A DNA stretch of 64,000 nucleotides from Trinickia caryophylli. GTDB taxonomy: Bacteria; Pseudomonadota; Gammaproteobacteria; Burkholderiales; Burkholderiaceae. The notes beneath the pieces are model-generated. The model did not search any database, was not told the origin of the DNA, and saw only the letters and a list, made by a program, of their open reading frames with translations. Positions 1-64,000 of the stretch are shown piece after piece (positions within the stretch are counted from its first letter, which is position 1; each line of letters begins with the position of its first letter). The DNA is taken from contig NZ_CP139971.1 in assembly GCF_034424545.1 (NCBI RefSeq), forward strand, positions 744,001 through 808,000. Direction: 5' to 3'. The translations under genes and the position numbers were made by a program.

Positions 1-1
1 A

Positions 2-1081
2 ATTCTTACGTTCGCGCGCGAATGGGCCGGCCGCGCGCCGCTCGTCATCGTGCCGACGAAGTACTACAGCACGCCGACCGAAGTCTTCCGGCAGGCCGGC
101 ATCAGCCTCGTGATCTGGGCAAATCACCTGATTCGCGCGGCAGCGTCGTCGATGCAGCTCGTTGCCCGCGAAATCCATGCGAGCGAGACGCTCGTGAACG
201 TCGAAGAGCGCATCGCGAGCGTCGACGAGATCTTCCGCCTGCAAGACGCCGAGGAGTATTCGGCGGCCGAGCGGATCTATCTGTCGGCAAGCCGCCAGGC
301 GTCGTCCGCGGTCGTCCTGGCCGCGAGCCGCGGGCGCGGCCTCGAGGCCGTGACCGAGGACAAGCCGAAGGTCATGCTGCCCGTCGCGGGCAAGCCGCTG
401 CTGCGCTGGCTCGTCGATGCCTTCAAGCAGCAAGGGGTCAACGACATCACGGTCGTCGGCGGCTATCGCGCCGATGCGATCGATCGGGCCGGCATCAAGC
501 TCGTGTTGAACGAGCAGCATGCGCACACGGGCGAACTCGCGTCGCTCGCCTGCGCGATCGACGGCATCTCGGGCGACGCCGTGATTTCGTATGGCGACCT
601 GCTTTTTCGCCATTACATCCTGCGCGATCTCGTCGAGAACGATGCGTCGTTCACCGTCGTCGTCGATTCGTCGATCTCGCAGCCTTCGAACCAGAGCGTG
701 CGCGATTTCGCCTATTGCTCCGCGCCGGACGATCGCGCGCTCTTCGGCCGCAAGACCTACTTGCAGCGCATCCGCAGCGGCGCGCCCGGCGATCAGCCTG
801 CCAATGGCCGGTGGGTCGGCCTGCTCGGCGTTCGAGGCAACGGCGCCGAGCGCCTGAAGTCGATGCTCGCGGAGCTGAGGCTGCAGCCCGATTTCGATAC
901 GCTCGACATGCCGGCGCTCATCAATGCGCTGATCGATGCCGGCGAGCGCATCGAGGTGCAGTACGTGCATGGCCATTGGTGCGGCGTGAACGATCTGGAG
1001 GACTTCCGCCGGGCCGGCGACTTCGCTCATGCGCAAACGCCGCTCGGCGCCGCGCCCCAGGGCAGCGGAGCCGAGCGATGA
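2..1081 (+). CDS. aepX: Phosphoenolpyruvate mutase fused to a nucleotidyltransferase domain (5' truncated)
   Basis: The reading frame is open from base 2, so the N-terminus lies outside the window. The first ~85 visible residues match the C-terminal part of PEP mutase: VPTKYYSTPTE and VIWANH near the start are typical of the family, which isomerises phosphoenolpyruvate to phosphonopyruvate, the entry step to most C-P compounds. From about residue 100 a second domain begins with LAASRGRGL, DKPKVMLPV and GKPLLRW, the pattern of sugar-phosphate or CTP-type nucleotidyltransferases. By family knowledge such a domain may activate 2-aminoethylphosphonate as a CMP derivative for attachment to lipid or glycan; this substrate is inferred. 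The stop overlaps the aepY start (ATGA), so the genes are translationally coupled. The PEP mutase catalytic loop is not in the window. Confidence 0.85.
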   Translation: MLTFAREWAGRAPLVIVPTKYYSTPTEVFRQAGISLVIWANHLIRAAASSMQLVAREIHASETLVNVEERIASVDEIFRLQDAEEYSAAERIYLSASRQASSAVVLAASRGRGLEAVTEDKPKVMLPVAGKPLLRWLVDAFKQQGVNDITVVGGYRADAIDRAGIKLVLNEQHAHTGELASLACAIDGISGDAVISYGDLLFRHYILRDLVENDASFTVVVDSSISQPSNQSVRDFAYCSAPDDRALFGRKTYLQRIRSGAPGDQPANGRWVGLLGVRGNGAERLKSMLAELRLQPDFDTLDMPALINALIDAGERIEVQYVHGHWCGVNDLEDFRRAGDFAHAQTPLGAAPQGSGAER

Positions 1082-2250
1082 TCGAAGCGGCACAGTTCGT
1101 CGAGGCGGCACGCCGTCATGGCTTCCAATGGTATGCCGGCGTGCCCTGCTCGTTTCTCACGCCGTTCATCAACTATGTGCTGCAGGATCCGGCGCTGCAC
1201 TACGTGAGCGCCGCCAACGAAGGCGACGCGGTGGCGTTCGCCGCCGGCGTGGCGCTCGGCGCGCGCAACGGCCTGCGCGCCGTGACGATGATGCAGAACT
1301 CCGGACTCGGCAATGCCGTGAGCCCTTTGACGTCGCTCACCTGGACGTTCCGGCTGCCGCAGTTGCTCATCGTGACGTGGCGCGGCGAGCCGGGCGTGTC
1401 CGACGAGCCGCAGCATGCGCTGATGGGGCCGATCACGCCGACGCTGCTCGAAACCATGGACGTTCCGTGGGAGCCCTTCCCGCGCGAAGCCGAAGCGATC
1501 GAGCCCGTACTCGCACGTGCCGTTGCGCACATGGACGCGACGGGCCGCCCCTACGCGCTCGTCATGCAAAAAGGCAGCGTGGCCCCGTATCCGCTCAATG
1601 CCGCAGCAGCCACGCCGCGCCGGCTTTGCACGCCGGAAGCCCGTTGGCTCGGCACGACCGGCGAGGCATTGCCCACGCGCCAGGATGCCCTGCGGCGCGC
1701 GATCGAGCTCACGCCGGCGGCCTCCACGGTCGTGCTCGCATCGACGGGCTTTTGCGGCCGGGAGCTCTACGCGCTCGACGATCGCGCAAACCAGCTCTAC
1801 ATGGTGGGCTCGATGGGCTGCGTGACGCCGCTCGCGCTCGGCCTCTCGCTCGCGCGGCCCGACCTGCGCGTGATAGCACTCGATGGCGACGGCGCGGCGC
1901 TGATGCGCATGGGGGCTTTCGCGACGCTCGGCACGTACGGACGCGGCAACCTGCGCCACCTGCTGCTCGACAACGGCTCGCACGATTCGACCGGCGGCCA
2001 GGCCACGGTCTCGCCGCATATCTCGTTTGCCGGAGTAGCGGCCGCGTGCGGCTACGCGCGCGCGATCGAAGGGGACGATCCAGGCATCGTCGACGAACTG
2101 CTTGCTGGCGATATACGCGGCGATGCGGCAGAGGGGCCGCACTTCGCGCGTCTCACGATCCGGCGCGGCACGCCCGATGGGCTGCCCCGCCCCACGGTCA
2201 CTCCCGCCGACGTGAAAACGCGGCTCATGCGTCATATCGGAGCGAGCTGA
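1078..2250 (+). CDS. aepY: Phosphonopyruvate decarboxylase
   Basis: A 390-residue thiamine-diphosphate enzyme that converts phosphonopyruvate to phosphonoacetaldehyde, the irreversible pull on the unfavourable PEP mutase reaction. Visible marks are the N-terminal GVPCSFLTPFINY with the downstream AANEGDAVAFAAG (the ThDP-activating glutamate region) and the C-terminal ThDP/Mg motif beginning ALDGDGAALM and ending near LLLDNGSHDSTGGQ. Length matches the family (about 380 residues). The ATG overlaps the aepX stop and the TGA overlaps the ATG of the following aminotransferase, so the three genes form one tightly coupled operon. A longer upstream frame exists but its N-terminal part is only a shadow of aepX. 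Confidence 0.93.
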   Translation: MIEAAQFVEAARRHGFQWYAGVPCSFLTPFINYVLQDPALHYVSAANEGDAVAFAAGVALGARNGLRAVTMMQNSGLGNAVSPLTSLTWTFRLPQLLIVTWRGEPGVSDEPQHALMGPITPTLLETMDVPWEPFPREAEAIEPVLARAVAHMDATGRPYALVMQKGSVAPYPLNAAAATPRRLCTPEARWLGTTGEALPTRQDALRRAIELTPAASTVVLASTGFCGRELYALDDRANQLYMVGSMGCVTPLALGLSLARPDLRVIALDGDGAALMRMGAFATLGTYGRGNLRHLLLDNGSHDSTGGQATVSPHISFAGVAAACGYARAIEGDDPGIVDELLAGDIRGDAAEGPHFARLTIRRGTPDGLPRPTVTPADVKTRLMRHIGAS

Positions 2251-3320
2251 TGCTGCTACTGAATCCCGGCCCCGTCACGCTGACCGAGCGCGTTCGGAAA
2301 AGCCTGCTGCAAACGGACCTCTGCCACCGCGAAAGCGAGTTCTACGATCTTCAGGACGAGGCGCGCAAGCGGCTGCTGGATGTCTACGCGCTCGATCCCG
2401 CCCGCTGGTCGGCTGTGTTGATGACCGGCTCGGGCACCGCAGCCGTGGAAAGCATGATTGCGGCACTCGTGCCCGGTGACGGCAAGCTGCTCGTCGTCCA
2501 GAACGGCGTGTACGGCGAGCGGATCGTCAGCATTGCGAAGCAATATGGCATCGCGCACGAAGCGCTCGTGCACGAGTGGATGGACGCGCCCGACGCGGCG
2601 CGCGTGGCGGCGCAACTGAAGGCCGACCCGACAATCACGCATGTGGCCGTCGTCCATCACGAAACGACCACGGGCCGCCTGAACGATCTCGGGGCCTTCG
2701 CGCGCGCGTGCCGCGAGCACGGCGTGCGGCTGCTCGTCGACGCGGTCAGCAGCTTCGGCGCCGAAGCGCTCGATTTCAGCGACGAGGGGGCGATCGCCGC
2801 CGTGGCGGCCACCGCGAACAAGTGCCTGCACGGCGTGCCGGGGGCAGCGTTCGTGGTGGTGCGCCGCGATGCGCTGGAAAAGGCCGCAAGCCGCACCTAT
2901 TACCTCGATCTCGCCCGCCTTGCGCGCCTGCAGGATCAGCGCAATACGCCGTTTACGCCGTCGGTGCACGCTTATTACGCGCTGGTGGAGGCGCTGCGCG
3001 AATTCGCCGAGGCTGGCGGATGGCGTGCGCGCCACACGCACTACGCGGCATTGGCCGAGCAAGCGCGCGCAGGGCTCGCCGAACTCGGCATCGCGAGCGT
3101 GCTGCCGGCCGCTCAGTCGTCGGTCGTCTTGCGCGCCTACGATCTGCCTCGGGGAACGACGTACGAGCAACTGCACGACGCACTCAAGGCGCGCGGTTTC
3201 GTCATCTATGCGGGGCAAGGCGGGCTGTCGAGCCGGCTTTTCCGCATTTCGACGATGGGCGCGATCGGTGCCGCGGATATCGAACGACTCCTGCAGGCAT
3301 TTCGCGACCTGCTTCGATAA
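2250..3320 (+). CDS. aepZ: 2-aminoethylphosphonate aminotransferase (2-AEP:pyruvate transaminase type)
   Basis: A 356-residue fold-type I PLP aminotransferase. In this operon it most likely aminates phosphonoacetaldehyde to 2-aminoethylphosphonate. Its close relative PhnW runs the reverse, catabolic reaction; the presence of aepX and aepY argues for synthesis here. N-terminal LLNPGPVTLTERV and CHRES are family hallmarks, GSGTAAVES is the phosphate-binding turn, VDAVSSFGAE supplies the PLP-ring aspartate, and the Schiff-base lysine is Lys191 in ATANKCLHG. The ATG overlaps the aepY TGA by one base. No phosphonate-degradation genes (phnX, C-P lyase) follow, which supports a biosynthetic role. 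Confidence 0.9.
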   Translation: MLLLNPGPVTLTERVRKSLLQTDLCHRESEFYDLQDEARKRLLDVYALDPARWSAVLMTGSGTAAVESMIAALVPGDGKLLVVQNGVYGERIVSIAKQYGIAHEALVHEWMDAPDAARVAAQLKADPTITHVAVVHHETTTGRLNDLGAFARACREHGVRLLVDAVSSFGAEALDFSDEGAIAAVAATANKCLHGVPGAAFVVVRRDALEKAASRTYYLDLARLARLQDQRNTPFTPSVHAYYALVEALREFAEAGGWRARHTHYAALAEQARAGLAELGIASVLPAAQSSVVLRAYDLPRGTTYEQLHDALKARGFVIYAGQGGLSSRLFRISTMGAIGAADIERLLQAFRDLLR

Positions 3321-3392
3321 AGCCCGGCAACGGGGCGGTCGGCGGCAAACGGACTGACATGCGACAATCGGCGCTCCCCGAGGAGAGAATCG

Positions 3393-4427
3393 ATGAGCAC
3401 GCCCCTACAGCACGATTTCCGCAGCGATACCGTCACGCGGCCGAGCGCCGCCATGCGCCAGGCCATCGCAAACGCCGAGGTCGGTGACGACGTATTCGGC
3501 GACGATCCGACGGTGAAGCAGCTCGAAGCGCACACCGCCGAAGTGCTGGGCAAGGAAGCCGCCCTCTTCGTGCCGTCGGGCACGCAATCGAACCTGATTG
3601 CGCTGATGGCGCATTGCGAGCGCGGCGACGAATACATCGTCGGCCAGGAGGCGCACTGCTACCGCTGGGAAGCCGGCGGTGCGGCCGTGCTCGGCAGCAT
3701 CCAGCCGCAGCCGGTCGAGAACGAGGCCGACGGCACGCTGCCGCTCGCGAAGATCGAAGCGGCCATCAAGCCCAACGATCCGCACTTCGCCCGCACGAAG
3801 CTGCTCGCACTCGAGAACACGATCGGCGGCAAGATCCTGCCGCCCGCTTACGTGCATGACGCGGTCGACCTCGCGCGCGGCCGCGGCCTCGCCTGCCACC
3901 TCGACGGGGCACGCCTCTTCAACGCGGCCGTCGCGCTCGAGGTGCCGGCCGCAACGCTCGCGCGGCCCTTCGATACGGTATCCGTCTGCCTGTCGAAAGG
4001 GCTCGGCGCGCCGGTGGGCTCGGTGCTCGTCGGGCCCGGCGCGCTGATCGCCAAGGGGCGGCGCCTGCGTAAGCTGCTGGGCGGCGCGATGCGTCAGGCA
4101 GGCGTGCTCGCCGCCGCGGGGCTTTATGCACTCGAACACAATATCGCGCGGCTCGCCCTCGATCATGCGAACGCCAAGACGCTCGCACGCGGCCTGGCCG
4201 CATTCCCCGGAATCTCGGTTGTCGATCCGCACACGAACATCGTCTTCGTCGAAGTCGACCCTCGATATGCCGCGGCATTTTCGGCACATCTGGCGGCTCA
4301 TGGCATCGGCATCACCTCGGCGTACGGCGCAACGCGGCAGCGCTGGGCGACGCATCTCGACGTCGACGGCACGGCGGTCGAACGCGCACTCGCGGTTGCG
4401 GCCGATTTCTTCGCCCACCACGCCTGA
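3393..4427 (+). CDS. ltaE: Low-specificity L-threonine aldolase
   Basis: A 344-residue PLP enzyme that cleaves L-threonine or allo-threonine to glycine and acetaldehyde. The N-terminal FRSDTVTRPS and VGDDVFGDDPTV are diagnostic, HLDGARLFNAAVA holds the PLP-ring aspartate, and Lys202 in CLSKGLGAPVGS is the internal aldimine lysine. A good ribosome-binding site (GAGGAGAG) lies about 6 bases before the ATG. The gene starts 72 bases after aepZ and is separately recognisable as housekeeping amino-acid metabolism; there is no evidence of a link to phosphonate synthesis beyond adjacency. Confidence 0.95.
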   Translation: MSTPLQHDFRSDTVTRPSAAMRQAIANAEVGDDVFGDDPTVKQLEAHTAEVLGKEAALFVPSGTQSNLIALMAHCERGDEYIVGQEAHCYRWEAGGAAVLGSIQPQPVENEADGTLPLAKIEAAIKPNDPHFARTKLLALENTIGGKILPPAYVHDAVDLARGRGLACHLDGARLFNAAVALEVPAATLARPFDTVSVCLSKGLGAPVGSVLVGPGALIAKGRRLRKLLGGAMRQAGVLAAAGLYALEHNIARLALDHANAKTLARGLAAFPGISVVDPHTNIVFVEVDPRYAAAFSAHLAAHGIGITSAYGATRQRWATHLDVDGTAVERALAVAADFFAHHA

Positions 4428-4447
4428 ACGAACGCACGGAGCGCGCC

Positions 4448-5218
4448 ATGCTCGCCGACAATTTTTCGCTTCGCGCGTACCTCGCGCGCATCGGCTACGA
4501 CGGCCCGCTCGATCCGACGATCGACACCGTGCGGGCGATAATGCGCCGGCAGTTGCGCAGCGTACCGTTCGAGAACCTCGACGTGCAGGCTGGCAAGGTC
4601 GTCTCGCTCGTGGCGGAGGATATCGTCGAGAAGATCGTCGAGCGTCGCCGCGGCGGCTACTGCTATGAAGTGAACGGCATCTTCGCGATGGCCCTGCAGG
4701 CGCTCGGCGTGACTTATCGTTTCGTCGCAGCCCGGCCGATGACCTATCCGCAACGGCGGCCGCGCACGCACATGGCGCTCGTGGTGACGCTCGGCGACGA
4801 ACGCTGGCTCTGCGATCTCGGCTTCGGCAGCCATGGCATCCGCGCACCGATGAACTTCTCGGCACTCGACACCGGGATCGCTCAGGATACCGAACGATAT
4901 TCGCTCGCGCGCATCGGCCCGGACGTCTATCTGCTGCGCACGATGATCGATGGCAATTGGGCGAATCAATACGAATTCGATCTTTCCGCGCAGGAGTGGG
5001 TCGACTTCATACCGGCCAACTACCTCAATTCGACGCATCCGGACTCGATTTTCGTCAAGAACCTGATCGTCGTGCAGCAGACCGACGCCGGGCGCAAGAT
5101 TCTGTTCGCCGATACCTTCAAGGTCATCGCCCACGGCCGCACCGAGCAGCACCGGCTCAAGCCGCCCGAGCTCGGCGCATTGATCGAACGCGAATTCGGT
5201 CTGACGATGCCACGATAG
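4448..5218 (+). CDS. nat: Arylamine N-acetyltransferase
   Basis: A 256-residue cytosolic enzyme that transfers acetyl groups from acetyl-CoA to arylamines and hydrazines. The papain-like triad is visible in order: Cys72 in RRGGYCYEVN, His in RTHMALVV and Asp in WLCDLGFG. SVPFENLD near the N-terminus is another family signature. Length is slightly short of the usual 270-280 residues but all core motifs are present. It begins 20 bases after ltaE, close enough for co-transcription. The next gene downstream has its own ECF promoter, so nat probably ends this unit. Confidence 0.93.
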   Translation: MLADNFSLRAYLARIGYDGPLDPTIDTVRAIMRRQLRSVPFENLDVQAGKVVSLVAEDIVEKIVERRRGGYCYEVNGIFAMALQALGVTYRFVAARPMTYPQRRPRTHMALVVTLGDERWLCDLGFGSHGIRAPMNFSALDTGIAQDTERYSLARIGPDVYLLRTMIDGNWANQYEFDLSAQEWVDFIPANYLNSTHPDSIFVKNLIVVQQTDAGRKILFADTFKVIAHGRTEQHRLKPPELGALIEREFGLTMPR

Positions 5219-5226
5219 GCGAAGGC

Positions 5227-5253
5227 TGTCACAAACCGCGCGGCTCGGCCGTC
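5227..5253 (+). promoter_or_regulatory. ECF41-type promoter (TGTCACA-N16-CGTC) upstream of the sigma factor
   Basis: TGTCACA at 5227-5233 and CGTC at 5250-5253 are separated by exactly 16 bases. This equals the published -35/-10 pattern for ECF41 sigma factors. It lies 46 bases before the sigma-factor start codon, implying autoregulation. An element with the same two motifs and the same spacing precedes the next gene. Confidence 0.85.
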
Positions 5254-5298
5254 TTGGGACGTCGTCACCCCGCTTTCGATTCGCCGAGGCCCGCCATC

Positions 5299-6231
5299 AT
5301 GAATGCCGATTCGCCCCACCCGTCGTCCACTGTCGCGTCTGCCTCCTCGTCCGATCGGACTGACCCGCTCACCGCGTTCGGTGCGGTTCGCCCGCGCCTT
5401 TTCGCCATCGCATACCGCATGCTCGGCACGCGCGCCGATGCCGACGACGTGCTCCAGGACGCCTGGCTGCGGTGGCACCAGACCGACCGCGCCGTCGTGC
5501 AATCGGCCGAGGCGTGGCTCGTGACCATCGTCACCCGCCTCGCGATCGACCGGCTGCGGGCGGCCAAGACCGAGCGCGAACATTACGTCGGCTGGTGGCT
5601 GCCCGAGCCGCTCGTCGAAGCGGACGAGCGTACGCCCGAATCAGCCGCGGAACTCGCAAGCGAGTTGTCGATCGCGTTGCTCTGGGTGCTGGAAAGGCTC
5701 GCGCCCGAAGAGCGGGCCGCTTTTCTGATGCGTCAGGCTTTCGACTGCGATTACGACGAAATAGCGACGCTGCTCGGCAAGAGCGAGGCAGCCTGCCGGC
5801 AGATGGTCCACCGCGCCACCGAGCGCGTGCGGGAGCAACGTGTGCGTTTCGACGTCTCGAAGGATGCGCACCGGCGCGTCGTCGAACGCTTCCTGAAGGC
5901 GGCGCAAAGCGGCGCCCGCAACGAAATTCAGGCGCTCTTCGCCGACGACATCGAACTCGTCAGCGACGGCGGCGGCAAGGTGCCTTCGATCGCGAAGATC
6001 CTGCACGGCGCCTATCGCATCGCCAATCTTTATTGGGCGACGTACCGGCGCCTGGGCGCACGGGCTGTCTACCGGCCTGCCCGCGTGAACGGCGAGGCAG
6101 GGCTGCTGCGATACGTCGACGGCCAGCTCGAATCCGCGCAGGCTTTCGTGACGGACGGCGAACGCATCGTCGCGATCTACAGCGTGCGCAACCCCGACAA
6201 GCTCGCGCGTATCCCGGCTCTACTCCGTTGA
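5299..6231 (+). CDS. RNA polymerase sigma factor, ECF41 (SigJ-like) with SnoaL-like C-terminal domain
   Basis: A 310-residue extracytoplasmic-function sigma factor. Region 2 reads RPRLFAIAYRMLGTRADADDVLQDAWLRW and region 4 is the helix-turn-helix around YDEIATLLGKSEAACRQMV. ECF41 proteins carry no separate anti-sigma factor; instead a C-terminal SnoaL-like extension controls activity, and its signatures are all visible: WLPEP in the linker, DGGGK near residue 220 and NPDKL at the end. The promoter in front and the identical one in front of the next gene define the regulon. The ATG was chosen because the ECF41 promoter lies upstream of it; longer upstream frames run through nat in another frame. 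Confidence 0.93.
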   Translation: MNADSPHPSSTVASASSSDRTDPLTAFGAVRPRLFAIAYRMLGTRADADDVLQDAWLRWHQTDRAVVQSAEAWLVTIVTRLAIDRLRAAKTEREHYVGWWLPEPLVEADERTPESAAELASELSIALLWVLERLAPEERAAFLMRQAFDCDYDEIATLLGKSEAACRQMVHRATERVREQRVRFDVSKDAHRRVVERFLKAAQSGARNEIQALFADDIELVSDGGGKVPSIAKILHGAYRIANLYWATYRRLGARAVYRPARVNGEAGLLRYVDGQLESAQAFVTDGERIVAIYSVRNPDKLARIPALLR

Positions 6232-6244
6232 ACCGAGCCGGCGC

Positions 6245-6271
6245 TGTCACAACATCGGTGGCCGCGCCGTC
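6245..6271 (+). promoter_or_regulatory. ECF41-type promoter upstream of the carboxymuconolactone decarboxylase gene
   Basis: TGTCACA at 6245-6251 and CGTC at 6268-6271, spacer 16, the same architecture as the element at 5227. It starts 14 bases after the sigma-factor stop codon and 57 bases separate its end from the next ATG. This supports direct control of the downstream gene by the ECF41 factor. Confidence 0.85.
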
Positions 6272-6327
6272 TTGATGGCATGGAGGCCGCATGGGGCGGC
6301 GCTCCGTTTCTACCGAAGGACCATGCC

Positions 6328-6780
6328 ATGACACAGACCGCTCGCGTCGATTTTCCCAAACTTGCGCCGAAGGCATACCAGAACCTGCGGCAACTCTCCA
6401 CGGGGCTGCGCCGGGACCTGCTGAGCCCGCGGCTCATCGAACTCGTGTTCCTGCGCGTCTCGCAGATCAACGGCTGCGCGTTCTGCATGGACATGCACTG
6501 GCGCGATTTGATGAAGCTGGAGATGGATCCGCGGCACGCAAATGCCGTGGCGGGCTGGCGCGAAGCGCCGTTTTTCGACGAGCGAGAGCGCGCGGCGCTC
6601 GAATGGGCCGAGATCGTCACCGCGATTCCGGCCAGCCACCCGGGCGACGAAGCATTCGCCCGCCTGCATGCGCGGTTCAGTGACGAGGAAATCGCCGAGC
6701 TGGCATTCGTCATTTCGACGATCAACGCATGGAACCTGATCTGCGTCAGCTTGCGCAATCCGATTCCGGCGAAAGCTTGA
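6328..6780 (+). CDS. Carboxymuconolactone decarboxylase family / AhpD-like peroxidase
   Basis: A 150-residue helical protein of the CMD/AhpD superfamily. The redox pair Cys50-x-x-Cys53 with His57 (CAFCMDMH) is the AhpD-type active site, so alkylhydroperoxidase-like activity is more likely than decarboxylation. ECF41 sigma factors are characteristically linked to genes of this class (COE: carboxymuconolactone decarboxylase, oxidoreductase or epimerase), and the ECF41 promoter 57 bases upstream confirms the pairing here. The ATG at 6328 lies inside a slightly longer open frame; the promoter position favours this start. Real substrate unknown. Confidence 0.92.
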   Translation: MTQTARVDFPKLAPKAYQNLRQLSTGLRRDLLSPRLIELVFLRVSQINGCAFCMDMHWRDLMKLEMDPRHANAVAGWREAPFFDERERAALEWAEIVTAIPASHPGDEAFARLHARFSDEEIAELAFVISTINAWNLICVSLRNPIPAKA

Positions 6781-6849
6781 ATCGGATTCGATCGGATTTC
6801 GACCGGGCCGAGCGCTTTCGCACCCGGCCCGGGCATGGCGCCTCGACGC

Positions 6850-7389
6850 TTATTCCGTTGCCGATGCGTCAGCCTGATGGTGGTGGGTCATGCCGGGATC
6901 ATGCACCGCCATCGCATCGTGACCATGATCGGACAGCTGGGCGTCGAACCATTCGTGCAGGGCGGAGACAAGACGAGGATTATGCGTGCTGTAGGCAATT
7001 TCTCCGCCATTCGGCAGATCGCGATAGCGGATCTCCAGTTCGCCCGGATGAGCGGCACGCAGCGACGCAAGACCGGGCATGTCCTTGCCATGAATCCGCT
7101 CCGGGGCCCCGAAATCCCCCTCCGAGAATCGGTGAGCGATTTCGGCCAAATGTTTGCGGATCAGCGCGACCTGCTTCGGGTCGCGATGCTTGGCGACGAC
7201 CTGCTGAATGCCGCCGGCCGTCGTCTTTGTAAAGACGTGGGTGGTAGCGGCAAGAGAGAACGGCATCACGTCCGTACCTCGACGCGCTACCTCCGTCTGG
7301 CGCGCCGTTGTTGCATCGGCGCCCCCGGGGGCGCCGAGCACGATCGCGGCGAACGTGGCAACCGAGGCGAAGGTTGAAAAGCGACTCAT
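6850..7389 (-). CDS. Conserved secreted protein of unknown function
   Basis: A 179-residue protein with a clear Sec signal peptide: MSRFSTF, a hydrophobic stretch, then a small-residue cleavage region around GGADATTA. The mature part contains MPFSLAATTHVFTKT, IRKHLAEIAHRF, GEIAYSTHNPRLVSALHEWF and a histidine-rich tail (DHGHDAMAVHDPGMTHHH) that could bind metal. Similar small exported proteins occur widely in proteobacteria without established function; some database names for them are not supported by any catalytic motif here. The ATG at 7389 is preceded by GGAGTCGCTC, a fair ribosome-binding site, and gives a better signal peptide than the longer frame. Confidence 0.75.
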   Translation of the reverse strand: MSRFSTFASVATFAAIVLGAPGGADATTARQTEVARRGTDVMPFSLAATTHVFTKTTAGGIQQVVAKHRDPKQVALIRKHLAEIAHRFSEGDFGAPERIHGKDMPGLASLRAAHPGELEIRYRDLPNGGEIAYSTHNPRLVSALHEWFDAQLSDHGHDAMAVHDPGMTHHHQADASATE

Positions 7390-7474
7390 GAGCGACTCCA
7401 ATCGAGCAAGCGCTCGCAGTCTAACGCCGGAGACTTTTCGGCGCCACGAGCGCAATCTTCGTAGCTGCAGGTTC

Positions 7475-8551
7475 TCAACGCGCCGATTCGCGCCACATCA
7501 CGACGAGCGCCGTCATCAGCGACGGCCCGATGAAAAGCCCGATGAAGCCGAAGGTCTGCGCCCCGCCGAGAATGCCGAACAACACGAGCAGGAACGGCAG
7601 GCGCGCGGCACTGCCGATCAGCAGCGGTCGGACGAAATGCTCCGCGACGAACACGACGATCGAGCCCGTCGCGAGCACCGCGACGGCGCCGCCCGTGTCT
7701 CCTTGCGCAAAGAGCCATAGCCCCGCGGCGCCGAACACCACGGGCGCGCAAAACGGCACCATCGCCGCCACCGCGGTTAGCAGACCAAGCGCCGCCGCAT
7801 GCGGCACGCCCGTCAGCACATAGACGATGCCGATCAGCACGCCTTCGCCGAGCCCCACGACGACGAGCCCCGTCACCGTACCGCGCACCGCGGCCGCCAT
7901 GCGCACGGCCAATTGCTCGCCCGAGCTGCCGAACATGCGCCGCACGCCTTTGCGCGACTGATCGGCGAGCCGTGGCCCCGCCTTCAGGAGTACGAACAAT
8001 GTCAACAGCATGAAGCCGAAGTGCAGCAGGCTGTGCAGAGCGACCAGTCCGAAGCGCCGGCTCACCTTCACGACGTTGGCGGGGCCATGCAGTTCTTCCA
8101 CGGCGGGGGAGCCTCGCAGCCCATGTGCGAGATTCGTATCCCACCACTGCGCGATCTGCTCCCCGAACGGCACATGCGCCAGAAACCCCGGCACCGCGAT
8201 GCCGCTCGCCTCCGCCTGCTTGATCCAGGCAATCAGGTCGTGCGCCTCGCGCACGGTCTGCGCGAATACGAACAAGATCGGCAATGCGACGAAAAGCCCG
8301 ACGCCCAGCGTCAGCAAGAGCGCAATAGCGGCGGCGCCGGCCGGGCTGTGCCGCGGGCTGGCCACGCGCAGCAGCAACGGCCACAAGGCAATCGTAATCA
8401 CACCGGCCCAGACGATCGGCACGAGGAAATCGCGTATGACCCAGAGGGCCAGCACGATCAACGCACTATTGAGGGCAAACCAGGCGATGCGCTGCGCCCT
8501 TTTGGCGTCGGGGACCGGCGGCGGCGAAGGAACGGGGTGACGGGTTGGCAT
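7475..8551 (-). CDS. AI-2E family transporter (PerM/TqsA type membrane protein)
   Basis: About 358 residues with the AI-2E permease layout: an N-terminal pair of hydrophobic helices (WFALNSALIVLALWVI, LVPIVWAGVITIALWPLLL), a further helix (AAAIALLLTLGVGLFVALPILF), a soluble central stretch, and a C-terminal cluster of helices ending in LLIGSAARLPFLLVLFGILGG and FGFIGLFIGPSLMTALVVMW, the most conserved family block. Members include quorum-signal exporters and Na+(Li+)/H+ antiporters, so the substrate cannot be read from the sequence. The start at 8551 (MPTRHPVP) gives normal family length; more upstream starts add an arginine-rich non-family tail. Confidence 0.88.
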   Translation of the reverse strand: MPTRHPVPSPPPVPDAKRAQRIAWFALNSALIVLALWVIRDFLVPIVWAGVITIALWPLLLRVASPRHSPAGAAAIALLLTLGVGLFVALPILFVFAQTVREAHDLIAWIKQAEASGIAVPGFLAHVPFGEQIAQWWDTNLAHGLRGSPAVEELHGPANVVKVSRRFGLVALHSLLHFGFMLLTLFVLLKAGPRLADQSRKGVRRMFGSSGEQLAVRMAAAVRGTVTGLVVVGLGEGVLIGIVYVLTGVPHAAALGLLTAVAAMVPFCAPVVFGAAGLWLFAQGDTGGAVAVLATGSIVVFVAEHFVRPLLIGSAARLPFLLVLFGILGGAQTFGFIGLFIGPSLMTALVVMWRESAR

Positions 8552-8691
8552 AGGCTTGCATGAACGGCACTGGCGTGCCCTCATGGTAGCCCATCGCGCG
8601 AGGCGCACGGCCGGATTCGCGATTGACTTCGCGGGCCGCATTGCGAAGAATCGAGCGCATCGCCTCCGAGGCATTGCCACCGATCAGATTC

Positions 8692-10389
8692 ATGCCCACT
8701 CGCCCTTCTCTCTTTTCGTCGATCTCGAGGCCGCGCTTCGCTTGCGGGATATCGTCCACCACATCGGCCGCGGTGCTGAGCACCGCCATCGCATTGACGG
8801 CATTGACGGCACTGACCGCGATGCCGACTGCCGCGCTGGCTGAAGAGGAAACGCCGGAGCACGCGAGCGGCGTACCCGCGGACGACCCTCACGCGTCGCT
8901 GTCCGCACCATCGTCGGGCGCCGCCGCCGCGCAGGGCGCATCCGCTTCCGTGGCTGTGGCTGTGCCGCCCGAAACCTCGTCCACCACCGAGCATGCCGTA
9001 CGCGTGGGCGGCCGACGCATCGCGTACACGGCAACGGCGGGCACATTGCTGCTGCGCGACGGCAAAGGCAAAGCCGATGCAAGCGTGTTCTACGTCGCCT
9101 ATACGGCGCACGCGAACGATCCGTCCCGCCGCCCGATCACGTTTCTGTTCAACGGCGGCCCGGGTGCGGGCAGCATCTTCCTGCTCATGGGCTCGGTAGG
9201 CCCGAAGCGCGTGAACACGTCGAGCCCCGCGCCAACACCGCCTGCCCCCTATGCGCTGCGCGACAACCCCGACAGTCTCATCGACAAGACCGACCTGGTG
9301 TTCGTGGACGCGGTGGGCACGGGTTTCTCGCGGCCGCTCGATGCGGCAGCGGCCAAGCGGTTCTATGGCGTGGACGGCGACCTCGACGCGTTCGGGCGTT
9401 TCATCGACCGCTATCTGACGGTGAATCAGCGCTGGAACTCGCCGAAGTTCCTCTTCGGCGAATCGTACGGCACCACCCGGGCGGCGATGCTGGCCTACAG
9501 CCTGGGCCAGCGTCACATCGCGATCAACGGTGTCGTGCTGCTTTCCTCGGTACTGAACGCGAACGTGCATGCCCCGGGCTACGACCTCATGGACGTGCGT
9601 TTTTTGCCCTCGTATGCCGCCGTGGCCTGGTATCACCACAAGATCCCGGACGTGCCCGCGGGCGGCCTGCCGGCACTGCTCGACGAGGCGCGCGCATTCG
9701 CGGCCGGGCCCTACGCCACGGCGCTTGCCAAGGGCGACGCGCTGCCCGACGCCGAGCGCGACGCCGTCGCGGAGCAGCTCGCGCGCTACACGGGACTCGG
9801 CAAGCGCTTCGTGATCGAGGCGCGGCTACGCATCCCGCCGTCGCTCTTCAGGAAAGAACTGCTTCGCGGCGAAACGCGCAGCGTGGGCCGCTACGATGGC
9901 CGATTCGAGGGCATCGAGGCTAACGATGCATACGACTCCCCCGACTACGATGCCTCGGAGAAATATGTGACGAGTGCATTCAACGCCGCCTTCCACGATC
10001 ACCTCGCGCGCGATCTGCATTACACGGCGCAGTCGCCATACCGCATTTTCAACGATGCGGTGCTCAGCGCATGGAACTGGAAGCATCACGCATGGTGGGG
10101 CGAATCGCTCGAACTGCCTTACGCCGCTGGCGATCTGGCCGAAGCGATACGCCGCAACCCTCGCCTGCGGGTGTTCTCCGCCAATGGTTACTTCGATCTC
10201 GCCACCCCGTTCTTCTCGACGGAGTACGATCTCGCCCACATGGGCCTCGAACCGTCGCTGCGCGGGAACCTGACGATCGCCTATTATTCGAGCGGCCACA
10301 TGGTTTATCTCGACAATGCGGCTTTGCACGCGCTCAAAGCCGACCTCGCGCGCTTTTACGATGCAGCAGGCGCCTCGATGAGCGAATAG
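8692..10389 (+). CDS. Secreted S10 family serine carboxypeptidase-like peptidase
   Basis: A 565-residue exported peptidase. The N-terminal hydrophobic stretch with repeated ALT triplets and the AALAEEE region form a signal peptide. S10 motifs appear in order: FNGGPGAGSIF (oxyanion region), FVDAVGTGFS, the nucleophile Ser258 in FGESYGTTR, the catalytic Asp in NGYFDLATP and the catalytic His in SSGHMVYLD. The bacterial S10 group cleaves C-terminal residues from peptides outside the cytoplasm; actual substrates are unknown. An in-frame ATG at 8623 would add 23 residues and spoil the signal peptide. Transcribed divergently from the AI-2E permease gene. Confidence 0.9.
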   Translation: MPTRPSLFSSISRPRFACGISSTTSAAVLSTAIALTALTALTAMPTAALAEEETPEHASGVPADDPHASLSAPSSGAAAAQGASASVAVAVPPETSSTTEHAVRVGGRRIAYTATAGTLLLRDGKGKADASVFYVAYTAHANDPSRRPITFLFNGGPGAGSIFLLMGSVGPKRVNTSSPAPTPPAPYALRDNPDSLIDKTDLVFVDAVGTGFSRPLDAAAAKRFYGVDGDLDAFGRFIDRYLTVNQRWNSPKFLFGESYGTTRAAMLAYSLGQRHIAINGVVLLSSVLNANVHAPGYDLMDVRFLPSYAAVAWYHHKIPDVPAGGLPALLDEARAFAAGPYATALAKGDALPDAERDAVAEQLARYTGLGKRFVIEARLRIPPSLFRKELLRGETRSVGRYDGRFEGIEANDAYDSPDYDASEKYVTSAFNAAFHDHLARDLHYTAQSPYRIFNDAVLSAWNWKHHAWWGESLELPYAAGDLAEAIRRNPRLRVFSANGYFDLATPFFSTEYDLAHMGLEPSLRGNLTIAYYSSGHMVYLDNAALHALKADLARFYDAAGASMSE

Positions 10390-10832
10390 CTCCGATCCCA
10401 ACGCCGACGCGGCATGGCGGCGGAACCGGCACAGCCGGCATTGTCGGCGTCGCGCGGCCCCGCTTGCGTGCGCGCCCGTCCGGGTCGAGCGATCCGCACC
10501 CGGCACATGCCCCTTCTCCATGCGCACGAAAGACCGCCCGCCGAGTCGCATACGATCGCTCCCGGCAGGCCGATGCCGAAAGCACAATGACACAATAGGA
10601 AATTCGCATTCCGGCATATTTCCGCGTTCAAATATTTTCGACCTCGGACGTTTAGTAGCTATACGCGCTGTTTTTTGTCTTATACGTTGAACCCGGCCCA
10701 TTACCGATACGGGCAATGTGATTGAGCGGAACGACAACAACGGCTCAAAAGACGGCAGGACGGCGCGCCGGCGTGCGCTACGGCCATTTTCCGGCTGACG
10801 CCATTCTTCCCGCATATTCATCAGGAGGTCGA
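10390..10832. other. Gene-free stretch between two protease genes
   Basis: 443 bases. The last 200 bases are clearly less GC-rich than the surroundings and probably hold the promoter of the S53 peptidase gene. Only the ribosome-binding site AGGAGGT at 10823-10829, four bases before the ATG, is distinctive. No convincing gene, terminator or operator was seen. Confidence 0.6.
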
Positions 10833-12638
10833 ATGAAGTCGAGAACGATTTTTAAGTTCAAACCCCAACCGCCGGAAAAAATCCGGAATTCATTACTGAA
10901 TCGGCATAAACAGGTCATTTTTCTTTTTCCCTTGCTCGCAACGCTCGCGCCGGCCATAGCCGGCGCAACCGCGGCCGCCGCTACGAAATGGGTTGCCACG
11001 GAAACGAAAGCATTCGTTCCGCCCCCCCGCGCGCACGCGCTCGCGGCACCGCAAATGGAGGTTGCGTCGGGCGAAGTCATGCATATCGTCGTGAGCATGA
11101 AGATTCGCGATTTCGGCAAGCTGCGCGACCTTGCCAATACGGTGACGCGGCACGGCCACCCCAACTATCACCGATTCCTCACGCCCGAGACGTTTCTCGA
11201 GCGGCATGCGCCCACGCCACGGCAAATCGAGCGTGTTACGGCGTACCTGCGGCAAAACGGCTTCGTCAACATCACCGTTTCGCCGAACCGTCTGCTGGTT
11301 TCGGCCGACGGCACGGCCGGGACGGTCAAGGCAGCCTTCAATACCCCGCTCGTTCATTTCCAGAGCAACGGCCGCACCGTCTATGCAAACAGCGCGCCTG
11401 CACAGGTGCCCGAAGCACTCGGCCACTCGGTGCTGTCGGTACTCGGCTTGCAAAACGTCGCGCGCGCTCGGCCGCTCGCACGCATCGGCCCACGCACGAA
11501 CGCGTCGTCCACAGCCGTCGATATCGTCATGGGCCATTACCCGCATGAATTCCCGGCGCTGTACGGCGCAAGCGGGCTTGCGACGGCTTCGCAAACCGAC
11601 ATCGGCATCGTCACCCTCGGCGGCACCCGGCAGGCCACCGCCGATTTGAAGGACTTCATCCAGTACAACGCGCTGCCGGACGTCGCGGTCTCGACCATAC
11701 CGACCGGCACGGCAAACGGAGATTACAGCGACGACCTGGAAACGCAACTCGAATGGGACCTCGATAGCCAAAGCATCGTCGGCGCAGCCGGAGGCCGCGT
11801 CAAATCGCTGACGTTTTACGCGGCCGATCTGGCGGCCCCAGGCAATACGGGCCTCACGCAGGCGCTCAACAAGGTCGTCACCGACAACGTGGCGCAGGTC
11901 ATCAACGTGTCGCTCGGTTGGTGCGAAGCAGACGCATACGCGGACGGCACGCTCGCCGCCGAGGAACAGATCTTCACGACGGCCGCGGCGCAAGGTCAGA
12001 CGTTTTCGGTCGCGTCGGGCGACGAAGGCGTGTACGAATGCAGCAACCGTGGCTATCCGGCCGGCAATCGCTACTCGCTGTCGTGGCCCGCATCGTCGTC
12101 CTACGTCATTGCCGTGGGCGGCACCACGCTTCATACGCACCCCGACGGCAGCTACGCGCGCGAAACCGTCTGGAACGAAGGGCTGGACAGCGACGGCAAG
12201 CTCTGGGCATCGACCGGCGGATTCAGTGCCTTCGTGCCGGCCCCCGAATGGCAACGCGCATTGGGAGTGAGCCCCACACCCACCGGCCGCGCCGTTCCCG
12301 ACATCGCTTTCGACGGCGCACAAAGCACGGGAGCGCTCATTCTCGTGGCGGGCAATTGGTTTCAGGTCGGCGGCACGAGCCTGTCCGCACCGCTTTTCGC
12401 CGGCTTCTGGGCGCGTCTGCAATCGACGCATGGGAATGCGCTGGGCCTGCCCGCACCGAGCATTTATCGTGCGGCCGCCGCCGACCCACGGCTCGTGCGC
12501 GACGTGACCGCCGGCAAGAATGGCTATGGCGGCTACGGCTACCGTGCAACCAAGGGCTGGGACTACCCGACCGGCTGGGGTAGTCTGGACATGGCCCGGC
12601 TCGCAGCCTACGCGAGCCGGGTGCCATTCGCGAGGTAA
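10833..12638 (+). CDS. Secreted S53 family peptidase (sedolisin / pro-kumamolisin type)
   Basis: A 601-residue acid protease precursor. A signal-like hydrophobic segment (VIFLFPLLATLAPAIAGA) follows an unusually long, basic ~27-residue N-region. Residues ~60-200 are the pro-kumamolisin activation domain (NYHRFLTPETF, VSPNRLLVSADGT, NTPLVHF). The catalytic domain shows Glu307 and Asp311 in EWDLD and the nucleophile Ser516 in GGTSLSAPLFAG. SWPASSSYVIAVGGT is another family block, and GYDYPTGWG-type ending (GWDYPTGWGS) closes the domain. The enzyme should mature by self-cleavage at low pH outside the cell. The ATG was chosen for its near-perfect AGGAGGT. Confidence 0.93.
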   Translation: MKSRTIFKFKPQPPEKIRNSLLNRHKQVIFLFPLLATLAPAIAGATAAAATKWVATETKAFVPPPRAHALAAPQMEVASGEVMHIVVSMKIRDFGKLRDLANTVTRHGHPNYHRFLTPETFLERHAPTPRQIERVTAYLRQNGFVNITVSPNRLLVSADGTAGTVKAAFNTPLVHFQSNGRTVYANSAPAQVPEALGHSVLSVLGLQNVARARPLARIGPRTNASSTAVDIVMGHYPHEFPALYGASGLATASQTDIGIVTLGGTRQATADLKDFIQYNALPDVAVSTIPTGTANGDYSDDLETQLEWDLDSQSIVGAAGGRVKSLTFYAADLAAPGNTGLTQALNKVVTDNVAQVINVSLGWCEADAYADGTLAAEEQIFTTAAAQGQTFSVASGDEGVYECSNRGYPAGNRYSLSWPASSSYVIAVGGTTLHTHPDGSYARETVWNEGLDSDGKLWASTGGFSAFVPAPEWQRALGVSPTPTGRAVPDIAFDGAQSTGALILVAGNWFQVGGTSLSAPLFAGFWARLQSTHGNALGLPAPSIYRAAAADPRLVRDVTAGKNGYGGYGYRATKGWDYPTGWGSLDMARLAAYASRVPFAR

Positions 12639-12760
12639 CGCCCGAGTAGATAGCGATTCGTTGCATGCGCAACCGGTTCCAGGCGAGCGGTTGCGCACAC
12701 ACCCGCGGAATTGAGCGCATAATCTGCGTTTTAGGCTCGCCGCCGCAGCGCCGCTTGTCC

Positions 12761-14158
12761 ATGCCGCTCGCCATCCACGCATTCATTTCGCCGCTGATCG
12801 TCGCCTGTGCGCTGTTCATGGAAAGCGCGGATGCCAACATCATCGTTACCGCCCTGCCCTCGATGGCACGCGATTTCGGCAGCGATCCAGTGGCGCTGAA
12901 AGTCGCGATCACGAGCTATGTCGTGAGCCTCGGCGTGTTCATTCCGATCTGCGGCTGGCTCGCCGACCGCTTCGGCGCCCGCACCGTCTTTCGCACGGCG
13001 ATCGGCATTTTCATTGCAGGCTCGCTGCTGTGCGCCGCCTCCCGCTCGCTGCATCTATTCACGTTCGCGCGTTTCGTGCAGGGAATCGGCGGCGCCATGA
13101 TGGTCCCGGTCGGGCGGATCATCATTTTCCGTTCTGTGCCGAAAAGCGAGTTCGTCCGGGCGATGAACTACCTGAGCCTGCCCGCCATGTTCGCGCCGGC
13201 GGCCGCGCCGATGCTCGGCGGCTTCATCACGACCTACCTGCACTGGCGCCTCATTTTCTTCATCAATGTGCCGATCGGCATACTCGGCGTCTATTTGACC
13301 AACCGGTACATCGCAAACACACACGAGCCGCATCCCGGCCCGCTCGACTGGACCGGCTTCGTCCTTTCCGGGCTCGGCGCCTCGCTCGTCCTACTCGGGC
13401 TCTCGCTCGTAGGTGACGACATCGTGTCCGATCGCACGGCCTACGAGATGTGCATCGGCGGCGCGTTGCTGCTCGCGCTCTATGTGCTCTACGCGCAACG
13501 GGCCGCCCGGCCCGTGCTCGATTTGCGCTTCCTGCGCATTCCCACTTTTCGCGCGAGCGTGCTCGGCGGCTCGCTCTTTCGCATAGGCCTCGGCGCCGTG
13601 CCGTTTCTGCTTCCGCTCGCGCTGCAAGAAGGCCTCGGCATGTCGGCGTTCCAGTCGGGGCTGATCACCTGCGCCTCGGCGTTCGGCAGCATGTTCATGC
13701 GCTCGCTCACGTCGTATGTGCTGCGCAAGTTCGGCTTCAGGACCGTGCTGATCTATAACGCCGTTTTCGCCGGTATCGCGATCGCCGCATACGGCACGTT
13801 CACGCCGCAAACGCCGGTTTGGCTCATCTGGGTCATCGTACTTTTCGGCGGTTTTTTTCCCGCGCTGCAATTCACGAGCCTCAATTCGATGATCTACGCC
13901 GATATCGCCGGCACCGACGTGGGCCGGGCCACAAGCCTCGGCAGCGTCGTGCAGCAGATGTCGCTCGGCCTCGGCGTAACGGTCGGCGGCATCGTGCTGC
14001 AAATCGCGCGTGCGGCGCACGGGCATCCACAGATCATGTGGTCCGACTTCTGGCCAGCGTTTCTCGTGGTGGGCATGTTCTCGCTCGGCTCGATACCGGT
14101 TACCCGGCGCCTTGGCCCGCACGCCGGCGATGAAATCGCGCGAGGCACTCGCGGCTGA
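12761..14158 (+). CDS. MFS multidrug efflux transporter, DHA2 (EmrB/QacA-like) family
   Basis: A 465-residue integral membrane protein with about 14 hydrophobic helices. ESADANIIVTALPSMARDF near the N-terminus is the DHA2 motif D1 region, GWLADRFGART is MFS motif A, and FVQGIGGAMMVPVGR is motif B. Such proteins export drugs or metabolites with proton antiport. There is no adjacent EmrA or TolC homologue, so it probably acts alone. The ATG at 12761 follows 122 bases after the S53 peptidase gene. Confidence 0.9.
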   Translation: MPLAIHAFISPLIVACALFMESADANIIVTALPSMARDFGSDPVALKVAITSYVVSLGVFIPICGWLADRFGARTVFRTAIGIFIAGSLLCAASRSLHLFTFARFVQGIGGAMMVPVGRIIIFRSVPKSEFVRAMNYLSLPAMFAPAAAPMLGGFITTYLHWRLIFFINVPIGILGVYLTNRYIANTHEPHPGPLDWTGFVLSGLGASLVLLGLSLVGDDIVSDRTAYEMCIGGALLLALYVLYAQRAARPVLDLRFLRIPTFRASVLGGSLFRIGLGAVPFLLPLALQEGLGMSAFQSGLITCASAFGSMFMRSLTSYVLRKFGFRTVLIYNAVFAGIAIAAYGTFTPQTPVWLIWVIVLFGGFFPALQFTSLNSMIYADIAGTDVGRATSLGSVVQQMSLGLGVTVGGIVLQIARAAHGHPQIMWSDFWPAFLVVGMFSLGSIPVTRRLGPHAGDEIARGTRG

Positions 14159-14410
14159 GCGCTTCGGCCCGCGCATCGGATCCGACGGCCATCGCGCTTC
14201 TGCGCAAAGCGTTTCATCCACGGGCACGGGCGCATCGATGCACGACGCGCATCCGCAGTATTTCAGCCGCCGCCGCGCGCTACGGGTTTACGTTCTCTTG
14301 GCGTTCGCGCTGCAAGTTCTATTACTGAGTCACCACACGATCTTTCAGAATGCTTTCTTAATTCTGAGGAATCGCTTCATTCGCGCCGACACAACGAAGC
14401 GGAGGCTCCC

Positions 14411-15799
14411 GTGACTGAATCAGCGAACCAGGCGATCGAAGAACTGAAAGGGATGCTACGCGGGCAAGTACTGCAATCGGGCGATGCCGGATACGAGGCT
14501 GCGCGCCAGGTCTGGAATGCGATGATCGACCGGCATCCGGCCTTGATCGTGCGTTGTGCCGGCGTGGCCGATGTCCGGCACGCCGTGCGGTTCGCGCGAG
14601 AACATCGGCTCGTACCCGCGGTACGCGGCGGAGCCCACAATATCGCGGGCAGCGCCGTATGCGATGGCGGGCTCGTCATCGATCTTTCGCCGATGAAGTC
14701 GGTCCGCGTCGATCCGCGCGCGGCGCGCGCCTACGTGGAGCCCGGCGTGACCTTGGGCGAATTCGACCATGAGGCTCAGTCCTTCGGGTTGGCCACGCCG
14801 CTCGGCATCAACTCGACGACCGGTGTATCAGGGCTCACGCTCGGCGGCGGATTCGGATGGCTGAGCCGCAAGCATGGCATGTCGGTCGACAACCTGTTGT
14901 CAGCCGATATCGTCACGGCCGACAGCGAACTGCTTCATGTGGACGCACAAACGCACGACGATCTTTTCTGGGCCATTCGCGGCGGCGGCGGCAATTTCGG
15001 CGTCGTGACGATGTTCGAATTCGCACTGCATCGTGTCGGCCCGCAGATCTTCGGCGGGCTCGTGGTCGTGCCGATGGAGCAGGCGCGCGAGGCCTTCGCG
15101 CGGTATCGCACCGCAGCCGAGAGCATGCCCGACGAGCTTTCGGTATGGGCGGTATTCAGACTCGCCCCGCCCTTGCCGTTCCTGCCGGCGCAAGTGCACG
15201 GCAAGCCCGTGTTGATCTTCGCCGTTTGCCATGTCGGCGAACCGGAGCGCGGTGAACGCGCGGCCGAGACTGTACGCGCATTCGCCCGGCCCTATGGCGA
15301 ACATCTCGGGCCGATGCCGTACGCGATGTGGCAGCGGGCATTCGATCCGCTGCTTGCGCCCGGCGCACGCAACTATTGGAAATCGCACAACTACGACGAA
15401 CTGCCGGACGATCTGATCGAAACGGTGCTCGCCGCGATGGAAAAGCTGCCCTCGCCCCACTGCGAGATCTTTTTCGGGCAGGTAGGCGGCAGAACGTGCG
15501 ATATCCCGATCGACGCCACGGCGTATTGCGGCCGCGACGCGAAGTACGTCATGAACGTGCACGCTCGCTGGACCGATGCGAGCGACGACGCCTCGTGCAT
15601 CGAATGGGCCCGTGCGTTCTTCGCCGCTTCCGCCCCATTCGCGCTCGGCAGCGTCTACGTCAATTTCCTGACTCAGGAAGAGGGCGCGCGCATAGGCGAG
15701 GCTTATGGGCCCAACTACAGACGGCTCGCCGCGATCAAAGCCCGCTACGATCCGCACAACCTCTTTTGCCACAACCAGAACATCCAGCCGTCGGCGTGA
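14411..15799 (+). CDS. FAD-binding oxidoreductase, berberine-bridge (BBE) type
   Basis: A 462-residue VAO/PCMH-fold flavoprotein starting at GTG, with GGAGG ten bases upstream fixing the start. VRGGAHNIAG contains the histidine that usually carries the 8-alpha covalent FAD bond. TGVSGLTLGGGFGWLSRKHG lacks the cysteine found in bicovalent members, so FAD is probably singly linked. The C-terminal BBE segment ends YDPHNLFCHNQNI, typical of the family. Substrates in bacteria are sugars, amines or secondary metabolites and cannot be read here. The DUF1059 gene 44 bases downstream is likely co-transcribed. Confidence 0.9.
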   Translation: MTESANQAIEELKGMLRGQVLQSGDAGYEAARQVWNAMIDRHPALIVRCAGVADVRHAVRFAREHRLVPAVRGGAHNIAGSAVCDGGLVIDLSPMKSVRVDPRAARAYVEPGVTLGEFDHEAQSFGLATPLGINSTTGVSGLTLGGGFGWLSRKHGMSVDNLLSADIVTADSELLHVDAQTHDDLFWAIRGGGGNFGVVTMFEFALHRVGPQIFGGLVVVPMEQAREAFARYRTAAESMPDELSVWAVFRLAPPLPFLPAQVHGKPVLIFAVCHVGEPERGERAAETVRAFARPYGEHLGPMPYAMWQRAFDPLLAPGARNYWKSHNYDELPDDLIETVLAAMEKLPSPHCEIFFGQVGGRTCDIPIDATAYCGRDAKYVMNVHARWTDASDDASCIEWARAFFAASAPFALGSVYVNFLTQEEGARIGEAYGPNYRRLAAIKARYDPHNLFCHNQNIQPSA

Positions 15800-15843
15800 G
15801 CATATCCGCGCCCGACGACGGCCTTCAAGTGAGGAGCGATGCC

Positions 15844-16056
15844 ATGACCCGCAAATACATCGACTGCCGCGAGTTTCCGAGCGACATGAACTGCACCGTC
15901 GCGCTCTCGGCGGATTCCGAACAGGAACTCATCGAAGCGGCCGTACAGCACGCGGTGAGCGTTCACCAGCATGTGGATTCGCCCGAATTGCGCGCGCAAC
16001 TCGCGACGCTGTTTCATGAAGGCACGCCGCCCGTGGAGGCACCGCGGCGCTCGTGA
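15844..16056 (+). CDS. DUF1059 domain protein
   Basis: A 70-residue cytosolic protein. MTRKYIDCREFPSD and CTVALSADSEQEL with AAVQHAVSVHQH match the small DUF1059 family, whose function is not established. It keeps the paired cysteines of the family (IDCRE, MNCTV). GAGGAG precedes the ATG. It follows the BBE-type oxidoreductase by 44 bases. Confidence 0.85.
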   Translation: MTRKYIDCREFPSDMNCTVALSADSEQELIEAAVQHAVSVHQHVDSPELRAQLATLFHEGTPPVEAPRRS

Positions 16057-16182
16057 AGCGCACTGAAGAAGAAAAGCCGCCGGTCGTGCCGGCCATGCGC
16101 CGCTGTCATTGCGGGGCCTGCACGCGCGCAGGCATCGCACCTGTGCTTCGCCATGCGCATCCCCGCATGCGCCCAGCATGCA

Positions 16183-17100
16183 TCACGCCGCTTTGCCGAG
16201 GGGCTGCGCTTGAGCTCGTACCGCATCGAGCATGATCGACGCCAACTGCTCGACGGGCGCAGCCGCCCCGTTCGCCGCATGCACGAGCATGAGCGAGACG
16301 CTTGCCAGTGCCGGCAGGCCCCAAGTCTTGGGCTCGAGCGCGTGCACGCTCGCAGGCAGCCCGTAGTGCGTACGAACCGTCACGCCAAGCCCCGCCGCAG
16401 CGGCAGCCCACAGACCTGCCAGACTCGGGCTCGTCAGCGCGATGCGCCATGCAATGCCCGCTCGATCGAGCGCCGCGGTGGCCATCGCGCAAAGCATGCA
16501 ATGGCCGTCGAACACCACGAGCGGCAGCGGCTCGCCGCAATGAGGGTCCCACTGCAACGCATCGGAGCCGATCCAGCGCACGCGCGGCTGATCGACTTTC
16601 AGACACAGCCCTGACGCACGGCGCGCCTGCAGCGCCAGGCGCGTATCGTCCCAAACGAGCGCAAGGTCGAGTTCGCCCTCGTCGAGCCGCTCGAGCAGCT
16701 CGATATTGCGGGCGACGCGCGCTTCGATGCGCACCTTCGGATGCGCACGCGCGAATCGTCCCAAGACACCGGGCAACAGCGCTTCGCCGAAGTCCTCCTG
16801 CAATCCGAGCCGCACCCGGCCTTCGAGGCCCGCACCGCGCGCCGCCGATATCGCCTCGTCGTTCAACTCGACGAGGCGCCGCGCGTAACGCAGCAGCGAA
16901 TCGCCCGCGTCGGTGAGCGCGAGCCCCCGCCCCGCGCGGCGAAAGATCGGCGTACCGGTTTGCTCTTCGAGCTTGCGGATCTGCGCGCTGACCGCGGAAG
17001 TCGAACGCCCCACCTTGTCGGCAGCCTTGGCGAAGCTGCCCAGGTCCATGCCCAGCACGAAGCTGCGCAACGCCGCCACGTCGAAATTGATTTGGCTCAT
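16183..17100 (-). CDS. LysR family transcriptional regulator
   Basis: A 305-residue LTTR. The N-terminal winged helix-turn-helix is clear: FDVAALRSFVLGMDLGSF, AADKVGRSTSAVSAQIRKLE, then the linker helix. The C-terminal two-lobe effector domain begins about residue 90 (GRVRLGLQEDFGE). It is divergent from the MFS gene at 17208 with 107 bases between the starts, so it most likely controls that transporter and itself. The effector is unknown. Confidence 0.92.
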   Translation of the reverse strand: MSQINFDVAALRSFVLGMDLGSFAKAADKVGRSTSAVSAQIRKLEEQTGTPIFRRAGRGLALTDAGDSLLRYARRLVELNDEAISAARGAGLEGRVRLGLQEDFGEALLPGVLGRFARAHPKVRIEARVARNIELLERLDEGELDLALVWDDTRLALQARRASGLCLKVDQPRVRWIGSDALQWDPHCGEPLPLVVFDGHCMLCAMATAALDRAGIAWRIALTSPSLAGLWAAAAAGLGVTVRTHYGLPASVHALEPKTWGLPALASVSLMLVHAANGAAAPVEQLASIMLDAVRAQAQPLGKAA

Positions 17101-17207
17101 GGCTCCGTGAACATCCTATTTTTCAGGACAGTTACCCACAAATTATTTGATTTTCCGAATGATCATAGAGTGCGAGACTGGCGACGTCAAACCTCGGGAG
17201 AACGTCA

Positions 17208-18452
17208 ATGGATATCGAATGTCTCGTGCGCGGGGGACTGGCCGCTCAGCCGCTTGCGGCGTCGCGCCACCGCTGGAAAGTACTCGCCGTCGGCGTCATG
17301 GCCAACGCGAGCTTTTCGGCCGCCGCCGCAGGCATCCCGACAACGGCCGTGTGGATGCGCGCCGATTACCGGCTCGATAACGCCAGCCTCGGGTGGGTGC
17401 TCGGTTGCATGGGGCTGGGTCTCGCCTTATCGGAGCTGCCGTGGGGCGTAGCCACCGATCGGCTCGGCGACAGGCCTGTGCTGCTGACTGGCCTGCTCGC
17501 AACCGCGCTTGCGCTCTTTGCGATGGCGTTCGTCGTCGTGCCGACCGGTGCCTTCGTTCCGGCTGTGGCGGTACTTGCCGCTGCGATGTGCGCAGTCGGC
17601 CTGCTGGGTGGCAGCGTGAACGGATCGAGCGGGCGCGCCGTGATGAGCTGGTTCGGGCCGAGCGAGCACGGCCTTGCAATGAGTATCCGGCAAACCGCCG
17701 TGCCGCTGGGCGGTGGCCTCGGCGCGGCTTTGCTGCCATGGCTCGCATCGGCGCACGGCTTTGCCGCCGTTTTCGCCACGCTGGCCTTCATGTGCGCCGC
17801 ATCTGCATGCTTCGCGTGGTACTGGCTTAAGGCGCCGCCCCTTACCGATGCCGCCTTCACGCGCGCGCACGCCGTGGCGCCCGCTTGCGGACCACTCGCC
17901 GATCTCACGATCTGGCGCGTGGCATTTGGCATCGGCTCTCTGTGCATCCCGCAATTCGCCGTCCTGACTTTTGCGTCCGTGTTCCTGCATGACTTCGGCC
18001 GTCTCGGCACCGCCGGCATCAGTGCGACGATGGCCGCGATCCAGATCGGCGCAATGGGCATGCGCGTATGGAGCGGACGGCACACGGACCGGCACGGCAA
18101 TCGCCGCGCTTATCTGCGCGCGTCGACGCTCGTGGCCGCCGCATCGTTCGCGGGGCTCGCATTCGTCGTAGCGGCGGTACACCCCGCACCCACCGGCTTG
18201 CTCGTGGCGATGATCATAGCGGCCGGCATCTGCATATCGGCGTGGCACGGCGTGGCTTACGCGGAACTCGCGACGCTTGCAGGCGCGCAGCGCGCCGGAA
18301 CCGCGCTGGGCATGGCCAATACCATCGTCTATGCGGGACTGTTCGTGGCGCCTTCGGCCATTCCGCCTCTGCTCGACGCTGGATCGTGGGGCACCGTATG
18401 GTTGTCCGCGGGCATCGTGGCGTTGGCCGCTCGTCCGCTCTTTCCCCGCTAG
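17208..18452 (+). CDS. MFS transporter
   Basis: A 414-residue, 12-helix transporter. GVATDRLGDRPVLLTG is MFS motif A between helices 2 and 3, and the second half has the related SGRHTDRHGNRRAYLR loop. SGRAVMSWFGPSEHGLAMSIRQTAVPLGG resembles the central block of organic-acid or cyanate-type MFS proteins, so uptake of a small organic anion is possible but unproven. CGGGAG eight bases before the ATG is the ribosome-binding site. The divergent LysR gene is the probable regulator. Confidence 0.88.
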   Translation: MDIECLVRGGLAAQPLAASRHRWKVLAVGVMANASFSAAAAGIPTTAVWMRADYRLDNASLGWVLGCMGLGLALSELPWGVATDRLGDRPVLLTGLLATALALFAMAFVVVPTGAFVPAVAVLAAAMCAVGLLGGSVNGSSGRAVMSWFGPSEHGLAMSIRQTAVPLGGGLGAALLPWLASAHGFAAVFATLAFMCAASACFAWYWLKAPPLTDAAFTRAHAVAPACGPLADLTIWRVAFGIGSLCIPQFAVLTFASVFLHDFGRLGTAGISATMAAIQIGAMGMRVWSGRHTDRHGNRRAYLRASTLVAAASFAGLAFVVAAVHPAPTGLLVAMIIAAGICISAWHGVAYAELATLAGAQRAGTALGMANTIVYAGLFVAPSAIPPLLDAGSWGTVWLSAGIVALAARPLFPR

Positions 18453-18457
18453 CAACA

Positions 18458-18495
18458 CGGGCCGCATGCCCCGGCATTCCGATGCATGCGGCCCG
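18458..18495. terminator. Hairpin between convergent genes, possible bidirectional terminator
   Basis: GGGCCGCATGC at 18459-18469 pairs perfectly with GCATGCGGCCC at 18484-18494 (11-bp stem, 14-base loop). It begins six bases after the MFS stop codon and precedes the stop of the convergent propeller gene. There is no T-run, so termination efficiency is uncertain. Confidence 0.55.
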
Positions 18496-18563
18496 CGCGA
18501 GGGTGTGCGTGCGTGCAAGCCGATATCGGCCCCTATCAGACCATCTCAGCCCATGTCAGCCCA

Positions 18564-20804
18564 TTACGGCTTCCATCGATACATCAGCACCTTGGCCCGC
18601 GCGTCTTCCTCGGCGAGCAGCACATACTCGCCCGTGGGCAGCAGGGCTGCGCTGATGCCCATCTGGGTATCGATCCAGCCGCTCGTATTGCCCACGGTGG
18701 CATCGGGCGCGATCGCACCGACCTGCTGCCCCGTACGCGCATCGTAGACGTCGAGCCTGGCGGTCGGCGCCTCGCCGACGAACACGTAGTTGCCCGCCTG
18801 CGCAACGGCGACCGGAAACAGCGCCGGGCTGGACGCCGGATTGAACGGCAGCGGGACGACATACTGCAGCGCGGGCGCGCCGGAACTCCAATTGTCGTAG
18901 CGCGCGAGCACGCGGCCGACCGATTTCCAATAGCTGGAGTTGTACGGCGCCGTGCTCGTATAACCCGTGACGTACATGACGTCGTGCGCCGAATCGTAGA
19001 CGATGCGCGCGATCTTCGTGAACGGCTGCGGCATCGGGTACATCTTCGACGAGCTGTAGGAGTAGATCGGATTGCCGAACGAGTCGAGGCCCTGCAACGG
19101 CATCTCGCGAATACCGCTATTGCCTGTCGCAAGCCAAACGTTCGCGGCATCGTCGACCCACCAATAGGCGTTGTAGACCGAGTTGCCCGTCGAGGAATTC
19201 GAGGTGATTTCGGCCGCCTGCACGGCACCGTCACCGCTCACGTCGCGCCACATCCACTCACCGTAGGTCGGTTGCCCCGACGGCCAGGTGCCCGGAATCG
19301 GGTTTTGCGAGATCAACCCTGAGGGAACGGCAACTTCGCCGTCCGTGCTCGAATTGAAGCGATAAATGCTGAGGTAGTGCGAGTACATGTCCTGGGTGAA
19401 CATGAACCGCGCGCCGTTGATGCGGCGAACGAGCGGCTGGCCGCGCACATTGCGGGTGGTGTGCAGTGCAGGATCGTCCGGATAACGGAACCGGTTGAGC
19501 GTGAAGCCCGCATAGGTCCAGTCCTGTCCGGCCGACGCCGAGTAGTTCATCTTGAAGTGCTTCGAGCCGCTGAAGACGTCGGTCGGCGAAGCGGGATCGA
19601 TGGCGGCTCCGTCGACGAACAGCAGCCCCTGCACACGCCAGTTCAGCGCCTTCGAGTACCAGTTGTAGCTCTCGATGACCGTGCCCTCGCCCGTATAGCC
19701 CGAGCCGAACGGACGCGGCCCAGCGCCGTTCTGCGCGACATAGAAGTTGCCGCTCTTGTCGAAGCCGATGCCGGTCGTGCCATTGAAGCGCCAGTTGCCG
19801 GGCACGCCCACGGTCGGCGCGAAAATGCCGTAACGCGCGCCGATACCCGTCACCGGTGTAACGGTGCCCGAGGCATCCCGGCTGTAGACGAGAATCTGCT
19901 GCGAAGGGCCGCCGTCGGCAATGAACAATTGCCCCGAGGGCGAGAGTGTGATGTCGACAGGAATCGCACCGCGCGGCAGCGAAACCGTGCCGGGCAACGC
20001 CGCGCCCTTCGCGGAGTAATGCGCGATCGTGCGGCCGGACGCCGAAGTCAGGTTCTGGATCACCCACAGCGATCCATCCGTATCGACGAGAATGCGGCCC
20101 GGCGACGGCGCGCTCCACGAACGCAGCGGCGCCATCGTGTTCGCATCGAACACCTGGATCTGGTTCGTATAGGTGTTCGCGACATAGAGTTCGGTGCTCG
20201 TGGCTGCGAGCCCCCGCACGCCGGCATCGGTGCCCGTCGGTACCACGTTCAGGGTGAGGAAGCTGTTCTTGGCCGGATTGTTCAGATTGCCGACGCCGGT
20301 CGCGAACGGCGCACCCTGCGTAATGTTCGCGATGTTGCGGCGCGTGATGCCGAACCAGACCGACCCGTTCGGCGGATACCCGCTGCCCACGAGCTTGCCG
20401 CTTTCATTGCCGATGGAAGCCGCTGCGTACAGGTAAGAACCGTTCACGGCCACCGCGTCGCCGCCCGTGTTCCCCCATCCGTGCGTCTGCCCCGCATAGG
20501 CGGTCTTGTTGCCCGCCTTATAGGCGCTGATTTCGCTGCCGCTCTCGTCCCACGGCGAATTGGTGTACACCGTGCCGTCCAGCCCGACCGCGATCGCTTC
20601 CACGTCGAGCTGCACCCATTTGCCGTCGCCGAAGCCGAACGTGTTGCCGATCCAGGTGGTCTTGTACGAGAGAGTGGTTGTTTGGGCCATCGATGCGGCA
20701 GGCACCAAGGCCGCAAGCATGAGTGCCGAGGCGCATGCCCTGCGCGCCTTTTGGACAAAAGCGTCCCCGCGCCGCGCTTTTGCGTGGCGAATATTGTCTT
20801 TCAT
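18564..20804 (-). CDS. Large secreted beta-propeller (NHL-like) protein of unknown function
   Basis: A 746-residue protein with a signal peptide (ACASALMLAALVPAASMAQ). The mature chain is rich in G, S, T, Y and W and carries repeated blade-like segments: VEAIAVGLDGTVYTN, VRGLAATSTELYVANTYTN, PVDITLSPSGQLFIADGG, GIGFDKSGNFYVAQNGAG and PVAVAQAGNYVFVG, as in NHL/SMP-30-like propellers. Near residues 518-530 lies WRDVSGDGAVQAAEI, which fits a single EF-hand or dockerin-like calcium loop. No catalytic motif was identified. No obvious operon partner lies next to it. It may act as an exported lyase or binding protein. Confidence 0.8.
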   Translation of the reverse strand: MKDNIRHAKARRGDAFVQKARRACASALMLAALVPAASMAQTTTLSYKTTWIGNTFGFGDGKWVQLDVEAIAVGLDGTVYTNSPWDESGSEISAYKAGNKTAYAGQTHGWGNTGGDAVAVNGSYLYAAASIGNESGKLVGSGYPPNGSVWFGITRRNIANITQGAPFATGVGNLNNPAKNSFLTLNVVPTGTDAGVRGLAATSTELYVANTYTNQIQVFDANTMAPLRSWSAPSPGRILVDTDGSLWVIQNLTSASGRTIAHYSAKGAALPGTVSLPRGAIPVDITLSPSGQLFIADGGPSQQILVYSRDASGTVTPVTGIGARYGIFAPTVGVPGNWRFNGTTGIGFDKSGNFYVAQNGAGPRPFGSGYTGEGTVIESYNWYSKALNWRVQGLLFVDGAAIDPASPTDVFSGSKHFKMNYSASAGQDWTYAGFTLNRFRYPDDPALHTTRNVRGQPLVRRINGARFMFTQDMYSHYLSIYRFNSSTDGEVAVPSGLISQNPIPGTWPSGQPTYGEWMWRDVSGDGAVQAAEITSNSSTGNSVYNAYWWVDDAANVWLATGNSGIREMPLQGLDSFGNPIYSYSSSKMYPMPQPFTKIARIVYDSAHDVMYVTGYTSTAPYNSSYWKSVGRVLARYDNWSSGAPALQYVVPLPFNPASSPALFPVAVAQAGNYVFVGEAPTARLDVYDARTGQQVGAIAPDATVGNTSGWIDTQMGISAALLPTGEYVLLAEEDARAKVLMYRWKP

Positions 20805-21307
20805 GGTCTTCCCGCGTAACCGGCGTCCCGCGCATCCAATTGCTTAGGACTGCCAAACGTTTGCTCTTTGTCTTGACCCGTTCTCGATCGGCAACGACGA
20901 ATCGAAGCCGAGCACCGGCCCGATCCATGGGCTCGAGCAACGATCGAAGTTGAGCTTGAAACCGTGAACGCGCCGGTGGAGATCACCGGAAGAGCACGCC
21001 CGTCGCGAGGATCCACTGGGCCAGTGGTGAGACGACGGTTTGGCGTATCGGATACAGCTTGGACGCGAAGCCCGGTAAAGCTTACAACCGAGAGCGGATC
21101 ATCCCTTTCGGTAACAGAGAGTATTACCTGTTAGTTTGTGTAACAGAATCGGCACGGGCCGCAACGTCACGTCAGATAAGGCAACGTTCGGTAGGATTTA
21201 TCTGACATAACCGATGCAATCGGTCATTGTTGCACGCATGGCGCGGCAAGGCTTGCACCCGCCGCGAACGGCGGGATGTGCTTGCGGCAGGTGCAATAGA
21301 GAGGCGT
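20805..21307. other. Gene-free stretch upstream of the propeller gene
   Basis: 503 bases. It contains a cluster of hexamers TAACAG (21112-21117), CTGTTA (21128-21133) and TAACAG (21141-21146), and a separate long inverted repeat (next entry). These are possible operators for the propeller gene, whose start lies about 310 bases away. No gene was recognised. Confidence 0.5.
21171..21206. repeat. Inverted repeat GTCAGATAA / TTATCTGAC
   Basis: Nine-base arms at 21171-21179 and 21198-21206 match perfectly across an 18-base loop. There is no T-run. It lies 102 bases downstream of the NnrU-like gene stop and about 370 bases upstream of the propeller gene start, so it could be an operator or an RNA hairpin. 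Confidence 0.5.
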
Positions 21308-21886
21308 TCAGCCGAGCGGTTTCACGCCGATCAGCCAGCCGTGAAGCAGGAATGCGAAGGCGGCCCATGCGAGCAGGCCAATCACCACCGTGCGGACATC
21401 GGCGGACATGGTTCCAACGGGATAGCGGACGCCCGCGACGCGGTCACGACGCCGCCAGACCAGATAGCCGGCGGCCGCCCAGACGAGAAAAGCGCCGAAC
21501 AGCACGACAGCCTGTGCGGCCCCATTCGCGAGCAGATGACCGAAAGCCCACACGGCAACGCCCGCGTACATCGGATGGCCGACCATCTGCTTGATCCGAT
21601 TGCGCGGTATATACGCGGCCGCGATGAGAATGAACGCAACGAGCACCAGCAACGCCGTCAGGTGACGCACACCGGGCGGCGGCACCCAAAGCCAATGCGG
21701 GCTGTGGCGTGCGATGCCGTACCCCCAAACGATCAGCGCGAAACCGATTGCGGACGAAAGGGAGTAAATGCCTTTCCAACGCTGCTCGCCGAGGCGTGCA
21801 AACTGCGCATCGCGCCAGGGAGCGGCCACGAGCCGCACCGAATGCGTACCGAGGAATATCAGCAACCCGAGAATCATCGTCCCCAC
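21308..21886 (-). CDS. NnrU family membrane protein
   Basis: A 192-residue integral membrane protein. ILGLLIFLGTHSVRLVA, WKGIYSLSSAIGFALIVWGYG, RNRIKQMVGHPMYAGVAVWAFGHLLANG are typical of the NnrU domain, a relative of isoprenylcysteine methyltransferase-like proteins linked to nitric-oxide reduction in some bacteria. No nitrogen-oxide genes are adjacent, so the role is open. AGGAG five bases before a GTG at 21886 favours that start over the ATG nine bases inside. The long open frame continuing upstream is antisense-like shadow of the M20 gene in another frame. Confidence 0.85.
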   Translation of the reverse strand: MGTMILGLLIFLGTHSVRLVAAPWRDAQFARLGEQRWKGIYSLSSAIGFALIVWGYGIARHSPHWLWVPPPGVRHLTALLVLVAFILIAAAYIPRNRIKQMVGHPMYAGVAVWAFGHLLANGAAQAVVLFGAFLVWAAAGYLVWRRRDRVAGVRYPVGTMSADVRTVVIGLLAWAAFAFLLHGWLIGVKPLG

Positions 21887-21972
21887 GTCGGCTCCTTTTT
21901 TTCGTTCTACCCGCCGCTCTTCAGGCAGTCGGCGGGGCATACGGTATCGTGTACGACGATTTCGGGCAAGGC

Positions 21973-23430
21973 TCAAGGCGCCGCAGCAATCACCTGTGCC
22001 ATTGCTGCCGTGAGTCGCTTCGCGAACGGCACGTGCAAAAACTCGTTCGGCCCGTGCGCGTTCGATTTCGGGCCGAGTACGCCGCACACGACAAATTGCG
22101 ACTCCGGAAATCCGGCCTGCAAAACGTTCATGAGCGGAATCGTCCCGCCCTGGCCGATGAAGGCGCACGATGCACCGAAGTGCGCCTGCGACGCATGCTC
22201 GAGCGCATCGGCAAGCCATGGCGCCAGTTCCGGCGCATTCCAGCCGTTGGCCGCGCTCGCATCGGGCTTGAACGTCACCTTGGCGTTGTACGGCGGATCG
22301 AGTTCGAGCAGCGCCTTCAACTCGCCAACGGCCGATGCCGCATCGACGAGCGGCGGCAGCCGCAGGGAGAGCTTGAACGCCGTGCGCGGCCGCAAGACGT
22401 TGCCGGCATTCGCGAGCGAAGGCAGGCCCTGTGCGCCGGTGACCGAAAGCGAGGGGCGCCATGTCGCGTTCAGCAGCGCCTCGCGCGGGTCGGCCGTGAC
22501 GGGCAGCACCGGCTTGCCGTCCTGCCCGCACGCCCAGGGCGCCGGCTTCCAGACGCTTTCGCCGAGAATGCGCGCCGTCACGTCCGTCTCGCGCAGCCGT
22601 TCGGCGGGAATCGGGCAGTGGAACGCGGCAGGCAACAGGCGGCCCGAGCCGGCATCCTCCAGACGCTCGAAAAGCTGCCGCATGATGCGGAAACTCGACG
22701 GTACGATGCCGCCGTATGAGCCGGAATGCACTCCCTCGTCGAGCACTTCCACCTCGAGCGCACCGGCCACCAGCCCACGCAGCGACGTCGTGAGCCACAA
22801 CTGATCGTAATTGCCGGCCCCCGAGTCGAGGCAGACGACGAGGCTCACGTTACCGAGCCTGTCACGCAGTGCGTCGACGTAAGGCAGGAGGTCGCCACTG
22901 CCCGACTCCTCGGAAGTCTCGATCAGCCCCACGCAGCGTGGCCGCTCGATTCCCTGGGCGTCGAGCGCCGCCAATGCGCACACGCTCGCGTAGACGGCAT
23001 AGCCGTCGTCGGCCCCACCGCGGCCGTAAAGCTTGCCGTCCTCGTATTTCGGCTGCCAGGGGCCCAGGTCGCTACGCCAGCCCTCGAACTCCGGCTGCTT
23101 GTCGAGGTGGCCGTAAAGTACGATCGTGTCGCCGCTGCCGGCGCGCGTGGCCGGCGTTTCGAAAAAGATCACCGGTGTGCGGCCCGGCAGTTTCACGATT
23201 TCGACTTTCAGGCCTTGCACGCGCTGAGTTTCGGCCCAACGAGCCGCATCGGCCACAACGCGATCGAGATAACCATGCCGGGCCCAGTCGGCATCGAACG
23301 CAGGACTCTTGGCGGGAATGGCGATGTAGTCGGTCAGGGCCGGGACGATCTCGTCGTCCCACTTGCGCTCGACGAACGCGGCAAGCGCGTCCCGGTCCAG
23401 TTGCTGGTGCATCGCGGCAGCGTCAGTCAT
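21973..23430 (-). CDS. M20 family dipeptidase / metallopeptidase
   Basis: A 485-residue cytosolic zinc peptidase. Metal-site blocks appear in order: LYGHLDKQPEF, RGGADDGYAVYASV and IETSEESGSGDL, with the inserted dimerisation domain after GLVAGALEVEVLDEGVHSG and the C-terminal HGPNEFLHV supplying the final histidine. The relatives are dipeptidases of the CNDP/ArgE-like branch. The ATG at 23430 (MTDAAAM) is taken; an upstream in-frame ATG adds seven residues. The M20 and NnrU-like genes are 86 bases apart and may be co-transcribed. Confidence 0.92.
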   Translation of the reverse strand: MTDAAAMHQQLDRDALAAFVERKWDDEIVPALTDYIAIPAKSPAFDADWARHGYLDRVVADAARWAETQRVQGLKVEIVKLPGRTPVIFFETPATRAGSGDTIVLYGHLDKQPEFEGWRSDLGPWQPKYEDGKLYGRGGADDGYAVYASVCALAALDAQGIERPRCVGLIETSEESGSGDLLPYVDALRDRLGNVSLVVCLDSGAGNYDQLWLTTSLRGLVAGALEVEVLDEGVHSGSYGGIVPSSFRIMRQLFERLEDAGSGRLLPAAFHCPIPAERLRETDVTARILGESVWKPAPWACGQDGKPVLPVTADPREALLNATWRPSLSVTGAQGLPSLANAGNVLRPRTAFKLSLRLPPLVDAASAVGELKALLELDPPYNAKVTFKPDASAANGWNAPELAPWLADALEHASQAHFGASCAFIGQGGTIPLMNVLQAGFPESQFVVCGVLGPKSNAHGPNEFLHVPFAKRLTAAMAQVIAAAP

Positions 23431-23535
23431 GTCCCAAACCCAATCGGTCAAAGCGACATGATAGTGCGGAGCCTCACCCTCTGCAGAGATGCGTCAAACG
23501 CGCGACAATCGCAACACCTGTCGACAGGAGTGCTC

Positions 23536-23859
23536 ATGTCCGACGCCATCGTAATGGAAGTGGTCGAAGTGCTGGCCGCCCTCGCGTTTTATTTCCTGCC
23601 CGCCATCGTGGCGGATCACCGCCATCGGCACGACATGCTGACCCTCGCGCTGTTCAATGCCTGCCTCGGCTGGACGGTGTTCGGCTGGATCATCGCGCTC
23701 TACTGGGCCTGGCTGCCCAATCCGCCCGCCGATATCGCCGGAGACATCGTACGCAAGCAGCGCTTGCTCAGCATGCGGATATTCTCCGAGGGGCTTGCCG
23801 CGCGCGTCGCACGCCGCGCCGCCGGCCGGCGCGCCGAACGACCGGGTAAAGCCGGCTGA
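23536..23859 (+). CDS. Superinfection immunity-like small membrane protein
   Basis: A 107-residue protein with two hydrophobic helices: VLAALAFYFLPAIVAD and LTLALFNACLGWTVFGWIIALYWAW. This two-helix pattern with a short loop (HRHRHD) and LPNPP after the second helix matches the superinfection-immunity (Imm_superinfect) family, named after phage T4 Imm, which blocks DNA entry of related phage. Chromosomal members are common and mostly uncharacterised. A strong ACAGGAG sits five bases before the ATG. A basic tail (RVARRAAGRRAER) faces the cytoplasm. Confidence 0.8.
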   Translation: MSDAIVMEVVEVLAALAFYFLPAIVADHRHRHDMLTLALFNACLGWTVFGWIIALYWAWLPNPPADIAGDIVRKQRLLSMRIFSEGLAARVARRAAGRRAERPGKAG

Positions 23860-23883
23860 GGCAGCCGGCCTTTCCTGCCCGAT

Positions 23884-24153
23884 TCAGGCATTCGTGCCGG
23901 TTGCACCGACGTAGCCGCGCAAACGGACGAGGCCCGGCGAGATCGATCGCGGCTCGCGCGCGAGCGCGTCTCTCAGAAACTGTTCCTGGCGCAATTCACC
24001 CTGTTCGTCGAACCATTGACACAGCAGCCAATCGCCACCGCCGTCGTTCGCGGCGCCCACAAATGTCACGGTCATGCGTGCGCCGCCGGTCTTGAGTGTA
24101 ACGACGTCACCCGCACAAAATTGGTCCTGCCGATCAAAAGTGCCCGTAAGCAT
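23884..24153 (-). CDS. YodC-like (DUF2158) protein
   Basis: An 89-residue protein. GDVVTLKTGGARMTV followed by WLLCQWFDEQGELRQEQF matches the small YodC/DUF2158 fold (SH3-like beta barrel), function unknown. It is convergent with the superinfection-immunity-like gene, with 24 bases between stops. Confidence 0.8.
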   Translation of the reverse strand: MLTGTFDRQDQFCAGDVVTLKTGGARMTVTFVGAANDGGGDWLLCQWFDEQGELRQEQFLRDALAREPRSISPGLVRLRGYVGATGTNA

Positions 24154-24719
24154 GTGTGCTCCGTCGAAAGCATCGAATATCGCTCATACCGGAATGTGCG
24201 CCGGCGAACGGAAACGGCTTTTATCCCCGTTGGCCCATCGAGTTAATCATCGATGGCAGGTAGAGACTAACAATAGAATTTTTATTCTACAAGCGGTTTC
24301 AGGGAAAACCACAGCCAGCGCTTGCGCATTCGGACTTATTCGACGTTAGCCCGTCTGTTCGCGCCATAATCCGCGATGCTTGATATGGAAACAGGGCCGG
24401 AGCTTAACGAAAGCGAAACAATAGCACTTTTGGGGCTCCGATCTCGACCATTTCAGATACCTGTGCAGTCGGATCATATGCAGACACGCATATTCACGCC
24501 TCGAAAACGATCCGCCATTTAAAAAGGATACGCAGATCCATTACATTTGTTTTGATCGAGATCAAATGCCCGGGGACGACGTTTTCACAGATAAACGAGC
24601 AATTCACCGTTGCAGCCGATGTAAACGTTCTCATCTGGATTACTGGCCGAATTGGCCATCCGATTCGGCCATCCGACTCGCCATTACCGCCGCGCACTTG
24701 CCTGGGTACCCCCTTTTAT
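24154..24719. other. Long gene-free, AT-richer stretch
   Basis: 566 bases between the start of the YodC-like gene and the end of the helicase gene. Base composition is lower in GC than the flanks. It carries one perfect FNR/Anr-type box (24552-24565). Short open frames are present but none has a ribosome-binding site or recognisable protein; a small RNA is possible. Confidence 0.55.
24552..24565. promoter_or_regulatory. FNR/Anr-type box TTGAT-N4-ATCAA
   Basis: TTGATCGAGATCAA is a perfect copy of the CRP/FNR-family oxygen-responsive consensus. The nearest protein start it could serve is the YodC-like gene about 400 bases away, so the target is unclear. Confidence 0.6.
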
Positions 24720-26390
24720 TCAGTCGGCTAGTCGCAATTGCGTTGCCGCCCGCTGCGACGCAACGACGATCAGCTTCATCGCCGCTCGCGTCGCGCCGAC
24801 GAAAAGCTTGCGGGCCGTGCGCTCGTCGAAGACGTCGAAATCGACCTCCGTCAGCACCACGCAGGGCGCCGACTGCCCCTTGAAGCGGTAGATCGATTCG
24901 AGCAGCACATCCCCGTCCCTATATTCGGGGTTGCCGAACAGGTCGTACTTGCCCGTGAAACTCTTCACCCGGTGCGGACCCAACTGCTCGACGGACGTGA
25001 ACGCCGAGGCCTCCCGCCCGCGAAAGGACAGCACGGCAATGTCCTGCTTCCGGAAGCCGAACGCCAGCGCCTGCGTGATTGCCCGCTTCGTGGCCTCGAT
25101 CGCGCCACCCGGCACGGTTTCGTCATAGCTCGTGACAACCATCTGCGAACCGCCGAACGGACTTCCCGATGCAAGTCCTTGCGCATACGGTACCGCTGCA
25201 CCCACCTTGTCGCGTACGTAATCGAGAATGTCACGCGGGCTTCGGTAATTGGTCGTCTCCGTCAACACGGTCCAGCCCGGCAAGGCGACGGGTTCGCGCA
25301 TATAGAGATTCTGCAGCGGATCCTCGAGCCACCACCAGGCGCCGTCCGGCCGCAGGAGCCGGCCCAGCGCGTCCACCCACGGTTCTTGAAAGTCCTGACC
25401 TTCGTCGACGATGAGCACATCGAAACGCAAGTTCTCCCCGATCGGGGCACGCGCGAATTCAAGCTCGAGCTGCGCGAAAACGCCGGCCGACTGGAAATCG
25501 GGTGCCCGGCCCACGTCGCGGGCCACCCAGTCGCAGAGCTGGTGATAATTGGCCACCTTCACGCCCTCCGGCGCGACACGCGCGATGTGGTCCGCCAGCG
25601 GCCGGTTGAAGCAGACGTAAAGCGCCCGCTTGCCGGCGAATGCCGCATCCTTCATGACCTGGATGGCAAGCTGGGTCTTGCCCGAGCCAGCCGTGCCGAT
25701 CACGCGCAGCCGGAACGGCTCGAACTGCAGCCGGCGCGCCCAGGTGGCCAGGCCACCCGAGAGCCGCGTCACGAGCGTACCGGCCTGCCCCACGAGCGCA
25801 CTCGCATCGGGCGTGAGCGATAGCTCGTCGGCCAGGAAATGATGAATCTTGGAAGCGGACGCCAGCCGCGGCTCGTCGGGCGGCAGCGCCTCGACGATGG
25901 CCGCCACGAGCTGGTCCTTGCGCGTGGCATCGATGATCCGCTCAGGCGCGACACCGGCGATCGCCGCGTCTCTCACCACGTAGTCGGGGCAGTACAGCAA
26001 CGCTTCGATGCCGTAAGTGCCCGCACCGAACGCGGCCGTGAAGCGGCGGTGCAGCGATTCGGTCGTTCGCGCAAGTCCGATCGCGACATTGCGCTCGGTC
26101 TGGAGGTACACCTTGACGAGGCCCTTCGGCGTCTCGCGCAAAAAGCCCGCTTTCTGCTCCACGAGCAGGAGCCGGCCCGCGGGACTCACCACAACGAAAT
26201 CCGCTTCGCCGAATACGGAAAAACTCCCATTCAGACGGGTCCAATGCACGCCGTGATAGACGGTATAGTCTGCCGGCAACCCGGCTTCGAGCACGGCAAG
26301 CGTTTCGCGCTCGCGCTCGGCCGCGCCGGTGCGCTCGGCAGTGCCGGCGGCGGCCACGTTCTTCCAGTCGTCGGGGATGAGGCGGGCCAT
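24720..26390 (-). CDS. NERD-domain superfamily 1 DNA/RNA helicase
   Basis: A 556-residue protein. Residues ~30-130 contain a nuclease-related NERD-like block (GEADFVVVSPAGRLLLVEQKAG, with the D...E-x-K pattern). Then follows a UvrD-like helicase core: Walker A VIGTAGSGKTQLAIQ, Walker B VLIVDEGQDFQEPW, the Y-R motif NYRSPRDI and the C-terminal FKGQSAPCVVLTEVDF and LFVGATRAAMKL (motif VI). The role is probably DNA or RNA processing, possibly defence. GAGGAA nine bases before the ATG at 26390 supports that start. It stands alone, divergent from the GST gene. Confidence 0.88.
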   Translation of the reverse strand: MARLIPDDWKNVAAAGTAERTGAAERERETLAVLEAGLPADYTVYHGVHWTRLNGSFSVFGEADFVVVSPAGRLLLVEQKAGFLRETPKGLVKVYLQTERNVAIGLARTTESLHRRFTAAFGAGTYGIEALLYCPDYVVRDAAIAGVAPERIIDATRKDQLVAAIVEALPPDEPRLASASKIHHFLADELSLTPDASALVGQAGTLVTRLSGGLATWARRLQFEPFRLRVIGTAGSGKTQLAIQVMKDAAFAGKRALYVCFNRPLADHIARVAPEGVKVANYHQLCDWVARDVGRAPDFQSAGVFAQLELEFARAPIGENLRFDVLIVDEGQDFQEPWVDALGRLLRPDGAWWWLEDPLQNLYMREPVALPGWTVLTETTNYRSPRDILDYVRDKVGAAVPYAQGLASGSPFGGSQMVVTSYDETVPGGAIEATKRAITQALAFGFRKQDIAVLSFRGREASAFTSVEQLGPHRVKSFTGKYDLFGNPEYRDGDVLLESIYRFKGQSAPCVVLTEVDFDVFDERTARKLFVGATRAAMKLIVVASQRAATQLRLAD

Positions 26391-26499
26391 GGCGATCGAT
26401 TCCTCGCGGTGTGTTTTCGATTCGGCGTATTGTACAAACCGCGCGCGCTCGTCACCCATTTATGGCGAGGCGCTTTGATCCATCGGAGGAAAGATCAAG

Positions 26500-27126
26500 A
26501 TGTTGAAGATTTGGGGACGAACGAATTCGGTCAACGTGCAAAAGGTGCTCTGGTGCTGCGACGAACTGGGTCTGCCCTTCGAGCGCATCGACGCGGGGTT
26601 GCAATTCGGCCGTGTCGCGGATCCCGAGTATCTGGCGCTCAATCCGAACGGCCAGATCCCCACGCTCGTCGACGGTACCTATGTGTTGTGGGAGTCGAAC
26701 TCGATTCTGCGATATCTCGCGATGCAGTACGGGGCATCGAGTACGCTCTACCCTGCGGATCCGAAAACGCGGGCCAGCATCGACCGCTGGCTCGACTGGT
26801 CGCTCTCCGTGCTGCAGCCGGCGGAGCGCCCCGTCTTCGTCAGCGTCGTGCGCACGCGTGCGGAAGAACGCGACACGGCCAAGCTCGAAATGGATCTGCA
26901 GGTGCTCGTGAAACGTTGGAAGTTGCTCGACACGCACCTGCAGGGCCGCTTCCATGTGGAAGGCGACAAATTCACGCTCGCGGACATCGTGCTCGGTGCG
27001 TTCGCAAAACGCTGGTTCGGACTCGAGGGCGTCGAACGCGCGCCGATGCCGAGCCTCGCGCGCTGGTACCAGTTGCTCTCGCAGCGCGCATCGTTCAAGA
27101 AGCACGTCGATTATCCGCTGACGTAA
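26500..27126 (+). CDS. Glutathione S-transferase
   Basis: A 208-residue cytosolic GST. The thioredoxin-like N-domain shows WGRTNSVNVQKVLWC, the cis-proline NPNGQIPTL and the glutathione-gamma-glutamyl site ESNSILRYLA. The helical C-domain follows from about residue 85. The serine in TNSVNV is the expected activating residue of the bacterial beta/theta-like group. GGAGGAA is 11 bases before the ATG. Confidence 0.93.
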   Translation: MLKIWGRTNSVNVQKVLWCCDELGLPFERIDAGLQFGRVADPEYLALNPNGQIPTLVDGTYVLWESNSILRYLAMQYGASSTLYPADPKTRASIDRWLDWSLSVLQPAERPVFVSVVRTRAEERDTAKLEMDLQVLVKRWKLLDTHLQGRFHVEGDKFTLADIVLGAFAKRWFGLEGVERAPMPSLARWYQLLSQRASFKKHVDYPLT

Positions 27127-27127
27127 C

Positions 27128-27159
27128 GGACCATCGGATCGTCGGACCATCGGGCCGTC
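27128..27159. repeat. Short tandem repeat, 16-bp unit, two copies
   Basis: GGACCATCGGATCGTC (27128-27143) is followed at once by GGACCATCGGGCCGTC (27144-27159), with a third, diverged GC-rich unit after. It sits between convergent genes and has no evident role. Confidence 0.6.
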
Positions 27160-27210
27160 GGGCCCGCGGCCCGAGCCACCTCGGACCAGCCAATGACGGG
27201 CGCGGTGCGG

Positions 27211-28803
27211 TCAGTGCGCCGCGCGCCGCTCGGCCGCGCGCTCGAGCAGCGTATCGATGAGCGATAACTGAACGGGTTTCGTCAAGTGCGAATCGAAGCC
27301 CTCTTCGAGCGAACGCGCAATATCGCTCTCCTGACCGAAGCCCGTCATTGCGGCGAAAACCGTCTGCTGCAGCGCTTGCGTTTCCTTGAGCTGGCGCAGC
27401 ACCGTGAAGCCATCCGCGCCGGGCATGGCAATGTCGATGAGCGCGACGTCGATGGGGCCCGCGTCACGCGCGAACGTCAATGCCTGCGCTCCGCTGTACG
27501 CGACGAACACACGGTGCCCCTTCATTCGCAACAGCATCGCCATGCTGTCCGCCGAATCGCCGTTGTCGTCGACGATCAGAACGAGCAACCCCTGCTCGTG
27601 CCCGGTGTCGGGCTGAGAACGCAGCCTGTTTTCATCGTCGTTGGCCGCAGGCTGCGCGCCGAATAGCGGCAGGCGCACGGTGAACGTCGCCCCCCGGCCG
27701 GGCCCGCCACTCGTGGCCACAATGAAGCCGCCGTGCATTTCGACCAGCCAGCGGCATAGCGTAAGCCCAATGCCGAGCCCGCTCTCGCGGCGCTCCAGCC
27801 GGTTGTCGGCCTGCACGAAGAGATCGAAGATCGAATCGAGCGCGGCGGGTTCGATGCCGCAGCCGTCGTCAGTCACCCTGATCAACGCGAAGGAATGGCT
27901 TTCCTCGGCGATCGTCACGGAGATACGGCCGCCGTGTTCCGAAAATTTCGATGCGTTGTTGAGCAGGTTCTGCACGATCTGCACGAGCCGCGTCATGTCG
28001 CCATTGACGATCACGCCCGCGTCCGGGGCCAGCACCTCGACGTTCTGCTGACGCAGTCCGAGGTGCGGACGAATCATTTCCAGGCCTCGATCCACGATGT
28101 CGCGCAGATCGACCGGCGCGAGGCGCAACGCCACTTTGCCTGTCGTGATGCGCCCCGCGTCGAGCAGATCGTCGACAAGCCGCGTCAAATGCGAGATCTG
28201 ACGGTCGATCATGTCGCGGCACTGCCGCAACGTGGGGCTCACGAGCGGCTCGAGCATCATGACGCTCAACGCATTCGTCACCGGCGCGAGCGGATTGCGC
28301 AGCTCATGAGCCAGCGTAGCGAGGAATTCGTTCATGTGGTGGCTCGCGGCCTCGAGGTCGCGCAGCCGCTTGCGCTCGGTCATGTCGCGCGTGACCTTGG
28401 CGAAACCGCAGAGGGTGCGCTCACCGGCCACCGTCGCATAGACTGCCGTGATGACGACGTTCGCCCAGAACATCGTGCCGTCCTTGCGCACGCGCCAGCC
28501 TTCGTCCTCGATTCTGCCGTCGCGCGCCGCCACGACAAGTTCCATCGCCGGCTTGCCGCCGACGATATCCTCGGGCGGATAAAAGACCGAAAAATGGCGG
28601 CCGATGATCTCGTCTGCCGAATACCCCTTGATCTTCTGCGCGCCGATGTTCCAGCTCACGATGTGGCCGCTGGTGTCGAGCATGAAGATCGCGTAGTCCT
28701 GCACAGACTCGACGAGAATCCGGAAACGCTCCTCCGGAGACGCAACCTGCCCCGACGGCTGAGGAAACGACCGAGTGTCCCAGGCGGAAGAATCCGAATG
28801 CAT
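27211..28803 (-). CDS. PAS-domain hybrid sensor histidine kinase with C-terminal receiver
   Basis: A 530-residue soluble hybrid kinase; no membrane helices are seen, so it senses a cytosolic signal. Order: PAS domain (~30-150, with GYSADEIIGRHFSVFYPPED and a PAC-like end RTLCGFAKVTRDMTERK), HisKA with the H-box ATLAHELRNPL near residue 168, an HATPase_c with N-box QNLLNNASKFSEHGG and G-boxes DDGCGIEP and GLGIGLTL, then a receiver (~410-525) with the phospho-accepting Asp in IDIAMPGADGF and the lysine in HLTKPVQ. A separate receiver gene lies upstream on the same strand and may be a partner. Start at 28803 (MHSDSS); an upstream ATG adds 21 residues. Confidence 0.93.
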   Translation of the reverse strand: MHSDSSAWDTRSFPQPSGQVASPEERFRILVESVQDYAIFMLDTSGHIVSWNIGAQKIKGYSADEIIGRHFSVFYPPEDIVGGKPAMELVVAARDGRIEDEGWRVRKDGTMFWANVVITAVYATVAGERTLCGFAKVTRDMTERKRLRDLEAASHHMNEFLATLAHELRNPLAPVTNALSVMMLEPLVSPTLRQCRDMIDRQISHLTRLVDDLLDAGRITTGKVALRLAPVDLRDIVDRGLEMIRPHLGLRQQNVEVLAPDAGVIVNGDMTRLVQIVQNLLNNASKFSEHGGRISVTIAEESHSFALIRVTDDGCGIEPAALDSIFDLFVQADNRLERRESGLGIGLTLCRWLVEMHGGFIVATSGGPGRGATFTVRLPLFGAQPAANDDENRLRSQPDTGHEQGLLVLIVDDNGDSADSMAMLLRMKGHRVFVAYSGAQALTFARDAGPIDVALIDIAMPGADGFTVLRQLKETQALQQTVFAAMTGFGQESDIARSLEEGFDSHLTKPVQLSLIDTLLERAAERRAAH

Positions 28804-29112
28804 AAACGATCGCCATTCGTTGAAAGTGGCGACATCGATTGCCGCAACAAGCGCTTTTCCAAGCACGATGCATGCCCGCGAGGGGCCCGGTCAGGAGGTT
28901 CCGCTATGGGCAATCCGCAGGCGCTGCTGCCATGGCCGGAGCGCACGGTGGCAGCCCCCGCGCGGCGGCCCCGCTACCTTGCCTCGCTCAACCCGGAGCC
29001 GCAAGGGGGTATATGCGAAACGCAACTTTGACAGAGGAATTTGCAAAAACTACTGAATACGAGTACTACGACGATTCTCCCTTCGCGCTGCGACCATGGC
29101 GGCTCGGTGCGC
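28804..29112. other. Gene-free stretch between kinase and receiver genes
   Basis: 309 bases. Apart from the start-proximal ambiguity of the kinase gene nothing recognisable is present; the part near 29040-29080 is AT-richer than its surroundings and may hold a promoter. Confidence 0.5.
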
Positions 29113-29523
29113 TCAGCCCGGCTCGCCGGCGTCGATCGCCTCCCCTAGCAGTCCGATCAGTCTGTCCGGCGCGGCGGGCTTCGTCATGAAATGCTGAAAC
29201 CCCTCGCCGATGCTGCGCAGGCGGTACGCCTCATCGGTGTGCCCGGTGATCGCAACCGCAACGGCAGGCGGCCGGTTGCGTCGGATTTCGTCTTCGCGCA
29301 TGCATTGGACCAGGTAAAAGCCGTCCATTCCGGGCAAATCGATGTCGCAGACGAGCGCGTCCGGCGTCATGCCGAGGACGGCCTCTACCCCCTCTTCCGC
29401 GTCGCGTGCCACTGTGACGCACGCGCCCTCCGATTCGAGCATCGTCGCGAGGGACTCCCTCGTGAACGGATCGTCGTCGACGACCACGATCGTCATCTGC
29501 TCCAGTCTTCGAACACCGTTCAT
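29113..29523 (-). CDS. Single-domain response regulator (receiver)
   Basis: A 136-residue CheY-like receiver with no output domain. VVVDDDPFTRES holds the acidic pocket, the phosphorylation site is the Asp in LVCDIDLPGMDGF, and the conserved lysine is in HFMTKPAAP. It probably relays phosphate to or from the hybrid kinase on the same strand. Two starts are possible: ATG 29523 (taken) or ATG 29496, which begins directly at the first beta strand but has its GGAG only three bases away. Confidence 0.87.
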   Translation of the reverse strand: MNGVRRLEQMTIVVVDDDPFTRESLATMLESEGACVTVARDAEEGVEAVLGMTPDALVCDIDLPGMDGFYLVQCMREDEIRRNRPPAVAVAITGHTDEAYRLRSIGEGFQHFMTKPAAPDRLIGLLGEAIDAGEPG

Positions 29524-29752
29524 ACTTATCAGCGCAGCCGTCCATGTCCTGACTGTGCGTCGGACTGCGGCACCGCGCGCGAGTTGCATTTCATCCTGCA
29601 TTTGCCCGTCGCGTGTTGCGCTGTCCGTCGGCTCGTCCATGCGAGCCCGCCATGATAGCAGCGGTTCTTTTCCCATTTATGAGGAATCGCACGACGGCGG
29701 CCGCCGCATTGGAACGCGCCCGCCACTGCGCGCTCAAGCTAAAATTCCGCGC

Positions 29753-30670
29753 ATGCCGAAACAGCCTCCTCTTTCGCGCGACAAGCGCGCCGACTCAGCC
29801 CTATCCAACGAATACACCGTGGACGAACTCGCGCACGTTGCCGGTACGACGGTGCGCAACGTGCGGGCATACCAGGACAAGGGGCTGCTTGCCCCGCCCG
29901 TGAAGCGCGGACGTATCGTCGTATACGACGACACTCACCTCGCTCGCCTCAAGCTCGTGCATCATCTGCTCGCGCGCGGGTACACGCTCTCCAATATTCA
30001 AGATTTGATCCAGGCAGTCGAGGAAGGCCACGACCTGCGCTCGATCCTCGGGTTGGAGACGGCAATCGGCTCGCGCTGGTCACACGAAAGGCCGCAGTCC
30101 TATTCGTTGACCGAGCTGTGGAAAATGTTCGGGGGTCCGTCGCCAAAGCGCGTGCAGCAGGCGCTGGAACTGGGCTTCATCGAGCGCGACGGGTTGAAGT
30201 TCGTCGCGACGAGCCCCGCATCGCTCAAAGCAGGCGCGGCGCTCGTAAAAGAAGGCATTCCGGTCGACGATCTGCTCGAAGGTGTTCGTATTCTGCGGCC
30301 GCATTTCGACGCCGTGGCGAAAGCGCTCGTCGACCTCGTGGTCCGGCGGCTCGACCGATACGAAGCCGACGCACTGCCGCCGCCCGCCGACGTGCCCGCG
30401 CTCGTCGACGCCATCTGGCGTTTACGACCGCTCGCGATGGTGCTGGTGGAAAGCGAAATGAACCGCGCGCTCGAGGAGGCATCGGGCGACTACCTCGTGA
30501 ATCGCGTCGCTTCCATTCTCGAATCGCGCATCGGTGAGGCGCTCGATACCGAAACGGATACGGATACCGCCGTCGACCGGCCGGTGAAGCGCAAGGCGCC
30601 GCCGAAGGATGCCGCGCCACGCGTGCGCGCAGTGGCGGGCGCTGGCACGCGGCGCACGCGTACGCGCTGA
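29753..30670 (+). CDS. MerR family transcriptional regulator
   Basis: A 305-residue regulator. The N-terminal MerR helix-turn-helix reads YTVDELAHVAGTTVRNVRAYQDKGLL, followed by the second helix pair (LARLKLVHHLLARGYTLSNIQDLI). The C-terminal ~180 residues are not a known ligand domain visible by eye; the tail is basic and threonine-rich (TETDTDTA, RKAPPKD, GTRRTRTR). It precedes the glutamine-synthetase-like gene by about 225 bases and could control it; this is position-based inference. Confidence 0.9.
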   Translation: MPKQPPLSRDKRADSALSNEYTVDELAHVAGTTVRNVRAYQDKGLLAPPVKRGRIVVYDDTHLARLKLVHHLLARGYTLSNIQDLIQAVEEGHDLRSILGLETAIGSRWSHERPQSYSLTELWKMFGGPSPKRVQQALELGFIERDGLKFVATSPASLKAGAALVKEGIPVDDLLEGVRILRPHFDAVAKALVDLVVRRLDRYEADALPPPADVPALVDAIWRLRPLAMVLVESEMNRALEEASGDYLVNRVASILESRIGEALDTETDTDTAVDRPVKRKAPPKDAAPRVRAVAGAGTRRTRTR

Positions 30671-30894
30671 CGAAGCATGGGCTGCACGCGCACCAGCCAC
30701 CCGGAGCCGAGCGGCGCGGACGAAGCAACGGCACAACGGCGCGGTAATGATGCGCCGCGGCACATCCGCGCGCGTCCTGGACCGGAGGATTGACGCGCGC
30801 GCCGGCTCGTATCATCCTGGAAGCGATCCGTTCATCGGCCCATGCGCGCGTCCATTCGGCGCGCGATGTGGTCTGTCGCGATGCGGCGACGCCC

Positions 30895-32229
30895 ATGCAT
30901 GACATCGACGAATTTCTCAAGAAGCACCACATCACCGAAATCGAGGCGATCATCCCCGACATGGCGGGTATCGCGCGCGGCAAGATCATTCCGCGCAGCA
31001 AGTTCGAATCGGGCGAATCGATGCGGCTGCCGCAAGCAGTCATGGTGCAAACGGTAACGGGGGATTACCCAGCCGACGGCAGCCTCACCGGCATGAGCGA
31101 TCCGGATATGGTTTGCGTGCCCGATCCGTCGACTATCCGCCTCATTCCGTGGGCGGTCGACCCCACCGCGCAGGTGATTCACGATTGCGTGCATTTCGAC
31201 GGCACGCCGGTCCAGATCTCGCCCCGCTACGTACTACGGCAAGTACTGCAACGGTTCGCAGCCCAGGGTTGGAAACCCGTCGTGGCCCCGGAGCTCGAGT
31301 TTTATCTCGTCGATATGAACAAGGACCCCGATCTGCCGCTGCGTCCGCCCGTGGGTCGCACGGGCCGTGCGGAGACCGGCAGGCAGGCTTATTCGATCGA
31401 GGCCGTCAACGAATTCGACCCGCTCTTCGAAGACATCTACGACTATTGCGAAGTACAGGAGCTCGAAGTCGACACGCTGGTACACGAAGTGGGCGCGGCG
31501 CAAATGGAGATCAACTTCCGCCATGGCGACGCGCTGAATCTGGCCGACCGCGTGTTCCTCTTCAAGCGGACGGTTCGCGAAACGGCGCTGAGACACCAAA
31601 TGTATGCGACGTTCATGGCCAAGCCGATGGAGCACGAGCCCGGCTCCGCCATGCACATTCATCAGAGCCTCGTCGAGGTCGAACACGGAAGCAATTTGTT
31701 TACGGCTGCGGACGGCTCGCCTTCGCCGATGTTCTACGCCTACGTTGCGGGGCTGCAGAAATACACCCCGGCACTGATGCCGATCTTCGCCCCCTACATC
31801 AACTCCTACCGCCGCCTGTCACGCTTCATGGCCGCGCCGATCAACGTGCAATGGGGTTACGACAATCGCACCGTGGGCTTTCGAATCCCGCATTCGGCTC
31901 CGCAGATGCGGCGGATCGAAAACCGTATACCCGGCGTGGACTGCAACCCTTACCTCGCGATCGCAGCCACGCTCGCGGCCGGCTATCTCGGCATCCAACA
32001 ACGCCTCGCGCCCAGCGACCCGATCGTGTCCGACGGCTATTCGATGCCGTATCAACTGCCGCGCAACCTCGAGGAGTCGCTCACGTTGATGAGTGCTTGC
32101 GAGCCACTTGCTGAACTACTCGGCGAACGTTTCGTGAAAGCCTATCTCGCGCTGAAGGAAACCGAGTATGAAGCGTTCTTTCGCGTTATCAGTTCGTGGG
32201 AGCGCAAGCACCTGCTCCTCAATGTGTGA
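30895..32229 (+). CDS. Glutamine synthetase family protein, probable gamma-glutamylpolyamine synthetase (PuuA-like)
   Basis: A 444-residue GS-fold ligase. Visible GS marks: VAPELEFYLVD (metal ligand), HEVGAAQMEINF (metal ligand), PGSAMHIHQSL, the NRTVGFRIP arginine/ATP region and NPYLAIAATLAAG. The N-terminal FLKKHHITEIEAIIPDMAGIARGK is typical of PuuA-type enzymes that glutamylate putrescine or other amines rather than ammonia. Length fits this group (about 445). No other polyamine genes are adjacent, so the amine substrate is unproven. The ATG at 30895 gives family length; a longer frame from 30790 adds a non-family leader. Confidence 0.9.
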   Translation: MHDIDEFLKKHHITEIEAIIPDMAGIARGKIIPRSKFESGESMRLPQAVMVQTVTGDYPADGSLTGMSDPDMVCVPDPSTIRLIPWAVDPTAQVIHDCVHFDGTPVQISPRYVLRQVLQRFAAQGWKPVVAPELEFYLVDMNKDPDLPLRPPVGRTGRAETGRQAYSIEAVNEFDPLFEDIYDYCEVQELEVDTLVHEVGAAQMEINFRHGDALNLADRVFLFKRTVRETALRHQMYATFMAKPMEHEPGSAMHIHQSLVEVEHGSNLFTAADGSPSPMFYAYVAGLQKYTPALMPIFAPYINSYRRLSRFMAAPINVQWGYDNRTVGFRIPHSAPQMRRIENRIPGVDCNPYLAIAATLAAGYLGIQQRLAPSDPIVSDGYSMPYQLPRNLEESLTLMSACEPLAELLGERFVKAYLALKETEYEAFFRVISSWERKHLLLNV

Positions 32230-32257
32230 CGCTTCGGGCAGCCGCAGCCTGAGGCTG

Positions 32258-32560
32258 TCAGACGCTCGCCGGGGCCCGAGGCACGACGTTCAAACGCACG
32301 CCGAGCGCATCGAGCAGCTTGAAAATCGTCTCGAGACGCGGCTTCGATCCCGGCGCGAGCGTCTTGTAGAGACTTTCGCGACCGAGCCCCGCCTGCAGCG
32401 CCACATTCGCGATACCGCGCGCCTTCGCCACATCGGAGATGGCCGCAACGAGCACGTCCGGGTCCTCCTCTTCCAATGCGGCATTGAGATAGGCCGCGAT
32501 CATTTCCTCGCTATCGAGGTATTCGGCCGCATCGAAGCGAGCAGTCTCGACGTTACGCAT
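32258..32560 (-). CDS. HigA-like antitoxin (XRE helix-turn-helix)
   Basis: A 100-residue DNA-binding protein. ETARFDAAEYLDSEEMIAAYLNAAL is the N-terminal part of the family of antidote proteins paired with HigB/RelE-type toxins, and the helix-turn-helix is ANVALQAGLGRESLYKTLAPG. It binds the toxin and represses the operon. It is the downstream gene, as in higBA systems, and its first 61 bases overlap the toxin reading frame. Confidence 0.88.
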   Translation of the reverse strand: MRNVETARFDAAEYLDSEEMIAAYLNAALEEEDPDVLVAAISDVAKARGIANVALQAGLGRESLYKTLAPGSKPRLETIFKLLDALGVRLNVVPRAPASV

Positions 32561-32880
32561 GTTCTTTCTCTCCTGATCGTGCGCCATAGCGCCTTTGCAA
32601 ATGCGATATCGGCGCGCTGGCCGGCCTTGCTCCCGCCCGCCAGCAACAGGTAGGCGACCCTGCCCTCGCGAACGAAATAGATACGGTACCCGGGGCCGAA
32701 ATCGATGCGCATCTCGCACAGCCCATCACCGAGCGCCTTGCAGTCGCCCCAATGCCCAAGCTCCGCCCGCTTCAGCCGAACGAGCACCTTGGCCCGCCCC
32801 TGAAGATCCTTCAGCCCACCCAGCCAGGCGTCGAATTCCGCAGTGCGGTTGATGGCGTTAACAGGAGATATTGTATCCAT
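32500..32880 (-). CDS. HigB/RelE-type toxin (addiction-module killer protein)
   Basis: A 126-residue protein of the PF05973-type toxin family. AEFDAWLGGLKDLQGRAKVLVRLKRAELG, MRIDFGPGYRIYFV and LLLAGGSKAGQRADIAFAKAL are typical of these ribosome-dependent or phage-derived Gp49-like mRNA interferases. The family usually ends near residue 100; here the frame runs ~25 residues further and overlaps the antitoxin start by 61 bases. The ATG at 32880 sits inside a palindrome (next entry). Confidence 0.87.
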   Translation of the reverse strand: MDTISPVNAINRTAEFDAWLGGLKDLQGRAKVLVRLKRAELGHWGDCKALGDGLCEMRIDFGPGYRIYFVREGRVAYLLLAGGSKAGQRADIAFAKALWRTIRRERTCVTSRLLASMRPNTSIARK

Positions 32881-32888
32881 GTAGATAC
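32873..32888. promoter_or_regulatory. Palindrome overlapping the toxin start codon, candidate autorepression operator
   Basis: GTATC (32873-32877) and GATAC (32884-32888) are inverted repeats separated by six bases that include the toxin ATG. Toxin-antitoxin operons are normally repressed by the antitoxin or complex at such sites. Confidence 0.5.
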
Positions 32889-33043
32889 GACAAGGCAAGA
32901 AGAAGTATCCAAGATTCGTGCATTTGGACCCGTTCGTCATGTCGGCCAAACGGGCAATGGTCGCCAACGCCCCGGCTCTCCCCCCGTTTTCATCGAGTCC
33001 CCCCTCTAACGCGGCACTTGATGCGTTCCGCCGGAGCCCCTAT

Positions 33044-33065
33044 CGTTACATCCAACAATGTAACG
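33044..33065. promoter_or_regulatory. 22-bp palindromic operator candidate upstream of the monooxygenase operon
   Basis: CGTTACAT (33044-33051) and ATGTAACG (33058-33065) are perfect inverted repeats with a six-base spacer. The site ends 31 bases before the monooxygenase start. Its form is that of a TetR-type operator, yet no TetR gene is present nearby. Confidence 0.65.
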
Positions 33066-33096
33066 ATTAAACGCGGGCAATCAGGGAGCCCCACGG

Positions 33097-34638
33097 ATGA
33101 ACAAAGTCGACGTCGCGATCATCGGCTCGGGCTTTGCCGGCCTCGGCATGGCAATCAAGCTCAAATCGGCCGGCATGCACAACTTTCTCGTGATGGAGAA
33201 GGCGGACTCGATAGGCGGCACATGGCGTGACAACCATTACCCGGGTTGCGCCTGCGATGTGCAATCGCACGTCTATTCGTTCTCGTTCGCGCCGAATCCG
33301 CGCTGGACGCGCATGTTCGCCCCCCAGCCGGAAATCCGTGAATATCTGCAGACATGCGCCGCGCAATTCGGCATCGAGCCGCACCTGCGCCTCGGGCGCG
33401 CGCTCGTGCATGCCGCGTATGACGAAGCGGCGCAACGCTGGCAACTTCGGTTCAGCGACGGCAGCGAACTGTCCGCGCGTGTGCTCGTGTCAGGGATGGG
33501 AGGGCTTTCGCGGGCCGCGACGCCCGATATTCCCGGGCTCGAGACGTTCGCCGGTAAAACGTTTCATTCGCAGCAGTGGGATCACGGCTATGCGCTGGAA
33601 GGCAAGCGCGTGGCGGTAATCGGAACGGGGGCGAGTGCGATCCAGTTCGTGCCGCGTATCGCACCGCGCGTGGCAACGCTCGCGCTCTTTCAGCGCACGC
33701 CGCCGTGGATCATGCCGAAACCCGACCGCGCGTTGAAACGATGGGAAAAGTGGCTCTTCGAGCACTTGCCCGTCACGCAGCGGTTGACGCGCGCCGCACT
33801 CTACTGGCAGCTCGAATCGCGTGCACTCGGCTTCGTGGTCCATCCCGCGCTGATGAAATCGGTACAAAAGCTTGCATTCGCCCATCTGCGCAGACAAGTG
33901 CCGGACCCGGCTTTGCGCCGCATTCTCACGCCCGATTACACGATCGGCTGCAAGCGGGTACTGATGTCGAACGACTACTACCCGGCCCTCTCGCGAGCGA
34001 ACGTCGCAGTCGTCACGTCCGCCATCGCCCGCATCGAGGAGGATGCGGTCATTACGGCCGACGGCCTCCGTCACGCGGTCGATTGCATCATCTTCGGCAC
34101 CGGCTTTCATGTCACCGATCCGATGCCGCGCGGCATGATCCATGGGCGCGGCGGCAGCGATATCGTCGATGTCTGGCGCAACGGCGCGCATGCTTATCTG
34201 GGCTCCACGCTGCCGGGCTTTCCGAACTTCTTCATGATCATCGGCCCCAATACGGGCCTCGGTCACAACTCGATGGTGTACATGATCGAAGCGCAGGTGG
34301 ATTACATCGTGCGCGCGTTGACCACGATGCAGGCGCATCGCGCCCACGCGATCGAAGTACGAGCGCCGGTCGAGCAGGCGTACAACGCGCGGATCCAGCA
34401 GAAGCTCTCGCGCGCCATCTGGTCCATCGGCGGCTGCAAAAGCTGGTATCTCGATCCAAAGACCGGCAAGAACACCACGCTCTGGCCTGGCTTCGCGTGG
34501 CGATTCCGCCAGGCGACGCGGCGCTTCCGGCTTGACGACTATCACGCTTATGCAGCGACCGATGCAACGCGCGCGTCGGCAAGCGCGAATCCGGACACGC
34601 GCGACGTCGCCCGGCAATCGCCGGCCGAAGTGGCTTGA
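33097..34638 (+). CDS. Flavin-containing (Baeyer-Villiger type) monooxygenase
   Basis: A 513-residue FAD/NADPH enzyme. The N-terminal Rossmann motif is IIGSGFAGLGMAIKL, and GTWRDNHYPGCACDVQSHVYSFSF is a strong BVMO block. The BVMO fingerprint F-x-G-x3-H-x3-W-D is present as FAGKTFHSQQWDH, followed by the NADPH-site motif VIGTGASAIQFVP. It inserts oxygen into ketones to give esters or lactones. It heads an operon with an SDR, a PF10118 hydrolase and an alpha/beta hydrolase, which together look like a route for oxidising an alcohol to a ketone, then an ester, then cleaving it. Substrate unknown. Confidence 0.92.
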   Translation: MNKVDVAIIGSGFAGLGMAIKLKSAGMHNFLVMEKADSIGGTWRDNHYPGCACDVQSHVYSFSFAPNPRWTRMFAPQPEIREYLQTCAAQFGIEPHLRLGRALVHAAYDEAAQRWQLRFSDGSELSARVLVSGMGGLSRAATPDIPGLETFAGKTFHSQQWDHGYALEGKRVAVIGTGASAIQFVPRIAPRVATLALFQRTPPWIMPKPDRALKRWEKWLFEHLPVTQRLTRAALYWQLESRALGFVVHPALMKSVQKLAFAHLRRQVPDPALRRILTPDYTIGCKRVLMSNDYYPALSRANVAVVTSAIARIEEDAVITADGLRHAVDCIIFGTGFHVTDPMPRGMIHGRGGSDIVDVWRNGAHAYLGSTLPGFPNFFMIIGPNTGLGHNSMVYMIEAQVDYIVRALTTMQAHRAHAIEVRAPVEQAYNARIQQKLSRAIWSIGGCKSWYLDPKTGKNTTLWPGFAWRFRQATRRFRLDDYHAYAATDATRASASANPDTRDVARQSPAEVA

Positions 34639-34731
34639 AGCGGCTTGAAGCGCCTTCAAGCAGCCGCACACGAAGGCAGGATCGGACAGCGAGCCTCCGA
34701 GTAGCCGAGACCGAACGCAAGGAGCGAAACA

Positions 34732-35655
34732 TTGAAAAACTTCACCGGGAAAGTCGCCGCCATCACCGGCGCCGGCTCGGGCATCGGCCGCGCACTGGCA
34801 CTCGCACTCGCGCGAGAAGGATGTCACCTCGCGCTGGCGGACCGGGAACCGTCCACCCTCGACGATACGGCGCAACTCGTAAACGCCGCTGCCGGCGCGA
34901 GCGAAGCACGACCGGTGCGCATGACCACGTCGGTGCTCGATGTGGCCGACTGCGCGGCCGTCGAATCGTGGGCCGCCGAAACGGCCGAACATCATGGACA
35001 GGTCAATCTGGTTTTCAACAACGCCGGCGTTGCATTGTCCAGCACCGTCGAGGGCATGGACTACGCGGATCTGCAATGGATCGTCGGGGTCAACTTCTGG
35101 GGCGTCGTTCATGGAACGAAAGCATTCCTGCCGTACCTGAAAGCGGCCGGAGACGGCCATATCGTGAATACGTCGAGCGTATTCGGACTCTTCGCGCAGC
35201 CCGGCATGAGCGCATACAACGCGACGAAGTTCGCCGTGCGCGGCTTCACCGAATCGCTGCGGCAGGAGCTCGATCTCATGCGCTGCGGCGTATCGGCCAC
35301 CTGTGTGCATCCGGGCGGGGTGCGCACCAACATTGCCCAGGCCAGCCGCATCTCGTCGAACATGCTCGGCTTCCTTATCGAAGACGAGCGCCAGGGCCGC
35401 GACGATTTCGAGCGATTTTTCATCACGAGCCCCGACGACGCCGCGCGCGTCATTCTCGACGGCGTGCGCCATGACAAGCGGCGCGTGCTGATCGGCCGCG
35501 ACGCACGGGCGGCGGACCGGCTCGTGCGATTCATGCCTGCCGCTTATCAGGCTGTCGTCGCCTATGCCGCGGGCCGCCTTCGGCGGCAACGCGCAGCGCG
35601 GCACGGCCGCGCTGCCGGTTCAACCCTATCCTCGATCGGAGAAAAGCGATCATGA
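34732..35655 (+). CDS. SDR family oxidoreductase
   Basis: A 307-residue short-chain dehydrogenase starting at TTG, with AAGGAG seven bases upstream. AAITGAGSGIGRALALAL is the cofactor motif, NNAG is present (VFNNAGVALS), and the catalytic Ser and Tyr-x3-Lys appear as VNTSSVFGLFAQPGMSAYNATK. The C-terminus extends beyond the common 250 residues, as in SDRs found beside PF10118 and BVMO genes. Its stop overlaps the next ATG (ATGA), so the genes are translationally coupled. Confidence 0.92.
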   Translation: MKNFTGKVAAITGAGSGIGRALALALAREGCHLALADREPSTLDDTAQLVNAAAGASEARPVRMTTSVLDVADCAAVESWAAETAEHHGQVNLVFNNAGVALSSTVEGMDYADLQWIVGVNFWGVVHGTKAFLPYLKAAGDGHIVNTSSVFGLFAQPGMSAYNATKFAVRGFTESLRQELDLMRCGVSATCVHPGGVRTNIAQASRISSNMLGFLIEDERQGRDDFERFFITSPDDAARVILDGVRHDKRRVLIGRDARAADRLVRFMPAAYQAVVAYAAGRLRRQRAARHGRAAGSTLSSIGEKRS

Positions 35656-36530
35656 CGATGCCCGTTCGACGCGACCTGCGCTTTGCGCTGCCTGCCGAGC
35701 GAGCCTGCAACTGGCACGCGCTCGGCCCACACGTCACGCACTTTTTCAACGCCCTCTCGCTGCTCTTCCCCGCCGGCGAACGCTACTTCATCGACAGCGT
35801 GCGCTACTACCGAGATCGCATCGAAGACCCCACGCTCAAACAGCAGGTGGTCGGCTTCATCGGACAGGAGGCTATGCACACGCGCGAGCATATCGAGTAC
35901 AACGCGCTGCTCGATGCAGCCGGACTGCCGGCATCCAGGCTCGACAAGTGGATCACGGCACTGCTCGATTTCGCGCGCAAACGGCTGCCGCACTCGGTTC
36001 AGCTCGCGCAGACGGTTGCGCTCGAACATTACACGGCCATGCTTGCCGGCTTGTTGCTCGAAGACGCATCGCGCATCGAAGGCTCGGTGCCGAGCTATGC
36101 CTATATGTGGACATGGCATGCACTCGAGGAAACGGAACACAAGGCCGTATCCTTCGACGTATGGAACGCAGTCATGAAACCCGGCATGAAGCGCTACCTG
36201 ATCCGCACGCTGACCATGCTGCAAATCACGGCCATGTTCTGGGCCATCGTATTCACCTTCCATATGAAGCTGCTCTCCGCCGAGCGGCGTCAGCGCGGCC
36301 GGCAGCCTGGCATGTGGGCGCTCGTCAAGTTTCTGTTCGGCAGGCGCGGCGTCTTTCCCTGCATCGCGTTCGAATGGCTGAGTTTTTTCAAGCCGGGCTT
36401 TCATCCATGGGACCATGACAACCGCGCCGAATTGCAGCGTATCGCGGCGCTCGTCACGGCCGTCGAAAGCGATCAGCGCGAGGGCCCTCCCGCCCGACGC
36501 GGCTTCGCGCGCGTGCGCGCCCCCGCATGA
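35652..36530 (+). CDS. PF10118 metal-dependent hydrolase family protein
   Basis: A 292-residue protein. FFNALSLLFPAGERYFIDSVR, FIGQEAMHTREHIEYN and YMWTWHALEETEHKAVSFDVW carry the conserved histidines and acids of this predicted di-metal helical family (ferritin-like arrangement E...H...E-E-x-x-H). Biochemistry is not well established. Start and stop overlap the neighbouring genes by four bases on both sides, the tightest coupling in this operon. Confidence 0.88.
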   Translation: MTMPVRRDLRFALPAERACNWHALGPHVTHFFNALSLLFPAGERYFIDSVRYYRDRIEDPTLKQQVVGFIGQEAMHTREHIEYNALLDAAGLPASRLDKWITALLDFARKRLPHSVQLAQTVALEHYTAMLAGLLLEDASRIEGSVPSYAYMWTWHALEETEHKAVSFDVWNAVMKPGMKRYLIRTLTMLQITAMFWAIVFTFHMKLLSAERRQRGRQPGMWALVKFLFGRRGVFPCIAFEWLSFFKPGFHPWDHDNRAELQRIAALVTAVESDQREGPPARRGFARVRAPA

Positions 36531-37483
36531 CCTCGACCGTCCAGACGTTGCGCGTCTCATCGCGCGGGCTCGGTCTGGCGGTCTATGTAAGCGGCCCGTG
36601 CGACGCGCCGCCTGTCGTATTCGTACACGGGTATCCGGACTCGGCGACGGTTTGGAACGCCGTGCGCAGCCGGCTCGACGCGCGCTTTCGTGTCATTGCA
36701 TACGACGTTTGCGGTGCCGGGCACTCCGACGCGCCCCGCGAGCGACGAGGCTATCGCCTCGAATGTCTCGCCCAGGATCTCATGGCCGTGGCGGAAGCGA
36801 CGTGCGGCACGCGCCCGTTTCATCTCGTCGGCCACGACTGGGGCTCGGTCCAGAGTTGGGAGGCCGTCACGGCGCCGGAACTGGCTGGGCGGATCGCCTC
36901 CTTCACGTCGATTTCCGGGCCCTGTCTCGACCATGCGCTGCTGTCGCTTCGCGAGCGGGAAGGCCGGCCGCGCCACGGACGCTGGAAGCAGATGCTCCGG
37001 TCCGCCTACATTCCGTTCTTTCATCTACCGTTGTTGCCCGAGGCGTTCTGGCGCAGCATCGGCGCGCGTGCGTGGCCATTTTGGCTTCGCCGGACCGAGC
37101 ATCTTCGTGTCGAAGCCGACCCGCTGCGCGTGCGCAACGCCGTGAACGGCCTCGAACTGTATCGCGCCAACTTTATCGAGCGCCTGCGGTTCCCGCGCCC
37201 ACGGCAAGCGCAGGCAGCCGTGCAATGGATCGTCCCCTTGCGCGATCATTACGTCGGCCCGGATCTCGCCACGAGCGGCGAGCGTTGGGTGCAGACGTAC
37301 GTGCGCGCGGAGCTCGATGCGGGCCACTGGGCGATCCTGAGCCACCCCGGCGACGTTGCCGACGCGATACGCCGGTTCGTCTCGCGCTGCGCGCAATCCG
37401 ATCCAAAGCGCTCGACGGTGCTGTCGAGGCACCCGGCACGAGCGGCGGCGCATCACCCGCCGATTTCGTCGAAGAGCCCGTAG
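36527..37483 (+). CDS. Alpha/beta hydrolase, epoxide-hydrolase-like
   Basis: A 318-residue alpha/beta-fold enzyme. FVHGYPDSATVWNAV is the oxyanion block and the nucleophile elbow is GHDWGSVQSW, with Asp as nucleophile as in epoxide hydrolases and haloalkane dehalogenases rather than Ser. The base histidine is in ELDAGHWAILSHP. It is the last gene of the four-gene operon and its 3' end overlaps the convergent LuxR-type regulator by 31 bases. Confidence 0.88.
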   Translation: MTSTVQTLRVSSRGLGLAVYVSGPCDAPPVVFVHGYPDSATVWNAVRSRLDARFRVIAYDVCGAGHSDAPRERRGYRLECLAQDLMAVAEATCGTRPFHLVGHDWGSVQSWEAVTAPELAGRIASFTSISGPCLDHALLSLREREGRPRHGRWKQMLRSAYIPFFHLPLLPEAFWRSIGARAWPFWLRRTEHLRVEADPLRVRNAVNGLELYRANFIERLRFPRPRQAQAAVQWIVPLRDHYVGPDLATSGERWVQTYVRAELDAGHWAILSHPGDVADAIRRFVSRCAQSDPKRSTVLSRHPARAAAHHPPISSKSP

Positions 37484-38097
37484 TGCAAGGCGTAGCGAAT
37501 CAGCGCGGCATCGTGTGGCAATTCCATTTTTTCGAGGATCCGCGTGCGATGCGTGCTCACCGTCTTCGGGCTGACGCCGAGAGCCTCGGCGATACGCGAG
37601 ACAGTCAGGCCGTCGACGATCAGACGAAATATCTGTGCCTCGCGGTTGGAAAGCCGTTCGTGCGGTAACGCGTCTAGCGGCTCGTCGAGCCGCCCCGCCA
37701 TGCATTCGGAGATCGCAAGCCCGACATACACGCCGCCGCCGGCGACGCTCTCGACGGCGGCAGCCAGTTCCGAACCTGCCCGCTCTTTCGTCAGATAGCC
37801 CGAAGCCCCTGCTCGGAGCGCCTGGATCGCGTACCGTTGCTCCGCATGCATGCTCGACACGAGGATTCGGAGCGCAGGCGCGTCCCGCCGCAATCGCCTG
37901 ATCAACTCGAAGCCGTTGCTGCCCGGCATCGATAGATCCAGCACGAGCACGTCCGCGGGCGTCGCAGTGGCGAGAGCGAGCGCGGACGCACCGTCGTGCG
38001 CTTCGGCCATCACGATCATCCTCCCCGTCGACTCCAACACCCGCCTTTGGCAATCTCGCAGCATGGCGTGATCGTCTGCAAGCAGCACTCGAATCAT
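37453..38097 (-). CDS. NarL/FixJ family response regulator (LuxR-type output)
   Basis: A 214-residue regulator. The receiver has LLADDHAMLRD, phospho-Asp in LVLDLSMPGSNGF and the lysine in YLTKERAG. The LuxR helix-turn-helix is LSNREAQIFRLIVDGLTVSRIAEALGVSPKTVSTHRTRI. No cognate kinase is adjacent; the hybrid kinase 9 kb away is a possible but unproven partner. It borders the stress cluster to its right and may take part in its control. Confidence 0.92.
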   Translation of the reverse strand: MIRVLLADDHAMLRDCQRRVLESTGRMIVMAEAHDGASALALATATPADVLVLDLSMPGSNGFELIRRLRRDAPALRILVSSMHAEQRYAIQALRAGASGYLTKERAGSELAAAVESVAGGGVYVGLAISECMAGRLDEPLDALPHERLSNREAQIFRLIVDGLTVSRIAEALGVSPKTVSTHRTRILEKMELPHDAALIRYALHYGLFDEIGG

Positions 38098-38534
38098 GGC
38101 CGGCCTCGCGCCAAAGACTTCAGCGCCCGCCATTCGGACGCGATTCGTCTTGGTCGCGAATTATCCTAGCGACACGAATCCCCGCTTTCCATGACATTTG
38201 CTCGCTTCGCTGCATATTGGCGAGCTCAATATTGGCAAGCCCAAGCGAGAATGCTATTTCGATGCCTGTTCTTGTTCTCTATATCGCGAAAGTCGATTGG
38301 CAACGTGCGGTCACGCTCAGATGCCTATCTTGCTTGTGCGCCATAGTTCAGATGATCGGAAGACTCGGATATGTCCTACGCAATCATGTCAGCCGGCCTA
38401 CAGCTTGACGGCATGTCCGCCGATTCCCGCATCCCGACGAATGCCCGAGACTTTCATTACGTTGCGGGAACGCGCAAAACCATCAATCAATCCTGCGTTT
38501 CCACTCGCATCCATTCCACCGAGGAGACAATCTG
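38098..38534. other. Gene-free stretch between divergently placed regulator and small gene
   Basis: 437 bases, less GC-rich than its flanks. It should hold the promoters of the response regulator (minus) and of the small gene at 38535 (plus). GAGGAGACA precedes the latter. No operator-like palindrome was recognised. Confidence 0.5.
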
Positions 38535-38762
38535 ATGTTGACGCCCCACCAGATCGCCGCGCTCATTATTGCAGCCAATGCTCCCGAAACCGTCGATACA
38601 GGCAATCCCGACTTCAAGCTGCTGGAGGAAAAGCAACTGATTCACTACGTGTGCGATCCCAGCGGAGCGGCGCGCGTGCGCGTCACACCGCTCGGCGTCG
38701 AAACCGTAAGCCGTCTCAGTTACATTGTGCGTGCGCCGGCGAACGGCGATCGCCGCTCCTGA
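38535..38762 (+). CDS. Small protein of unknown function
   Basis: A 75-residue cytosolic protein: an N-terminal helix LTPHQIAALIIAAN, then LLEEKQLIHYV and RVRVTPLGVETVSRLSYIV. The overall form resembles a small winged-helix remnant (helix, turn, beta pair), which is only an impression. GAGGAGACA lies six bases before the ATG. It is convergent with the Lon-like gene. Confidence 0.7.
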   Translation: MLTPHQIAALIIAANAPETVDTGNPDFKLLEEKQLIHYVCDPSGAARVRVTPLGVETVSRLSYIVRAPANGDRRS

Positions 38763-38820
38763 CAGATTGCTCCCGCTCCCGCGCCGCACGGCAGGTTCGA
38801 CGGAGGGCGCGTTCGCGGAC

Positions 38821-41289
38821 TCACGGCTGTTTCGCCCTTTTTACCCCATGCGGCACGTGGCCATTGCTGGAGGCCGCACGCAGCCGGTGACGCATCGTCA
38901 TCGACCGAATCGACGGCTGCACAAAGCTGCGCCGCGTCTGGGCAAACGATGCCAGTCTGGCGCACACGCGTCCATTCACGCTGTCGGCGGGGAAGCAGCC
39001 CTGCGCGTCCGCTACGCCGGCGGCTATCCCGGTCAGTACCTCGACGGCTTCGTCCACCGATTCGACGGCGTAGATGTGGAAGCGGCCAGCCGCGGCCGCC
39101 GCGACGACATCCTCGCGCAACATCAAATGCTTGATATTGGCGCGCGGAATGACGACGCCCTGGTCGCCGCCAAGCCCCCTCGCCTGACACAGGTCGAAGA
39201 ATCCTTCGATCTTCTCGTTGACGCCGCCGATCGCCTGCACGCTGCCGTATTGATCGATCGATCCCGTTACCGCCAGCGTTTGCCGGATCGGCACATCCGC
39301 CAGCGATGAAATCAGCGCGCACACTTCTGCAACCGACGCGCTATCGCCCTCGACTTCACCGTAGGTCTGCTCGAACGTCAGGCTCGCGGACAGACAAGGC
39401 GGCTGGCCGCTGCTGTAACGAGCGGTGAGAAACGAGGCGATCGTCATGACCGCTTTCGAATGAATCGCACCGCCGAGCCTGGCTTCGCGCTGGATATCGA
39501 CGACTTCGCCGTCTCCCAGGCGCGTGCGTGCCGTGATGCGCGCCGGCTGGCCGAACATGACGCCGCCCATCTGCGTGACCCAGAGCCCATTGACCTGCCC
39601 GCTTTTCGCACCCGACGTGTCGATCAGCACGGTGCCTCTCAACGTCTCTTCCTGCAAGCGGCGGCGGACGCGATCGGTACGCGCGCGCTGCGCGTCGACG
39701 GCCGCCTGCACGTCGGCATCGGTAACGACCTTGCCTCCACGCTGACGTGCCTGGAACTCGGCTTCGCGCAACAGATCGGCCAGGGAGCGCATATGCAGAG
39801 AGATCTTCTCGGCATCGCCGGCACTGCGCGCCTGCTGCTCGACCACGCGCATGACGGCGCCGCGATCGAGCGGAAGCAGGCCGTGGTGCTTGACGAGCGA
39901 TGCGACGAGACGCGCATAGCGCCCGTGGTTGGCCGCGTCGCGGCTCAGATCCTCCTCGAAATCGGCCGGCACCTTGAAAAGTTCGCCGAAATCCGGGTCC
40001 ATTTCATAGAGGAGGTAGTACAGCCAGCGTTCGCCGAACAGTACGACTTTCACGTCAAGAGGCACGGGCTCCGGCTCGAGCGAAACGGTACTGACCATAC
40101 TGAACATTTCGGCGAGCGACTCGATGCGTACTTCGTGACGCAAAAGCGCGCGCTTGAGCCCCTCCCAGGCGAACGGCTGCCGCAGCACCTTGTCGATCTC
40201 GAGCAGCAGATAGCCGCCATTGGCACGATGAAGATCGCCCGGCTTGATGAGACTGAAATCGGTCACCAGCGTGCCGAGCATCGCGCGATGCTCGACGCGT
40301 CCGACAAGGTTCTGATACGACGGAAAGTCCTGATAGACCACCGGCGCCCCCTGCCCTGCCTCGTGATCGAGCAGCACGTTCACCCGATAGCGCACGAATG
40401 CCGAGGCATCGGGAACCGGCTGACCATCGCTGTCGGGAAGCTTGCGAAACGCGTCGACATTGTCGAGAACGTCCACCCGCACCGCGCGCAGATACTCCGC
40501 GACGGCAGGCAGATCGTCGTACGCCTTCTCGAGCGCGTTCATCGAAGCGCCGACCGCCGACATCGCCATCTCGCGGTTCAGCGCGCGCAGCCGCTCCCGG
40601 CGCTCCTTGTGCCAGACCGGCACCTGATGCAGCAGTTTCTCGAGACGCTCCTTGAGCGAGGCGATCGCCTCTTCGAACGCCGTGCGCTTGTCGGCCGGCA
40701 GCGCATCGTAGTCCTTCTCGCTCATCGTCTCGCCGTCGCGCATCGGCATCAGCGTCAGACCGACGGGCGTCCGCACGAGTGCGACATCGTGCAATGCCGC
40801 GTCTTCTCCAAGTTCGGCGAATGCTTTTTCCTGACGAGAAGAAAACTCGGCATCGAGCTGCTCGGCGCGCGCGCGATAAGTCTCGCCCTCGAACGTAGCC
40901 GGGACGGCTACCTTCAGCTCTTCGACAAGCTCGTCCATATCCTGGCGCAGCTTCGTCGCACGGCCCGGAGGCAAGCGCAGCGCGCGCGGCTTGTGCGGGT
41001 GCGCGAAATCGTTCACGTAGCACCAGCCGTCGGGAGACGCCTGCGATTTCGCCCTGTCGGCAAGCAGCCTGGCGAGCATCGTTCGCTTGCCGGCCCCACT
41101 GCGGCCCAGCACAAAGAGGTTGTAACCGTCGTGCGTCATGCCTACGCCAAAGCGGATTGCCTCGACGGCGCGCGCTTGTCCAACGATCTCGTCCAGTTCG
41201 GGAAGATCGCTCGTCGTTTCGAAATCGAACTGCGCGGGATCGCATTTTCGACGTAACAGATCGGCGGATAAGCGAAGCGATGGCGTCAT
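38821..41289 (-). CDS. Lon-like ATP-dependent protease (LonB/COG1067-type)
   Basis: An 822-residue AAA+ protease. An N-terminal Lon-associated domain precedes Walker A FVLGRSGAGKRTMLARLL near residue 65, and the long insertion typical of this group (LKERLEKLLHQVPVW, helical) follows. The C-terminal serine protease domain has the Ser-Lys dyad: Ser in VEGDSASVAEV and Lys in GGVNEKIEGFF. A basic ~65-residue tail follows the protease domain. GAGGAGG ahead of the ATG at 41289 fixes the start. It is divergent from the GroEL unit, sharing a promoter region with two FNR/FixK-type boxes. It presumably removes damaged proteins under stress. Confidence 0.92.
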   Translation of the reverse strand: MTPSLRLSADLLRRKCDPAQFDFETTSDLPELDEIVGQARAVEAIRFGVGMTHDGYNLFVLGRSGAGKRTMLARLLADRAKSQASPDGWCYVNDFAHPHKPRALRLPPGRATKLRQDMDELVEELKVAVPATFEGETYRARAEQLDAEFSSRQEKAFAELGEDAALHDVALVRTPVGLTLMPMRDGETMSEKDYDALPADKRTAFEEAIASLKERLEKLLHQVPVWHKERRERLRALNREMAMSAVGASMNALEKAYDDLPAVAEYLRAVRVDVLDNVDAFRKLPDSDGQPVPDASAFVRYRVNVLLDHEAGQGAPVVYQDFPSYQNLVGRVEHRAMLGTLVTDFSLIKPGDLHRANGGYLLLEIDKVLRQPFAWEGLKRALLRHEVRIESLAEMFSMVSTVSLEPEPVPLDVKVVLFGERWLYYLLYEMDPDFGELFKVPADFEEDLSRDAANHGRYARLVASLVKHHGLLPLDRGAVMRVVEQQARSAGDAEKISLHMRSLADLLREAEFQARQRGGKVVTDADVQAAVDAQRARTDRVRRRLQEETLRGTVLIDTSGAKSGQVNGLWVTQMGGVMFGQPARITARTRLGDGEVVDIQREARLGGAIHSKAVMTIASFLTARYSSGQPPCLSASLTFEQTYGEVEGDSASVAEVCALISSLADVPIRQTLAVTGSIDQYGSVQAIGGVNEKIEGFFDLCQARGLGGDQGVVIPRANIKHLMLREDVVAAAAAGRFHIYAVESVDEAVEVLTGIAAGVADAQGCFPADSVNGRVCARLASFAQTRRSFVQPSIRSMTMRHRLRAASSNGHVPHGVKRAKQP

Positions 41290-41349
41290 CAGAACCTCCT
41301 CTGGATCTTGCAGGCGCCTCCTATCGTGCCCGACCATGCGAAACGGGCC

Positions 41350-41363
41350 TTGACCGGGGTCAA
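41350..41363. promoter_or_regulatory. FNR/FixK-type box 1, TTGACCGGGGTCAA
   Basis: A perfect 14-bp palindrome of the TTGAY-N4-RTCAA class, 61 bases upstream of the Lon-like start. It is followed by a 13-bp sequence (AAGTCCGCGGCGC) that recurs after the second box. Confidence 0.65.
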
Positions 41364-41394
41364 CGCAAGTCCGCGGCGCCGCCGCGCGCGGTTA

Positions 41395-41408
41395 TTGACA
41401 TTGGTCAA
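41395..41408. promoter_or_regulatory. FNR/FixK-type box 2, TTGACATTGGTCAA
   Basis: TTGAC-N4-GTCAA, centred 45 bases from box 1 and about 120 bases upstream of the gene at 41529. The repeated AAGTCCGCGGCGC follows at 41408-41420. The pair suits a CRP/FNR-family regulator acting on both divergent transcripts. Confidence 0.65.
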
Positions 41409-41528
41409 AGTCCGCGGCGCACGTCGTTCTTACGATGCATACGGGGCGCCCTGCGATAAGCGCGCGTTGCGCATGCCACTCCGGTATCTGCCTTCATCGG
41501 CATGCCCCGTCCGCGGGAGGATCTCGTC

Positions 41529-41945
41529 ATGAAGGACGCATACGAACGCCGTGCGCTGCTCGTGCATCTCGGCGTTGCGCTGCAAATGCTAAGCCGTATC
41601 GTCGAGTACGAGAAAAGCGACGAGACGATCGGCGAACTCCTCGCACGCGAGCCGCTGCTCGCAGACGTGCCTTTGCTCGAATACCTCTTCGATCGCATGA
41701 GCGTGCGTGAGCTCGGCTCGAACGTCCTTCATGCGTTTTGCCTCTGGCCCCGGCTGCTGCTCGACGACGAACTCGATCGAAACGCGCTGGCCGATCCGGT
41801 GCGCACGCATCTCTTCGCCGGTAATCCGCGCGGGTGGAATGCGTATCTTCAGGCCATGCAGCGCGAGGTGCAATGGTTCGGCGAAGGACTGCCGCTCGCG
41901 AACGGGCACGCATGGTCGGACGGTGCCGAGATACATCCAGTCTGA
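41529..41945 (+). CDS. Protein of unknown function preceding groEL
   Basis: A 138-residue soluble, mostly helical protein (LLVHLGVALQMLSRIVEYEK, ELLAREPLLADVPLLEYLFDRM, VLHAFCLWPRLLLDDELDR). It occupies the place where groES would be expected, 16 bases before groEL, but has no GroES motif. CGGGAGG precedes the ATG. Its fixed position suggests a role tied to the divergent chaperonin, for example a lid or adaptor; this is speculation. No family recognised. Confidence 0.75.
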   Translation: MKDAYERRALLVHLGVALQMLSRIVEYEKSDETIGELLAREPLLADVPLLEYLFDRMSVRELGSNVLHAFCLWPRLLLDDELDRNALADPVRTHLFAGNPRGWNAYLQAMQREVQWFGEGLPLANGHAWSDGAEIHPV

Positions 41946-41961
41946 GCACAGGGAGCTCGCC

Positions 41962-43605
41962 ATGCCCGGAAAAACGCTGATCTTCCATCAGGACGCCAGG
42001 CAATTGCTCGTCAAGGGCGTCAACGCCCTCGCCGAAGCCGTCAAGGTCACGCTCGGGCCCGGCGGACGGAACGTGATCGTCGAACGGCCCGACGAGCGGC
42101 CGCTGGTGGCCAATTCCGGCGTCATCGTCGCCAACTCCGTCGATTTGATCGATCCCTTCGAGGAAATGGGTGCGCGCCTCTTGCGCGAAGTCGCGACGAA
42201 GACGAGCGAGGTAGCCGGGGACGGCACCACGACCGCCACCACGCTTGCGCAGGCCATCATCGTCGAAGGAATGAAGTGCGTGGCCGCCGGGCACGATCCG
42301 ATGGAACTCAAGCGTGCCATCGAGCAAGCCGGGCGCTGCGTGATCGACGAGTTGCGCCGGATCTCGCGTCCGTGCACCACCGTAGCCGAGATGCGCCAGA
42401 TCGCAACGATTTCCGCGAGCGGCGATGCCAGCATAGGCGAACTCGTCGCACAGGCCGTCGAACGGGTGGGCACGGACGGTGCGATCAGCATCGAAGACGG
42501 CTCCAAGCTCGACGACACCATCGAACTCGTGGAGGGCTCGCGGGTCGAGCGCGGCTATCTGTCGCCGTTGTTCGTCGAATCGGAGAGCCGGCAGGTGATT
42601 CTCGACGAACCGCGCATTCTCCTTGCCGACATGGCCATTTCCTCGCTCGCGAACCTGTTGCCGATTCTCGAAGCGGTGAGCGCAAGCACGAAACCGTTGC
42701 TGATCGTGGCGAACGAGGTGGAAGGCGAAGCGCTCGCCACGCTCGTCGTCAACCACCTGCGCGGAACGCTCAAGTCCTGCGCGATCCGCTCACCGGGTTT
42801 TGGCGACGCGCGCACGGCGCAGCTCGGGGATCTGGCGGCACTGACGGGCGCCACGGTCATTTCTCCGAAAGCAGGCCGTACGATCGAGCATGCGACCCTC
42901 GACGATCTCGGATCGGCTCGACGCGTGGAAATTACAAGCGACGCAACCATGATCATCGCCGGCAACGGCGAGAAGGCCTCTATCGAGCAACGCATCGCCA
43001 ATCTGCGCGCGCAGCTCGCCGCCGCGGGTAGCGACTACGATCGCGATCTGCTGAAGCGGCGCCTGGCCAAACTGGCTGGTGGCGTGGCCGTCATCGAGGT
43101 AGGCGCCGCCACCGAGGCCGCCCTCAAGGAGCGCCGCAACCGCTTCGACGACGCATTGCATGCCACGCGGGCGGCCGTGGAGGAAGGGATCGTCGCAGGA
43201 GGCGGCGTGGCGCTGCTGCGCGCACGCCGTGCGCTCGCACCGCTCGAACTCGGCACGGAAGTCGAGCGGCTCGGCGCGCGCATCGTGCACGACGCGCTCG
43301 CCTGGCCGTTGCGCCAGATCGCGCAAAACGCCGGGGCCGATGGGCAATCCGTGGTACATGCCGTGGCTGCAGCCGAAGGCGCTTACGGATACGACGCCAA
43401 ACGGGCCACGTACGGCGACATGATCGAATTCGGCATCGTGGACCCGGTGAAGGTCACGCGTTCGGCTCTGCAAAACGCGGTTTCGGTCGCCTCGCTGATG
43501 CTGACCACCGACTGCATGGTTGCCAACGCGCCGCTCCCCGGCGCGCCAGGCCACGCCCCGAGCGCGGGCGCGACATCGTACGATGGGCTCGCCGCCCGGT
43601 TTTGA
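41962..43605 (+). CDS. groEL: Divergent GroEL-type chaperonin (60 kDa)
   Basis: A 547-residue chaperonin. Nucleotide-site motifs are kept: VTLGPGGRNVIVE, VAGDGTTTATTLA and the C-terminal VEEGIVAGGGVALLRA with the conserved catalytic Asp in FDDALHATRAAVEEG. It differs from standard GroEL at many positions, ends in SYDGLAARF rather than a GGM repeat, and has no groES beside it. It is therefore a secondary, probably conditionally expressed paralogue. GGGAG lies nine bases before the ATG. It lies in an operon with the upstream unknown gene and probably the downstream kinase. Confidence 0.93.
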   Translation: MPGKTLIFHQDARQLLVKGVNALAEAVKVTLGPGGRNVIVERPDERPLVANSGVIVANSVDLIDPFEEMGARLLREVATKTSEVAGDGTTTATTLAQAIIVEGMKCVAAGHDPMELKRAIEQAGRCVIDELRRISRPCTTVAEMRQIATISASGDASIGELVAQAVERVGTDGAISIEDGSKLDDTIELVEGSRVERGYLSPLFVESESRQVILDEPRILLADMAISSLANLLPILEAVSASTKPLLIVANEVEGEALATLVVNHLRGTLKSCAIRSPGFGDARTAQLGDLAALTGATVISPKAGRTIEHATLDDLGSARRVEITSDATMIIAGNGEKASIEQRIANLRAQLAAAGSDYDRDLLKRRLAKLAGGVAVIEVGAATEAALKERRNRFDDALHATRAAVEEGIVAGGGVALLRARRALAPLELGTEVERLGARIVHDALAWPLRQIAQNAGADGQSVVHAVAAAEGAYGYDAKRATYGDMIEFGIVDPVKVTRSALQNAVSVASLMLTTDCMVANAPLPGAPGHAPSAGATSYDGLAARF

Positions 43606-43696
43606 CTGCAAGCCGATGCGGCGCGCGCGCCATCTTCCGCTCCAACGCGCCGATCATGCCGGGAGCCGGCGGGCTTCGCGCAGGCAGTGGCGGTGC

Positions 43697-45256
43697 ATGG
43701 ATCTCGCGATGCGACGCGCTGCCAGCTATCCGCATCCGGCCGGCGCCGTCAAACGCATCGAAACACACATTTCCGTCGTCTATCTCGCCGGCCGCTATGC
43801 CTACAAGATCGCGAAGCCCGTCAACCTCGGCTTCGTCGATTTCACGACCGCCCGCGAGCGGTGCCGCTGCGCATTTGCCGCCCTGCGGCTCAACCGGCGC
43901 CTCGCACCCGCGATCTACCTCGACGTAGTGCCCATACGCCGCATCGGCCGGACGTTTACGATGCGCCGCGCGCGTGGGGCATCCATCGTCGACCATGCGC
44001 TCAAAATGAGGCGCTTCGACGAGCGCGATGTCTTCTCGAATCTGCTCGCAAGCGGCCGGCTGCTTGCGAGCGATGTCGAGCATGCCGCCACGAGCATCGC
44101 GTCGTTTCATCGGCGCGCTTCGCGGCACGTGCCGGCTCATTCGCTGGGATCGGCGCAACGCGTGGTCACCGATATCGAAACGGTGCTTCACTCCCTCGTA
44201 CGCGAGGCACCGACGCTCGTCGATCACGATCTGCGCCACTGGTGCCGCGAGGAGACGGCCCGCCTTCGGCCGCACTTCGCGCAGCGCCGCGCGGCCGGAT
44301 TCGTGCGCGAGTGCCACGGCGATCTGCACCTCGAGAATATCGTGCGACTTCCCGGTGGCGTCGCCGCTTTCGATTGCATCGAGTTCGACGAGGGACTGCG
44401 GTGGACCGACGTCACGGCCGATATCGCGTTCACGGTCATGGATTTTCTTGCTTATGGGCATGGCGAGTTCGCGACGCGCTTCTTGAATCGCTGGCTCGGT
44501 GCGACCGGCGATTTCGACGGGCTGGCCGCGCTGCGGTTCTATATCGTCTATCGCGCGCTCGTGCGTGCGCTCGTCGCACGGCTCAAGGCACGGGATGACA
44601 CCGCCACCGGCACACGCTACCTGACGCTCGTCCGAAACGTTATCGCCGCGCCGCGCCCATTTCTCGTGCTCTGCCATGGCTATTCCGGGTCGGGCAAATC
44701 GGTGGCCGCGCAGGCGCTCGCACCGCTCGCAGGCGCGATACGCATCAGCAGCGACATGGAGCGCAAGCGCGAGAAAGGCACGCTGGCCGACGTGGAGTCA
44801 ACGCGGCTGCCGGCAGCCGCCTACACGCATCAGTCGATCGATTCGAATTACGTGCGACTGAGCGAAATCGCAAGCCGGCTGCTTGCAGCCGGATTACCGG
44901 TGATCGTGGACGCCAGCTTTCTCGCTCGCGAGCACCGCGCACACTTCATTTCGCTCGCGCAACGCGCTCGCGTAGCGCTTCTTATTGCGGACTTCAACGC
45001 CGACACGAACGTCATGGCATCGCGCCTGGCCCGACGGGCAAGCGATCGCAGCGAATCGTCGGACGCCGGCGCCGCGGTGCTGATGCAGCAAATGGCCCAG
45101 GCCGATGTCCTTACCCATGAAGAGCGTTCCCTGACTATCCCCTTCGATACCGACGTCGCACGCGAAGCGTTGGAACATCGAGACTACTGGTCACCGCTGC
45201 TCGATCGCCTGCCGCATGGCAGTTGGCTCTCGGGAACCCCGCATCGCGCGCAATAG
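43697..45256 (+). CDS. Two-domain phosphotransferase: aminoglycoside-phosphotransferase-like plus P-loop kinase
   Basis: About 519 residues. The N-terminal half is APH-like: ISVVYLAGRYAYKIAKPV, the Brenner-type loop ECHGDLHLENIV and FDCIEFDEGLRWTD for metal binding. The C-terminal half, from about residue 320, is a P-loop (AAA_33-like) kinase with CHGYSGSGKSVAAQ. This arrangement corresponds to the COG2187-COG0645 fusion of unknown substrate. The start is uncertain: ATG 43697 is taken, ATG 43616 would add 27 residues. It lies about 90 bases after groEL and belongs to the stress cluster by position. Confidence 0.85.
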   Translation: MDLAMRRAASYPHPAGAVKRIETHISVVYLAGRYAYKIAKPVNLGFVDFTTARERCRCAFAALRLNRRLAPAIYLDVVPIRRIGRTFTMRRARGASIVDHALKMRRFDERDVFSNLLASGRLLASDVEHAATSIASFHRRASRHVPAHSLGSAQRVVTDIETVLHSLVREAPTLVDHDLRHWCREETARLRPHFAQRRAAGFVRECHGDLHLENIVRLPGGVAAFDCIEFDEGLRWTDVTADIAFTVMDFLAYGHGEFATRFLNRWLGATGDFDGLAALRFYIVYRALVRALVARLKARDDTATGTRYLTLVRNVIAAPRPFLVLCHGYSGSGKSVAAQALAPLAGAIRISSDMERKREKGTLADVESTRLPAAAYTHQSIDSNYVRLSEIASRLLAAGLPVIVDASFLAREHRAHFISLAQRARVALLIADFNADTNVMASRLARRASDRSESSDAGAAVLMQQMAQADVLTHEERSLTIPFDTDVAREALEHRDYWSPLLDRLPHGSWLSGTPHRAQ

Positions 45257-45300
45257 CTTGCCGGGAAACGGGCATTTCCGACCGGGGTTCGCGCCTGAAT

Positions 45301-45314
45301 TCGTTTTAAAACGA
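45301..45314. promoter_or_regulatory. Perfect 14-bp palindrome TCGTTTTAAAACGA
   Basis: Lies 121 bases upstream of the trehalase start and 44 bases after the kinase stop. It could be an operator of the trehalase gene. No regulator can be assigned. Confidence 0.4.
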
Positions 45315-45435
45315 CGCAGCTAATTCACATCGTTCGCCAATCTGGCAAAATCGCCGTGCCCGCATAACGGGCGCGACTACGGACTACGAAAAACAGGAGA
45401 CCAAGCGCGATCATCCTTATCGATCAGGAGGAGCA

Positions 45436-47079
45436 ATGTTCGTATCGCCCGAATCCCGTTGTCCTCGTCCGCAATCTCCGTTCCTGCGCCAGCGCGTCAT
45501 TGCCCGGTTCGCCCGCGCGCTGATTCTCGTCGGCCTGACAGGCACCGCACTCGCCCGTGCCGACACGCTCGCCACATTGCCGCCACCGCCCTCGGAGCTT
45601 TACGGCGATCTCTTCGTGGCCGTGCAAACGCAGCAGATTTTCGACGATCAGAAAACGTTCGTCGACGCCGTGCCGAACAGCACCCCCGCCACGATCCTGC
45701 AACTTTATTCGCAGCAGAAAAACCAGCCGAACTTCGATCTGAAATCGTTTGTACTCGCGAATTTCACGTTGCCGACCGAACCGGTGATCACCCCGCCAGC
45801 CGGACAGACGCTGCGCGAGCATATCGACTGGCTCTGGCCCAAGCTCACGCGCACGACGACGACCGCCCCACCCTACAGTTCGCTCATCCCGTTGCCGAAG
45901 CCTTACGTCGTTCCGGGCGGACGGTTCCGCGAAGGTTATTACTGGGACACCTACTTCACGATGCTCGGCCTGCAGGAGTCCGGGCGGGAGGATCTCGTCG
46001 ACAACATGCTCGACGATTTCGCCTACGAAATCGACCAGTTCGGCCATATTCCCAACGGCAATCGCACGTATTACCTGAGCCGTTCGCAGCCGCCGTTTTT
46101 TGCGCAGATGGTTACGCTCGCAGCGGACAAGGAAGGGCCGCGCGTGTATCAGAAGTACCTGCCGCAGTTGCGCAAGGAATATGCGTACTGGATGCGCGGC
46201 GAAACGACGACGGCGCGCGGGCAGGCGATGCGAAACGTCGTGGTGCTGCCCGACGGCACCGTACTCAACCGCTACTGGGACGAGCGCGATACGCCGCGCG
46301 ACGAGTCGTATCTCGAGGACGTCAAGACGGCGCAGCTCGTTCCCTCCAGGCCCGCCAACGAGGTATATCGCGATTTGCGTGCCGCGGCTGAATCGGGGTG
46401 GGACTTCAGTTCGCGCTGGTTCGGCGACAACGCCACCCTCGCGACGATCCGCACGACGTCGATCGTACCGGTCGACCTGAACAGCCTGCTCTTCGGGCTC
46501 GAACTGACGATCGTGAAGGGCTGCGGCGTCGCGCGCGATATCGGCTGCGTGACCGAGTTCATCGGGCGCGCGAAGCGCCGGGCCGAAGGGATCAATCGCT
46601 ATCTCTGGAATCGCAACGGCTATTACGGCGACTACGATTGGCAACTCGGCAAACCGCGAGACAACATTTCGGTTGCCGCCGTCTATCCGATCTTCTTCGG
46701 AACCGCCTGGCCGGGCCGCGCGGAACGCACGCTGACCGCCGTACGCGGCGCGTTGCTCAAAGAACGCGGGCTCGCGACAACGACATACCAGACCGGACAG
46801 CAATGGGATGCGCCGAACGGCTGGGCACCATTGCACTGGCTGGCCGTCGAAAGCGCGCGCCGATACGGCCGAGCCGATCTCGCGAGAGACATCGGCACGC
46901 GTTTTCTCGCCGACGTCAAACAAGTCTATGCGTCCGACCAGAAACTCGTCGAGAAGTACGTGGTGGAAGGGCCGAACGCTGGTGGAGGCGGCGGCGGCGA
47001 ATACCCGCTGCAAGACGGCTTCGGATGGACCAACGGCGTGACGCTCAAGCTGCTCGACCTGTACGCGCCGGGCGAATGA
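45436..47079 (+). CDS. treA: Periplasmic alpha,alpha-trehalase (GH37)
   Basis: A 547-residue exported glycoside hydrolase that splits trehalose to two glucose molecules. The N-terminus has a basic start and a hydrophobic segment ([15 protein letters not shown]) with an AxA cleavage site. Trehalase signature 1 appears as [15 protein letters not shown] and signature 2 as [13 protein letters not shown]; the glycine run before [14 protein letters not shown] is the family's C-terminal block. Trehalose is a stress solute, which fits the surrounding chaperone cluster. A terminator follows 9 bases after the stop. Confidence 0.95.
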
Positions 47080-47087
47080 AGCGACAA

Positions 47088-47119
47088 CCCGTGCGTGCGC
47101 AACGCCGCACGGGCTTTTC
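47088..47119 (+). terminator. Rho-independent terminator after treA
   Basis: CCCGTGCG (47088-47095) pairs with CGCACGGG (47106-47113) across a 10-base loop and is followed by CTTTTC. It lies between treA and the convergent Hsp20 operon. Confidence 0.75.
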
Positions 47120-47135
47120 GCCGCGAGCCTCTATC

Positions 47136-47543
47136 TCAGCCGGCCTTCACCTCGATACGTCGCGGACGCGCTTCCTCGCGGCGCGGGATGGTGAGTTTCA
47201 GCACGCCGTCGCGCAGTTCGGCCTCGATCTTCGACGTATCGAAGTCGGGGCTGATCTGGAACGTGCGCGCGAAACGCGGCTCGCGCACCTCGATGTGCTG
47301 CACGCGCAACGCAGCCGGCGTGGGCACGACCGCTTGCGCCTCGATGGACAGATTACCGTCGTGCACCTTCACGTCGAGGTTCTCCCGGCTCACGCCCGGC
47401 AGATCCGCCCATAGCGTGATGCCCTGACTGTTCTCGAAGACGTCGACCGCGGGCGCCAGCGTCGGCGCGCGCCGCGCTTCGCTTCCCTCCTGGCCCGCGA
47501 CGGGTGGCTGAGCTTGTTTCGTCAGTTGGGTCGTATCGCTCAT
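47136..47543 (-). CDS. Hsp20 / alpha-crystallin family small heat-shock protein (second gene)
   Basis: A 135-residue holdase chaperone. The alpha-crystallin domain runs from about residue 33 (PAVDVFENSQGITLWADLPGV) to the conserved ELRDGVLKLTIPR (A/x-x-x-x-G-V-L signature), with a short C-terminal IEV tail. It is downstream of and in tandem with another Hsp20 gene, 24 bases apart, so the two are co-transcribed and may form hetero-oligomers. Confidence 0.93.
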   Translation of the reverse strand: MSDTTQLTKQAQPPVAGQEGSEARRAPTLAPAVDVFENSQGITLWADLPGVSRENLDVKVHDGNLSIEAQAVVPTPAALRVQHIEVREPRFARTFQISPDFDTSKIEAELRDGVLKLTIPRREEARPRRIEVKAG

Positions 47544-47567
47544 GATGGACCTCCTTCCCGTTACCCG

Positions 47568-48008
47568 TTATTGCACCGTGACGACGCGTGGCTTCGACGC
47601 TTCGCGCTTGCCCACGCTGACGACGAGACATCCGTTCTCATAGCGCGCCGCCACCTTGTCCGGATCCGCCGACTGCGGCAACTCGACCACGCGCCGAAAA
47701 CTGCCCGTAAAGCGCTCCTGCGCGTAGACGCGCGTATCTTCGCTCGTCTGCGCCTGCACGGGCTTGCGCTCGCCGCTGATCGTGAGCAGCCCCTTGTCGA
47801 TGGATACGTCGAGCTGAGAAGCATCGACGCCCGGGACGAACGCGACGATTTCGATCGAATCGTCGGTCACGCCGATGTTGATTTGAGGGAAAGTGCCGAA
47901 GCGGCTCGCCCGGATGCTCGACGGAAAACCGCCGAACAGACTCATCATCTGCCGCTGCAAACGGTCGAAATCGTTGAATAGATCGGTGCCGAAATACAGA
48001 TCGCTCAT
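47568..48008 (-). CDS. Hsp20 / alpha-crystallin family small heat-shock protein (first gene)
   Basis: A 146-residue small heat-shock protein of the IbpA-like class A: LFNDFDRLQRQMMSLF at the N-terminus, FPQINIGVTDDSIEIVAFVPGV opening the crystallin domain, and YENGCLVVSVGK at its end, with a C-terminal RVVTVQ. An excellent AGGAGG seven bases before the ATG at 48008 sets the start. It heads the two-gene Hsp20 operon. Confidence 0.93.
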   Translation of the reverse strand: MSDLYFGTDLFNDFDRLQRQMMSLFGGFPSSIRASRFGTFPQINIGVTDDSIEIVAFVPGVDASQLDVSIDKGLLTISGERKPVQAQTSEDTRVYAQERFTGSFRRVVELPQSADPDKVAARYENGCLVVSVGKREASKPRVVTVQ

Positions 48009-48186
48009 GGTCAGTCCTCCTTCAATGCCGACTGCAGGCAAGGCTGCATCGAGCACACCCGCGCACTCGCCGACAACCCGGCCGATAAGGCTCGAGGGTC
48101 AGCGCACGTCGCGCCGCCCGAGCGACACGAAGATAGGAACCGCCGCGACGATTTCAAGACCCCGGCGCACGAGCACCGGGCAGCGC

Positions 48187-49074
48187 TCAGGCAAGCAGCA
48201 AACCGAGCTCGCGCGCGCCGTCGCGCAGCACTGGCAAGAAGCGGCTTTCCATTTCCGCCACGGAGATGCGCGCCGCCTGCACGCCTACGTTGAGCGCCGC
48301 CACGACGCGACCGTCAGGCGCCTCGATCGGCACGGCGATCGAGCGCAGCCCGATTTCGAGTTCCTGATCGTTGATTGCGTAGCCATTGCGGCGCACCGAA
48401 TCGAGCGCTTCGCGCAGCCCCTCATCCGAGACGATCGTGCGCGGCGTGTGCTGGATCAGCTTGACGCGGGCGAGGTAGGCATCGAGCGCCTCGGGCGTCA
48501 AATGCGAGAGCAGCATGCGGCCCATCGAGGTGCAGTACGCAGGCAGGCGGCTACCCACGTGCAGATCGATCGTCATGATCCGCGACGTAAAAGCGCGGGC
48601 GATATAAAGAATTTCGTCGCCGTCGAGGATGGCCACCGAGCTCGATTCGTTCAGCGTCTTGCTGATGTGGCGCAGCACAGGTTGCGCGGCGTTCGCGAGC
48701 GGCGTGGAGGCCAGATAAGCATGCCCCAGTGCCAGGATGCGCGGGCGCAGCGCGAAATTGCGGCCGTCCTCCGCGCTGACGAACCCGAGCTTGCCGAGCG
48801 TATGCAGGCAGCGCCGGACGGCGGCGCGCGGAATACCCGTGCGCTGGCTGATCTGAGAGATCGTCAGGAGGCGGCGCTGCGGAGAAAACGCCTGAATCAC
48901 GGCAAGCCCGCGCGCGAGCGACGTCATGAAATCGGGGTCGCTTTCCGCCGCCGTGCTTTCTTCCGCGCTCGCGGCGGATGAGCCATCGTGGCCTGCTGAC
49001 TTGGACGGCTGCGGCTCGGACGGGGGCTGGGGGTGGTGTTCGGCCTGCGCAGCCAAATCGAGTGGGTCCGGCAT
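48187..49074 (-). CDS. pcaR: IclR family regulator of the beta-ketoadipate pathway
   Basis: A 295-residue activator. An acidic, low-complexity N-terminal ~50 residues precede the IclR helix-turn-helix (SLARGLAVIQAF, LTISQISQRTGIPRAAVRRCLHTL) and the effector domain (SRLPAYCTSMGRMLLSHL, RRNGYAINDQELEIGLRSIAVP). These are typical of the PcaR/PobR branch, which uses beta-ketoadipate as inducer. It is divergent from pcaIJFD and the intervening DNA holds three copies of the PcaR-type site. The ATG at 49074 (MPDPLDL) is taken because a longer frame runs into the operators. Confidence 0.85.
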   Translation of the reverse strand: MPDPLDLAAQAEHHPQPPSEPQPSKSAGHDGSSAASAEESTAAESDPDFMTSLARGLAVIQAFSPQRRLLTISQISQRTGIPRAAVRRCLHTLGKLGFVSAEDGRNFALRPRILALGHAYLASTPLANAAQPVLRHISKTLNESSSVAILDGDEILYIARAFTSRIMTIDLHVGSRLPAYCTSMGRMLLSHLTPEALDAYLARVKLIQHTPRTIVSDEGLREALDSVRRNGYAINDQELEIGLRSIAVPIEAPDGRVVAALNVGVQAARISVAEMESRFLPVLRDGARELGLLLA

Positions 49075-49114
49075 GTCGGTCTCCTGATTACGTTTGGCCG
49101 ATACTACACGATTT

Positions 49115-49129
49115 GTTCGATTACCGAAC
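49115..49129. promoter_or_regulatory. PcaR-type operator 1 (GTTCGATTACCGAAC)
   Basis: A 15-bp near-palindrome matching the GTTCGATAATCGCAC pattern known for PcaR. It lies 41 bases upstream of the pcaR start codon, suggesting autorepression. Confidence 0.7.
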
Positions 49130-49177
49130 AAAAGATGGTATGCAATGGCGCTTTGTAAGCGTGCCACGGGCTAATTT

Positions 49178-49210
49178 GTTCGATTATCGAACCGCATTTC
49201 GATAATCGCC
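49178..49210. promoter_or_regulatory. PcaR-type operators 2 and 3 upstream of pcaI
   Basis: GTTCGATTATCGAAC at 49178-49192 is followed by TTTCGATAATCGCC at 49197-49210, a tandem pair as found at PcaR-activated promoters. Box 2 is 63 bases (six helical turns) from box 1. The pcaI ATG is 83 bases further. Confidence 0.75.
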
Positions 49211-49292
49211 ATTGACGCTGCATGCCGCGCGTCCTACATTGGCGAACGACCCGACAGCGACGAGCGCGTTCCCAGGAGCGCCACCAGCCCAC

Positions 49293-49976
49293 ATGATCGA
49301 CAAAACCGTTTCTTCGCTCGAAGACGCCGTAGCGGGCATCTTCGACGGCGCCACCGTGATGATCGGCGGCTTCGGCACGGCGGGGCAGCCCGCCGAACTC
49401 ATCGACGCCCTGATTGCGCAGGGCGCGAAAGATCTCACGATCGTCAACAACAATGCCGGCAACGGCGAGATTGGCTTGGCCGCGCTGCTGAAGGCGAAAC
49501 GCGTGCGCAAGATCATCTGCTCGTTTCCGCGGCAAGCCGATTCGCAGGTGTTCGACGGGCTCTATCGCGCCGGGGAGATCGAACTCGAACTCGTGCCCCA
49601 GGGCAATCTCGCCTTGCGCATCCAGGCGGCCGGTGCCGGGCTCGGTGCCGTCTTCACGCCCACCGGCTACGGCACGCTGCTCGCCGAGGGTAAGGAAACC
49701 CGCGAGATCGACGGCAAGCACTACGTGCTCGAATACCCGATCAAAGCCGACTTCGCGCTGATCAAGGCACACCGCGGCGACCGCTGGGGCAACCTCGTCT
49801 ACCGCAAGAGCGCGCGCAATTTCGGCCCCATCATGGCCATGGCCGCCGCGACGACGATCGCACAGGTGGGCGAAGTCCTGCCGCTCGGGGCCATCGACCC
49901 GGAAACGGTCGTCACGCCCGGCATCTTCGTTCGGCGCGTAGTCGCGGTGCCCGCCAGTCGGGCCGCCGCCGCGTAG
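49293..49976 (+). CDS. pcaI: 3-oxoadipate CoA-transferase subunit A
   Basis: A 227-residue alpha subunit. VMIGGFGTAGQPAELIDALI is the CoA-transferase family 1 signature for subunit A, and NNNAGNGEIGLAALL follows. With PcaJ it moves CoA from succinyl-CoA to 3-oxoadipate. It is the first gene of pcaIJFD; a frame extending upstream to 49212 would overlap the operator region, so the ATG at 49293 is preferred. Confidence 0.95.
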   Translation: MIDKTVSSLEDAVAGIFDGATVMIGGFGTAGQPAELIDALIAQGAKDLTIVNNNAGNGEIGLAALLKAKRVRKIICSFPRQADSQVFDGLYRAGEIELELVPQGNLALRIQAAGAGLGAVFTPTGYGTLLAEGKETREIDGKHYVLEYPIKADFALIKAHRGDRWGNLVYRKSARNFGPIMAMAAATTIAQVGEVLPLGAIDPETVVTPGIFVRRVVAVPASRAAAA

Positions 49977-50003
49977 CAAAGTGAGAGGGAGCGAGAGAAT
50001 ACG

Positions 50004-50669
50004 ATGAACGCATCGAACAAATGGAGCCGGGACGACATGGCCCGGCGCGTCGCGCGGGACATTCCCGAAGGCGCCTACGTGAATCTCGGCATTGGCTTGC
50101 CGACGAAGGTCGCGAACTATCTGCCCAAGGACCGCGAGATTTTCCTGCACAGCGAAAACGGCCTGCTCGGCATGGGCCCCGCGCCGGCGCCGGGCGAGGA
50201 AGACCCTGAACTCATCAACGCGGGCAAGGAGCCCGTCACGTTGCTCGAAGGCGGATGCTTCTTCCATCATGGCGATTCGTTCGCGATGATGCGTGGCGGA
50301 CACCTCGATATCTGCGTACTCGGCGCATTCCAGGTTTCGGCGCGCGGCGATCTCGCCAACTGGCATACCGGTGCGCCCGATGCGATTCCCGCCGTTGGCG
50401 GCGCAATGGACCTCGCGATCGGTGCGAAACAGGTGTTCGTCATGACCGATCACCTGACGAAAAGCGGCGAATGCAAGATCGTCGAGCGCTGCACCTACCC
50501 GCTCACGGGCATCGGCTGCGTCGATCGCATCTACACCGACTTGGCCGTGATCGACGTCACGCCGCGAGGGCTCGAGGTGATCGAGATCGTCGACGGCGTT
50601 TCTTTCGATGCGCTGCAGGCCGTCACGCCGGTGCCGCTCATTGCGCGGCCGCTGCCTGCCTCAGCCTGA
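50004..50669 (+). CDS. pcaJ: 3-oxoadipate CoA-transferase subunit B
   Basis: A 221-residue beta subunit carrying the catalytic glutamate in LHSENGLLGMGP, which forms the glutamyl-CoA thioester. YVNLGIGLPTKVANYLP and KSGECKIVERCTYPLTG are family blocks. It follows pcaI by 27 bases. Confidence 0.96.
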   Translation: MNASNKWSRDDMARRVARDIPEGAYVNLGIGLPTKVANYLPKDREIFLHSENGLLGMGPAPAPGEEDPELINAGKEPVTLLEGGCFFHHGDSFAMMRGGHLDICVLGAFQVSARGDLANWHTGAPDAIPAVGGAMDLAIGAKQVFVMTDHLTKSGECKIVERCTYPLTGIGCVDRIYTDLAVIDVTPRGLEVIEIVDGVSFDALQAVTPVPLIARPLPASA

Positions 50670-50709
50670 CGCTGCGGCGCGATACCGAACCTCTCATCAG
50701 GACTCCTAA

Positions 50710-51912
<1,203 letters not shown>

Positions 51913-51945
51913 TGCACGCGTGCATGAACTGAAGGAACGATATCG

Positions 51946-52704
51946 ATGGCAACGCTCCATTACCAGCTGGCCGGCCCCGACGATGCCCCCGTGGTCGTGC
52001 TCTCGAACTCGCTCGGCACCACACTCGAAATGTGGGAGCCGCAAATGCAAGCGCTCACGCAGCAGTTTCGTGTGCTGCGATATGACGCGCGCGGCCACGG
52101 GCGATCGGCGTTGCTCCCTCCCCCGTATTCCATCGACGATCTCGGTAATGATGTGGTCGTACTGCTGGACAAGCTCGGTATCGAGCGAGCCGATTTTGTC
52201 GGCATTTCGATGGGCGGATTGATCGGGCAATGGCTCGCGATTCACAAACCTGAGCGGATCGGCAAACTGATCGTGAGCAATACCGCCGCGCGTATCGGTA
52301 CCGCGGACGGCTGGCGGGCACGTGCGGAACTCGTTCGCGCACAGGGGCTTGCCGAGGTGGCGGGAAGCTCACCTGCGCGCTGGTTTACCCCGCGTTTCGC
52401 GGCGGAGCAGGTAGCCCGGGTCGAGCCGCTTGTCGAACGGCTTCGCACGCTCTCGCCCGAAGGGTACGCGGCCTGCTGCGACGTGCTCGGCGCCACGGAT
52501 TTGCGCGATGCCATTGGGAAGATTACGGCGCCTACGCTCGTGATTGCCGGCGAGCATGATCCGGTGACGACGGTTGCCGACGCACGGTTCATCGTGAGGC
52601 AGGTTGCCGGTGCCACGCTCGCGACGCTGCCTGCATCGCATTTGTCGAATATCGAAGTGCCGGAAGCGTTTAACGAAGCCGTGCTCTCGTTTCTTGCCGG
52701 TTGA
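51946..52704 (+). CDS. pcaD: 3-oxoadipate enol-lactonase
   Basis: A 252-residue alpha/beta hydrolase that opens beta-ketoadipate enol-lactone. VVLSNSLGTTLEMWEPQ is diagnostic of PcaD, the nucleophile elbow is VGISMGGLIGQW and the catalytic His is in LPASHLSNIE. It is the last gene of the operon; a terminator follows. pcaB, pcaC and the protocatechuate dioxygenase genes are not in the window and must be elsewhere. Confidence 0.95.
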   Translation: MATLHYQLAGPDDAPVVVLSNSLGTTLEMWEPQMQALTQQFRVLRYDARGHGRSALLPPPYSIDDLGNDVVVLLDKLGIERADFVGISMGGLIGQWLAIHKPERIGKLIVSNTAARIGTADGWRARAELVRAQGLAEVAGSSPARWFTPRFAAEQVARVEPLVERLRTLSPEGYAACCDVLGATDLRDAIGKITAPTLVIAGEHDPVTTVADARFIVRQVAGATLATLPASHLSNIEVPEAFNEAVLSFLAG

Positions 52705-52762
52705 GTCGATGTCGCCGGATGGCACGAGCTTGCGCTGACGAGACGTGCCTTCGTTTCACTCG

Positions 52763-52800
52763 ACGTCACGAGACGACCCTGTCGCGCTCGTGACGTTTTG
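52763..52800 (+). terminator. Rho-independent terminator of the pcaIJFD operon
   Basis: ACGTCACGAG (52763-52772) pairs perfectly with CTCGTGACGT (52787-52796) across a 14-base loop, followed by TTTT. It stands 58 bases after the pcaD stop. Confidence 0.8.
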
Positions 52801-52826
52801 CATTGTGCCTTCGTCAGGCCACGTGC

Positions 52827-53246
52827 TTAGTAACGCACCTGCAAATTATCGAGAACGGATACCGCGCCCCACTTGAACGAGCACGAACGGCCTACTTCGA
52901 TTCCCACCTTCTTGCCGTCAATGTCCTGTTGTTCCGAGATCGGCGTGCAGCCGCCGGTTATCGACACGGTGGGCGTGCCCTGCTTCGATAGCGGGAACTC
53001 GATCGCGGCATCTTCCGGAATGCGGTGAGTCAACGTCACGCTTTCGATGTAGTCGTCCGGCAGCGTGAAGATCGGCGCGCCATCCACCCACAAAGTGTAA
53101 TAGTCGTGCTGAAACGGCGTTTGGCTCACGCACAGCTTGCTCGTGTGGGCGCCGTTCGTTTGGCTTTGGCACTTCGGCTCAGCCGCGTGTGCCACCCCGA
53201 CGGAGGCGAGGCATAGAAGGAGGCTTGGCAGTATTTTTTGATTCAT
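52827..53246 (-). CDS. Secreted or periplasmic protein of unknown function
   Basis: A 139-residue protein with a textbook signal peptide (KILPSLLLCLASVGVAHAAE). The mature part has four cysteines (PKCQSQ, KLCVSQ, GGCTPIS, RSCSFKW) that could form two disulfides. No family recognised. It is convergent with pcaD and divergent from katG. Confidence 0.75.
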   Translation of the reverse strand: MNQKILPSLLLCLASVGVAHAAEPKCQSQTNGAHTSKLCVSQTPFQHDYYTLWVDGAPIFTLPDDYIESVTLTHRIPEDAAIEFPLSKQGTPTVSITGGCTPISEQQDIDGKKVGIEVGRSCSFKWGAVSVLDNLQVRY

Positions 53247-53400
53247 CTTCGTTGTGGTTATCAGGTCCCATCGATATCGAGCATTCCCGCTCGCCGAGAC
53301 GAGCAATTTCACCTTCGAATCAACACATTATGGCGAGGCATGCCGGATTCTTTCATGAATTCCGACACCCTTCGATAGGTGAAGGCTATAGCATAAATGA

Positions 53401-55713
<2,313 letters not shown>

Positions 55714-55767
55714 TGCCGCTCTCCCGGCCGAGGACCTTGTCTCTCGGCCGGCGCGCAGGAGAAACGT

Positions 55768-56229
55768 ATGCACCACCAGTCCGGGCTCTCCGCACTGATT
55801 CTGGGTGTGGGTTTGTTGTCGTCAATAAGCAGCTTTGCGGCCGATGTCGAGGTCAAGATGTTGAACCAAGCCTCAAACGGACAGCGAGGATTCGAACCCG
55901 CGATTGTCCACATCAGCCCGGGGGATAGCGTTCATTTCGTGGCTGTCGACAAGGGGCATAGTGTTCAGGCCATTCCCGGCATGATTCCGGAAGGGGCCAA
56001 GCCTTTTTCCGGAAAACCCAGTGACGATTTGGTCGTGAAGTTCGATCGGCCCGGCGTCTATGGGTATCGCTGCGTTCCGCATTACATGATGGGCATGGTG
56101 GGTCTGGTCGTGGTAGGGGATGCCGTGAACGAGGCAGCAGCCCGCCGCGTCGCGCAACCCCGCGATGCGAAAGCCAGTTTCGATCGGCTTTTCGCTGAAC
56201 TCGATGCGAAGCGGAATGCGTGGAAATGA
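55768..56229 (+). CDS. Pseudoazurin-type blue copper protein
   Basis: A 153-residue exported cupredoxin. After the signal peptide (LILGVGLLSSISSFAAD) come the four type-1 copper ligands His64, Cys102, His105 and Met110 (KGHSV and RCVPHYMMGM), with the C-x2-H-x4-M spacing of pseudoazurin. It carries electrons in the periplasm. It follows katG by 54 bases and is almost certainly co-transcribed, which suggests that it supplies or drains electrons for periplasmic peroxide defence; that link is inferred. Confidence 0.93.
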   Translation: MHHQSGLSALILGVGLLSSISSFAADVEVKMLNQASNGQRGFEPAIVHISPGDSVHFVAVDKGHSVQAIPGMIPEGAKPFSGKPSDDLVVKFDRPGVYGYRCVPHYMMGMVGLVVVGDAVNEAAARRVAQPRDAKASFDRLFAELDAKRNAWK

Positions 56230-56231
56230 GG

Positions 56232-56260
56232 GGGGGCGTACCAATCTGACCTGCCCCCTT
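56232..56260 (+). terminator. Possible terminator after the pseudoazurin gene
   Basis: GGGGGC (56232-56237) pairs with GCCCCC (56253-56258) over a 15-base loop, followed by only two T. It begins three bases after the stop codon. The sequence around it may also derive from an insertion-sequence end. Confidence 0.4.
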
Positions 56261-56359
56261 CGGTAGGGCCAATCGGCTTCTAGCAAAGTCCTTTCAAACC
56301 AGCCCCTGGGAAGCGGTAAGAGAGCTTCGTGAAAACGATGAAGCGAGACTATGTGAGCT

Positions 56360-57432
56360 TCATGCCGAAGCCCGACGCTGCAACGGCGGCACGCAATCTT
56401 GCAGTCGCCTTCGAGCGCTGAAGCCTCCACCCGCACTCGACTGGTGTGCCGCGCTCACCGTCATGTCCTGCACGCTCGCGATGGTCAGGTTTCCGCCAAT
56501 GTCGGCTACCACCCGATTGGCGTTGACACCGGCCCCGACGATGTTCGTATCACCGCCACTGATGATCGTCGCCGAGTTACTCGCGTTGATATGCGTATTG
56601 TTCTGCATGACGGCATCCGAGTTGCCGTCACCATGCGCGTTCTGCATCGACGCCGAAATCCCGAACCCGTTCGTGCCGAATGACACGCCCACGCTCGCAC
56701 TCGAAGACGAATTCGAGCTCCGCGTGGAATCGGTGTTCGTTGTGTTAAGCAGATTTACTTGGTTCTTTGCAATCAGCGCAACGTCGCTCGCGGTCACATC
56801 CGAACCCGCGATAGTCACGTTCCCACTATCCGGTGCGCCGGTTCCGGTCGCGATAAACGTTGCCGTACCGCCCGCTTGAACCGACGAGCCGCGCTGCATC
56901 GTCTGGTCCTCCGACGATTGGCTGGAGCTGTGACTCGAACCGACGCTGACTTGAATGGCAATGCTCGGCGTCCCGCCCTTCATCGCGCCCGCCGCAGCTA
57001 ACCCTACTGTCGCGACATCCCCCGCCGCCGCAATCGCGTGGAGCGCTGCAGCCCGATCGTTGCCGCCACCGGCAGAATTGCGCACGGCCTGCGTCTCGCT
57101 GATCGCGTTGTTGATCGCGTCGCCCACCGCGCCCGACAGGCCAAGCGTCACACCGCTCTTGCTCGTCTGTTGCGTTTGCGATTGATGCGATGTATCCGTC
57201 GCCGAATCGATCGTCACATTCGCGGCTATGCCAGTCACATTCTTCGCAGCAATCAGATCGCTGCCCGTCACGTGCAGGTTGTTGCCCGCCTGGACGGTTA
57301 GATTGCCGCTAAGCGAACCGATCGTGCTTGCGTTGTTTGTGACACTGGATTCCTGATCCGTCCGCGCGAGCTTGCTACTCCCAACCGAAACGGCAATCCC
57401 TCCGCCCGCCATCAGCCCCGAGTGATGCTCTT
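56360..57432 (-). pseudogene. cdiA/FHA-like exoprotein fragment A, interrupted by IS21 at its 5' side
   Basis: The minus-strand frame encodes about 350 residues of filamentous-haemagglutinin-type sequence: GLMAGGGIAVSVGSSK, GNLTVQAGNNLHVTGSDLIA, SGVTLGLSGAVGDAINNAI, VTIAGSDVTASDVALIAKNQ, INASNSATIISGGDTNIVG, ending [13 protein letters not shown] and then unrelated residues to a stop at 56360. There is no start codon of its own. Excising the IS and one CTCTT copy restores an open frame continuing into 60003-60083 (SYEEHHSG at the junction). The fragment ends where the CdiA fragment at 62290 begins in the normal protein order, so the locus is rearranged. Not functional as it stands. Confidence 0.8.
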
Positions 57433-57600
57433 TGCGTATTTCGGTCCAACGTGACCGAGCGTTTCGGCATCGTGACCGGCGATTTCGGGAACGTGACCGA
57501 GGATTTCGGCAACGTGACCGGTCGGACCGACATGCAGGTTTGGCGTTGCGCGTGACCCCAACCACGCGGGCTATGCTCGACGGCTTTGGCCGGAGAGACG

Positions 57601-59124
57601 ATGCCCGCGCACCGGATGAACACGCGCATGATCAAGGACGTTTTACGACTGAAGTTCGACGGCGGTTTCTCGCATGATCGAATCGCCGCGTCGTTGGGCA
57701 TTTCCAAGGGCGTCGTCACGAAGTACGTTGGCCTTGCCAAGGCAGCCGAGCTCGACTGGGCGAGCGCCTGCGATATGGATGAGGGCGAGCTCGAGCGGCG
57801 TTTGATGGGCAAGCCCACGGGGCCTGCGGCCTACGCCCAGCCCGACTACGGGCGCATCCACCAGGAACTGCGCCGCAAGGGCATGACGCTCACGCTGCTC
57901 TGGGAGGAGTACCAAGCCGAGTTCGCCGACCGGCAGACCTATCGTTACACGCAGTTCTGCGAGCACTACAAGAGCTTCGCCAAGCGCCTGAAGCGCTCGA
58001 TGCGCCAGATCCACCGCGCCGGCGAGAAGCTGTTCGTCGACTTCGCCGGACCCACGCTGCCGTTGACGACGGGGCGACGCGCGCACGTGTTCGTCGCTGC
58101 GATGGGCGCCTCGAGCTATACGTTCGCGTGCGCCACGCCTGCCGAGACGATGGAGGACTGGCTTGGCGGCATTGCGCGAGCACTGACGTTCTACGGCGGC
58201 GTGCCGCAACTGATCGTGCCCGACAACCCACGCGCCATGATCGCTGACCCCGATCGTTACGAGCCTCGCGCTGGCGACACCGTGCTCGATTTCGCGCGGC
58301 ATTACGGCACGTCCTTCCTGCCAGCGAGAACCTATCGACCGCAGGACAAGGCTAAGGTCGAGTCAGCCGTGCAAGTGGTCGAGCGCTGGATCATGGCGCG
58401 CTTGCGTCATCACGAGTTCGGCTCGGTGCAATCCGTCGATGACGCAATCAGCCCATTGCTGACGTATCTGAACGAGCGTCCCTTCCAGAAGCTGCCCGGA
58501 TGCCGAGCCAGTGCGTTTGCCCAGCTCGACGCGCCCGCCTTGTTGTCGTTGCCGGCCCAGCCGTACGAACTCGCACGCTTCAAGACGGTGACGGTGCACA
58601 TCGATTACCACGTCGAGGTGGGTAAGCATCGGTACAGCGTGCCGCATGCGCTCGTCGGCTTGAAGCTCGAAGCCCGCATCACCGGCGGCGCCGTTGAGCT
58701 CCTGCATCGCGGGCGTCGTGTGGCGAGCCATGCACGCAACGAGCACGTGGGCGGCTACACGACCGTCGTCGAACATATGCCCGCGGCACACCGCGCACAC
58801 CTGGAGTGGACGCCGCAGCGTCTGATCCACTGGGCGCAGCAGATCGGCTCGGCAACGGCGGTGCTTGTGACGCGATTGTTGGAAGAACAGCGCCACCCCG
58901 AACACGGCTATCGGGCATGCCTGGGGCTGCTCTCGCTGTCGCGGCGCTACGGCCGGGACCGACTCGAAGCCGCGTGTGCGTTGGCACTCGAGCTCGGTGT
59001 GCATCGTTACCGACATGTGCGCGAGATCCTGCTCAACAACCGAGACCGCGCCGTCGCGATGGCGCCGGCGGACTGGACGAGCCCGAGTCATGCGCACGTG
59101 CGCGGCCCCGGCTATTACCAATAA
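57601..59124 (+). CDS. istA: IS21 family transposase IstA
   Basis: A 507-residue DDE transposase. The N-terminal helix-turn-helix is GGFSHDRIAASLGISKGVVTKYV. The rve catalytic core begins with LFVDFAGPTLPL (first Asp); GVPQLIVPDNPRAM holds the second and RPQDKAKVESAVQVVERW the glutamate. GGAGAGACG precedes the ATG at 57601. All catalytic residues are kept, so the element may be active. Confidence 0.95.
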   Translation: MPAHRMNTRMIKDVLRLKFDGGFSHDRIAASLGISKGVVTKYVGLAKAAELDWASACDMDEGELERRLMGKPTGPAAYAQPDYGRIHQELRRKGMTLTLLWEEYQAEFADRQTYRYTQFCEHYKSFAKRLKRSMRQIHRAGEKLFVDFAGPTLPLTTGRRAHVFVAAMGASSYTFACATPAETMEDWLGGIARALTFYGGVPQLIVPDNPRAMIADPDRYEPRAGDTVLDFARHYGTSFLPARTYRPQDKAKVESAVQVVERWIMARLRHHEFGSVQSVDDAISPLLTYLNERPFQKLPGCRASAFAQLDAPALLSLPAQPYELARFKTVTVHIDYHVEVGKHRYSVPHALVGLKLEARITGGAVELLHRGRRVASHARNEHVGGYTTVVEHMPAAHRAHLEWTPQRLIHWAQQIGSATAVLVTRLLEEQRHPEHGYRACLGLLSLSRRYGRDRLEAACALALELGVHRYRHVREILLNNRDRAVAMAPADWTSPSHAHVRGPGYYQ

Positions 59125-59138
59125 GAAGGCACACGGCG

Positions 59139-59906
59139 ATGATGATGCAACAAACACTGACACAGTTGCGCACGCTCAAGCTCGACGGCTTCGCCGACGG
59201 GCTCGAAGAACAACTCGCGCAGCCGGGCAGCGCCAAGCTGGGCTTCGAGGAGCGCCTGTCGTTACTGGTGGACCGCGAGACGAACTGGCGCGACGACCGG
59301 CGTCGCACACGGCTGCTCAAACATGCGCACTTGAAGTATCCGCAGGCCGCGATCGAGGATCTCGATACGCGCTCGGGCCGTGGCATCGATGCTCGCGCGC
59401 TCATGAGCCTGGCGCTGGGCGACTGGGTTCAGTCGGGCTACAGCCTGCTCATCAGTGGCCCCACCGGTGCGGGCAAATCGTGGCTCGCCTGTGCGCTGGC
59501 GCAGTACGCCTGCCGACGCGGGCACTCGGCACTGTACCTGCGTGTACCGCGACTGACTGAGGAGCTTCGGATCCTGCACGGCAACGGCGGCTTCACGAAG
59601 TGGCTCATGCAAGTGGCGCGCGTCGACGTCTTGCTACTCGACGATTGGGGAATGGCTCCACTGGACGCGATGGTGCGCAACGACTTGCTGGAGATGATCG
59701 ACGACCGCGCCGCCGGCAAAGCCACAATCGTGACCAGTCAATTGCCCATCGAGCACTGGCACGGCTGGATCGGCGACGAAACGATTGCCGATGCGATGCT
59801 CGACCGACTCATGCAGCGACATCACCGCATCACGCTCAAGGGCGAGTCGCTTCGAAAAGTCGCTCCGAACCCTCAAACAAAGGAGGTCGTACTCGACGAA
59901 AGCTGA
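59139..59906 (+). CDS. istB: IS21 family transposition helper ATPase IstB
   Basis: A 255-residue AAA+ ATPase that assists IstA. LKLDGFADGLEEQL is the N-terminal IstB motif, Walker A is ISGPTGAGKSWLACAL and Walker B is VDVLLLDDWGMAPL. The start lies 14 bases after the istA stop, the usual arrangement. Confidence 0.95.
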   Translation: MMMQQTLTQLRTLKLDGFADGLEEQLAQPGSAKLGFEERLSLLVDRETNWRDDRRRTRLLKHAHLKYPQAAIEDLDTRSGRGIDARALMSLALGDWVQSGYSLLISGPTGAGKSWLACALAQYACRRGHSALYLRVPRLTEELRILHGNGGFTKWLMQVARVDVLLLDDWGMAPLDAMVRNDLLEMIDDRAAGKATIVTSQLPIEHWHGWIGDETIADAMLDRLMQRHHRITLKGESLRKVAPNPQTKEVVLDES

Positions 59907-60083
59907 TCCAGAAACCTAGAATCAACCCCGCGCAACATCGAACCCGCCAAATCGGTCACGTTCCCGAAATCGGCGGTCACGTTCGCCGAAATACGCACTC
60001 TTCGTAGCTACACGAGGACTGCATCGTGTCCTGCGAGTGATCACCGTCCCGCGCTCGTGAAAAATAACGAGATACCCCCTTCA

Positions 60084-60491
60084 TTACTGAGCGATAACTT
60101 TAAAAACCGCAAAATCATCGGGAAATAGCTGCTTATCCGGAATAATTTTCAAAATGAGCAATCGGCCAATTTCCGCCTGCGCTTCACGCGAAAATCCCAC
60201 CAAGCGTATATCACAAGTCGCGCCACCAACAGACTGATCGGTAAAAATGGTTACAAATATATCATCATCTCCACGCCACCATTGAATTCCCATAGGCATC
60301 TTCTCAGAGGACACTTCCGTTATGAATTGCTCACTCACCAACGAACAATCTCCCTCTTCACTCCATAAATGACACATACCGGACGTCGAATTTATAATCG
60401 AAAATCCGATTCCATCGAATAAAATCTTCAACTCCTCCAAGACTCTTGTTGCAGACTCATTTGACCAAACCGAATACACAAATGACGCCAT
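60084..60491 (-). CDS. Probable immunity protein for the upstream CdiA toxin fragment
   Basis: A 135-residue soluble protein, AT-rich compared with its neighbours, as is usual for imported toxin-immunity cassettes. It directly follows, and its first 64 bases overlap, the broken toxin C-terminus at 60428-60706. It has no signal peptide (MASFVYSVWSNES), consistent with cytosolic neutralisation. No family was recognised; the immunity role comes only from position. The gene appears intact although the toxin is not. Confidence 0.65.
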   Translation of the reverse strand: MASFVYSVWSNESATRVLEELKILFDGIGFSIINSTSGMCHLWSEEGDCSLVSEQFITEVSSEKMPMGIQWWRGDDDIFVTIFTDQSVGGATCDIRLVGFSREAQAEIGRLLILKIIPDKQLFPDDFAVFKVIAQ

Positions 60492-61324
60492 ATCTCACCC
60501 TTACGGAATAGGTTAACGAAATTTGAGTCTAAAACCTTCGCAGCCGCACTAATAACGGACTGCGGCGTGCCAGGCGTATAATAGAAATACGCATCGACAC
60601 CACGCGCCACCGCTGTCTCGGAGTATTTTTTCAAAGACTGTACAAAAGCCCCAAAGTTTTTTTGCCTTAGCGGGTCCTCCGACCGCATAGAAGTTACCAG
60701 CTGCATCCGTTACGTCAACGTCCGTCTTCCCGCTCGATGTCTTAATAATCTCCCCGAACGGGTGCCGCTGACCGCATCCGCAACGGCCTGCTCGCGGGCG
60801 GCACCGACAGCATTCGCCGCGGCCCCTCCAGTCGAACTCGTCCCACTGGGCTCGGTCAGTCGGTTTCCTGCCGGCGCGCTCTCATCCGAGACCTGATTGC
60901 CGTTCGGCGAATGACTGTCCTCACCGCTTCCATTCGATAGAGTTGCATTGGGCGGCGCACCAGCATTTGCGCCCAGCGACGCGGTTGCCCTCTGTACTGC
61001 TCCGGAATTTACCAGAACGGTGCCCCCGCTCGGACTGAACGGACCGCCGCCCTCGAAGAATGATATGCCACCCAACCCGTTCCTGATGCCCTGCAGGATC
61101 AGGTCCGTCCTCGACTGTGAGAGCGGGCTCGTGCTCCTGCTAGCGCCCGTCAGGACATCGGCATCGGTTCCCGAGCCCTGCCCCTGCGGCAGCGAGAACT
61201 TAATGCCGAAAGCGTATTCGACTGAGTCAATCGGATGGGCCATCGTCTGCACAAGGGCATCCTTGATTTTCTCAGCTATGTCCTTTGCTTTTTGCACCGC
61301 GCTCTTTTCGCCGGTGTCATTGCC
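60428..61324 (-). pseudogene. CdiA C-terminal toxin module 1, frameshifted
   Basis: From 61324 the frame reads KDIAEKIKDALVQT, then HPIDSVEYAFGIKFSLPQG and GGTVLVNSG, the pre-toxin region, and ends at a stop near 60710. The rest of the toxin continues in two other frames: GEIIKTSSGKTDVDV and NFYAVGGPAKAK near 60660-60760, then FGAFVQSLKKYSETA and GVDAYFYYTPGTPQSVIS to 60428. The first break is near 60750; the second coincides with a run of seven A (complement of T at 60657-60663), where six would restore the frame. The toxin is a candidate nuclease by its context only; activity is not evident. Confidence 0.7.
61005..61124 (-). repeat. Pre-toxin direct repeat, copy 1
   Basis: 120 bases in module 1 that recur at 63338-63457 with roughly eight substitutions and no gaps. 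They encode the segment from the QSRTDLILQG region to GTVLVNSG shared by both CdiA C-termini. Confidence 0.85.
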
Positions 61325-62289
61325 TTAGTTGTAAAGATTGACGTTCGACGTCATCGCCGCGCCGGCACTACCGCCGATCAACCCTCCCGCGAGCCCCGAG
61401 GCGATATTTCCGCTGATGTTGCCCAGCAGCGAAGATCCCGTCGCGTTAGCGATGCTGTCGCTCAATTCCTGCGTCTCACCGGCCAGCTTCGACGACAACG
61501 CCGCACCAGCCGCTCCACCGAATGCCCCGAGCGCTCCACCGCCAAGCCCCCCGATCAGCGCGCCACCCGCCGCCTGAAGCGCGGCACGACTGTCGCCTCC
61601 ATCCTTCCAGTTCTGGCACTCGGCCATCGCAGCTTCCGCACCAGCTATATCGCCACTGTCCACCGCTTTCTTCGCTGCATCGAGCGCGTCATCCCGTTTC
61701 TTGTCCGCATAAGCACCGATGCCCTGCGCCACCGCCTGCCCTGCCGCCTGTGCCGCCTGCATCGTATCCGCCTGCTGCGACAGGATGTTCTGCACATCCG
61801 GCGTCTTCGACACCTTGCCGTTCGTATCGGTCGTATCCCGACTCAGGCTCGCAACGTCCTGCTGCTGATGCGACGAATCCGTCAGCGTGATCGTGCCCGC
61901 GCTCACCACACTGCGTGTCGTTGCGCTTTCGTCTCCACTTTCATTCTGGAACATCATCGGCGTCATACCACCCGAGCCACTCACCGACGATGGGCCCACC
62001 GCCTTTTGGCTCGGGCCAACTGAACCACCCGCGCTGAAACCACCGCTCGATGCGCTGTAATGCAAATGGTTTTGAATGTCGCTGTATGTCAACGTCGCGG
62101 TCGTCAGGCTGTTCTGCGACGCATCAGCCGTACTCTCGATCACCGCTCCCCTAAGATCGGTGTTGCCCTTCACCGTGATATCGAAGCCCCCCGCGCCGGC
62201 CTGAATACCCGCCTGCTCTTGCACCCCGGCATAGTTGCCGTCGGCATGACCATTTTGCGCGCTGAAGCTGGCGCCCGCGCCGCCTTGCT
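61325..62289 (-). pseudogene. cdiA/FHA-like fragment B (C-terminal stalk and pre-toxin region)
   Basis: About 320 residues of CdiA sequence: FSAQNGHADGNYAGVQEQAG, GFDITVKGNTDLRGAVIES, LTYSDIQNHLHYSASSGGFSAG, and a glycine/alanine-rich hydrophobic stretch (GGALIGGLGGGALGAFGGAAG) before MTSNVNLYN. A TAA then interrupts at 61325-61327, yet the frame stays open beyond it into toxin module 1. Its 5' side is joined directly at about 62290 to an insertion-sequence transposase stub, so the large N-terminal part of CdiA is missing. Confidence 0.8.
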
Positions 62290-62570
62290 CCATCAGTTGG
62301 CGCTCTGAGCGAGTGCTGTAGAGCACTTGGATCAGCATGGCACCCACTTCTCCGGCGCGATGCTCGGCCGCCCACCTTGAATTCAGCCTCGTACATCCCG
62401 GCAAACAGCAGATCCATCGTCGTCAGTGCTTCGTTCGCCATCGTCCGGATCGAGCCCAATAGATGCGACTTCGGGGCGAACTCGTCCAGCTTGCGTATCG
62501 AAAACGAATTTTCGGTGAACGTGTCGGCGCCGCGCATGCTCTCCAGGAGCAAGTGAAAGGCATTCAATTA
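62290..62570 (-). pseudogene. IS5/IS1182-type transposase 5' fragment
   Basis: The minus strand encodes MRGADTFTENSFSIRKLDEF, then ANEALTTMDLLFAGMYEAE, and in another frame AMLIQVLYSTRSERQLMEQ, the conserved N-terminal third of this transposase group. A frameshift lies near 62360-62380 and the sequence stops abruptly after RQLMEQ, where CdiA fragment B begins. A remnant of an insertion that removed the upstream part of cdiA. Confidence 0.75.
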
Positions 62571-62654
62571 ACGCTTCAGGGACCTTCCGCGATGACATGA
62601 CCGTCGGTACTTCAACAGCCTGCCAAGCCATTACTTTAAAACCATTTATTTAAA

Positions 62655-62951
62655 TTACTCCTTCCTCTCATAAACACGTAGACACAATAAGCGATCATAA
62701 AAAGGCTGCGGTGCATCGATCCGAATGCATTCCACATTGACCAACTCGTGATCAAAGTGCGACGCGAATTCGGACCCCACTTTCTCCATCGACCCTCGAT
62801 CTTCGTCGGCTATATGCCCATCAAAAATCACTTGTACCGTTATATTTTCTTCCACGACAGAACAGCTCACCGCCCGGATATTCGAGCTGATGCACCCGAG
62901 AAGGGATGACTGTAGCGCAAGCAACAATCTAACTCTAAATTCATTACTCAT
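62655..62951 (-). CDS. Probable immunity protein for the Ntox50 module
   Basis: A 98-residue protein (RVRLLLALQSSLLGCISSNIRA, then VQVIFDGHIADEDRGSME and NVECIRIDAP). Small proteins of this form commonly follow Ntox50-type CdiA C-termini. The ATG overlaps the TAA of the toxin remnant (TAATG), the usual tight coupling of toxin and immunity genes. The frame is intact and AT-rich, unlike the dead toxin upstream. Confidence 0.7.
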   Translation of the reverse strand: MSNEFRVRLLLALQSSLLGCISSNIRAVSCSVVEENITVQVIFDGHIADEDRGSMEKVGSEFASHFDHELVNVECIRIDAPQPFYDRLLCLRVYERKE

Positions 62952-63509
62952 TATGGCCTCCCGGGGACAACATGAACTCCATCCTTGCTATAGTGAATAA
63001 TTCCGTTTGTTGTTGGCAACCTTTCGCCCGTGATCGGGTCAACATAGATCCCGATAACTGTTCCAAAGCTTACGCGCTCTCGATATCCCGGCTAACCAGG
63101 CGCAACATTGTTCGCCGGCTGCCCAGTTCCGGCATATTCATCTACAAGCTTTTGAGGATCAGGTACGACAACTCGCTTCGACCAGGAGTGAAGTTATTAT
63201 GATCCGGCTGATGCTTACCCTGCTTGCCTGCATTAATTTCTGGCGTATCACTTCCCCCTCCATTTTCCGCAAACGTCGCATTACCCGGCTCGCGGCTCAC
63301 TGTCCCCACCGAAGCATTCGCCACATGCCCCAACCCCGAATTTACCAGAACGGTGCCCCCGCTCGGCGTAAAAGGACCGCCGCCCTCGAAGAACAATATG
63401 CCACCCAACCCGTTCCTGATGCCCTGCAGGATCAAGTCCGTCCTCGACTGTGAGAGCTGGCTCGCGCTCCCGCCCTCCGCTGTCAGAAGGTCTGCATCCA
63501 TTCCCGAGC
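62951..63509 (-). pseudogene. CdiA C-terminal toxin module 2, Ntox50 type, doubly disrupted
   Basis: The frame 63501-63142 begins with the same pre-toxin sequence as module 1 (SRTDLILQGIRNGLGGI, GGTVLVNSG) and enters the Ntox50 domain (GKQGKHQPDHNNFTPGRSE). A frameshift near 63171-63178 moves the rest into another frame: VVPDPQKLVDEYAGTGQP, a TAG at 63092-63094, then GYRERVSFGTVIGIYVDP, ERLPTTNGIIHYSKDGVHVV and a TAA at 62951-62953. These are the conserved blocks of bacterial toxin 50. The 5' boundary near 63510 meets an insertion-sequence end. Confidence 0.8.
63338..63457 (-). repeat. Pre-toxin direct repeat, copy 2
   Basis: The matching 120 bases in module 2, in the same orientation. Divergence rises sharply after GTVLVNSG, where the toxin domains start, as expected for swapped CdiA C-termini. 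Confidence 0.85.
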
Positions 63510-63510
63510 T

Positions 63511-63578
63511 TTATGTCGGAAACGCTGCGGCTCCTTTATGCCGGAAACCCCGTGGCTCCCATATGGCGGAAGATTAGA
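63511..63578. repeat. Tandem ~25-bp repeats resembling an insertion-sequence end
   Basis: CTTTATGTCGGAAACGC, CTTTATGCCGGAAACCCC and CCATATGGCGGAAG are spaced about 25 bases apart, each of the first two followed by a GGCTC element. Multiple terminal repeats of this kind mark transposable-element ends. They lie between the dead Ntox50 module and the transposase remnant. Confidence 0.55.
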
Positions 63579-63644
63579 CGCGCATTGGCGCTGAGCGCGT
63601 AGCCCGTATCGGCAATACGCGCTGCAAACAGCAAGGAGTCCGCC

Positions 63645-64000
63645 ATGACTCAGGTCAGTCAAGCCTCAGGTCAGTCAAGCCTGCCGCGTGATGGGGCACT
63701 CGAGCGACGGGTTCTGCCGATTTAAGGAACTGCACGGTCGAGGCGGGGAGGCCTCGCTGCAGGGCACCGCCAACCGCTGCTCAAGAACTGCGTAGACCCG
63801 CGGGTCGAGGCCGCCGAGGTCAAACTCACCTGGAATTTCCCGGCTACAGCCAGATCCGGATCGCAATGAAATCCTCAAACGGCATGCCCTGTCCGTTTCG
63901 CCGCAGGGGGACGGTAGCAGATGGCTGCCACGATCTGGAGACAATGCCCAAGCACCTGAAGGCGTTGGAAGTCAAATCCCCACAAGAGGGGCTGGTGCTG
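63645..64000 (+). pseudogene. IS481-type transposase remnant (continues past the window)
   Basis: An ATG at 63645 has AAGGAG upstream but is followed by a 16-bp tandem duplication (CAGGTCAGTCAAGCCT twice), then the transposase sequence is spread over several frames: CRVMGHSSDGFCRFKELHGR, PLLKNCVDPRVEAAEV, YSQIRIA, EILKRHALSVSPQG and HDLETMPKHLKALEVK. These match in order the N-terminal part of IS481-type transposases. At least four frameshifts make it non-functional. Confidence 0.75.

Follow-up and report, generated by a model that had tools for sequence, protein, structure and literature searches.

Twin FNR-type boxes predicted to activate a LonC-type protease gene and a second groEL from back-to-back promoters in Trinickia caryophylli

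Two perfect FNR-type boxes lie between divergent genes in the 64,000-nucleotide stretch of the Trinickia caryophylli genome that was analysed here (hereafter the window). On one side is lonC, encoding a LonC-type protease, and on the other is a 138-aa ORF followed by a second groEL, groEL2. Judging from sequence, lonC and the 138-aa ORF/groEL2 pair are very probably activated at low oxygen by an FNR/Anr-type regulator, acting from two back-to-back class II promoters. The observations that carry this reading are the boxes themselves, their -10 hexamers, the same geometry across the genome, conservation in sister species, cluster cysteines in the candidate regulators and box neighbours of a low-oxygen type. 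The features of the region are as follows.

38821-41289, minus strand: lonC, a LonC-type AAA+/S16 protease of 822 aa (Pfam AAA_32, LonB_AAA-LID, LonC_helical, Lon_C)
41323-41328, minus strand: -10-like hexamer CACGAT on the lonC side, 21 nt from box 1
41350-41363, no strand: box 1, a palindrome of FNR type (TTGACCGGGGTCAA), taken to be the class II site for lonC
41367-41379, plus strand: first copy of the 13-mer AAGTCCGCGGCGC, probably incidental
41395-41408, no strand: box 2, a palindrome of FNR type (TTGACATTGGTCAA), taken to be the class II site for the 138-aa ORF and groEL2
41408-41420, plus strand: second copy of the 13-mer AAGTCCGCGGCGC, sharing the last A of box 2, probably incidental
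41431-41436, plus strand: -10-like hexamer TACGAT on the 138-aa ORF side, 22 nt from box 2
41529-41945, plus strand: 138-aa ORF with no Pfam or NCBIfam match, read as the conserved partner of box 2
41962-43605, plus strand: groEL2, the second GroEL, 547 aa, 16 nt after the 138-aa ORF and with no groES beside it

FNR-type boxes in the window and across the genome

A sequence-only reading of this DNA had placed twin FNR/FixK-type boxes 45 bases apart in a divergent Lon-like/GroEL promoter. Both boxes are where it put them, 45 bp apart from start to start, and both are perfect TTGAY-N4-RTCAA palindromes. The protease is of LonC type, and the earlier reading overlooked the 138-aa ORF that separates box 2 from groEL2. 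The window contains 4 matches to TTGAYN4RTCAA, compared to a mean of 0.12 in 100 shuffles, none of which (0/100) reached 4. The two further perfect boxes are located at 24552-24565 and 54163-54176, the latter within a called ORF.

The genome-wide search that the same reading had proposed returned 52 sites in 6.59 Mb (two contigs), compared to 4 for the pattern read backwards as a control. We fetched and examined 50 of these 52 sites, and 47 of the 50 were outside the genes called by a simple codon-usage gene caller. The 3 sites inside called genes include one (L152) that is just within a called start, possibly a wrong one, and the window's own site at 54163. Boxes were found on both contigs and were more closely packed at C2:0.96-1.06 Mb.

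Promoter geometry at the twin boxes

We aligned by box the 57 box-to-gene directions in which a box lies at most 350 nt from a gene, the window and L002 being left out of this set. In 37 of the 57 directions the pattern xAxxxT followed the box at a distance of 21 nt (17 cases), 22 nt (19 cases) or 23 nt (2 cases), compared to 1-10 cases in each of the other 3-nt windows. This box-to--10 spacing is that of class II FNR geometry, where the centre of the box is near -41.5. The twin promoter, itself outside the 57-direction set, fits the genome-wide peak, with -10 hexamers at 21 and 22 nt. Since the hexamer belonging to box 1 is on the minus strand and that belonging to box 2 is on the plus strand, each box seems to serve its own side, box 1 serving lonC, and box 2 the 138-aa ORF and then groEL2. 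Transcription is predicted to start near 41316 (minus strand, lonC side) and near 41443 (plus strand, 138-aa ORF side). The lonC start at 41289 was picked by eye for its Shine-Dalgarno-like AGGAGG; a longer LonC starting at 41337 was rejected, as it would begin upstream of the inferred transcription start. The available passages on H. seropedicae fnr1 describe an Fnr site centred at -42 (PMC5934665).

Under the model that we favor, the intergenic region would consist of two back-to-back class II promoters, one per box, and an FNR/Anr-type dimer would activate each promoter from its own box, centred ~41 bp upstream of the transcription start. With falling oxygen, the FNR-like proteins L117 and/or L118 would assemble an iron-sulfur cluster and then bind the boxes; at box 1 the bound regulator would recruit RNA polymerase to lonC, while at box 2 it would recruit polymerase to the 138-aa ORF and groEL2. 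What this model predicts is binding at the boxes, the two start sites, a shared transcript for the 138-aa ORF and groEL2, and induction at low oxygen; the twin promoter specifies the start sites and the regulator closely enough for quick testing.

The 13-bp repeat between the boxes

The same 13-bp sequence had been said to follow each box, the two units together forming a duplicated module. Two exact copies of AAGTCCGCGGCGC are indeed present, but their distances from the box starts are unequal (17 nt for box 1, 13 nt for box 2), and the second copy overlaps its box. Because the register differs by 4 nt, box and copy do not form a clean duplicated module. Repeats of at least 12 nt occurred in 3 of 265 tiles of the window, while an exact repeat of at least 13 nt arose in just 2 of 1000 first-order simulations of the 241-nt twin-box stretch, a rarity that argues for a box plus 13-mer unit bound by an additional factor. 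Besides the unequal register, such a unit has against it that no copy of the 13-mer was found in the twin-box spacers of G001 and G002, two species of the same genus, and that its core AGTCCGCGGCGC is not enriched in the genome (8 sites, compared to 15 for the reversed control). We therefore rejected the 13-mer as a functional module, consider the involvement of an additional factor very improbable and regard the repeat as probably incidental.

Conservation of the twin boxes in related genomes

Twin boxes were found in 3 of 11 genomes of the genus. In G001, whose LonC is 73% identical, the pair reads TTGATCGTCGTCAA and TTGATGCCGATCAA; the boxes are again 45 bp apart, the counterpart of box 1 (TTGATCGTCGTCAA) occupies the same place as in the window, and the spacer has changed. 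TACGAT stands 22 nt past box 2 in this species, and ATCGTG is retained on the lonC side. No groEL adjoins its twin boxes, and its groEL2 is ~16 kb away. In G002 the pair is likewise kept at 45 bp with a changed spacer, ahead of a homologue of the 138-aa ORF; a 178-aa gene replaces lonC across the boxes and there is no groEL beside the pair. Among the three genomes of the genus with the pair, only that of the window has LonC facing GroEL across it. As G001 and G002 keep their twin boxes without an adjoining groEL, GroEL was rejected as the constant partner of box 2, and the 138-aa ORF is, as far as these sequences tell, the conserved one.

The 178-aa gene on the far side of the twin boxes in G002 belongs to a family with no Pfam match (L145:846-1382, L172:9259-9795 and L171:1723-2259). 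One member of this family adjoins a box in the genome of the window, and another is the neighbor of lonC in G001.

Box pairs with 30-32 nt between the boxes were present in 8 of 299 family genomes, at nine places, 6 of which are between divergent genes. Six places are outside the genus: three (L173, L174 and L175) are flanked by divergent called genes, some of which are USP-like by eye, and three (L176, L177 and L178) are not clearly between divergent genes. The pairs at L173, L174 and L175 belong to another genus and stand 45-46 bp apart between divergent genes other than those of the window. A spacing of 45-46 bp between boxes may be a design that recurs. At L218 and L250, also in another genus, the twin boxes stand 80 bp apart, and the divergent gene at L218 is Hsp20-like by eye.

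Candidate regulators and the nature of the signal

A search of the genome with HTH_Crp_2 returned 20 matches, 8 of them above the cut-off. L117 and L118 each contain a C-X2-C-X5-C motif whose third cysteine is followed, 93 residues later, by a fourth; E. coli FNR has this spacing. L117 matches the FNR structure 5cvr at 6.8e-59 and passes the NCBIfam Fnr model (248.2, cut-off 228), while L118 scores 208.2, below that cut-off. L117 is divergent from a USP gene, and a box occupies the space between the two.

From the sequence of a box alone, FNR cannot be told apart from Dnr/Nnr- or FixK-like regulators. The boxes might be read mainly by a CRP/FNR protein without a cluster, either Dnr/Nnr-like or FixK-like under FixLJ, in which case the signal would be NO or a kinase cascade. 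A candidate is L119, a third CRP/FNR protein, which lacks the N-terminal cysteine cluster. Its neighbors are hemN and an Rrf2 regulator whose scores with NsrR and RirA stay under the respective cut-offs. In addition, the passages available describe low-oxygen activation of fixK by FixLJ in B. dolosa (PMC5234846). However, L119 had no match among specific NO-sensor models, and L117 and L118 both retain the cluster cysteines; we consider this alternative improbable. For the FNR/Anr-type reading, oxygen is favored over NO as the signal, while L119 keeps another input open.

Genes adjacent to the boxes

From 58 listed box-adjacent genes, 27 were picked by eye for a Pfam scan. The scanned neighbors included USP (three loci) and Hsp20, together with CBS (three genes), BON (two), PfkB and acetate kinase. 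Further neighbors were an anaerobic ribonucleotide reductase (NRDD), a cytochrome c, a P-type ATPase with a hemerythrin domain and S30AE; two amino acid permeases and a fatty acid desaturase were less telling, and 5 of the 27 had no Pfam match. As a set, these genes resemble those of the Burkholderia low-oxygen (Anr/lxa) response. The lxa locus is one contiguous cluster of about 50 genes; the 50 boxes examined here are spread over both contigs.

The comparison was made with the low-oxygen response of B. cenocepacia as described in available passages (PMC6127331, PMC3759415). As far as the excerpts on its lxa locus and Anr1/Anr2 go (PMC9104464, PMC6127331, PMC3759415), the same kinds of gene are involved as near the boxes here (USP, Hsp20, BON-like and phosphofructokinase-like), and the Anr/FNR paralogues are likewise two in number, one of them next to a USP gene; in contrast, these excerpts mention neither a groEL2-lineage GroEL nor LonC. 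Passages on strain H111 report that deleting both anr genes abolishes anoxic survival, and that a USP gene lies upstream of anr2 (PMC9104464). In H. seropedicae, the class II promoters of Fnr1 are similar in having the box at -42, in the presence of several Fnr paralogues and in the USP genes that are among the strongest targets; they differ in that the main text, to the extent available, contains no groEL or chaperone term and describes no tandem boxes at co-activated promoters (PMC5934665). The FixLJ-FixK system of the Burkholderia cepacia complex similarly shows low-oxygen induction of the BCAM0049 homologue (fixK/anr2), but neither groEL nor chaperon occurs in the portion of that main text at hand (PMC5234846).

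Heat-shock control as an alternative

GroEL and Lon-type proteases are classical heat-shock products, and the module could in principle be a heat-shock unit under sigma-32 or HrcA in which the boxes play little part. The sequence-only reading had seen no CIRCE element, and we found none near the twin boxes, where the best match had 8 mismatches. Allowing at most 3 mismatches, CIRCE was found at 2 sites in the genome, both perfect and one of them just ahead of the main groES, compared to 4 sites for the reversed control. The region of the main groES also contains CTTGAA-N13-GTCCATAT in the groES direction, matching 11 of 13 sigma-32-like positions, a score reached by 4 of 100 shuffles of the twin region. 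In contrast, the best sigma-32-like score in the twin region was 9 of 13, the commonest value among shuffles and exceeded in 15 of 100. Heat-shock control was rejected at the twin boxes, as neither CIRCE nor a sigma-32-like site is above chance there. B. cenocepacia raises many chaperones together in micro-oxia, as reported in the passages available, which is a point in favor of a heat-shock unit, and those passages have ordinary GroEL and GroES of H111 rising as well (PMC3759415), so that a low-oxygen rise in chaperonin need not go through FNR. Nonetheless, with the perfect CIRCE and the better sigma-32-like site both at the main groESL, we give heat-shock control of this module almost no weight. 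The earlier proposal of a low-oxygen or NO response through a CRP/FNR activator rather than through heat shock stands as regards the box set, its geometry, the regulators, the -10 hexamers and the absence of above-chance CIRCE or sigma-32 sites, with the signal narrowed in favor of oxygen.

A separate GroEL lineage with an altered ATP pocket

The genome encodes two GroELs. groEL2 is 54% identical to the main GroEL over 525 residues and passes the curated GroEL model TIGR02348 (673.4, cut-off 582.1). The canonical groESL of this genome (C1:1.117 Mb), which is of the CIRCE/HrcA type, has a groES, a CIRCE, a GGM tail and K51/D52, none of which is found in groEL2. In the 299 family genomes, 20 GroELs, including the window's own, were 65-100% identical to groEL2, and the next listed were at most 57% identical. 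We placed these 20 in a tree together with 7 members from named plasmids (Paraburkholderia aromaticivorans, P. caribensis, Paraburkholderia sp. PGU19, Burkholderia savannae and three Cupriavidus) and 9 other GroELs. The 27 groEL2 members formed a clade with support of 100/100, separate from the 9 others; by sequence, groEL2 belongs to a separate GroEL lineage. No groES was found among the called neighbors of the 20 groEL2 loci with a caller that can miss small genes, as it did in two controls.

TTGAN6TCAA was present at most 400 nt upstream of 11 of the 20 groEL2 loci, compared to 0 of 10 control GroELs, and three more loci, that of the window included, have a box at 567, 685 or 1141 nt upstream. 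The remaining six, all in genera g25 and g3, had no box in the flank searched. Five of the 7 plasmid loci have a box within 700 nt, a count that is possibly not independent of the genome set; the box of Cupriavidus sp. USMAHM13 groEL2 reads TTGAGGCAAATCAA. Among 25 further GroELs of the K51/D52 type, none had a box within 500 nt.

In E. coli GroEL, K51 and D52 are important for the handling of ATP. In the ATP pocket of groEL2 this canonical pair is replaced by N51/S52 (K51N/D52S), as it is in 27 of 27 clade members, while T30-P33, D87-T91, D398 and D495 are kept in the clade; in the remaining 9 GroELs of the tree, positions 51/52 are KD. N51/S52 also occurred in 3 of 39 and 1 of 29 GroELs of two wider samples (L219, L223, L232 and L293, all of the same order). 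A box was present at -82 in L219, and none within 500 nt in L223, L232 and L293.

Chaperonins are usually regarded as heat-shock or housekeeping genes. We tentatively propose, as a possibility somewhat short of an even chance, that groEL2 is a low-oxygen chaperonin of the Burkholderiaceae, a GroEL without an adjacent groES that was rewired to FNR promoters, in which K51N/D52S would bring slow ATP turnover or client holding, suited to energy-poor anoxia, and which in this genome would be made together with LonC as an anoxic fold-or-degrade module apart from heat shock. What GroEL2 does differently is a more interesting question than its activation. If true, a separate GroEL lineage with FNR promoters and an altered ATP site would provide a handle on protein upkeep during the anoxic survival of aerobes, and would help to explain why some genomes have several GroELs. 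Bradyrhizobium groESL3, under NifA, is another spare chaperonin tied to low oxygen, but it differs in having a groES and in the use of sigma-54 by NifA.

Downstream of groEL2 are an AAA_33 kinase-like gene and a trehalase (43697-47079).

The 138-aa ORF and LonC relatives

Homologues of the 138-aa ORF were found in 75 of 299 family genomes, and a scan of the family against Pfam and NCBIfam returned no domain match. TTGAN6TCAA was located at most 400 nt upstream in 11 of the 30 fetched loci; two homologues within the genus itself (L188 and L189) had no box upstream. In both G200 and G271, a groEL2 immediately precedes the homologue.

The lonC product has AAA_32, LonC_helical and S16 domains in order, with its catalytic residues read by eye. 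Its best structure match is 4fwd (E 1e-87, residues 20-755 of 822). It resembles the LonC proteins of thermophiles (PDB 4fwd and relatives, named TTC1975 peptidase or endopeptidase La) in sequence span and in the LonC_helical domain, but differs in having a GxxGxGK loop that looks intact by eye. At 80 LonC loci from named genomes, exact boxes numbered 6 in 32.6 kb of upstream sequence compared to 17 in the other 812 kb, an 8.8-fold enrichment (p = 1.9e-4) whose ratio is inflated by a mostly coding background; 74 of the 80 loci have no exact box. The LonC genes of two further genomes of the genus (G005 and G008) had no upstream box at up to 1 mismatch. On one Cupriavidus plasmid, a LonC relative (43.5%) and groEL2 are ~15 kb apart. 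The stretch L276, from the plasmid of Cupriavidus sp. USMAHM13, brings together groEL2, a LonC relative, Hsp20, CBS proteins and a formate dehydrogenase. In the window, a LuxR-type response regulator is located at 37453-38133, on the far side of lonC.
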